Assembly (NCBI GenBank): GCA_015658775.1
Contig: DQOF01000069.1
Span: 1-34,364, forward strand
Length of the DNA stretch: 34,364 nt
Origin: Acidimicrobiia bacterium
Lineage (GTDB): Bacteria > Actinomycetota > Acidimicrobiia > Acidimicrobiales > MedAcidi-G1
Direction of reading: 5' to 3'
Position numbers and translations under genes: made by a program. The notes beneath the pieces were generated by a model. That model ran no database searches. It was not told the DNA's origin and saw only the letters and a program-made list of their open reading frames with translations. Positions 1 to 34,364 of this stretch are shown here, in pieces (the stretch's first letter is position 1; each line of letters begins with the position of its first letter).

Positions 1-1
1 A

Positions 2-175
2 GACGTCGAGCTGCCGGTCGGGCTGGCGGAGCGGTGTCTCGACTTCTGGCAGCCGCTGGTCGGTTCGACGGTCGGCTCACACGTTACGGGCGGCCACTTC
101 GCAGACCCGGTCGTCCCGCCTGACGACGCTACAGCGGGCGTGCGCCTGCTGGCCCTGCTGGGCCGGGCCGCCTGA
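2..175 (+). CDS. C-terminal fragment of an unidentified protein
   Basis: An open frame enters from the left edge and ends at a TGA at 173-175, giving the last 57 residues of a protein (beginning DVELPVGLAERCLDFW, ending LLALLGRAA). Codon usage is strongly G/C-ending, as in neighbouring genes, and the frame stops 19 bases before the next start, which supports it as real coding sequence. I do not recognise the family; no catalytic motif falls inside the visible part. It probably reads into the next gene as one transcript. Confidence 0.5.
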   Translation, partial: DVELPVGLAERCLDFWQPLVGSTVGSHVTGGHFADPVVPPDDATAGVRLLALLGRAA

Positions 176-194
176 GCCGGGGTAGCCGGGGCGC

Positions 195-1013
195 ATGGCC
201 GGGTCCGGATCCCCCGACCACCCGATCAGGGTGGGCAGCATGCTCTACACCCTCGTCGACCCGAGCGAGGGGCACGAGGTCGCGTACAACAGGTGGTACG
301 AGCGCGACCACTTCTACGGCGGCTGCATGTCCGGTCCGTGGTGCCTCGCCGGGAGCCGGTGGGTCGCCACGCGAGGGCTGAAGGACCTCAGGTTCCCGAA
401 GGACGACACGAACTCGATCAGCAGGCCGTACGACCGGGGGTCCTACGTGGCCGTCTACTGGGTCGAGGCGGGCCACCACGACGAGCACTTCGCGTGGGGT
501 GCCGAACAGGTGGTGAGGCTCTACAGGGCGGGCCGGGGCTTCGACGAACGGCTCCACGCCCACACGGTGCTGTACATGCACGGCGCCGACCACTACCGCG
601 ACGACGACCCAGTGCCGGTCGAACTGGCCCTCGACCACCACTACGCGGGCATCGCCTCGATGGTGGTGGAACGGACCGGAGGGGTGGCTGCCGCCCGGTT
701 GGAGGAATGGCTGGCCGATGAGGGCCTCCCCGCCCTGTTCACCGACGGCCCTGTCGCCTCCTGTTCCGAGTGGACGGCCGTGCCCCGGGACGACCTCACC
801 GGCAGGGCCCCGATGGACCTGGGCTCACCACCGATCAACGGTGAGTCGGTCCTGCAGGTCTTCTTCATCGAGTCGGACCCGCGGGGGTGTTGGGACCGGT
901 TCGTGGACTACGCCGAGAGGCTCGAGGCGTCGGGCCTGGGACGGGTCACGTCTGCCGCACCGTTCTTCCGCACCGATGTCGGTACCGACCGCTACACCGA
1001 CGAGCTCTGGTAG
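195..1013 (+). CDS. conserved hypothetical protein, possible dimeric alpha/beta-barrel
   Basis: A 272-residue soluble protein with no signal peptide or membrane segment. Near the N-terminus it has a YNRWYERDHF stretch (about residues 31-40). This resembles the W-Y-x-x-x-H signature of EthD-like and other ferredoxin-fold dimeric barrel proteins, and a second beta-strand-like block (VLQVFFIESDP) follows about 200 residues later, so a tandem barrel is possible. That is inference by pattern; I do not recognise a named family and no function should be assumed. The ATG at 195 lacks a good ribosome binding site, and ATG 240 is an alternative start. It ends 35 bases from the convergent oxidoreductase gene. 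Confidence 0.7.
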   Translation: MAGSGSPDHPIRVGSMLYTLVDPSEGHEVAYNRWYERDHFYGGCMSGPWCLAGSRWVATRGLKDLRFPKDDTNSISRPYDRGSYVAVYWVEAGHHDEHFAWGAEQVVRLYRAGRGFDERLHAHTVLYMHGADHYRDDDPVPVELALDHHYAGIASMVVERTGGVAAARLEEWLADEGLPALFTDGPVASCSEWTAVPRDDLTGRAPMDLGSPPINGESVLQVFFIESDPRGCWDRFVDYAERLEASGLGRVTSAAPFFRTDVGTDRYTDELW

Positions 1014-1048
1014 GGGCGGGTCCTCCGGGCGAATCCCGGCAGACCCTG

Positions 1049-1981
1049 CTACACGCCCGCCAGGGCGTCGACCACGGGTGCGAACTCGACCATGATGTCC
1101 TCACTGAGGCCGATGTAGGAGAGCCCCCACCGCTCCCTCCATGCCAACAGGGTCTCCACGCACTGGCCCGTGGATCCGACGAGCACGTGCGGCGAGGCCA
1201 GTGCCTCCTCGACCGTGAGCCCGAGAGCGGGGGCCATCAACCCTGCTATCCCCCGGGGATCGTCGGTGATCAGGGCCATGTGCACCCGTGTCTGGAGTTC
1301 GATGTCGTCGAAGCGGTCGCCGGCGGCCTCACGGATCCATTCCAGCTTCTCGTCTGTGGCCGATGTGGTGGCCGACGGCCCCGCCCGGTGGTCGATGACC
1401 CCGGCCCTCATGTTTGCGTTGACGCCCACGATGTCGGCCTCCCTGGCGGCCAGCGTCAGCATCTTGCGCCCCCCGCCCGCCATGAGCAGCGGCGGGTGCG
1501 GTGTCTGGATGCACATGGGCTGCCCGTCGAGTCCCCGGATCGTGTAGTACTCGCCGTCGAAGTCGAACGGACCCTCGGCGAAGCAGCCCTTGATGACGGT
1601 GACGGCCTCGGCCAGACGTGCGATGCGGACGCCCGGCGAGTCGAGCCGCATGCCCGACTGCTCGTAGTCGGTGGTCTTCCATCCGGCGCCGATGCCGAGT
1701 TCCAGTCGGCCGTCGGACAGCAGGTCGAGCGTCGACGCCTGCTTGGCCAGGAAGGCCGGGTGCCTGAAGTCGTTGGCGAGCACCAGCGTCGTGAGCCGGA
1801 GCCTGCGCGTAGCCTCGGCGGTCACCGCCAGGGCGATGAGTGGCGCCATCTCGGCGTCCAGGTGGTCGGAGACCGAGAGGGCGGAGAACCCGAGGTCCTC
1901 GGCCCGGCGACCCACCTCGCGCCATTCGGCGGCAGGTCGGGGGGCCGCGGCCTGGACGCTGAATCGGAAGGCTCGTGTCAT
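1049..1981 (-). CDS. LLM-class F420-dependent oxidoreductase (TIGR03621-like)
   Basis: A 310-residue luciferase-like TIM-barrel protein. Family features seen: an N-terminal strand followed by AEDLGFSALSVSDH (about residues 27-40), TTLVLANDFRHPAFLAKQAS in the middle of the barrel, and DLLSDGRLELGIGAGW (about 85-100), the usual phosphate-side signature of F420/FMN-binding luciferase-like enzymes. These proteins use coenzyme F420 or FMN for hydride transfer; the substrate is unknown. The F420 assignment rests on resemblance to an actinobacterial subfamily and on an F420-associated gene 3 kb downstream. The ATG at 1981 is preceded by TAGGGT 8 bases upstream, so the mRNA is probably leaderless. 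It diverges from pcrA. Confidence 0.85.
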   Translation of the reverse strand: MTRAFRFSVQAAAPRPAAEWREVGRRAEDLGFSALSVSDHLDAEMAPLIALAVTAEATRRLRLTTLVLANDFRHPAFLAKQASTLDLLSDGRLELGIGAGWKTTDYEQSGMRLDSPGVRIARLAEAVTVIKGCFAEGPFDFDGEYYTIRGLDGQPMCIQTPHPPLLMAGGGRKMLTLAAREADIVGVNANMRAGVIDHRAGPSATTSATDEKLEWIREAAGDRFDDIELQTRVHMALITDDPRGIAGLMAPALGLTVEEALASPHVLVGSTGQCVETLLAWRERWGLSYIGLSEDIMVEFAPVVDALAGV

Positions 1982-1989
1982 GACGGGGC

Positions 1990-1995
1990 ACCCTA
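1990..1995 (-). promoter_or_regulatory. -10 hexamer TAGGGT, leaderless start of the F420 oxidoreductase
   Basis: Read on the minus strand, TAGGGT ends 8 bases before the ATG at 1981, so the +1 would fall on or next to the start codon. No Shine-Dalgarno sequence lies in that gap. It is back to back with the pcrA hexamer at 2040-2045. Confidence 0.6.
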
Positions 1996-2039
1996 CTCAA
2001 TGGTCGGAAGGCACTCGAAAGCCCTCGACCCGGCAGCGG

Positions 2040-2045
2040 TAGGGT
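2040..2045 (+). promoter_or_regulatory. -10 hexamer TAGGGT, leaderless start of pcrA
   Basis: TAGGGT followed by 7 bases and then ATG at 2053. This is the same arrangement as on the opposite strand at 1990-1995, and it favours ATG 2053 over the GTG at 2044, which lies inside the hexamer. Confidence 0.6.
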
Positions 2046-2052
2046 GGCGCAG

Positions 2053-4410
2053 ATGGCCCCGCTCGACCCAGACACCGGACACCGCGGCCCGGGACCGGTG
2101 GGAGGCGAGGTGCCAGACCTCAATCCGGCGCAGCTGGATGCGGTCACCCATCCGACGGGACCGCTGCTGGTGGTCGCCGGTGCGGGGTCCGGCAAGACCC
2201 GGGTCCTCACCAGGCGCATCGCCTACCTGATCTCCGAGAGGGGCGTGTCGCCCTTCGGAATCCTGGCCATCACCTTCACGAACAAGGCGGCCGCCGAGAT
2301 GAAGCAGCGTGTGGCCGACCTGGTCGGCCCCGTAGCCCAGCGGATGTGGGTGTCGACGTTCCACTCGTCGTGTGTGCGGATCCTGCGAAGGGATGCCGAA
2401 CGCATAGGCTTCCCGTCCCGGTTCAGCATCTACGACCAGGGCGACGCCGTACGCCTCACCGGCTACGTCGTGCGCGACCTGAACCTGGACGCCAAGCGGT
2501 TCCCGGCCCGCACGGTCCACGCCTCGATCTCGGCGGCCAAGAACGAGGGTCTGGGGGCGTCCGCATACGCGGACAGGGCCACCGGCCCCTTCGAGCAGCG
2601 GATCGGCCAGGTGTTCCTCGAGTACCAGGCGCGGCTGCAGCGGGCAGGGGCAATGGACTTCGACGACCTGCTCGGCAATGCCGTGAGACTCCTACGCAGC
2701 CACCCCGACGTGCTCGACGAACACCGCCGTCGGTTCGAGCACGTCCTGGTCGACGAGTACCAGGACACCAACCCCGTCCAGAACGACCTGGTGATGATGC
2801 TTGCCGAGGAACACCGGAACCTGTGCGTCGTCGGCGACAGCGACCAGTCGATCTACAGGTTCCGGGGTGCCGACATCCGGAACATCCTGGAGTTCGAGCG
2901 GGTGTTCCCGGATGCCACGGTGGTGGTCCTGGACCAGAACTACCGCTCCACCCAGACGATCCTGGATGCGGCCAATGCCGTGATCACGAGGAACCCGGGT
3001 CGCAAGCCCAAGGATCTCTGGACCGACGTCGGCCAGGGAGAGGCGATCCAGCGCTACCGGGCGGCCGACGAGGTCGACGAGGCCCGGTGGGTGGTGGAGA
3101 GGCTTGCCGCCCTGCACGACGGTGGCCGGCACCGGTGGGCGGACCTGGCCGTCTTCTACCGCACGAACGCGCAGAGCCGTGCGGTGGAGGAGCAGTTGGT
3201 GCGGCTCGGGGTTCCGTACCGTGTGGTGGGCGGTACCCGCTTCTACGAGCGGCGTGAGGTGCGCGACGCCATTGCCTACCTGCGGATCGCGGCAAACCCC
3301 GCCGACGAGGTCGCAGCCAAACGGGTGCTCAACGTCCCGAAGAGGGGTGTCGGCGACACGTCCGTCCGCCGGGTCGACCGATTGGCCGAAGAGGCGGGGT
3401 GCGGGTTCATGGAGGCGTTGCGCCGTTGTGGCGAGGCCGGTGTGTCGGGAAGGGCGGCCACGGGTATCCAGTCGTTCCTGGACCTCCACGAGACCCTGGT
3501 GGGAAGGATCGACGACGGGCCCGCGGCGGTCCTGGAGACGGCGCTGAGCGGCTCCGGATACCTCGACGGGCTGCGTGCCGAGCATTCGGTCGAGGCCGAC
3601 GGGTGGCTTGAGAACCTCGCCGAGCTGATCGGTGTGGCAGCCGGGTTCGAGGACGTGGGCGACTTCCTCGAACAGGTCGGCCTGGTGGCCGACACCGACG
3701 ACCTCCCCGACGTGGACGATGCCACCACGACGGACGACGGGCAGCCGCGACCGGACCGGTCCGACGGCGAGGTGGTCCTCATGACCCTGCACGCCGCCAA
3801 GGGGCTCGAGTACCCGGTGGTGTTCATCATCGGCATGGAGGACGGGGTGTTCCCCCACCTCCGGTCCCTGGGTGACCCCGTGCAACTCGAGGAGGAGCGC
3901 CGGCTGGCCTATGTGGGCATCACCCGGGCGCGGCAGCGCCTCCACCTCAGCCATGCTTGGTGCCGGATGCTGCACGGACAGACCCAGTACAACCCGCCCA
4001 GCAGGTTCATCGAGGAGATTCCGGCCGGCCTCGTCGCCGAGGTCGAGGGCGCCGGTTCCGGCCGCCGCAGTGGACGGTCGTGGGGTGCGGGTTCCCCGCT
4101 AGGCCGCGGGGAGGAGGATCCGGGTGGCCGGAACTGGCTCGAGCCGACCCCTTCCCCGTCCGCTGTGTCAGAGGACGAGCCGGGTGGAACGATCTTCGGC
4201 CGGGGCACCGGCAAGGCTGCCGGACCGTCGTCGACGGGCGCCCACGAGCTGGGGCTGGTGGTCGGCGACGACGTCCGTCACAGGGCCTGGGGCGAGGGCG
4301 TGGTGCTGTCGGTCACGGGCTCCGGCGATCGTGCAGAGGCCGTGGTCAGGTTCCCGACGGTGGGTGAGAAGCGGTTGCTGCTGGCATGGGCGCCGCTCGA
4401 GAGGCCATGA
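2053..4410 (+). CDS. pcrA: UvrD/PcrA-type superfamily 1 DNA helicase
   Basis: A 785-residue ATP-dependent 3'-5' helicase acting in nucleotide excision repair and in clearing replication conflicts. All SF1 motifs are visible: Walker A AGAGSGKT (about 42-49), TFTNKAAAEM (motif Ia), VDEYQDTN (about 233-240, motif II), VVGDSDQSIYRFRGA (III), NYRST (IV), LHAAKGLEYPVVFIIGMEDG (V) and RRLAYVGITRAR (VI). The last 50 residues (GDDVRHRAWGEGVVLSV...) form the PcrA C-terminal Tudor-like domain, which in other species contacts RNA polymerase. Length is normal for PcrA/UvrD. Start ATG 2053 is chosen for the TAGGGT hexamer 7 bases upstream; a GTG at 2110 with GGAGG just before it is a shorter alternative that still contains every motif. 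Confidence 0.95.
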   Translation: MAPLDPDTGHRGPGPVGGEVPDLNPAQLDAVTHPTGPLLVVAGAGSGKTRVLTRRIAYLISERGVSPFGILAITFTNKAAAEMKQRVADLVGPVAQRMWVSTFHSSCVRILRRDAERIGFPSRFSIYDQGDAVRLTGYVVRDLNLDAKRFPARTVHASISAAKNEGLGASAYADRATGPFEQRIGQVFLEYQARLQRAGAMDFDDLLGNAVRLLRSHPDVLDEHRRRFEHVLVDEYQDTNPVQNDLVMMLAEEHRNLCVVGDSDQSIYRFRGADIRNILEFERVFPDATVVVLDQNYRSTQTILDAANAVITRNPGRKPKDLWTDVGQGEAIQRYRAADEVDEARWVVERLAALHDGGRHRWADLAVFYRTNAQSRAVEEQLVRLGVPYRVVGGTRFYERREVRDAIAYLRIAANPADEVAAKRVLNVPKRGVGDTSVRRVDRLAEEAGCGFMEALRRCGEAGVSGRAATGIQSFLDLHETLVGRIDDGPAAVLETALSGSGYLDGLRAEHSVEADGWLENLAELIGVAAGFEDVGDFLEQVGLVADTDDLPDVDDATTTDDGQPRPDRSDGEVVLMTLHAAKGLEYPVVFIIGMEDGVFPHLRSLGDPVQLEEERRLAYVGITRARQRLHLSHAWCRMLHGQTQYNPPSRFIEEIPAGLVAEVEGAGSGRRSGRSWGAGSPLGRGEEDPGGRNWLEPTPSPSAVSEDEPGGTIFGRGTGKAAGPSSTGAHELGLVVGDDVRHRAWGEGVVLSVTGSGDRAEAVVRFPTVGEKRLLLAWAPLERP

Positions 4411-4485
4411 GCACGCATCGGTCGGAGCACATGGCGGCGCCAGTACGCTTGCCCCCCGCACCCCTCACCCGTGGGGGGTCGGCAC

Positions 4486-4558
4486 GCCCGTGTAGCTCAG
4501 TCGGAAGAGCGGCTCACTCGTAATGAGCAGGTCCGGGGTTCGATTCCCCGCGCGGGCT
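4486..4558 (+). tRNA. tRNA-Thr (anticodon CGT)
   Basis: A complete cloverleaf by hand: acceptor GCCCGTG/CGCGGGC (with one G-T pair), D-arm GCTC/GAGC, anticodon stem GCTCA/TGAGC around loop CTCGTAA (anticodon CGT at 4519-4521, reading ACG), and T-arm CGGGG-TTCGATT-CCCCG. The discriminator base is T4558. CCA is not encoded in the DNA, so it would be added post-transcriptionally. Confidence 0.97.
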
Positions 4559-4637
4559 CGTCGGCCCCGTCGTGGCACCGCCGGTGGTTTGTCGTCCCAA
4601 TCGGGGTACAGGTGTCCGGGCCGCCGGTCCCACCTCC

Positions 4638-4643
4638 TAGGAT
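4638..4643 (+). promoter_or_regulatory. -10 hexamer TAGGAT before the 44-residue membrane protein
   Basis: TAGGAT lies 7 bases before ATG 4651, the spacing seen at the other putative leaderless starts in this window. The ATG at 4642 overlaps the hexamer, so 4651 is preferred. Confidence 0.55.
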
Positions 4644-4650
4644 GGCCGTC

Positions 4651-4785
4651 ATGAGTGTCCTCGCCGGCGTCATCTGGCACTACTGGTTGGCAGTACCCCT
4701 CGTGGGTGGTGGCATAGCCCTCTGCGTCTCCACCGTGGTCGGGTACCTGCAGAAGGTGTCGTCCACCCGCTATCCCAAGCGCTGA
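4651..4785 (+). CDS. small single-pass membrane protein (44 residues)
   Basis: A short gene coding for 44 residues: an N-terminal MSVLAGVIWHYWLAVPLV, a continuous hydrophobic stretch to about residue 34, and a basic tail ending SSTRYPKR. This pattern suggests one transmembrane helix with a positively charged cytosolic C-terminus. Support for its being real: a TAGGAT hexamer at the leaderless distance, codons ending in G/C, and a stop 53 bases before the metalloprotease start. Comparable tiny aromatic/basic membrane proteins occur in actinobacterial genomes, but I cannot name a family or function. It may be co-transcribed with the metalloprotease and tilS genes. Confidence 0.6.
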   Translation: MSVLAGVIWHYWLAVPLVGGGIALCVSTVVGYLQKVSSTRYPKR

Positions 4786-4838
4786 CGGCCTCACGTTGCG
4801 GTCGGTGGGCCGGCCCATGTCCCGCATGTAACCTCGCC

Positions 4839-5924
4839 GTGAGCCCGCCCGAGACCCCTCCATCCGCTGTCGACTGGGCGCTGGCCGAGCGCGTGGCGGT
4901 CCGGATCGGCGACAGGGCCCCCTTCAGCGGTGCACACCACCTCGACGGGCTGACAGCCGAGTTCGACGAACACACCGCGTTGGCCGAGGGGCTGGTCGCG
5001 GAGACCACGGGGCTCCGCTCGCTCCACGGCGAGGCCCGGGCGCGGGTAGTCGGCCGGAGCGACTGGATACGGGCGAACCTGGCCTCGTTGCAGCGTCTGC
5101 TGCGACCCCTGTTCGAGAAGATGGCAGAACGACCGGCCACGGCGTTCACGCCGTTGGCGGCCGCCGCCGCCGGCACCGAGCTGGGCGCGGTGCTGGGATG
5201 GATGTCCACACGGGTGCTCGGCCAGTACGACCTGCTGGTGCTCGAGGACGAGGCGGCCGAGGACCAGGACCTCGTCTACTACGTGGGTCCGAACCTCGTG
5301 GCCCTGGAGCGCCGCTACGCCTTCGATCCCTGCCACTTCCACCTATGGCTGGCGCTCCACGAGGTGACCCACCGGGCCCAGTTCACGGGCGTGGCGTGGA
5401 TGAGGGAGCACTACCTGGGCCTCGTGGCATCCCTGCTGGAGGACGCCGAACCCGAACAGGTGAACATCCTGGAGTCGCTGCGGGAGTTGGCCGCCCGGCG
5501 GCGGAGCGGAACCGACAGGGCCGACGGGGGTGTCATGGGCATGGTTGCCACACCCCGGCAGCAGGAGGTGCTCGACAACATTGCAAGCCTAATGAGCCTA
5601 CTGGAGGGTCATGGCGACGTCACCATGGACCGCGCCGGTCGCGGGATCGTCGTTGGTGCGGACCGGTTCGCCAGGGTCCTGCGCGACCGCCGCCGGTCGG
5701 CGACCGGTGTGGCGCGCATTCTCCAGAAGATCGTCGGCCTTGAGGCCAAGTTGGCCCAGTACGCCCGGGGCGAGGCCTTCATCGGAGTGGTCGAGGCAGC
5801 GGGCGGACCCGCACTCCTGAACAGGGCTTGGGAAGACCCAGGCCACCTGCCGAACCTCGGTGAGATCAACGACCCGGCCCTGTGGGTCGCCCGGATGGAG
5901 TCCACGGCCCTGGCGGTCCCATGA
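4839..5924 (+). CDS. zinc-dependent metalloprotease, F420-biosynthesis-associated family (DUF2342/TIGR03624-like)
   Basis: A 361-residue protein whose zinc-binding HEVTH (H174, E175, H178) sits in LALHEVTHRAQF, the zincin HExxH signature. The surrounding text (YYVGPNLVALERRYAF before it, WMREHYLGLV after it) matches the actinobacterial DUF2342 family. That family co-occurs with F420 users and lies immediately upstream of tilS in many Actinomycetota. The substrate is unknown. There is no signal peptide, so it is cytosolic. The GTG at 4839 gives the normal family N-terminus; its last bases overlap tilS as ATGA (5921-5924), implying translational coupling. Confidence 0.9.
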   Translation: MSPPETPPSAVDWALAERVAVRIGDRAPFSGAHHLDGLTAEFDEHTALAEGLVAETTGLRSLHGEARARVVGRSDWIRANLASLQRLLRPLFEKMAERPATAFTPLAAAAAGTELGAVLGWMSTRVLGQYDLLVLEDEAAEDQDLVYYVGPNLVALERRYAFDPCHFHLWLALHEVTHRAQFTGVAWMREHYLGLVASLLEDAEPEQVNILESLRELAARRRSGTDRADGGVMGMVATPRQQEVLDNIASLMSLLEGHGDVTMDRAGRGIVVGADRFARVLRDRRRSATGVARILQKIVGLEAKLAQYARGEAFIGVVEAAGGPALLNRAWEDPGHLPNLGEINDPALWVARMESTALAVP

Positions 5925-6814
5925 GCGACGGTGGTCCCCTGAGCGATGGCGGGGTGTCGGCGCTGCTCGCCCGTTGCACGTTCCCCCCGGCTGGTTCGGC
6001 CGTCGACTGCGCGGTGTCGGGTGGCCCCGACTCGCTGGCCCTGCTGGTGCTCGCCGTGGAGGCCGGGCTGGCGGTGACCGCCTGGCACGTCGACCACGGC
6101 CTGCGCCCCGAGTCCGCCGGCGAAGCCGCCCTGGTGGTCCGCACCGCAGCCGAACTGGGTGCGGCGGCGCACCGGGTCGAGGCGCCTGTCGCCGACGGCC
6201 CGAACCTGGAGGCCAGGGCCCGGGACGCCCGGAGGGATGTGCTCCCCCCCGGTGTGCTGACGGGCCACACGGCCGACGACCAGGCCGAGACCGTGCTCAT
6301 GAACCTCCTGCGTGGATCGGGGGTGCCGGGTGCGGCCGGGATCGGAGAACCGGAGAGGCGGCCGCTGCTGGCCCTGCGCAGGTCCGAGACCCGGGCGCTG
6401 TGTGCCGCCCGGGCACTCACCCCGGCCCACGACCCGATGAACGACGACCCGCGGTTCTTCCGCAACCGCGTCCGCCACGAGGTACTCCCGCTGCTGGCCG
6501 AGGTTTCCGGTCGGGATCCGGTTCCGATCCTGGCACGCCACGCCGAGCTGGCACGCGAGGCGGTCGGGCTGCTCGCAGGCCTGGTGGCCGACGTCGACGC
6601 CACGGACGTGAAGGCGCTGACCCTGCTGCCCGACGACCTGGTGCGGCTCGCACTCCGCGCTTGGCTTACCGACCGTGCGGCAGGCCTCCCACCTGACTCG
6701 GCCTCGGTCGACCGGGTGCTCGAGGTTGCCCGGGGAGACAGGCGCGCAGCCGAGGTGGTCGGCGGCCACCGTGTCGAGCGCTCGGCAGGTCGTCTCATCT
6801 ACCGGTCCCGCTAG
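5921..6814 (+). CDS. tilS: tRNA(Ile)-lysidine synthase
   Basis: A 297-residue N-type ATP pyrophosphatase that converts C34 of tRNA-Ile(CAU) to lysidine, so that the tRNA reads AUA. The PP-loop is SGGPDS (33-38), followed by AWHVDHGLRPES and GHTADDQAETVLMNLLRG, the ATP and tRNA-binding signature; RNRVRHEVLPLL (about 183-194) is also typical of TilS. The C-terminal domain is short, as in actinobacterial homologues. ATG 5921 overlaps the preceding stop. The TAG stop at 6812-6814 is also the first half of the putative hpt -10 hexamer. The link is notable because AUA codons are used fairly often in this window. Confidence 0.93.
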   Translation: MSDGGPLSDGGVSALLARCTFPPAGSAVDCAVSGGPDSLALLVLAVEAGLAVTAWHVDHGLRPESAGEAALVVRTAAELGAAAHRVEAPVADGPNLEARARDARRDVLPPGVLTGHTADDQAETVLMNLLRGSGVPGAAGIGEPERRPLLALRRSETRALCAARALTPAHDPMNDDPRFFRNRVRHEVLPLLAEVSGRDPVPILARHAELAREAVGLLAGLVADVDATDVKALTLLPDDLVRLALRAWLTDRAAGLPPDSASVDRVLEVARGDRRAAEVVGGHRVERSAGRLIYRSR

Positions 6815-6817
6815 GGT
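6812..6817 (+). promoter_or_regulatory. -10 hexamer TAGGGT for hpt, embedding the tilS stop codon
   Basis: TAGGGT is followed by 8 bases and ATG 6826. The first three bases are the tilS TAG stop. No Shine-Dalgarno sequence lies between, so hpt can probably be transcribed as a leaderless message in addition to read-through from tilS. Confidence 0.55.
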
Positions 6818-6825
6818 CAGCATCC

Positions 6826-7413
6826 ATGGCCCACGACGAGACATCAGGCGAGGGCGGGCAGGCACTGCGCCCCGGTCGCGTCGTCGTCAGCGCCGAGGAC
6901 CTCGGCCGGCGGGTGCGTGCCCTGGGGGCGGAGATCACCGCCGACTACGAGGGCAGGGCGCCCCTGCTCGTTGGTGTCCTGAAGGGCGCGTTCATGTTCA
7001 TGAGCGACCTGGCGAGGGCCATCGACCTGCCGGTCGAGTTCGACTTCATGGCCATCTCCTCGTACGGCCACTCCACCAGGTCGTCCGGGGTGGTCCGCAT
7101 AGTCAAGGACCTCGACATCGACCTGACGGACCGCGACGTGATCATCGTCGAGGACATAATCGACAGTGGCCTCACGCTCAACTACCTGAGGCGCAACCTG
7201 CTGGCCAGGAACCCCGCCAGCCTCGAGGTGTGCGCCCTCCTGGTGCGCGCCGACCACAGGCTGGCGGAGGGCGTTCTGAGGTATGAGGGCTTTCGGATCT
7301 CCTCCGACTTCGTCGTCGGCTACGGGCTGGACGCCGGAGAGCGGTTCCGCAACCTCGTCGACATCCGGGCGGTCGAGCCGTGCCTCGAGGTGTCTGCCGG
7401 GGAGCAGGCATGA
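6826..7413 (+). CDS. hpt: hypoxanthine phosphoribosyltransferase
   Basis: A 195-residue cytosolic type I phosphoribosyltransferase that makes IMP or GMP from hypoxanthine or guanine and PRPP (purine salvage). The PRPP-binding loop is [13 protein letters not shown] (about 106-118), with the flexible-loop region [16 protein letters not shown] and an N-terminal [15 protein letters not shown] typical of HPRT. Length is slightly over the usual 180 because of a polar N-terminal tail. In most Actinomycetota the next gene is ftsH; here the hpt stop overlaps the folE start (ATGA at 7410-7413), so hpt and folE are directly coupled. Confidence 0.95.
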
Positions 7414-7997
7414 CCGGCGACGGCGGCGTCGACCTGCCCCGCATCGAGGCCGCCGTGAGCGAGATCCTGGTGGCGATAGGCGAGGACGTGGGACGCGACG
7501 GGCTGGGTGAGACCCCGGCCCGCGTCGCCCGCATGTATGCCGAGGTGTGCAGCGGCATAGCCGAGGACCCGACTCTCCACCTTGTCAGGACGTTCGACGT
7601 CGACCACGACGAGATGGTCATGGTCCGCGACATCCCGCTCTACTCGCTCTGCGAGCACCACCTGCTCCCGTTCGTGGGGCGGGCGCACGTGGCGTACATC
7701 CCGCGCCGGGGTGGAATGATCACGGGGCTCTCGAAGCTGGCCCGACTGGTCGACGGCTACGCCCGACGACTCCAGGTCCAGGAGCGGCTGACGTCACAGA
7801 TCGCCGACGCCATCCAGGGGACCCTCGAACCCCAGGGCACCATGGTGGTAATCGAGGCCGAGCACCTCTGCATGACGATGCGGGGGGTGGCCAAACCGGG
7901 CGCCATCACCGTCACCTCCGCCGTCCACGGAATCTTCCGAAACGACATGTCGACCCGGTTGGAGGCCATGAGGTTCCTCGACACGGGCCGACGCTGA
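7410..7997 (+). CDS. folE: GTP cyclohydrolase I (zinc type)
   Basis: A 195-residue enzyme opening GTP to 7,8-dihydroneopterin triphosphate, the first step of tetrahydrofolate synthesis. Zinc ligands are visible as C81 and H84 in [10 protein letters not shown] and C154 in [39 protein letters not shown] is the conserved core. Full length is close to family size, and the sequence begins [19 protein letters not shown] 7410 overlaps the hpt stop, so the longer upstream reading is not needed. The next gene, folP, begins 72 bases later and appears to have its own promoter. Confidence 0.96.
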
Positions 7998-8055
7998 CCC
8001 GGGCCCACATCCCGGAAGTGGTTCTGCAGCCAGGTGGCCGTGCCCGTGTCGCCAC

Positions 8056-8061
8056 TAGATT
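8056..8061 (+). promoter_or_regulatory. -10 hexamer TAGATT before folP
   Basis: TAGATT lies 8 bases before ATG 8070, without a Shine-Dalgarno sequence between them, so it is a putative leaderless start. It supports ATG 8070 over the upstream GTG at 8034. Confidence 0.5.
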
Positions 8062-8069
8062 CGGACCGC

Positions 8070-8873
8070 ATGGGCACAGTCATGGGGATCCTGAACGTGA
8101 CCCCCGATTCGTTCTCGGACGGCGGTCGCTTCCTCGACCACGTGGCCGCGCTCGAGCACGGCAGGCAGCTGATCGACGAGGGGGCGTCGATAGTCGACGT
8201 GGGAGGGGAGTCGACCAGGCCCGGCGCCGTCCCCGTGGGCGTGGACGAGGAGCTTGCACGCGTGCTGCCCGTGGTCGCCGGGCTGGCCGACGACGTCCGG
8301 GTCTCGATAGACACGCGGCACGAGGCCGTCGCCCGGGCGGCGGTGGCATCCGGGGCGTCGATGGTCAACGATGTGAGCGCCGGGTTGGGCGGGGTGGCGG
8401 CGGAGTTGGGCGTCGGATGGGTTGTGATGCACATGCTTGGTGATCCACGCACCATGCAGGACGAGCCGCGGTACGAAGACGTGGTTGCCGAGGTCCGGGA
8501 CTTCCTTGTCGGGCGGGCGGAGCGGGCAGCCGACCTCGGGGTCTCGGAGGTGTGGATCGACCCGGGAATCGGATTCGGCAAGGACACGGCCCACAACCTC
8601 GAGCTGCTGGCCCGGATCGACGAGCTGGTCGCCACGGGATGGCCGGTGGTGGTGGGGGTCAGCCGTAAGCGGTTCCTCGGCGTGCTGACGGCGGCCAGCG
8701 ATGCCGGGCCCGGTTCGGTACCCCACCACGACGGGAATGTCCGGGCGACTCCGGTGGACGACCGCCGGGAAGGCTCGGTGGCGGTCGCGGCCTGGGCTTA
8801 CTCGCGGGGAGTGGGGATGGTGAGGGCCCACGACGTGAGGGCGACGGTCCGGGCAGCACGGGTGGTCGCGTGA
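8070..8873 (+). CDS. folP: dihydropteroate synthase
   Basis: A 267-residue TIM-barrel enzyme condensing dihydropterin pyrophosphate with p-aminobenzoate; it is the sulfonamide target. All signatures are present: MGILNVTPDSFSDGGRF at the start, IVDVGGESTRPGA, SIDTRHEAVARAA, MVNDVSAGL, MHMLGDPRTMQ, WIDPGIGFGKD, VGVSRKRFLG and a closing VRAHDVRATVRAARV. ATG 8070 gives a compact N-terminus starting three codons before the usual MGILN; an ATG at 8082 is a second option. The C-terminal third carries a short polar insertion (about residues 210-225) before the last helix. Confidence 0.95.
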   Translation: MGTVMGILNVTPDSFSDGGRFLDHVAALEHGRQLIDEGASIVDVGGESTRPGAVPVGVDEELARVLPVVAGLADDVRVSIDTRHEAVARAAVASGASMVNDVSAGLGGVAAELGVGWVVMHMLGDPRTMQDEPRYEDVVAEVRDFLVGRAERAADLGVSEVWIDPGIGFGKDTAHNLELLARIDELVATGWPVVVGVSRKRFLGVLTAASDAGPGSVPHHDGNVRATPVDDRREGSVAVAAWAYSRGVGMVRAHDVRATVRAARVVA

Positions 8874-8943
8874 TCGGCAGCCGGGCGAGCATGTACGCGG
8901 ACCATCGTGCAGGGACCCGCGCTGCAGGCCCCGAGGAGGATCG

Positions 8944-9456
8944 ATGAGGGGAAAGTGGGCCAGGGGCATCGTGCCCAGTGGCTTCGCCTGGATCATCAAG
9001 GACCAGTTGGCGGTCTGCGAGCGCCCCGGCGGCTTCGGTTCCAGCCATCGCCGCGTGCGTCGCCAGGAGGAGATCATCTGGATCCGCGAGAACGACTTCG
9101 ACACCGTCGTCTCGCTCCTCGTCAGCGAGCACAACCTGCACAACTACGAGGACCTGGGCGTCGGATGGGCCCAGGTGCCGTTCAGGGGTGCCGACGACGG
9201 AATCGAGCGGGTGGTCGAGGTATTCGAGCGGTTCCGAGAACTGACCAGCGACGGTGCCCGCATAATCGTGCACCGCGACGAGTTGAACGACGTCGTGGGT
9301 GGCCTGATGGCCGGCTACCTGCTGTGGCTGGGCCTGGTGCCCACCGGTCCCAGGGCGATCTCGATCACAGAGCGGCTTCTCACACGACCACTCGGCAATC
9401 CCGGACGGCGGATCGTGGCGCTGGTGGTCGACGACGGACTGGAGGCCCCTTCATGA
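8944..9456 (+). CDS. degenerate dual-specificity-phosphatase-like protein in the folate operon
   Basis: A 170-residue protein whose layout follows small dual-specificity phosphatases: a strand/turn SGFAWIIKDQLAVCERPGG, then FDTVVSLLVSE, then GWAQVPF, then helix VVEVFERFRELTSDGARIIVH, then a long GLMAGYLLWLGL helix. At the signature loop, where active enzymes have HCxxGxxR, it reads VHRDELNDV: the catalytic Cys is R111 and the phosphate-binding Arg is V117. It is therefore predicted inactive as a phosphatase and may bind ligand or protein. A clear GAGGAGG sits 4 bases before ATG 8944. Its stop overlaps folB (ATGA at 9453-9456), so it is a built-in member of the operon. The fold assignment is my inference. 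Confidence 0.7.
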   Translation: MRGKWARGIVPSGFAWIIKDQLAVCERPGGFGSSHRRVRRQEEIIWIRENDFDTVVSLLVSEHNLHNYEDLGVGWAQVPFRGADDGIERVVEVFERFRELTSDGARIIVHRDELNDVVGGLMAGYLLWLGLVPTGPRAISITERLLTRPLGNPGRRIVALVVDDGLEAPS

Positions 9457-9842
9457 GCGACGTGTCCATGCGTGACCTTCCCCCCGGCGACCGCATCGAG
9501 CTCCGGGGCCTCCGGGTACGTGCGGTCTGTGGCGTGCTGCCCGAGGAGAGGGAGCGCTCCCAGCCCTTCGAGTTCGACATCGACGTGTACACCGACCTCG
9601 CCGACGCGGCAGCCAGCGACGACCTGGCCGACACCGTCGACTACGGCACGCTCTGCGCCCTCGTGGCCGGCATCGCCGACAATGAGAGGTTCGAGCTGCT
9701 CGAGCGGTTCGCAGGCCGTGTCGCAGAAGCCCTGCTGGCGGCAGGCCCCGTCGACGCGGTGACCGTCGTGGTCCGAAAGCTCCGCCCTCCTGTGCCGGAG
9801 GACCTCGACACCAGCGGCGTCCGGATCCATCGCACGAGATGA
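9453..9842 (+). CDS. folB: dihydroneopterin aldolase
   Basis: A 129-residue enzyme cleaving dihydroneopterin to 6-hydroxymethyl-dihydropterin and glycolaldehyde. Features seen: IELRGLRVRAVCGVLPEERE (early active-site region), VDYGTLCALVAGI, the ELLERFAGRVAEALL helix and the conserved lysine in VRKLRPPVPEDL (about residue 110). The N-terminus has about 15 extra residues before the first strand. Both ends are 4-base overlaps, with the phosphatase-like gene (9453-9456) and with folK (9839-9842), a tightly coupled translational unit. Confidence 0.93.
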   Translation: MSDVSMRDLPPGDRIELRGLRVRAVCGVLPEERERSQPFEFDIDVYTDLADAAASDDLADTVDYGTLCALVAGIADNERFELLERFAGRVAEALLAAGPVDAVTVVVRKLRPPVPEDLDTSGVRIHRTR

Positions 9843-10342
9843 CCCACCGGAACCGTTACCCCGTTCCCCGGATGGCCCGGCGGGCGTTGCTGGGCATCGG
9901 ATCCAACTCGGGGGACCGCTGGTCCCACCTGCGTGGGGCCGTGGAGGGGCTGCCCGACGTGGTTGAGGTGTCACCGGTGTACGAGACGGCCCCCGTCGGC
10001 GGGCCCGACCAGGATCCGTACCTGAACTGCGTGGTGCGCCTTGAGACGGACCTGTCGGCACGCGGCCTGCTGGACGCGTGCCTGGAGCGGGAGGTCGCGG
10101 CGGGACGGGTCCGCGACGTCCGGTGGGGCCCGCGCACCCTCGACGTGGACGTGCTCTGGATAGACGGTGAGACCGTCGACGAGGCGGACCTGACCGTGCC
10201 ACACCCGCGCATGTTCGAGCGGGCGTTCGTACTGGTGCCGCTGCGTGACGTGGCGCCCGACCTGGTGCCGGCGATTCCCGACGATTCCGGAGCCGACGAG
10301 GTGGCGCTTGTCGGGTCGCTGGCGGGTTCCGGTGGATCCTGA
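9839..10342 (+). CDS. folK: 2-amino-4-hydroxy-6-hydroxymethyldihydropteridine pyrophosphokinase (HPPK)
   Basis: A 167-residue kinase transferring pyrophosphate from ATP to hydroxymethyl-dihydropterin, giving the FolP substrate. Signatures: LGIGSNSGDR (about 16-25), SPVYETAPVGGPDQDPYLN, the Mg-binding RWGPRTLDVDVLWIDG and PHPRMFERAFVLVPL. The C-terminus ends in a short Gly/Ser tail (SLAGSGGS). The start ATG 9839 overlaps the folB stop; an in-frame ATG 12 codons in (MARRALLGIG) would give a more compact N-terminus but lacks the overlap. Confidence 0.95.
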   Translation: MTHRNRYPVPRMARRALLGIGSNSGDRWSHLRGAVEGLPDVVEVSPVYETAPVGGPDQDPYLNCVVRLETDLSARGLLDACLEREVAAGRVRDVRWGPRTLDVDVLWIDGETVDEADLTVPHPRMFERAFVLVPLRDVAPDLVPAIPDDSGADEVALVGSLAGSGGS

Positions 10343-10349
10343 GGCTGAG

Positions 10350-11069
10350 ATGGGCCGAATGCGGATCATCGGACCCGGTAGGGCCGGCACGGCCCTGGCG
10401 GGCGCCATGGCCGCCAGTGGCTGGACCGTCGACGGGCTGCTCGGTCGCGGTGACGACCAGGCCGCGGCCGCGGCCGGAGTGGACCTGCTGGTCATCGCCA
10501 CCCCCGACGGTGCGGTGGCCGCCACGGCTGCTGCCGTGGTGCCTGTCGCCACGACGGTGGTGGCGCACCTGTCGGGAGCGCTGGGGCTCGACGCCCTGGC
10601 TCCCCACGTGCGGCGCGCCTGTCTGCACCCGCTCGTGTCCCTGCCGGCTGGTCCCGGTGGAGCCGAGCGACTGCTGGGGGGCGCCTGGTTCGCCGTCACC
10701 GGCGATTCCCTCGTCGGGGAGGTGGTCGGGTCACTGGGCGGTCGTCCCGTGACAGTCGCAGCGGACGACCGGGTCGCCTATCACGCCGCCGCCGTGGTGG
10801 CGTCCAACCACCTGGTCGCCCTGTTGGGCCAGGTGGAGCGGATAGCCGCGCCCCTCGGCGTGCCCCTGGAGGCCTTCCTGGACCTGGCCGCGGGTTCCCT
10901 GCGGAACGTCCGCGAGCTGGGGCCCGCCGACGCCCTGACCGGCCCTGCGGCCCGCGGCGACGAGGCCACGATCGACGCACATCTGGCCGCGCTCGATCCC
11001 GCTGAGCGGTCCGCCTACGAGGTACTGGCCGAGCAGGCGAGGCGACTGGCGGGAAGGCCGGGTCGGTGA
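10350..11069 (+). CDS. Rossmann-fold protein with DUF2520 domain, panC partner
   Basis: A 239-residue two-domain protein. Residues 1-120 form a short Rossmann half with RIIGPGRAGTALAGAMAASG as the dinucleotide-binding loop and a HLSGALG strand; residues 120-239 match the helical DUF2520 domain (AADDRVAYHAAAVVASNHLVALL, PLEAFLDLAAGSLRNV). The architecture resembles 6-phosphogluconate-dehydrogenase-like reductases and ketopantoate reductase. The gene sits just upstream of panC in many Actinomycetota, so a role in pantothenate supply is plausible but unproven. Start: ATG 10350 after GAGG (10341-10344); GTG 10332 overlapping folK and ATG 10359 are alternatives. Its stop overlaps panC (GTGA at 11066-11069). 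Confidence 0.85.
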   Translation: MGRMRIIGPGRAGTALAGAMAASGWTVDGLLGRGDDQAAAAAGVDLLVIATPDGAVAATAAAVVPVATTVVAHLSGALGLDALAPHVRRACLHPLVSLPAGPGGAERLLGGAWFAVTGDSLVGEVVGSLGGRPVTVAADDRVAYHAAAVVASNHLVALLGQVERIAAPLGVPLEAFLDLAAGSLRNVRELGPADALTGPAARGDEATIDAHLAALDPAERSAYEVLAEQARRLAGRPGR

Positions 11070-11932
11070 CGGGCGCAGAGGTCGTGGCCACCGTGGCAGA
11101 TCTCAGGAGTCGGATGGACGGGGAACGCGCAGCCGGCCGATCCGTCGGGCTGGTACCCACCATGGGCTTCCTGCACGAGGGCCACGCCTCCCTGGTCGAT
11201 GCCGCCGTCGCCGACAATGACGTGACCGTCGTGTCGATCTTCGTCAACCCCCTGCAGTTCGCCCCGGGCGAGGACCTCGCCGACTACCCGCGGGACCTGG
11301 CCGCAGACCTGGAGGTGTGCGCGCTGCACGGTGCCGACCTGGTGTTCCATCCGACGGTGGACGAGATGTACCCGGAGGCCGGCATGTCGGCGGTGGAGGT
11401 CGGCGAGGTGGCCCGGCCCCTGGAGGGCGCCAGCAGGCCGACCCACTTCCCGGGTGTGGCGGCTGCCGCCGCCAGGCTGTTCGGGATCCTGGGGGCCTGC
11501 AGCGCGTACTTCGGCGAGAAGGACTTCCAGCAGTTGGCGGTCGTGCGGCGGATGGTGGCCGACCTGTCCATGCCCGTCGAGGTGGTCGGGTGCCCGATAG
11601 TGCGCGAGGTGGACGGACTCGCCCTGTCCAGCCGCAACGTCTACCTGACCGCCGCCGAGCGGGCCGAGGCGCCCGTGCTCCACCGTGCCCTCAGGGCCGG
11701 GGCGGCGGTCGTCTCGGCGGGCGAGCGTGACCCTGCGGCGGTCGTGTCGCTGATGGCAGGGTTGATAGGGCGGGCGGTGACGGCGGAACTCGACTACGCC
11801 GCCGTGGTCCGGCCTGACACGTTCGCCACCCCGTCCCTCCTGGGTGGCCCCGGACACGAGGTGCGCCTGTTGGTCGCCTGCCGGTTCGGCCGGGCCCGGC
11901 TAATCGACAACATGGCAGCGGTGTCTCCGTGA
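11066..11932 (+). CDS. panC: pantothenate synthetase (pantoate-beta-alanine ligase)
   Basis: A 288-residue ATP-dependent ligase joining pantoate and beta-alanine. Nucleotidyltransferase motifs: VPTMGFLHEGH (about 30-40, HIGH-like), VNPLQF, FGEKDFQQL (about 150-158) and the KMSKS-equivalent LSSRNVYL (about 188-195). Length matches the family. It starts at a GTG inside the GTGA overlap with the DUF2520 gene and ends in another GTGA overlap with nadB. The beta-alanine-forming panD, which follows panC in many relatives, is not present here, so beta-alanine must come from elsewhere in the genome. Confidence 0.95.
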   Translation: MTGAEVVATVADLRSRMDGERAAGRSVGLVPTMGFLHEGHASLVDAAVADNDVTVVSIFVNPLQFAPGEDLADYPRDLAADLEVCALHGADLVFHPTVDEMYPEAGMSAVEVGEVARPLEGASRPTHFPGVAAAAARLFGILGACSAYFGEKDFQQLAVVRRMVADLSMPVEVVGCPIVREVDGLALSSRNVYLTAAERAEAPVLHRALRAGAAVVSAGERDPAAVVSLMAGLIGRAVTAELDYAAVVRPDTFATPSLLGGPGHEVRLLVACRFGRARLIDNMAAVSP

Positions 11933-14058
11933 GCACGTCGGCAGACACGCCGCACCTGGACCTGCTGGTGGTCGGCAGCGGTGTTGCGGGGTTGTCGGCT
12001 GCCGTGCGCGCCGCCGAACACGGGCTGAGCGTCGGGGTGCTCACCAAGGGGATGCTGGAGCAGGCCACCACCCGGTGGGCGCAGGGCGGCATAGCGGCGG
12101 TGGTCGGCGGCGACCCGGACTCCACGGACATCCACATGGCCGACACGCTGGCGGCCGGCGTGGGGCTGTGTGACGAGACGGCGGTCCGGGTGCTGGTCGA
12201 CGAGGGGCCCAAGAGGGTCATGGAGCTGATCGCCCTGGGCGCGGTGTTCGACCGGGACGAGGCGGGCGCCCTGGCCCTGGCCCGTGAGGGTGGGCACTCC
12301 GCCGCGCGGGTGGTCCATGCGGGTGGTGCCGCCACCGGCGTCGAGGTCGAGCGGGCGCTGGTGGCTGCGGTACGTTCCACGGCGGCGGTCCTGCTGGAAC
12401 GCTGGTTCGCCATCGACCTCCTGGTCGACGGATCCTGCCGGGGCGTGTCGGCCGTCGACGGAGCCGGCGTGGTGCGCACGGTCACCGCCGACCATGTGCT
12501 GATGGCCGCCGGGGGCGCCGGCCAGATGTTCGCCGTCACGACGAACCCGCTCGAGGCGACCGGCGACGGGGTGGCCATGGGACTTCGTGCGGGCGTGGCC
12601 GTCGCCGACCTGGAATTCGTCCAGTTCCATCCCACCGCACTGCACCACCCGCTGATGCCCCGGCCGCTCCTCTCCGAGGCCCTGCGGGGGCACGGTGCGC
12701 TGCTACGGGACCGTGCGGGTGGGCGTTTCGTGGACGAGCTGTCACCGCGTGACGTGGTCTCACGGGCGATGACGAGGAGGATGCTGGAGCAGGGCGCCGA
12801 CCACCTCTGGCTGGATGCCACCGGCCTTGAGGCGTTCGCCGTCAGGTTCCCCACCATCGCCGCCGCCCTCGACGGGGTGGGGCTGGATCCCGGTGCCGAC
12901 TGGCTGCCCATAGCGCCTGCGGCCCACTACCTCTGCGGTGGCATCCTGACCGACCTGGATGGAGCCACGACGTTGCCCGGCCTCTGGGCGGCCGGCGAGG
13001 TTGCGTGTGCGGGCATCCACGGCGCCAACAGGCTGGCATCCAACTCCCTCCTCGACGGGATGGTGTTCGGAGCACGGGTCATAGAGGCCGTGGCAGCCGG
13101 CAGAAGGGGGCCGTCCCCGACGGGAGCGATGGAAGCCGTGGCGGGCCTCGTCGGTGGTCCGCCCCCTCCGAGCCCACCGCCGGGGTACGCGACCACGGGC
13201 GGTGGAATCGCCGCTGAGCGCCTGGTCGTCGACCTGCCTGCCGTCGGGGGCGGCGACGGGGACCCGGCAGAGGTGAGGGCCGACCTCCAGCAGGTCATGA
13301 CGAGGGAGGCCGGTGTGGTCAGGACCGGCGAATCCCTCGCCGCCTGGTCGTCTGCTGACGATGTCGAGGCGCCGACAAGGTTGGAGGGGGCCCCACAGCG
13401 GGGCAGGCTGGGAGGGCGTGGACGAGCACACCCCCACTTCAGGGCCCATCGGCGGCCCCTCTGCCGATGCGCTGTTCGCAGCGCCGGCGCACGAGGTGCG
13501 CGCTGCCGTGGGTCGGGCCCTGGCCGAGGACCTGACCCCGCTGGGCGACCTGACCGCTTCGCTGGTGGCCCCCGACGCCGTCGCCGTGAGAGCACTCGTC
13601 GCCTGCCGGAGCGGCGTGCTTGCCGGCTCGGTCTGTGCGACAGAGGCCTTCCTGCAGGTCGAACCGACGATCCGGCTGGGCTGGCGGAAGACCGACGGAG
13701 ACCGCCTGGAGCCCGGCGACTTGATCGCGGCCATCAGCGGCCCGCTGGCGCCCCTGCTGACGGCCGAGCGCACCGCCCTCAACTTCCTCGGGCACCTGTC
13801 GGGCATCGCCACCATGGTCGCCAGGTGGGTCGAGGTCGCCGACGGGGGCGCCGTGGTGTGGGACACACGCAAGACCACGCCGGGCCTGCGGGCACTCGAG
13901 AAGGCGGCGGTGCGGGCCGGTGGCGGTGCGAACCACCGGGCCAACCTGAGCGACTGGATCATGCTCAAGGACAACCACCTCACCGGTACAGACATAGCGG
14001 TCGCCGTGAAGTCGGCCCACTCCCGTTGGCCCGGCCGCACGGTCCACGTCGAGTGTGA
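11929..14058 (+). pseudogene. nadB: L-aspartate oxidase lacking its normal C-terminal domain
   Basis: The first roughly 470 residues are a good NadB: FAD-binding VVGSGVAGLSAAVRAAE, ATTRWAQGGIAAVV, AREGGHSAARVVHAGG (substrate-site His region), EFVQFHPTAL, LSPRDVVSRAM, GAHYxCGG-equivalent PAAHYLCGGI, and GANRLASNSLLDGMV with the catalytic Arg. These suggest the flavin and active-site core is intact. From about 13335 the expected helical tail (ELxNLL..., ESRGxH) is missing, and the frame runs on without a stop to 14058, reading nadC sequence in the wrong frame. The original gene would have ended before about 13440. Either a frame-changing deletion has truncated nadB or the assembly is wrong here; function is uncertain. 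Starts at a GTG overlapping panC. Confidence 0.75.
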
Positions 14059-14335
14059 CGACCTGGAGCAGGTCCGCGAGTGCCTGCGGGCCGGGGCCGA
14101 CGCCATCCTGCTCGACGACATGACCCCCGCAGAGGTGCGTACCTGTGTCGCAGAGGCCGACAGTTGGAAGGCCGAGCACGGTCGACGGCCGCTGCTGGAG
14201 GCCTCCGGAGGGATAACGCTCGACATCCTGGCCGACTACGCGACCACAGGCGTCGACTGCATCTCGAGCGGTGCCCTCACCAACGCCTCTCCGGCGCTGG
14301 ACATCGGGCTGGACCTGGAAGGTTCGGATCGATGA
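13418..14335 (+). CDS. nadC: nicotinate-nucleotide pyrophosphorylase (quinolinate phosphoribosyltransferase)
   Basis: A 305-residue enzyme forming nicotinate mononucleotide from quinolinate and PRPP in de novo NAD synthesis. Signatures: AEDLTPLGDLTASLV, ERTALNFLGHLSGIATM, WDTRKTTPGLRALEKAAV, GGGANHRANLSDWIMLKDNHL, VECDDLEQV, ADAILLDDM and LEASGGITLDIL with SSGALTNASP. The protein is complete. The start is uncertain: GTG 13418 is used because it fits family length, but the upstream frame stays open to 13313 (ATG 13361 is possible). The whole gene lies under the out-of-frame nadB extension. Its stop (TGA 14333-14335) overlaps a 10-codon mini-ORF that leads to coaX. Confidence 0.92.
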   Translation: MDEHTPTSGPIGGPSADALFAAPAHEVRAAVGRALAEDLTPLGDLTASLVAPDAVAVRALVACRSGVLAGSVCATEAFLQVEPTIRLGWRKTDGDRLEPGDLIAAISGPLAPLLTAERTALNFLGHLSGIATMVARWVEVADGGAVVWDTRKTTPGLRALEKAAVRAGGGANHRANLSDWIMLKDNHLTGTDIAVAVKSAHSRWPGRTVHVECDDLEQVRECLRAGADAILLDDMTPAEVRTCVAEADSWKAEHGRRPLLEASGGITLDILADYATTGVDCISSGALTNASPALDIGLDLEGSDR

Positions 14336-14364
14336 CCGCCGGTGCGGGCGGAGGACCCACCTGA
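14332..14364 (+). CDS. 10-codon mini-ORF linking nadC and coaX
   Basis: ATG at 14332 lies in an ATGA overlap with the nadC stop, codes for MTAGAGGGPT and ends in a TGATG overlap with coaX ATG 14364. It contains the GGAGG (14350-14354) that probably serves coaX. Nothing suggests a functional peptide. It may carry ribosomes from nadC to coaX, or be chance. Confidence 0.3.
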   Translation: MTAGAGGGPT

Positions 14365-15152
14365 TGCTGTTGACGATCGACGTGGGCAACACCCAGACCG
14401 TCATAGGGCTCTACGAGGACGGCCACCCGGGCTCCACCGCCGACTCCGGACTGCTCGAACACTGGCGCATCGGTACCGACGCGGACCGGACGGCCGACGA
14501 GCACGCCGTCATCGTCGTCAACCTGTTGCAGTCGGCCGGCTACGACCTGGATGTGGAGGGCGTCGCCGTGTGCTCGGGTGTTCCACGGGTCCTCGCCAGC
14601 CTGCGCGACATGGTCGCCCGCTACACCGACGTCGACCCGGTGGTCATAGAGCCCGGCGTCCGGACAGGCATGCCGATCCTCTACGACAACCCCAAGGAGG
14701 TCGGTGCCGACCGCATAGCCAACGCCGTGGGCGCCTTCAACCTCTATGGCGGGCCGACCGTGGTCGTCGACTTCGGGACCGGCAACAACTTCGACGTCAT
14801 CTCGGCCGGTGGGGAGTTCGTGGGCGGCGCCATCGCCCCGGGGATCGAGGTCAGCCTCGACGCCCTGTTCGGGCGTGCCGCGGCCCTCGGGGCCGTCGAG
14901 TTCGTCGAGCCGCGCAGCGTCATCGGCAAGAGCACCGTCGAGTCCCTGCAGTCGGGCGCCGTGTACGGCTTCGCGGCCCAGATCGACGGGATGATCGAGC
15001 GATTCCGGGCCGAGCTGGGCGACTGCACCGTGATCGCCACCGGGGGCCTTGCCCATCTGGTGGCGCCGGTAGCCGCGTCGATCCAGTTCGTCGAGCCGTA
15101 CCTCACCCTCCACGGGTTGCGGCTGGTCTACGCCCTCAACCGGGAGCGCTGA
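14364..15152 (+). CDS. coaX: type III pantothenate kinase
   Basis: A 262-residue ASKHA-fold kinase phosphorylating pantothenate, the first committed step to CoA; it is insensitive to CoA feedback and needs a monovalent cation. Motifs: LTIDVGNTQTVIGLYE (phosphate 1 loop, residues 3-18), GADRIANAVGA (about 114-124), VVVDFGTGNNFDV (catalytic Asp region; most homologues read DFGTATTFD), GGAIAPGIEVSLDALFGRA and ATGGLAHL (phosphate 2). GGAGG at 14350-14354 precedes ATG 14364 by 9 bases. Only 5 bases separate its stop from lysS. Confidence 0.94.
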   Translation: MLLTIDVGNTQTVIGLYEDGHPGSTADSGLLEHWRIGTDADRTADEHAVIVVNLLQSAGYDLDVEGVAVCSGVPRVLASLRDMVARYTDVDPVVIEPGVRTGMPILYDNPKEVGADRIANAVGAFNLYGGPTVVVDFGTGNNFDVISAGGEFVGGAIAPGIEVSLDALFGRAAALGAVEFVEPRSVIGKSTVESLQSGAVYGFAAQIDGMIERFRAELGDCTVIATGGLAHLVAPVAASIQFVEPYLTLHGLRLVYALNRER

Positions 15153-15157
15153 GCAGG

Positions 15158-16579
15158 ATGAGCGGCCCAGACGACGACACGACGCCGTACCGCTTCGAAC
15201 CGACCACGACGGCTGCCGCCCTGCACGATGAATACGGCGGGCTGGACGACGGCGCGGAGACGGGGGTCGAGGTCACGATCGCCGGCCGGCTCATGCTGCG
15301 GCGGGACCAGGGCAGGCTGGCCTTTGGCGTTCTGCAGGACTCCACCGGCCGGATCCAGTTGTTCGCGGCCGAGGCCACCACCCCGGACTTCGAGGGGTTC
15401 ACCGGCCTGCACCTCGGCGACTGGGTCGGGGTGACCGGCGAGGTCATCAGGACGCGCCGCGGCGAGTTGTCGGTCAGGGTCGGTTCGTGGGTCCGCCTGG
15501 CCGAGGCCCGCAGGCCGTTCCCCGACAAGTGGCACGGCATAACCGACCCCGACACCCGGTACCGGCAGCGCTACGTGGACCTGTGGGTCACGGACGACGC
15601 CAGAAGGCTGTTCGTCCTGCGGAGTAGGGCCCTGTCCCTGATCCGCCGTTGGCTGGAGGAACGCGGCTTCATCGAGGTAGAGACGCCGGTCTTCCACCCC
15701 ATTCCCGGCGGTGCCGCCGCCCGGCCGTTCACCACCCACCACAACGCCCTGGACCTCGAGGTGTACCTCCGCATAGCCCCCGAGCTGTACCTGAAGAGGC
15801 TGACCGTCGGCGGGTTCGAGCGGGTGTTCGAGATCGCCCGCGTGTTCCGCAACGAGGGGCTGTCGACCCGACACAATCCCGAGTTCACGATGCTCGAGCT
15901 GTACCAGGCCTATGCCGACTACGGAGACATCATGGTGCTGGTGGAGGAACTGGTCGCCCACCTGGCCGTGGAGCTGCTCGGCACCACGAGCCTCGCCTAT
16001 GACGGCCGCGACATGGACCTGTCCACACCCTGGCGGCGTGCGTCCCTGCTGGAACTGCTCGAGGAGCACGGTGGGCTGAGGGTCGACCTGGACACGCCCC
16101 GCGAGGACCTGGTGAGGTACTGCGAGGAACGCGACATCACCGTGGAGGACCACCACGGCCCGGGCAAGTTGATCCTGGAGCTCTACGAGAAGACCACCGA
16201 GCCTGAGTTGTGGGGGCCGATCTTCGTGACCGACTACCCGAAGGAGGTGTCGCCGCTGGCGCGCGACCATCGCAGCCTCCCCGGGTTCGTGGAGAGGTTC
16301 GAGGGCATCGTGGCCGGCCGTGAGCTGTGCAACGCCTTCACCGAGTTGCTGGACCCCGACGAGCAGCGGGCACGCTTCGGCGCCCAGGAGGCCGACAGGG
16401 CCGCCGGGGACGACGAGGCCATGGTCGTGGACGAGGACTACCTGCGCGCCCTCGAGTACGGCCTGCCGCCGACGGGTGGTCTCGGGATCGGCATAGACCG
16501 GCTGATCATGCTGCTCGGCGACACGCAGGCGATCCGCGACGTGATCCTGTTTCCGACGATGCGGCCCGAGCAGGGCTGA
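15158..16579 (+). CDS. lysS: lysyl-tRNA synthetase, class II
   Basis: A 473-residue class IIb synthetase. The N-terminal OB-fold anticodon domain (VTIAGRLMLRRDQGRLAFGVLQD and following, residues 40-125) is followed by the catalytic core: motif 1 around RRWLEERGFIEVETPVF, motif 2 FEIARVFRNEGLSTRHNPEFTMLE and motif 3 GLGIGIDRLIMLL. It is slightly shorter than the E. coli enzyme but has all motifs. It ends the long metabolic cluster, as in mycobacteria, where lysS lies between coaX and clpC. The upstream Shine-Dalgarno sequence is weak (GGGAG 11 bases away), so read-through coupling from coaX is likely. Confidence 0.96.
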   Translation: MSGPDDDTTPYRFEPTTTAAALHDEYGGLDDGAETGVEVTIAGRLMLRRDQGRLAFGVLQDSTGRIQLFAAEATTPDFEGFTGLHLGDWVGVTGEVIRTRRGELSVRVGSWVRLAEARRPFPDKWHGITDPDTRYRQRYVDLWVTDDARRLFVLRSRALSLIRRWLEERGFIEVETPVFHPIPGGAAARPFTTHHNALDLEVYLRIAPELYLKRLTVGGFERVFEIARVFRNEGLSTRHNPEFTMLELYQAYADYGDIMVLVEELVAHLAVELLGTTSLAYDGRDMDLSTPWRRASLLELLEEHGGLRVDLDTPREDLVRYCEERDITVEDHHGPGKLILELYEKTTEPELWGPIFVTDYPKEVSPLARDHRSLPGFVERFEGIVAGRELCNAFTELLDPDEQRARFGAQEADRAAGDDEAMVVDEDYLRALEYGLPPTGGLGIGIDRLIMLLGDTQAIRDVILFPTMRPEQG

Positions 16580-16622
16580 AGGGGCACCCCGGGGGTCGGC
16601 TGGTCGGGGCCAGGGCCCGGGT

Positions 16623-17615
16623 TCAGACGGTGATGTCCACGACCTGTGCCAGCAGGAGGTCACAGGTGGACCTGAGCGTGCACACGGCCGGCGTGGTCGA
16701 GAGGCCGTCCAGCGCCGCCCGCGCCCGGTCCGTGAACGAGACGGCCGTGTCCGTGGCCGTGAGGATCGCGGGATCGGACCGCACCAGCCGGCGCGCCCGG
16801 TCGCGGGTTTCAGGGTCGATGGGGCCGCCCAGCAGGCCCCGGAGTTCGTCGCCGGCGGGCCCTGCCATGGCGAGGATCACAGGCAGCGTGTAGACGCCCT
16901 CGACCAGGTCGTTGCCGGCCGGCTTGCCCAACTGCTCGTCGGTGGCCACCACGTCCAGGATGTCGTCGATCACCTGGAATGCCATGCCGTAGTGGTGGCC
17001 GAAGTCCGTGACCGCCTCGATCAGGTCCCGTGGGTGTCCGGCCACTATGGCACCGACCCGCGCCGACGTGGCGAGGAGTGCGGCCGTCTTGCCCGATATG
17101 GACGCCAGGTAGGCCTCTGCCGAGCGGTCCACGTCGAAGGCGTGCCGCATCTCGCGCACCTGGCCCTCGCAGAGGGCGGCGATGGTGGTGGCGAGGAGGC
17201 CGGCCACCTCGGTGCCGAGGTCGGCCGCTATCTCCGAGGCCCGGGCCAGGAGGTAGTCACCGGCCAGGATGGCCTCGAGGTTGCCCCACCGGGAGTTGAC
17301 GCTCTGCACGGTGCGCCTGGTGTCGGCACCGTCCATCACGTCGTCGTGGTACAGCGAGCCCTGGTGGACCAGCTCGACGGCCACGCCGCCCCTGACGACG
17401 TCGACCGTAGCCGCCCCGGGCTCCTCGTCGAGCACTAGGGAGGCGGTGATCGTCAGGGCCGGCCTGACACGCTTGCCGCCGGCATCGATGAGGTGCCTGG
17501 CAACTTCTGTCAGGAACGGGTCGTTGGCTTCCACGACCCGTCGGAGCTCCGCTTCGACCCGGCCGAGGTCGGCCGCCATGCCGGGGAGGTCCAGGAGGGA
17601 GGTGGGGTTCGCCAC
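16623..17615 (-). CDS. long-chain polyprenyl diphosphate synthase
   Basis: A 330-residue trans-isoprenyl diphosphate synthase making an all-trans polyprenyl chain, probably for menaquinone. The first Asp-rich motif is [12 protein letters not shown] and the second [21 protein letters not shown] binds the IPP substrate. Residues 4 and 5 before the first motif are small (Ser, Gly; [14 protein letters not shown]), which in this family goes with chains longer than farnesyl or geranylgeranyl. Start GTG 17615 ([12 protein letters not shown]) is chosen because TATCCT lies 6 bases upstream on the minus strand; the longer reading to 17651 would begin upstream of that hexamer. Convergent with lysS, divergent from clpC. 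Confidence 0.9.
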
Positions 17616-17621
17616 CCGCCG

Positions 17622-17627
17622 AGGATA
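17622..17627 (-). promoter_or_regulatory. -10 hexamer TATCCT for the polyprenyl synthase
   Basis: On the minus strand TATCCT is followed by 6 bases and GTG 17615, fitting a leaderless start. No Shine-Dalgarno sequence precedes the GTG. Confidence 0.5.
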
Positions 17628-17664
17628 CGGCAGGAGTCGCCCGTTGGTCACCTACGAGCACGGG

Positions 17665-17670
17665 TACACT
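17665..17670 (+). promoter_or_regulatory. -10 hexamer TACACT of clpC
   Basis: TACACT lies 34 bases before the clpC TTG start and has a TTGGTC 15 bases further upstream (17644-17649) as a possible -35. Unlike the leaderless promoters, it leaves a short leader with a strong AGGAGG at 17692-17697. Confidence 0.45.
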
Positions 17671-17691
17671 TGTCACGTTCGCTAGTCACGC

Positions 17692-17697
17692 AGGAGG
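17692..17697 (+). promoter_or_regulatory. strong ribosome binding site deciding the clpC TTG start
   Basis: AGGAGG lies 7 bases before TTG 17705. It fixes the start as TTG, giving [20 protein letters not shown], the invariant N-terminus of ClpC proteins. Confidence 0.8.
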
Positions 17698-17704
17698 CGA
17701 CCGG

Positions 17705-20263
17705 TTGTTCGAGCGGTTCACCGACAGGGCCCGACGGGTCGTTGTGTTGGCGCAGGAAGAGGCGCGCCTCCTGAACCACAACTACATCGGAACCGAGCAC
17801 ATCCTGCTCGGCCTCATCCACGAGGGCGAGGGAGTGGCTGCGAAGGCCCTCGAGTCGCTGGGCATCTCGCTGGAGGCGGTACGCAGCCAGGTCGAGGAGT
17901 TGATAGGCCAGGGCGGCAGTTCGCCGAGTGGGCACATCCCGTTCACTCCGAGGGCCAAGAAGGTGCTGGAGTTGTCGTTGCGCGAGGCACTCCAGCTCGG
18001 GCACAACTACATCGGCACCGAGCACATCCTGCTCGGCCTCATCCGCGAGGGCGAGGGCGTCGCCGCCCAGGTGCTCGTCAAGCTGGGCGCCGACCTGTCA
18101 CGGGTCCGCCAGCAGGTCATCCAGCTCCTCTCCGGCTATTCCGGTTCCGGCGCCCCCTCCGGCGAGAAGGCCGGTGTCACATCCAGGGGCGGCGGTGGTG
18201 ACTCGGCGTCCGGATCGCTGGTCCTGGACCAGTTCGGCAACAACCTCACCAAGGCGGCCCGCGAGAAGAAGCTGGACCCGGTCATCGGCCGCCAACGCGA
18301 GACCGAGCGGGTCATGCAGGTGCTGTCCCGCCGCACCAAGAACAACCCGGTCCTGATCGGGGAGTCCGGCGTCGGCAAGACGGCCATCGTCGAGGGCCTG
18401 GCCCAGATGATCGCCAACGACGAGGTGCCCGAGACCATCGCCGGCAAGCAGGTCTACACCCTCGACCTGGGGGCCCTCGTCGCCGGCAGCCGGTACCGCG
18501 GCGACTTCGAGGAACGCCTCAAGAAGGTCCTCAAGGAGATCAAGACACGGGGCGACATAGTCCTGTTCATCGACGAGATCCACACGCTGGTCGGGGCCGG
18601 TGCGGCAGAGGGCGCCATCGACGCTGCTTCCATTCTGAAGCCCATGCTGGCGCGAGGCGAGCTTCAGACGATCGGCGCCACGACCCTCGACGAGTACCGC
18701 AAGCACTTCGAGAAGGACGCCGCGCTCGAGCGCCGGTTCCAGCCGATCAGGGTGGATGAACCCACGGTCGCCCACACGATCGAGATCCTGAAGGGCATCC
18801 GCGAGCGGTACGAGACCCACCACAGGGTCACCATCACCGATCAGGCACTGGTGGCGGCGGCCAACCTCGCCGACCGCTACATCACCGACCGCCACCTTCC
18901 CGACAAGGCCATCGACCTGATCGACGAAGCCGGCTCGCGGCTGCGGATCAAGCGGATGCACACGCCCGAGGACCTGCGGGAACTCGAGTCTTCGCTGAAC
19001 GAGATCGTGCTCCGCAAGAAGGCCGCCGTCGAGTCCCAGGACTTCGAGGAGGCCGGCCGCCTGCGTGACCAGGAGAAGGAACTCCTCACCAAGAAGGAGG
19101 CCAAGGAGTCCGAGATCAGGTCCTCGGGCGTCGACCTGTTCGACGAGGTCGACGAAGAGGCGATCGCCGAGGTGCTATCGGTCTGGACCGGCATCCCCGT
19201 GTACAAGCTCACCGAGGAGGAGACCCAGAAACTCCTCCACATGGAGGACGAGTTGCACAAGCGGGTCATCGGCCAGGAGGACGCCATCAAGGCTGTCAGC
19301 CAGGCCATCCGCCGCACCCGCGCCGGCCTGAAGGACCCCAAGCGGCCGTCAGGATCGTTCGTCTTCCTCGGGCCCTCCGGCGTCGGCAAGACAGAGTTGG
19401 CCAAGACCCTGGCCGAGTTCCTGTTCGGCGACGAGGACGCCCTCATCGCCCTCGACATGTCCGAGTACATGGAGAAGCACACCGTCAGCCGGCTCGTAGG
19501 CTCGCCTCCCGGCTACGTCGGCTACGACGAGGGCGGCCAGTTGACCGAGGCGGTCCGCCGGCGTCCCTTCTCCGTGGTGCTGTTCGACGAGGTCGAGAAG
19601 GCCCACCCCGACGTCTTCAACACCCTGCTCCAGATCCTGGAGGAGGGCAGGCTCACCGATGCGCAGGGCCGCACCGTCGACTTCCGCAACACGGTCCTTA
19701 TCATGACGTCGAACCTCGGTACAGCCGACCTGCGCAAGGCCAACCTGGGGTTCGCCAAGGCCGACGAGGCCGTCTCCTACGAGCGGATGAAGGTCAAGGT
19801 CCAGGACGCCCTGAAGGCCCACTTCAAGCCGGAGTTCCTGAACCGGATCGACGACACGATCGTGTTCCACGAACTGACGGTGTCCGAGGTGACCCGGATC
19901 GTCGACCTCATGATCCGCCGGATCTCGACCCAGTTGGCCGGACAGGGCCTGGGCTTCGAGCTCACCGATGCCGCCAAGGAATTCCTGGCCCGCGAGGGCT
20001 ACGACCCGACGATGGGCGCCAGGCCGTTGCGCCGCGCGATCCAGCGCCTGGTCGAGGACCCGCTCAGCGAGCGGCTGCTCAACAAGGAGTTCACGGCAGG
20101 TGAGATCATCGTCGTCGACATCGACCAGGCTGACGGTGACGGGACCGCCGACGCCGATAGGGCCGACAAGGCCGAGGGTGACGGCGCTGCGACGCTGGTC
20201 TTCCGTGCCATCGCAGGCTTCGAGCCGCCTACCGTCGAGATGGCGGTCGAGGCCGCCGACTAG
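17705..20263 (+). CDS. clpC: ClpC AAA+ chaperone/protease ATPase subunit
   Basis: An 852-residue Hsp100 unfoldase that feeds substrates to ClpP. Order: two Clp-N repeats (residues 1-150; [15 protein letters not shown] and [15 protein letters not shown]), AAA-1 with [15 protein letters not shown] (about 219) and [14 protein letters not shown], a UVR-type coiled middle ([14 protein letters not shown], about 430-445), and AAA-2 with [18 protein letters not shown] (about 556) and [16 protein letters not shown]. It also has the ClpP-docking loop LGF in ANLGFAK (about 681), the small D2 domain, and an acidic tail ending AVEAAD. The TTG start is unusual but secured by the family N-terminus and AGGAGG. 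Position after lysS matches mycobacteria; the lsr2 gene found between them there is absent. Confidence 0.98.
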
Positions 20264-20293
20264 CCATCTGCTGACGGGCCATCTGCTGACGGG
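20264..20293 (+). repeat. tandem duplication of a 15-bp unit after clpC
   Basis: CCATCTGCTGACGGG occurs twice in perfect tandem (20264-20278 and 20279-20293), starting directly after the clpC TAG stop and running toward the promoter of the next gene. No T-run follows it, so a terminator role is not supported. Confidence 0.9.
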
Positions 20294-20315
20294 CCCCGGT
20301 CCGTCCCGTGCGGCC

Positions 20316-20321
20316 TAACGT
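20316..20321 (+). promoter_or_regulatory. -10 hexamer TAACGT of the lipoprotein-HAD gene
   Basis: TAACGT is followed by 7 bases and ATG 20329. The spacing matches the other putative leaderless starts and favours ATG 20329 over the upstream GTG 20308. Confidence 0.5.
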
Positions 20322-20328
20322 CCTGCCC

Positions 20329-21864
20329 ATGACTCACCCGGTGTCCCGACCCGTGGCCCGTCCGGTGGGTGGCCCGGCGAGGCTGCTGCCCGCCCTCGTG
20401 GGCCTGGTCGTGCTCCTCTCGGCATGCAGGGCCACCTCCACGGTGTCGATCCATGTGGCCGAGGACGGTTCGGGCCTTGTGGAGGTGGCGGTGGTGCTGG
20501 ACGACGAGGCTGTCGAGGCGGTCGGCGGAGTCGACCACCAGATTCGCCTCGACGACCTGTCAGACGCCGGTTGGGAGGTGGACGGCCCGAGCCGGTCCGA
20601 CCACGATGGCCTCACGACCGTCACCGCCTCGAAGCCCTTTGAGGTACCCGACCGGTTGCCCCCCATCCTGGGCGAGATAGCCGGTCCCAGGGTGTTCGAC
20701 GGCATGGTCCTCGTGCGCGAGCGCACGTTCGCCAGGACGACATGGCGCCTGGAGGGCCTCGTCGACCTCTCCGCCGGGCTGGCCCTGTTCAGCGACCCGG
20801 ACCTCGCCGTCACCCTGTCCGGCCTCCCGCTGGGCCGCACGTCGGCCGAACTGGCGGCGCTGGCAGGGTGCGAGACCGGGTGCGATCCTGCCGATTCGTT
20901 CAGCATGGACCTCGTCGTGACGATGCCGGGTGAGGTGGTCGGCAACACGGACCTGGTCGACTCCGCCACCGCACGGTGGACCATCGACCTGGGTGGGCGG
21001 ACACCGACCGTCGTGGAACTCTCGGGGTCTGTCGTGGACCGGGCCCCCCGGTTGTGGCTGGGCGTCGCGTTCGTGTCGGCGGCGCTGCTTCTGCTGGTGA
21101 TGGTGTTCCAGGTGGCACGGCGACTTCTCGGTCACCACCCGGGCCCCCGGCGAGACAGACATGCCCCGGCTCCGGTTCGCAGAAGCAGGCGGGCGACGGA
21201 GATCGTCGAGCAGACGCCGGACACCCGGGTGGAACCGGAGCCCCGACGGCTGGAACTGGTCGTGCTGGGAGGCGTGGGCGTCGTGTGGGACGGCGGCACG
21301 GACCCGGAGGGACTCCTGGTCTCGTTCGTGAGGGCGAGGAGAGGCATCGCGGACTCCCGTGAGGTGGCCGACCGGTATCGGGCAGCCAGCCTCGGACAGG
21401 TGTCGTCGGGCGAGTTCTGGGCCTCGGTAGGCGTCGAGGGCGACCCGGACGAGATCGACGAGGAGTACCTGGCAGGTGTACGGCTGAGGCCCGATGTGAT
21501 GGCCTTCCTGGAGCAGATGGCCGAGCGGGAGCTGACCGTGGCCTGCCTCACCAACGCCGTGCTGCCGTGGACGAAGCTGCTCCGGGCGCGGTTCGACCTG
21601 GACAGGATGATCGGGCACTGGGTGGTCAGTGGCGAGATCGGTGCCCGCAAGCCCGGCCAGGCGATGTTCGAGGCGCTGAGGCGCATGTCGGACGTGACCT
21701 TCCGGAACATGCTGCTCATCGACTCTGAGCAGTCGGCGCTGGAGGCCGCACGCGGCATGGGGATGTCCACCGTGCTCATGCGCGGTACGGCCCTGATCCC
21801 CGAGGGCTTCGCCCATCCGACCATCGACGGGTTCGCCGGCCTGTTCCGGCAGACCGGGGGCTAG
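20329..21864 (+). CDS. lipoprotein (LppM-like) fused through a TM helix to a degenerate HAD domain
   Basis: A 511-residue protein in three parts. Residues 1-33 are a lipoprotein signal: basic start, hydrophobic LLPALVGLVVLL, lipobox LSAC with Cys33. Residues 34-240 form an extracytoplasmic beta-rich domain (VSIHVAEDGSGLVEVAVVLDD...) like the LppM/DUF3153 family. Residues about 242-263 (LWLGVAFVSAALLLLVMVFQ) are a transmembrane helix followed by a basic linker. Residues about 305-505 read as a HAD-family fold: CLTNAV (motif II, T408), GARKPGQAMFEAL (motif III, K441) and LLIDSEQSALEAARGMG (motif IV, D465 then Ser instead of Asp). Motif I is LVVLGGVGVVWDG with no placeable nucleophilic Asp, so catalysis is unlikely. 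The membrane topology (outside sensor, inside pseudo-enzyme) suggests signalling; that is inference. Confidence 0.75.
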   Translation: MTHPVSRPVARPVGGPARLLPALVGLVVLLSACRATSTVSIHVAEDGSGLVEVAVVLDDEAVEAVGGVDHQIRLDDLSDAGWEVDGPSRSDHDGLTTVTASKPFEVPDRLPPILGEIAGPRVFDGMVLVRERTFARTTWRLEGLVDLSAGLALFSDPDLAVTLSGLPLGRTSAELAALAGCETGCDPADSFSMDLVVTMPGEVVGNTDLVDSATARWTIDLGGRTPTVVELSGSVVDRAPRLWLGVAFVSAALLLLVMVFQVARRLLGHHPGPRRDRHAPAPVRRSRRATEIVEQTPDTRVEPEPRRLELVVLGGVGVVWDGGTDPEGLLVSFVRARRGIADSREVADRYRAASLGQVSSGEFWASVGVEGDPDEIDEEYLAGVRLRPDVMAFLEQMAERELTVACLTNAVLPWTKLLRARFDLDRMIGHWVVSGEIGARKPGQAMFEALRRMSDVTFRNMLLIDSEQSALEAARGMGMSTVLMRGTALIPEGFAHPTIDGFAGLFRQTGG

Positions 21865-21930
21865 CGGGCGCAGGCCCCGGGCCGGGCGTCGCCGGGCACC
21901 GGAGCCCGGGGCGCTGTCACAGCACCTCTC

Positions 21931-21936
21931 TACGGT
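21931..21936 (+). promoter_or_regulatory. -10 hexamer TACGGT of radA
   Basis: TACGGT followed by 7 bases and ATG 21944, a leaderless arrangement without a Shine-Dalgarno sequence. Confidence 0.5.
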
Positions 21937-21943
21937 CTGCACC

Positions 21944-23518
21944 ATGTCGACGCAGCCGGAAACGACCACGACCGGGCCTGCCTCAGTAGAGCCCTCCTCC
22001 AGAGAGCCTATGACCGGTGAACCGACCTCCCCGGTGAGAGCCCCCGGCCACCGGGACCCGGTGGCACACGACCCACCGGTCGGGGCGCCCCCTCACATTC
22101 TGCCCCGAGGCATGCTGCCCCACCGAAGGACGGGACGATCTGCCTTCGTCTGTGCCGAGTGTGGCGCCTCGCAGCCGAAATGGGTGGGGCGTTGCCCCGG
22201 ATGCGGTGAATGGAACACGTTGGCCGAGGCGTCGGCGGGCGGCGCACCGTCGGCCGACACGGGTGAGGCCGTGAGGATCACCGGGGTGTCCACCGCGTCC
22301 TTCGCCGCGGTTCCCACGGGGGTGGGCGAGCTGGACCGTGCGCTGGGGGGCGGCCTCGTACCCGGTTCGGTGACGCTGCTGGGCGGAGAGCCGGGAATCG
22401 GCAAGTCCACGCTGACCCTCCAGTTGGCCGCTGAGAAGGTGCGCCGGGGCGGCTGTGCGCTGTTGGCCAGTGCCGAGGAGTCGCCGGCGCAGGTGAGGGG
22501 CCGGGCCGAACGGCTGGGTGCGCTCCACGACGACCTGTGGCTCACGGGCGAGACGTCGGTGGAGTCGATCATCGGCCTCCTCGACCGCATCCGACCCGAC
22601 CTGCTCATCGTGGACTCTATCCAGACTGTGCATGTCGACGGATCGGGAACCGCGTCGACTGCGGCGGCTCCGGGGAGTACCGCCCAGGTCCGGGCATGCG
22701 CCCATCGTCTGGTCGCCGAGGCGAAGGTGCGGGGCGTGGCGATCATCCTGGTGGGGCACCTCGTGAAGGACGGCTCCCTGGCAGGCCCCAAGGTGCTCGA
22801 GCACGCCGTCGACACGGTGGTCGAGCTGACCGGCGACCGTCACCACTCACTTCGGTTCCTCAGGGTCGTGAAGCACCGGTTCGGACCGACCGACGAGCTC
22901 GGCCTGTTCGAGATGGCGGGCGACGGCCTCAGGTCGGTCGACGATCCCAGCCGGCTGTTCCTCGCCGACAGGGCTGCCGACGTGGCCGGCTCCGTGGTGC
23001 TGCCCGCCATGGTCGGGCACCGACCGCTGCTGGTCGAGTTGCAGGCACTGCTGGTGAGGGCCACCACGCCGCACCCGAGGCGGTCGTCGCAGGGCGTCGA
23101 TTCCCGGCGCCTGGCGCTGCTCCTGGCGGTCCTCGAACGGCGCGCCTGCCTGGACCTGGGCCAACTCGACGTCTACGTCACGGCGGTCGGCGGGGTGCAG
23201 GTGACCGAGCCCGGTGCGGACCTGCCGCTGGCACTGGCTGTGGCCTCGGCGGTCACGAACAGATGTCTGGGTGCCGATGTCGTGGCATGCGGAGAGGTGG
23301 GCCTGGGAGGCGAGGTGCGTCAGGTGGCGGGCCTCGAGCGGCGGCTGAACGAGGCCCACCGGCTTGGCTTCAGACGGGCGATCCTGCCCGGGTCGGCACC
23401 CGAACCCCCAGAGAGCATGTCGGCGATGAGGGTCCGGACGCTAGCCGAGGCGGTCGCCGTGGCGGGGCTGCTTCCCGAGCCGATACAGGGGGCACGCCCG
23501 TCGGACCCCTTCCGTTAG
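21944..23518 (+). CDS. radA: DNA repair protein RadA/Sms
   Basis: A 524-residue RecA-like branch-migration helicase of recombinational repair. After a polar Pro/Thr-rich extension of about 60 residues comes the C4 zinc finger CAECGASQPKWVGRCPGCGEW, the RecA core with Walker A GEPGIGKST (about 149-157), Walker B LLIVDSIQTVH, and the Lon-protease-like C-terminal domain (GVQVTEPGADLPLALAVASA, GEVGLGGEVRQV). The RadA-specific KNRFG motif reads KHRFG here (310-314); Lys and Arg are kept, Asn is His. Its TAG stop (23516-23518) overlaps the -10 hexamer of the next gene. Confidence 0.95.
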   Translation: MSTQPETTTTGPASVEPSSREPMTGEPTSPVRAPGHRDPVAHDPPVGAPPHILPRGMLPHRRTGRSAFVCAECGASQPKWVGRCPGCGEWNTLAEASAGGAPSADTGEAVRITGVSTASFAAVPTGVGELDRALGGGLVPGSVTLLGGEPGIGKSTLTLQLAAEKVRRGGCALLASAEESPAQVRGRAERLGALHDDLWLTGETSVESIIGLLDRIRPDLLIVDSIQTVHVDGSGTASTAAAPGSTAQVRACAHRLVAEAKVRGVAIILVGHLVKDGSLAGPKVLEHAVDTVVELTGDRHHSLRFLRVVKHRFGPTDELGLFEMAGDGLRSVDDPSRLFLADRAADVAGSVVLPAMVGHRPLLVELQALLVRATTPHPRRSSQGVDSRRLALLLAVLERRACLDLGQLDVYVTAVGGVQVTEPGADLPLALAVASAVTNRCLGADVVACGEVGLGGEVRQVAGLERRLNEAHRLGFRRAILPGSAPEPPESMSAMRVRTLAEAVAVAGLLPEPIQGARPSDPFR

Positions 23519-23521
23519 GTT
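23516..23521 (+). promoter_or_regulatory. -10 hexamer TAGGTT embedding the radA stop codon
   Basis: TAGGTT is followed by 6 bases and ATG 23528. Its first three bases are the radA stop, as in the tilS/hpt junction. Confidence 0.5.
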
Positions 23522-23527
23522 GGGGCC

Positions 23528-24184
23528 ATGCGAATCCGACTTCCCTCCGGAACCACCGCCGAACTCGTGCATCCTGCATCGGGCCCGGCCGAACGGGGCC
23601 TCGTCGTCATTCCCGACCTCATGGGGATGCGGCCCCTCTTCGACGAGATGGTGGCCCGGCTGGCCGAGGAGAACTCCTGGTCGGTGTGTTCGTTCGAGCC
23701 GTACCCGGGCCAGGAGCACCTCGAGGTGTCCGAGCGCCAGACGGCGGCGGCAGGCCTCACGGATGACCGGGTGCTCGGCGACGCCTCCGCCGCGGCTGAC
23801 GCCACGGGCGCCGCCACGGTCGGGGTCCTGGGGTTCTGTATGGGTGGCATGTACACCCTCAAGGTGGCGGCCAGCGGGCGCTTCGACCGCCACTGTGCGT
23901 TCTACCCGCAGATCAGGGTCCCCGAACTGTGGCGTGGCTCCGGGCAGGGCGAGCCCCTGGAGGCGCTGGAGGCCGTCGATGCCTCGTCGGTGCTGGCGAT
24001 CGTCGGCTGCGACGATTCGTACACGCCCCCCGACGACGTCGACGGGCTGGAGGCGACCGGGGTGACCGTCGTGCGCTACCCGGGTGCCGACCACGGGTTT
24101 GTCCACGATCCGACCCGTCCGGCACACCGGGCGGAGGACGCTGCCGACGCCTGGTCGCGCGTGATCGCCTGGCTGCGGGGTTGA
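23528..24184 (+). CDS. dienelactone-hydrolase-family alpha/beta hydrolase
   Basis: A 218-residue alpha/beta hydrolase with the Cys-nucleophile triad of dienelactone hydrolases: Cys in GFCMGGMYTL (about 102), Asp in GCDDSYTP (about 160) and His in ADHGFVHD (about 190). LVVIPDLMGMRPLFDEMVARLAEE forms the first strand and oxyanion region. Dienelactone hydrolases open cyclic lactone esters in chlorocatechol breakdown, but many bacterial homologues have other or unknown substrates; no aromatic degradation genes lie nearby, so the true substrate is open. It converges on the Crp gene with a 48-base gap. Confidence 0.88.
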   Translation: MRIRLPSGTTAELVHPASGPAERGLVVIPDLMGMRPLFDEMVARLAEENSWSVCSFEPYPGQEHLEVSERQTAAAGLTDDRVLGDASAAADATGAATVGVLGFCMGGMYTLKVAASGRFDRHCAFYPQIRVPELWRGSGQGEPLEALEAVDASSVLAIVGCDDSYTPPDDVDGLEATGVTVVRYPGADHGFVHDPTRPAHRAEDAADAWSRVIAWLRG

Positions 24185-24232
24185 GCGTGGTACCCGAACA
24201 AGCGGGCAGGCGTTCCCGCCGACGGGACCGGG

Positions 24233-24892
24233 TCAGCGTGCCCTGATGGTGAGTTGCTCGCGGTTGGTCACGCGGTAGGTGCGGTCGATCTGCTCTATCC
24301 AGCCCAGCCGGATGAACGATGCGATCGCCTTGTTGACCCGTTCACGGGACGCGCCCACCATGCCCGCCAACTCCTCCTGGGTCATCGGTAGGAAGAACTC
24401 GTCGGACTCGCCTGCCAACTCGAGAAGGCGCTTCGCCGTGCGACCGGTGACATCCAGGAACACGGAATCCGCCAGCGCCTCGTCCATGCTCCGGAGGCGC
24501 TCGGCGAGCATCTCGACCACCGGCCACAGCAGCACCGGGTTGTTCTCGTAGAGGCTCCGGACGGGACCGTAGGGAACCGCAGTTACCACCGACGTCTCCA
24601 GCGACCGGGCCTCTGCCGACCGGCCCCGACCACTGAACAGTCCCATCTCGCCGAACAGGTCGCCCGACTCCATGAGGGCCACCATCGACTCACGTCCGTC
24701 GATCGACTTGTTGGCGATCGCTATGCGCCCGGAGACCACCACGTACATCTCGCCGGGCTCGTCACCCTCCCTGAAGATCACGTCGCCGCGGCGGAACTCG
24801 CGGTCGCTCGCACCGGCCAGCACAGCGTCCAGGTCCGTGTCGTCGAGCCCGCCGAAGAGGGCGGTCTTCTGGAAGAGGGTGGTGTCCGGCAT
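24233..24892 (-). CDS. Crp/Fnr-family transcription regulator
   Basis: A 219-residue regulator. The N-terminal cyclic-nucleotide-binding domain (residues 10-120) has GDVIFREGDEPGEMYVVVSGRI and the phosphate cassette DLFGEMGLFSGRGRSAEARS (Glu plus R-S-A, the residues that hold cAMP phosphate in CRP). A dimer helix follows, and the winged helix-turn-helix MTQEELAGMVGASRERVNKAIASF lies at about 168-191, close to the mycobacterial CRP homologue in its SRExVNKA recognition helix. cAMP binding is therefore plausible. There is no Cys cluster, which argues against an Fnr-type iron-sulfur sensor. It is divergent from ispDF with 90 bases between; a TAGCAT (24904-24909, minus) 11 bases before the ATG may be its -10. 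Confidence 0.9.
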   Translation of the reverse strand: MPDTTLFQKTALFGGLDDTDLDAVLAGASDREFRRGDVIFREGDEPGEMYVVVSGRIAIANKSIDGRESMVALMESGDLFGEMGLFSGRGRSAEARSLETSVVTAVPYGPVRSLYENNPVLLWPVVEMLAERLRSMDEALADSVFLDVTGRTAKRLLELAGESDEFFLPMTQEELAGMVGASRERVNKAIASFIRLGWIEQIDRTYRVTNREQLTIRAR

Positions 24893-24982
24893 CTCGGGTG
24901 GCCATGCTAGTTATGTGCAGCAGCACCCACCGGCATTGCCCGACTACGAGAGCCCGCGCCCGTCGGGTACGGGGCGCGTCCT

Positions 24983-26131
24983 GTGAGCGTCTGGACGGTG
25001 GTGGTGGCCGCCGGTGACGGTCGGAGGTTCGGGTCCGACAAGTCGGTGGCGGACCTGGGTGGTCGGCCCGTGGTGGCCCACTCGGTGGCGACCGCTTCCG
25101 GAGTGTCCGGCGGCGTGGTGGTCGTGGTGGCTCCCGGGCGGATCGACGAGGTGCGGCCACTCCTGGTGGGGGTCGACGGCGCGGTCGAGGTGGTCGAGGG
25201 TGGCGACACCCGTTCCGCATCCGTGCGGGCAGGCCTCGCCGCTGTACCGGACGGAGCCGAGATCGTCCTTGTCCACGATGGCGCCAGGCCCCTGGCATCG
25301 ACACGCCTCTACGAACGGGTGATCGATGCGGTGAGGGACGGTGCCGATGCGGTCGTGCCCTGCACACCGGTCCACGATTCGTTGAGGTCTCCCGTCGGTG
25401 GGCCGATCGACCGCGACAACGTGCTCGTCGTGCAGACGCCGCAGGGGTTCCGGGCATCGGTGCTCCGTGCCGCCCACGCAGGTTCGGCCGAGGCGACCGA
25501 CGACGCCACGCTGGTCGAGGCCGACGGTGGCAGAGTGGTCGTCGTGGACGGCGAGACCGACAACCTCAAGATCACCAGTCCCGTCGACCTGGATGTGGCC
25601 CGACAGTTGGTCGACGCCCGGACGGAGGCCGATGTCGGCGAAGGGCGCATCGGCGGGGGACCCATCCGGATAGGGCAGGGCTTCGACATCCACCCGTTCG
25701 TGGACGATCCGGATCGACCTCTGGTGCTGGGAGGCGTGGTGTTCGAGGGCAGGGGCCTCGGCGGGCACAGCGACGCCGACCCCGTGGCACACGCCTGTAC
25801 CGATGCACTGCTCGGAGCCGCAGGCCTCGGAGACATCGGCCTGCACTTCCCCGATAGCGATCCCCGCCTGGCGGGCGCCGACAGCCTCGTCCTGTTGGCC
25901 GAGGCCGTGGCGATCGTGCGTCGTGCCGGCTGGGAGATCTCCAACGTCGACTGCACCGTCGTCCTGGAGGAACCCCGGCTCGCCCCGAGGCGCTCCCAGA
26001 TGCAGGACGGCCTGGAGGCGGTCATAGGCGCTCCGGTGTCCGTGAAGGGAAAGCGGGCCGAGGGCCTGGGAGCGTTGGGTCGCCAGGAGGGCGTCGCATG
26101 CCTGGCCGTGGTGCTCCTCACACGCACATGA
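24983..26131 (+). CDS. ispDF: bifunctional IspD-IspF (MEP pathway)
   Basis: A 382-residue fusion of two MEP-pathway isoprenoid enzymes. The N-terminal IspD part (1-215) is a cytidylyltransferase: VVAAGDGRRFGSDKS, VHDGARPL, VVQTPQGF, TDNLKIT. The C-terminal IspF part (about 228-382) has IGQGFDIHPF (metal ligands D235, H237), GGHSDADPVAHACTDALLGAAGLGDIGLHFPD and VSVKGKRAEGLGALGRQEG. In classical IspF the last segment reads VKATTTEKLG; here the threonines are Gly-Lys-Arg, though Glu360 is kept. GTG 24983 begins SVWTVVVAAGDG directly at the domain. The stop overlaps rlmB by ATGA (26128-26131). Confidence 0.95.
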   Translation: MSVWTVVVAAGDGRRFGSDKSVADLGGRPVVAHSVATASGVSGGVVVVVAPGRIDEVRPLLVGVDGAVEVVEGGDTRSASVRAGLAAVPDGAEIVLVHDGARPLASTRLYERVIDAVRDGADAVVPCTPVHDSLRSPVGGPIDRDNVLVVQTPQGFRASVLRAAHAGSAEATDDATLVEADGGRVVVVDGETDNLKITSPVDLDVARQLVDARTEADVGEGRIGGGPIRIGQGFDIHPFVDDPDRPLVLGGVVFEGRGLGGHSDADPVAHACTDALLGAAGLGDIGLHFPDSDPRLAGADSLVLLAEAVAIVRRAGWEISNVDCTVVLEEPRLAPRRSQMQDGLEAVIGAPVSVKGKRAEGLGALGRQEGVACLAVVLLTRT

Positions 26132-27057
26132 ACGGCAGGGGCGGCCGCCGGGGCGGCACTCCCGGCGGTGGTCGGGCGGGGACGGGTGGCAGGACAGGTA
26201 GGGGTGGTCGCGCCAGGTCGGGGGGTGGCGGCAGGGGAGGCCGCGGCGGTTCGCCTGCCGGGGGGCAGCGCGGCAGTACCCCGGTGAGGAGCAGGTCGGG
26301 AGAGTCGCCCAGGGGACTCGGCGGCGAACAGGTCGAGGGCCGGCATGCCGTACGCGAGCTTCTGCTCGCCGGCAACCGTCGGACCCGTGAGGTGCTCCTC
26401 GCGGGCGACCTGGACCAGGCGCCGATCCTCGACGACATCATCGACCTCGCTGACGAGGCGAGGGTCCCGATCCGCGAGCTGTCCCGTTCGAAGTTCGAGT
26501 CCCTGGCCCGCACCGAGGCGCCCCAGGGGGTCGTGGCGATGGCGGCACCCCTACGCGACCACGGTCTCGAGGTCCTGTTGCAGCGTGACTCCTCGGGCAC
26601 CGTCCCCTTCCTGCTCCTCCTCGACGGGATAACAGACCCGGGCAACCTGGGCGCGATCCTGCGGTCGGCCGAGTGCGCAGGCGTGACCGGCGTGGTCCTG
26701 CCCCGCCACCGGGCCGCCAGGGTGACCGCCACTGCGACCAAGGCCGCCGCCGGTGCGATCGAGCACCTGCGCCTGGCGAGCGTGTCCGGGCTGCCGAAGG
26801 CCCTCGGCCTGCTGGCGGAGGCGGGCGTGTGGTCGGTGGGCCTGGACTCGGTGGGCGACGTGGTGGTCCACGAGTTGGCCGTGGCCGACCAGCCGGTGGC
26901 GCTGGTCATGGGCGCCGAGGGGGCGGGGCTCTCACGGCTGGTGCGGGAGCGGTGCGACACCCTGGTGCGGATCCCGCTGCAGGGTGTCCTGGCGTCGATG
27001 AACGTCTCGGCGGCCGCTGCCGTGGCGCTGTTCGAGGTGGCACGCCACCGCTCCTGA
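26128..27057 (+). CDS. rlmB: 23S rRNA 2'-O-methyltransferase, RlmB/TrmH family
   Basis: A 309-residue SpoU-class methyltransferase. After a Gly/Arg tail of about 60 residues (NGRGGRRGGTPGGGRAG...), the substrate-binding L30e-like domain (VEGRHAVRELLLAGNRRTREVLLA) runs to about residue 145, then the knotted SPOUT domain with DGITDPGNLGAILRSAECAG, LVMGAEGAGLSRLVRERCD and IPLQGVLASMNVSAAAAVALFE. E. coli RlmB methylates G2251 of 23S rRNA; the exact target here could differ. ATG 26128 is chosen for the ATGA overlap with ispDF; ATG 26098 would overlap by 34 bases. The cysS gene that often lies between ispF and rlmB is missing. Confidence 0.92.
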   Translation: MNGRGGRRGGTPGGGRAGTGGRTGRGGRARSGGGGRGGRGGSPAGGQRGSTPVRSRSGESPRGLGGEQVEGRHAVRELLLAGNRRTREVLLAGDLDQAPILDDIIDLADEARVPIRELSRSKFESLARTEAPQGVVAMAAPLRDHGLEVLLQRDSSGTVPFLLLLDGITDPGNLGAILRSAECAGVTGVVLPRHRAARVTATATKAAAGAIEHLRLASVSGLPKALGLLAEAGVWSVGLDSVGDVVVHELAVADQPVALVMGAEGAGLSRLVRERCDTLVRIPLQGVLASMNVSAAAAVALFEVARHRS

Positions 27058-27059
27058 GC

Positions 27060-27136
27060 TGGAGCCCGAGGTCGGATTCGAACCGACGACCTGACGCTTA
27101 CAAGGCGCCTGCTCTGACCAACTGAGCTACTCGGGC
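27060..27136 (-). tRNA. tRNA-Thr (anticodon TGT), CCA encoded
   Basis: On the minus strand: acceptor GCCCGAG/CTCGGGC, D-arm GCTC/GAGC, anticodon stem GGCGC/GCGTC with loop CTTGTAA (anticodon TGT, reading ACA), T-arm GTCGG-TTCGAAT-CCGAC, discriminator T27063, and CCA at 27062-27060. It converges on rlmB, with 2 bases between the CCA end and the rlmB stop. Confidence 0.97.
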
Positions 27137-27139
27137 ATG
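27127..27139 (+). repeat. 13-bp direct repeat, copy 1 (over the tRNA-Thr 5' end)
   Basis: CTACTCGGGCATG; the first 10 bases are the complement of the first 10 bases of tRNA-Thr(TGT). An identical copy lies at 28547-28559, bounding a 1.4-kb segment. Confidence 0.85.
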
Positions 27140-27324
27140 ATGGCGCGGTTCGTGGCGCGTAATGGCCGGTTGCCGCAATCCCAGTGGTCCTGAGGCTAAC
27201 GACGCCGATTCGCCGGCATGTGGCAGCACCTTGGCGGGGTTGGAACGCGGTCGGGACGCCGGTGGTCAGGCGGGTGCCGAAATGGTCGGGGTCGGGCCGG
27301 GGCTCCTGGTGGTAGCGCCGAACA

Positions 27325-27330
27325 TATGAT
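27325..27330 (+). promoter_or_regulatory. -10 hexamer TATGAT of the methyltransferase gene
   Basis: TATGAT is close to the TATAAT consensus and lies 33 bases before ATG 27364, with a GGGG(A) stretch (27355-27359) as a ribosome binding site. No clear -35 was found. The 27137-27324 interval shows no gene. Confidence 0.4.
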
Positions 27331-27363
27331 CGCGGGTCTGGACCACTGGCTGTAGGGGATGAG

Positions 27364-28146
27364 ATGGGCTGGGAAGAGGTCGATGAGGGCTGGGGTCGGC
27401 TGGCCAGGGACTGGGCCTATCTCATGGAGCCCAGCTTCTGGCCCGAGTTCGACCAGGTACTGCGTGACGCAGGTGTCGGTGAGGGGACCCGCTACCTGGA
27501 CGTGTGTTGTGGATCCGGCCTGGCTGCCCAGATGGCCGGTCGACGAGGCGCCGTGGTGCATGGGCTGGACGCCTCGCAGCGACTGACGGCGATCGCAGCG
27601 GCCCGGAGCCCGGACGGCGACATTCGCTACGGCGATATGCACGACCTTCCCTGGGAGGACGAGAGCTTCGACGTTGTCACCAGCTTCCGGGGCATCTGGG
27701 GGGCGAACGACCAGGCGGTCGTGGAGGCGGCTCGCGTCCTGAAGCCGGGCGGCACCCTGGCCGTGACCTTCTTGCCGATGGACGAGCCGGCGCCGTTCGA
27801 CCAGTGGTGGGTGTCCATCGCCAAGGTCTCCGACCATGAGAAAGAGGTCGGCCAGATCCTCGGAAGCATCGGAGCCGAGGGTCGGGTCGAAGAGATGTGC
27901 GAGGCGGCTGGCCTGGTGCCGGGAGAGCGGCAGTGGATCCGCTTCGAGTTCGAGGGAGGACCAGAGGTCGAGGACTTCGTCCGGGCGTCACTTTCGGCAG
28001 GGCCCACCTACACAGCTGTCCAGGAGCGTGGGCAGGACGACGTCGAGGACGCCCTCCGACGCGACTTCACGCCACTGTGGGACGAGGCACTCGGTCTCCG
28101 CATCGGCGTCGTCGTCGAGTACCTGGTCGCGACCAAGCCCACCTGA
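27364..28146 (+). CDS. class I SAM-dependent methyltransferase
   Basis: A 260-residue Methyltransf_11-type protein. SAM-binding motif I is YLDVCCGSGLAAQMAG (about 44-59), motif II acidic loop GLDASQRL (about 68-75), then GDMHDLPWEDESFDVVTSF (motifs III-IV) and VLKPGGTLAVTF (motif V). The C-terminal 120 residues form the variable substrate region and show no match I recognise, so the acceptor (small molecule, lipid or other) is unknown. Base composition appears less G+C-extreme than the neighbours, and the gene lies between two 13-bp repeats next to a tRNA, so acquisition by transfer is possible. Confidence 0.88.
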   Translation: MGWEEVDEGWGRLARDWAYLMEPSFWPEFDQVLRDAGVGEGTRYLDVCCGSGLAAQMAGRRGAVVHGLDASQRLTAIAAARSPDGDIRYGDMHDLPWEDESFDVVTSFRGIWGANDQAVVEAARVLKPGGTLAVTFLPMDEPAPFDQWWVSIAKVSDHEKEVGQILGSIGAEGRVEEMCEAAGLVPGERQWIRFEFEGGPEVEDFVRASLSAGPTYTAVQERGQDDVEDALRRDFTPLWDEALGLRIGVVVEYLVATKPT

Positions 28147-28443
28147 CCGACGGAACCCCGATCGTGGACGTCATGGAAACGAGCACCGGCGGCACGGACG
28201 CCTCCTCCATGTTCTGAGCCCGGCTGGGACGCCTCGGCCTGACTGGCTGATTCAGGACCCGTGTGGGTAGTAGATCATGGCCCCAACGAGGGGAGGCACC
28301 CCGGTTGTCTCGAGGGCACCGGCAGGGAGGCAGACCGCAGGTTTCGACAGACCGGCCGGTGTCGATGCTTGCGTTGCGCCAGACAACGTTGGCGTAAGGC
28401 TGGTGATACCGCCAGACCGGCATGTTGGAGGCGCCCCGGAATA

Positions 28444-28497
28444 GTTGGAACGGGGTTGGGCCGCGTTCCAAGATCTGGCAATACGCGTTCCAACCCG
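28444..28497 (+). repeat. inverted and direct repeat cluster
   Basis: GTTGGAAC (28444-28451) pairs with GTTCCAAC (28487-28494); GGGTTGG (28453-28459) pairs with CCAACCC (28491-28497); CGCGTTCCAA is repeated directly at 28462-28471 and 28484-28493. Alternative hairpins are possible, as in an operator pair or an RNA switch, but there is no further support. Confidence 0.5.
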
Positions 28498-28546
28498 CGG
28501 CGGTCGCAGACCGCTGGGCTGCGGGTTCGACATTTCGCGCCATCCC

Positions 28547-28559
28547 CTACTCGGGCATG
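28547..28559 (+). repeat. 13-bp direct repeat, copy 2
   Basis: CTACTCGGGCATG, identical to 27127-27139 at the tRNA-Thr end. It lies 119 bases before the DUF3263 gene, in otherwise gene-free DNA. Confidence 0.85.
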
Positions 28560-28677
28560 CGCTGATCGTACGGCCCGGACATCTTCGTCCGTCTCAACCG
28601 TCGGCAGGATCGCCCGCCCTGTGCCGAGATTCGGGGGGTGCTTGCACATCCCGCCGGAATCGGAGGATGATCACACC

Positions 28678-28938
28678 GTGACCCTTACGCAGCGAGATCG
28701 GGAAATACTGAATTTCGAGCGGACCTGGTGGAACGATCCGGCACCAAAGGACGTCCAGGTCCTGGAGCGGTTCGAGTTGTCGGCCACCCGCTACCACCAG
28801 TTGCTGAGCGCACTCCTCGACGATGCCGAGGCCATGGCCTACGACCCCCTCGTCGTCCGCAGGCTCCAGCGACACAGGGACAGGCGGCGTCGTGCACGGC
28901 TCGAGCCCCCGGCGGTCGAGGACGAAGGCAGCCGATGA
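28678..28938 (+). CDS. DUF3263 domain protein
   Basis: An 86-residue protein nearly all made of the actinobacterial DUF3263 domain: LTQRDREILNFERTWW followed by LERFELSATRYHQLLSALLDD and ending in a very basic RRLQRHRDRRRRAR. The family looks like a small helix-turn-helix protein (an E-x-F-G/E-L-S-x-T-R-Y segment resembles a recognition helix) and is fixed beside LytR_C genes in Actinomycetota (Rv0430/Rv0431 in M. tuberculosis). Start GTG 28678 follows GGAGGA (28662-28667) by 10 bases; the long open frame upstream of it is not protein-like. Overlaps the next gene by ATGA. Confidence 0.88.
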   Translation: MTLTQRDREILNFERTWWNDPAPKDVQVLERFELSATRYHQLLSALLDDAEAMAYDPLVVRRLQRHRDRRRRARLEPPAVEDEGSR

Positions 28939-29591
28939 ACATCGTGGGCCGCAACCGGCGGGTGGGTCTTGGCCCCAGCAACGAGGCAGCCGCACCCAGG
29001 GCGGCCCTCCTGATCGCCCTGGCCGTGTTGATAGGCCTCCTGATGCTCTGGAAGGGCCTCGACACCGATGTGGGCCTGGTGGCGGGCCCGGAGGCCGCGA
29101 CCGACGCAGACGACACCCAGGTCGTCGACGCATCCACCGACACGGTTCCCGAAGCGGCCGACTCGCCCGCTGCCACGGCTGGGACCGACATGCCGGCTAC
29201 CCCGGACCCGGCGACGGTGACCAGCGCCGCCCCGGCCACGACCGCCCCCCTCTTCCCGGCACGCCCCGCCAACGAGGTGACGGTGCTGGTGGCCAACGGT
29301 TCCGGCATGGGGGGTGCCGCAGGTGCGATCACCGACGTGTTGAATCCCCGCGGCTACTCGCTGGAGTCACCGGCGAACGCCGACCGGACCGAGAGGTCGG
29401 GCATCTTCTACAGGAACGGCTTCGCTGTCGAGGCCAGGATGGTGATGGAGGTCGTGGCACCGGGTAGTCCCGACCTGTTGGCCCAGATGCCGCAGGGGGG
29501 CCTCGCAGTGCCCGAGGGCACCCTGGATCGCGTCGCGAACGCCGACATCGTGGTGATTCTCGGCGCGGACGGCGTCATCTACTCGGGCTGA
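28935..29591 (+). CDS. LytR C-terminal (LytR_C) membrane-anchored protein, VirR-like
   Basis: A 218-residue type II membrane protein: a short cytosolic start (MNIVGRNRRVGLG...), one helix (AALLIALAVLIGLLMLW, about 29-45), a Thr/Ala/Pro/Asp-rich linker of about 65 residues, and a LytR_C domain from about 114 (EVTVLVANGSGMGGAAGAITDVLNPRGYSL ... ADIVVILGADGVI). In M. tuberculosis the same gene pair encodes VirR (Rv0431), which scaffolds cell-wall and vesicle functions; a similar envelope role is likely by homology and synteny. The domain faces outward. ATG 28935 overlaps the DUF3263 stop. Confidence 0.88.
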   Translation: MNIVGRNRRVGLGPSNEAAAPRAALLIALAVLIGLLMLWKGLDTDVGLVAGPEAATDADDTQVVDASTDTVPEAADSPAATAGTDMPATPDPATVTSAAPATTAPLFPARPANEVTVLVANGSGMGGAAGAITDVLNPRGYSLESPANADRTERSGIFYRNGFAVEARMVMEVVAPGSPDLLAQMPQGGLAVPEGTLDRVANADIVVILGADGVIYSG

Positions 29592-29601
29592 GGCATCCCA
29601 G

Positions 29602-30606
29602 GTGCGGGTGGTTGCCGCGCCCGACAAGTTCCGGGCCACCGGTTCAGCCACGCAGATCGCCGCCGCCGTGGCCCGAGCTGTCGCCAGGCACGGAGGCAGC
29701 ACCACCGTCCTGCCCATGGCCGACGGCGGAGAGGGCACGCTCGACGTGCTCGGGGGACCAAACCGGACCACGGTGGTCGAGGGGCCCCTCGGTGATCCGG
29801 TCGATGCCGCCTGGCGGTTGGAGGGCGGAACCGCCGTGATCGAGATGGCCCGGGCCTCGGGAATAGCGCTGGTCGGAGGATCAGCCGACAACCGGCCGCT
29901 GGACGCCACCACCACTGGCACCGGTCAGCTGATCCTGGATGCCGTCGAGAAGGGGGCCCGTCGACTGATCGTTGGGCTGGGTGGCTCGGCCACCACCGAC
30001 GGAGGCCTGGGGGCGCTCGCCGCGATGGGATCGCCGGCCCGATTCCGGGGTGTGGAGTTGCTGGTCGCCTGCGACGTACGGACCCGCTTCGTGGAAGCCG
30101 CCGAGGTCTTCGGACCGCAGAAGGGTGCCAGCCCCGCCCAGGTCAGGATGCTCCGCGGCCGACTCGAGCGACTCGTCCAGGTCTACGAGGAGAAGTACGG
30201 CGTGGCCGTGGGGAACCTGTCCCGGTCCGGGGCCGCCGGGGGTCTGGCGGGCGGCCTTGCCGCCATCGGAGCCGAACTGGTCGACGGCGTGGACCTGATC
30301 GCGGAGGAGGTGGCACTCGACGAGGCGGTGGCGGGGGCAGACCTGGTCGTGACCGGCGAGGGCCGACTGGATGCGGGCTCGTTCGAGGGCAAGGTGGTCG
30401 GTGGGGTCGCTGCGTACGCCGCCGCCGCAGGCGTGCCTCTGCTGGTCGTGGCGGGTCGTGTCGATCCGGATGTGGCGGGTCGTGTCGAGGCGATCTCCCT
30501 GGTGCGCCGGTTCGGTGAGGAGAGGGCGCTGGAGGACACGCTGTGGTGTGTCGAGGAGGCCGTGTCCGACCATCTCGGGGCCCTCGGCCGGGGAGGGGAG
30601 CGCTGA
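29602..30606 (+). CDS. glycerate kinase (GlxK family)
   Basis: A 334-residue kinase phosphorylating glycerate, linking glycerate or glyoxylate to glycolysis. Family signatures: VVAAPDKFRATGSA (3-16), PMADGGEGTLDVL (about 38-50), ATTTGTGQLILDA, GLGGSATTDGGLGAL, FGPQKGASPAQV, GAAGGLAGGLAAIGAEL and VTGEGRLDAGSFEGKVVGGVA. It is slightly shorter than the usual 370-380. Whether the product is 2- or 3-phosphoglycerate cannot be told from sequence. GTG 29602 starts at the canonical MRVVAAPDKF and lies 10 bases after the LytR_C stop, so they are probably co-transcribed. Confidence 0.93.
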   Translation: MRVVAAPDKFRATGSATQIAAAVARAVARHGGSTTVLPMADGGEGTLDVLGGPNRTTVVEGPLGDPVDAAWRLEGGTAVIEMARASGIALVGGSADNRPLDATTTGTGQLILDAVEKGARRLIVGLGGSATTDGGLGALAAMGSPARFRGVELLVACDVRTRFVEAAEVFGPQKGASPAQVRMLRGRLERLVQVYEEKYGVAVGNLSRSGAAGGLAGGLAAIGAELVDGVDLIAEEVALDEAVAGADLVVTGEGRLDAGSFEGKVVGGVAAYAAAAGVPLLVVAGRVDPDVAGRVEAISLVRRFGEERALEDTLWCVEEAVSDHLGALGRGGER

Positions 30607-30637
30607 GCGGCCGGGTGTGGAATCCCGACTGCTTTGG

Positions 30638-30643
30638 TAGGGT
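30638..30643 (+). promoter_or_regulatory. -10 hexamer TAGGGT upstream of the sulfur-carrier gene
   Basis: TAGGGT lies 70 bases before ATG 30714, so this promoter would produce a true 5' leader, unlike the leaderless cases. No recognised element lies in the leader (30650-30713). Confidence 0.35.
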
Positions 30644-30713
30644 TTGGTCTCTTCCAGGCGACCGTCCGGGGCGATCCCGACACAGCGCCCCGGTCCGACG
30701 AACAGGTGACCCG

Positions 30714-30989
30714 ATGGCCGTGACAATCCGTATCCCCACCACACTGCGCCCCCTCACGGGGGGAGCGCCCGAGGTGGTGGTCGAGGCGGCGACCGTGGGG
30801 GAGGCGATCGCGGCCCTGGAGGCATCGCATCCGGGCTTCGGCGAGCGGATCCTCGACGAGGCCGGCGCCCTGCGCAAGTTCGTCAACGTGTTCGTCAGCG
30901 ACGACGACGTGCGCTTCCTGGACGGGTTGGCCACACCTGTCCCGGACGGTGACACCGTGGCGATCGTGCCGGCCGTCGCCGGTGGCTGA
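30714..30989 (+). CDS. CysO/MoaD-family ubiquitin-like sulfur carrier
   Basis: A 91-residue beta-grasp protein ending AIVPAVAGG. The C-terminal Gly-Gly is the site of adenylation and thiocarboxylate formation. KFVNVFVSDDDVRFLDGLATPVPDGDTVAIVPAVAGG is nearly the textbook end of CysO, the sulfur donor for CysM-dependent cysteine synthesis in actinobacteria, so CysO is more likely than MoaD. The partners cysM and mec (a JAB-type protease), usually next door, are not in this window. ATG 30714 gives the expected MAVTIRIPTTLRPLTGG start; no strong Shine-Dalgarno sequence precedes it. Confidence 0.88.
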   Translation: MAVTIRIPTTLRPLTGGAPEVVVEAATVGEAIAALEASHPGFGERILDEAGALRKFVNVFVSDDDVRFLDGLATPVPDGDTVAIVPAVAGG

Positions 30990-31054
30990 TCCCGGCCCCT
31001 GCGGCCCGGATCGGCGCCTACGCAGCCGCGTCCCACCCTGTAGGCCCTGTCAGG

Positions 31055-31083
31055 TTGTGATTCGGCGCCTGTGCTGATTGGAT
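31055..31083 (+). promoter_or_regulatory. putative groEL promoter (TTGTGA-17-TTGGAT)
   Basis: TTGTGA (31055-31060) and TTGGAT (31078-31083) are 17 bases apart. The predicted +1 falls inside the CIRCE element, the usual geometry for HrcA repression. The match to consensus is only fair. Confidence 0.4.
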
Positions 31084-31109
31084 TGGCACTCGAAGCGGGA
31101 GAGTGCCAA
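31083..31109 (+). promoter_or_regulatory. CIRCE element (HrcA operator)
   Basis: A perfect inverted repeat: TTGGCACTC (31083-31091), a 9-base spacer, GAGTGCCAA (31101-31109). It differs from the textbook TTAGCACTC/GAGTGCTAA by one base in each arm, symmetric, so the pairing stays perfect. It implies repression of groEL by HrcA and induction by heat or protein misfolding. Confidence 0.95.
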
Positions 31110-31173
31110 TGGTGTGACGATCCCCGTCCCCCGGCTCCCTCCCAGGTCATCTCGCAACTCCCAGACGACCATG

Positions 31174-32830
<1,657 letters not shown>

Positions 32831-32860
32831 CCGGGCTGTTCCACGCGACACAGTCCACCC

Positions 32861-32892
32861 GGAGCGCCCTACGGGGCGCTCCGTGGCGTTTT
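32861..32892 (+). terminator. intrinsic terminator after groEL
   Basis: A perfect 9-bp stem GGAGCGCCC (32861-32869) / GGGCGCTCC (32874-32882) is closed by the loop TACG, a UNCG-type tetraloop with a C-G closing pair. A short T-run (32889-32892) follows 6 bases later. It is the clearest terminator in the window. Confidence 0.85.
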
Positions 32893-32958
32893 GGGGTCAC
32901 GGGCGTGTTCACTGGTAGCCGTGATGGAACGACGTCGATCCCGCGGGCCGTCGGGCCG

Positions 32959-33747
32959 GTGAGCCGGGGGCGGACAGCCCGCGTGTTGACACGTCGCATC
33001 GACGGCGACGACAGCCGACGCGTGCCCGACTACCTGATCGTCGAGGAGCCGATGTCGATCCGGCTGGACGGCGAGTTGGTCGCCACGACCATGCGCACCC
33101 CGGGAGACGACTTCGAGTTGGCGGTCGGCTTCTGTGTGACCGAGGGCGTGCTCGCCGATGCACCGGTACGGACCATCCGGTACTGCGGCGAGGGGTCAGC
33201 CTCCGAGGGGGCCTACAACGATGTCACCGTCGACACCGGCGGCCTTGCGCCGCCGCCCACGCCCCGCCTGGGTCCTGCCTCGTCGTCGTGCGGCATCTGC
33301 GGCACGGTTGCCATCCACGAACTTCTGGACCGCCTCAGCCCCATGAGCGTCGAGCCCTTCGAGGTGTCGGTGCTCACAGGCATCGCAGGCCGGATCGCAG
33401 GCGACCAGGCACTGTTCGGCACGACTGGGTCCGTGCACGCTGCGGCCGCATTCGACCGCTCAGGCGGGGTCGTCCTGCTGCGAGAGGACATAGGCAGGCA
33501 CAACGCGGTCGACAAGGTGGTGGGACGGCTCCACCTCGACGGCCGGCTGCCCGCCGGCGACCTGGGCCTGTGGGTCAGCGGTCGCGCCTCGTTCGAGATG
33601 GCCCAGAAGGCCTGGGCTGCCGGGTTCGCCGCCCTGGTGGCGGTGAGCGGCCCGTCGGCGCTAGCCGTGGAGACGGCACGCGCGGCCGGCCTGCAGTTGG
33701 CCGGCTTCGCCAGGGGATCACGCCTGAACCTGTACACCGAGGGCTGA
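32959..33747 (+). CDS. fdhD: formate dehydrogenase accessory sulfurtransferase FdhD
   Basis: A 262-residue protein that moves sulfur from a cysteine desulfurase to the molybdenum cofactor of formate dehydrogenase. The transfer CxxC is C111/C114 in SSCGICGT; other family blocks are EEPMSIRLDGELVATTMRTPGDDFELAVGF, REDIGRHNAVDKVVG and LAGFARGSRLNLYT. GTG 32959 (VSRGRTARVLTRRIDG) matches the usual N-terminus; GTG 32905 would add 18 residues of low-confidence sequence. No formate dehydrogenase subunit lies in the window, so the partner enzyme is elsewhere. The groEL terminator separates it from groEL. Confidence 0.93.
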   Translation: MSRGRTARVLTRRIDGDDSRRVPDYLIVEEPMSIRLDGELVATTMRTPGDDFELAVGFCVTEGVLADAPVRTIRYCGEGSASEGAYNDVTVDTGGLAPPPTPRLGPASSSCGICGTVAIHELLDRLSPMSVEPFEVSVLTGIAGRIAGDQALFGTTGSVHAAAAFDRSGGVVLLREDIGRHNAVDKVVGRLHLDGRLPAGDLGLWVSGRASFEMAQKAWAAGFAALVAVSGPSALAVETARAAGLQLAGFARGSRLNLYTEG

Positions 33748-33793
33748 GCGCCGGTTCGGGACTGGCCGAGGCGGGGTATCCGGCGGCGCTCCC

Positions 33794-33799
33794 TAGAAT
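33794..33799 (+). promoter_or_regulatory. -10 hexamer TAGAAT of hemQ
   Basis: TAGAAT is followed by 8 bases and ATG 33808: the leaderless arrangement, and the closest to consensus among them. Confidence 0.55.
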
Positions 33800-33807
33800 C
33801 CGTTGCG

Positions 33808-34364
33808 ATGACTGATCCGGTTTCCCCCTCGCAGGGGCTCTGTGTCCTGCACCTGTTCTGCAGGGTCGACACGGCAACCGACGCCGATGCCGTCTGCGCG
33901 GCCGTGGCCTCTGCCCGTGCGGCCGGAGACCAGGTGGTCGCGGTGGCCATCGTGGGCCACAAGGCCGACATGGCACTCATGGTCCTGGGCGACGACCTCT
34001 GGAGGATCCGCGATCTGCAGACCGCCGTGGTGGCCGCAGGCCTCGAGGTGGTCGGGAGCTACGTGTCGATGACGGAGATCTCGGAGTACGCCGCCGGCGT
34101 GCCCGACGAGATGAAACAGGCCCGCCTCTACCCGCAACTTCCGCCCGAGGGCAAGCCGGCCTGGTGTTTCTATCCGATGTCCAAGCGGAGGGTGGTAGGT
34201 GCCAACTGGTTCACCCTGCCCTTCGACGAGCGGATGGGGCTGATGCGCGAGCACGGTGCGTCGGGCCGGACATTCGCCGGTCGGATACTCCAGGTGGTCA
34301 CGGGCTCGACGGGTGTCGACGAATTCGAGTGGGGCGTCACCCTGTTCGGCGAGCGGCCGGATGA
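33808..34364 (+). CDS. hemQ: coproheme decarboxylase HemQ (chlorite-dismutase family), cut by the right edge
   Basis: The first 185 complete codons of a HemQ, the last enzyme of the coproporphyrin-dependent heme pathway of Gram-positive bacteria, which turns coproheme into heme b with peroxide. Features: CVLHLFCRVD at the start, WCFYPMSKRR with the likely catalytic Tyr (Y122), NWFTLPFDERMGLMREHGASGR with the proximal heme His (H149), and VTGSTGVDEFEWGVTLFGERP. A chlorite dismutase would carry a distal Arg beyond or outside these motifs and is less likely in this group. The C-terminal 40-50 residues lie outside the window. Confidence 0.93.
   Translation, partial: MTDPVSPSQGLCVLHLFCRVDTATDADAVCAAVASARAAGDQVVAVAIVGHKADMALMVLGDDLWRIRDLQTAVVAAGLEVVGSYVSMTEISEYAAGVPDEMKQARLYPQLPPEGKPAWCFYPMSKRRVVGANWFTLPFDERMGLMREHGASGRTFAGRILQVVTGSTGVDEFEWGVTLFGERPD

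Follow-up and report, generated by a model that had tools for sequence, protein, structure and literature searches.

An LppM-like lipoprotein joined through a transmembrane helix to a HAD domain without the motif I aspartate in a family of marine Acidimicrobiales

Results

The DNA analysed here, which we call the window, is a stretch of 34,364 nucleotides from an Acidimicrobiia bacterium. Between clpC (17705-20263) and radA (21944-23518), a single open reading frame on the forward strand (20329-21864) encodes a protein of 511 amino acids plus stop, in which an LppM-like lipoprotein, a transmembrane helix and a pseudo-HAD domain follow one another; the coordinates of its parts given below are on the same strand. 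A -10-like hexamer, TAACGT (20316-20321), lies 7 nt 5' of the ATG at 20329, and TAGCGT-N7-ATG (or N8) is found at the equivalent site in six of six same-genus copies as well as in members of several other genera of the family, at loci L008, L010, L012, L014, L016 and L022. Because of this conserved leaderless pattern, we place the start at ATG 20329 and not at the upstream GTG 20308. A generic scan for sigma-70-type promoters upstream of the gene gave no match; the pattern was recognised by comparing relatives, and it fits a candidate leaderless promoter. At the level of the pattern, this agrees with an earlier reading made from the sequence alone, which had placed the gene between clpC and radA and given it a leaderless promoter of its own. 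The same layout is seen at radA, where the -10-like hexamer TACGGT lies exactly 7 nt 5' of the ATG (21931-21946). Immediately 3' of the clpC stop, the 15-nt unit GCCATCTGCTGACGG stands twice in perfect tandem (20263-20292). The two neighbours suggest no pathway for the protein.

The protein starts with a lipoprotein signal peptide (residues 1-32; 20329-20424), marked by a hydropathy peak and ending in LSA directly before the lipobox cysteine, Cys33 (20425-20427), a position that is Cys in 70 of 70 homologues. The single transmembrane helix (residues 242-263; 21052-21117) reaches Kyte-Doolittle values of up to 2.65 and is helical in both structural models. It is followed by a basic linker (21118-21243), predicted to be disordered and cytosolic, with 10 Lys and Arg against 5 Asp and Glu within 40 residues; model residues 262-279 and 281-284 have pLDDT values under 50. 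Genes for lipoprotein processing were found in nearly all the genomes searched for them (lgt in 21 of 21, lspA in 20 of 21). Nearly every family member (41 of 42) has exactly two ectodomain cysteines besides Cys33, and 27 of 28 homologues outside the family have no such further Cys; a disulphide on the outer side of the membrane would account for this family-specific pair. Based on the lipobox, the presence of lgt and lspA, the putatively extracellular Cys pair and the basic cytosolic side, we infer that residues 33-241 lie outside the membrane and the C-terminal domain inside.

The extracytoplasmic domain (residues 33-241; 20425-21051), in which the additional cysteines are Cys181 and Cys185, was modelled with AF2 from 60 homologues at a pLDDT of 92. 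M. tuberculosis LppM (2NC8) was the only PDB match of this model at E <=0.001 (Foldseek, 8e-9), and the two aligned over 148 residues with a VIA Z of 13.6 and an rmsd of 3.3, the runner-up reaching a Z of 7.4. The Pfam LppM profile (PF21946) gave E values of 0.05-0.19 on the window protein, that is 12-14 bits against a gathering cut-off of 27, and the unfused relative L049 scored above this cut-off with 28.0 bits. Since the whole-genome search with PF21946 gave no match in the window's own genome or in the controls, Pfam alone misses the relationship. When the ectodomain was run against the PDB in a sequence-profile search, this also returned nothing, and it was fold comparison alone that found LppM; DUF3153 (PF11353) had one weak match among 60 members. 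Going by the predicted structure, we take the ectodomain as a divergent LppM domain. LppM of M. tuberculosis likewise carries a membrane helix, at its C-terminal end. The lipobox and the ectodomain fold are also common to LppM (Rv2171, PF21946, PDB 2NC8) and the window protein, which differs by its cytosolic HAD domain, its extra Cys pair, its location between clpC and radA and a low sequence identity of 14-17% in structural alignments.

The C-terminal part of the protein is a pseudo-HAD domain (residues 306-511; 21244-21861). When isolated, it scores 27.7 bits for PF00702 against a gathering threshold of 26.4. In the full-length model (pLDDT 88.5), residues 293-497, which are residues 305-509 of the protein, match many solved HAD structures, the best being 3cnh with a VIA Z of 21.3; the nearest PDB sequence is YihX. 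The domain shares with the HAD-IA phosphatases and nucleotidases (YihX, YjjG/YfnB, 3cnh, BT2542) the fold, the motif II Thr (Thr408; 21550-21552), the motif III Lys (Lys441; 21649-21651) and the first Asp of motif IV. Unlike them, it has no motif I nucleophile, it carries DS instead of DD in motif IV (Asp465-Ser466, in IDSE; 21721-21726) and it is tethered at the membrane to a lipoprotein domain. In a profile-profile alignment with canonical HADs (hhalign, E 1.4e-33), VVLGGVGVV pairs with IWFDFGGVL, which puts Gly314 (21268-21270, in the loop VVLGGVGVVW) at the site of the nucleophilic Asp.

These features are not peculiar to the window. Among 42 aligned members of its family, motif I is Gly in all, the motif III Lys is invariant, the motif II Thr is kept with one Ser, and the first motif IV Asp is kept with one Glu; the DS of motif IV is present in nearly all members of the family. 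The new motif I loop, GGxGVxW, is itself tightly conserved within the family, and so are stretches away from the pocket, namely PEGLLV, ADRYRxASLG and the C-terminal HPxIxxFA. The family alignment holds no invariant Asp in the motif I loop or close by. A misaligned motif I Asp was considered and rejected, as hhalign sets Gly on Asp and the nearby Asp and Glu residues vary within the family.

Thus the two halves proposed from the sequence alone, an LSAC-lipobox lipoprotein of the LppM type and, after a membrane helix, a HAD-like domain lacking the motif I Asp and the second Asp of motif IV while retaining Thr and Lys, are both recovered by sequence comparison and structure prediction, and the loss in motif I withstands the search for an overlooked Asp and is conserved in relatives.

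Named relatives put the window within the marine Acidimicrobiales, near MedAcidi-G1 and MedAcidi-G2B. Matches to the LppM-HAD protein were found in 47 of 47 other genomes searched of the window's family (marine Acidimicrobiales), and in 45 of these the match crosses the junction between lipoprotein and HAD in one open frame. One of the 45 copies (G026) stops at residue 456, its remainder lying on another contig. The copy of G033 (G033:C136:10624-12051) contains one in-frame TAA, which is either a sequencing error or the mark of a broken gene, and in G036 only the HAD part was matched. Within the order, the fused form is present in 11 of the 52 other families sampled, mostly between clpC and radA; in other families, this locus holds a lipoprotein with a helix and without the HAD domain, of about 250-265 amino acids. 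No HAD gene was found beside an unfused lipoprotein at clpC-radA among the loci fetched, so that the fusion, questioned from the outset as a possible product of separate genes or faulty assembly, holds. At L038, an extra HAD-like gene (4465-5181) separates the fused gene from radA and is encoded on the opposite strand. Searches with a one-protein query of samples of 247 genomes of the class and 396 of the phylum yielded full-length fusions inside the order only.

Comparison within the genus shows the highest conservation in the HAD part, at 86% identity (dN 0.091, dS 1.08, dN/dS about 0.084), followed by the ectodomain at 78% (dN 0.159, dS 1.07, dN/dS about 0.15) and by the linker and helix at 67%. 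The substitution ratio of the HAD part indicates strong purifying selection.

Not all fused forms lack the aspartate. About ten species that form a sister clade (L031, 3450-4946, and L111-L119) have the same LppM-TM-HAD chain with the motif I Asp, and in nearly all of them the motifs read DARGVLYD, T/N, K and DD, L116 being a partial exception. Judged on these motifs, the proteins of this clade are candidate active membrane phosphatases. Their motif I also has Arg conserved at position +2. The list of 151 "fused" ORFs from which these motifs were read includes stray RadA rows, and only rows with readable motifs were used. The closest HAD sequences that we found are those of two free-standing proteins from other actinobacteria, L162 (1042-1638) and L163 (4270-4923), with motif spacing equal to that of the window protein; unlike it, they are soluble, have the motif I Asp with motifs II-IV intact and carry no lipoprotein part. 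Both genes lie directly upstream of carB-like genes, and in L162 a carA-like end is also found upstream of the HAD gene. This neighbourhood may hint that the ancestral role had to do with nucleotides.

The fused forms make up one group in the HAD tree (support 84/69), adjacent to L162 and L163, and the family with Gly adjoins the clade that keeps Asp. In other fused lineages, the motif I Asp is replaced by G, N, E, E or H. In five of them (L034, L036, L039, L046 and L047), the rest of the pocket has decayed as well, with the HAD domain retained. On the ClpC+RadA tree, motif I needs a minimum of six state changes, which with Asp as the ancestral state makes for about six independent losses, a provisional count given the weak deep branches. 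The LppM-TM lipoprotein and a catalytic-type HAD were probably fused once, the nucleophile being lost later; this single fusion rests on the HAD tree and is provisional, because the ectodomain and ClpC/RadA trees have poor resolution at depth.

Discussion

The canonical aspartyl-phosphate reaction of HAD enzymes requires the motif I Asp, and for this reason the HAD domain of the window protein is very probably catalytically dead. The protein is probably a sensor or a scaffold across the membrane, not an enzyme. Sequence, structure prediction, conservation and selection agree with the arrangement first read from the letters of the window, a lipid anchor and LppM domain that would sit outside, a helix, and a dead HAD domain that would sit inside. 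The description of this arrangement as a transmembrane signalling device is plausible and a reasonable one to draw, and a scaffold or receptor role of the Tim50 type fits the protein about as well.

The reading that we prefer, and to which we would give nearly an even chance, is that of a receptor or scaffold that engages an envelope component outside and holds a phospho-ligand or partner, uncleaved, in the pseudo-HAD pocket. The LppM domain would sense or bind a lipid or glycolipid of the envelope, by analogy with LppM of M. tuberculosis. On the cytosolic side, the old substrate pocket would hold a small phosphorylated metabolite or a phosphorylated partner without cleaving it, and the protein would thereby couple the state of the envelope to a cytosolic partner, or tether that partner to the membrane. 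The pocket residues are what lead us to prefer this reading, since Thr, Lys and Asp hardly vary, which suggests a phosphate pocket still in use; their conservation may also be structural only. M. tuberculosis LppM has been reported to bind phosphatidyl-myo-inositol mannoside (review PMC6151718). Inositol-1-phosphate synthase is present in 39 of 41 related genomes, which would allow inositol lipids in these hosts and lends weak support to such a ligand.

As to its ancestry, the protein would descend from an LppM-TM lipoprotein fused to a catalytic-type HAD that lost its catalytic residue afterwards. We suggest, tentatively and with some doubt, that one such fusion, with a lipid-binding LppM ectodomain, gave in some lineages (those of the L031 type) a candidate membrane phosphatase, and that the enzyme part turned several times independently into a non-catalytic sensor of phospho-ligands, which became fixed throughout the marine family.

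A somewhat unlikely, still substantial alternative is that the protein is purely a protein scaffold or receptor, the pseudo-HAD domain serving as an interaction surface and the old pocket being empty. A precedent for it, and equally for the receptor of the preferred reading, is fungal Tim50, a membrane-tethered HAD with an imperfect motif I and no phosphatase activity that acts as a receptor (PMC8346121). Tim50 resembles the window protein as a membrane-anchored HAD fold with an imperfect motif I, but it belongs to an unrelated HAD branch (the CTD-phosphatase type), is mitochondrial and has no lipoprotein domain; the comparison is made for the way of working, and homology is claimed no further than the HAD fold. 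The conserved stretches beyond the pocket would suit a binding surface. Furthermore, the five lineages in which most of the pocket decayed and the domain stayed favour a pure scaffold over ligand binding. In the window's own family, however, Thr II, Lys III and Asp IV are almost invariant, and a surface role would not need them.

Two further explanations are each improbable. In one, the protein is still an enzyme with altered chemistry, the GGxG loop standing in place of the aspartyl nucleophile. Tight conservation of the GGxGVxW loop and of the remaining pocket would be expected of such an enzyme, but the canonical mechanism depends on the missing Asp, and its repeated loss in other lineages, which have G, N, E or H instead, looks like a release from catalysis. 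In the other, which we consider no better placed, the ectodomain or the transmembrane segment is cut, releasing the HAD part to the cytosol. The long, disordered linker could accommodate this, and the domain composition of M. tuberculosis LppM is reportedly tied to dual localisation (going by the title of Barthe et al. 2016).

It is very improbable that the protein is a functionless, decaying relic of a fused enzyme: the catalytic Asp was indeed lost several times and the HAD part is absent from other lineages, but the dN/dS of the HAD part is about 0.08 and it is retained in all 47 small marine genomes searched. An assembly or frame error joining two genes is hardly credible, as one frame runs through dozens of genomes that were assembled independently, named MAGs and single cells among them, and no split form adjoins clpC or radA among the fetched loci.

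Links of LppM with envelope lipids and phagosome behaviour have been described in M. tuberculosis. We did not find a description of a cytosolic output for LppM in the literature, and our searches there on HAD pseudophosphatases of bacteria and on LppM together with HAD gave nothing relevant to this architecture, which is a new combination of known parts. The attachment of a cytosolic domain to LppM in this lineage gives a starting point for learning what is sensed by the LppM fold. Furthermore, intact and dead HAD sites within the same architecture in related species provide a natural comparison of enzyme and pseudoenzyme, and this pair sits in a one-pass membrane protein that has been retained in small marine genomes. 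In conclusion, if the history that we tentatively suggest above is true, these proteins would represent a bacterial family of transmembrane pseudoenzyme receptors.
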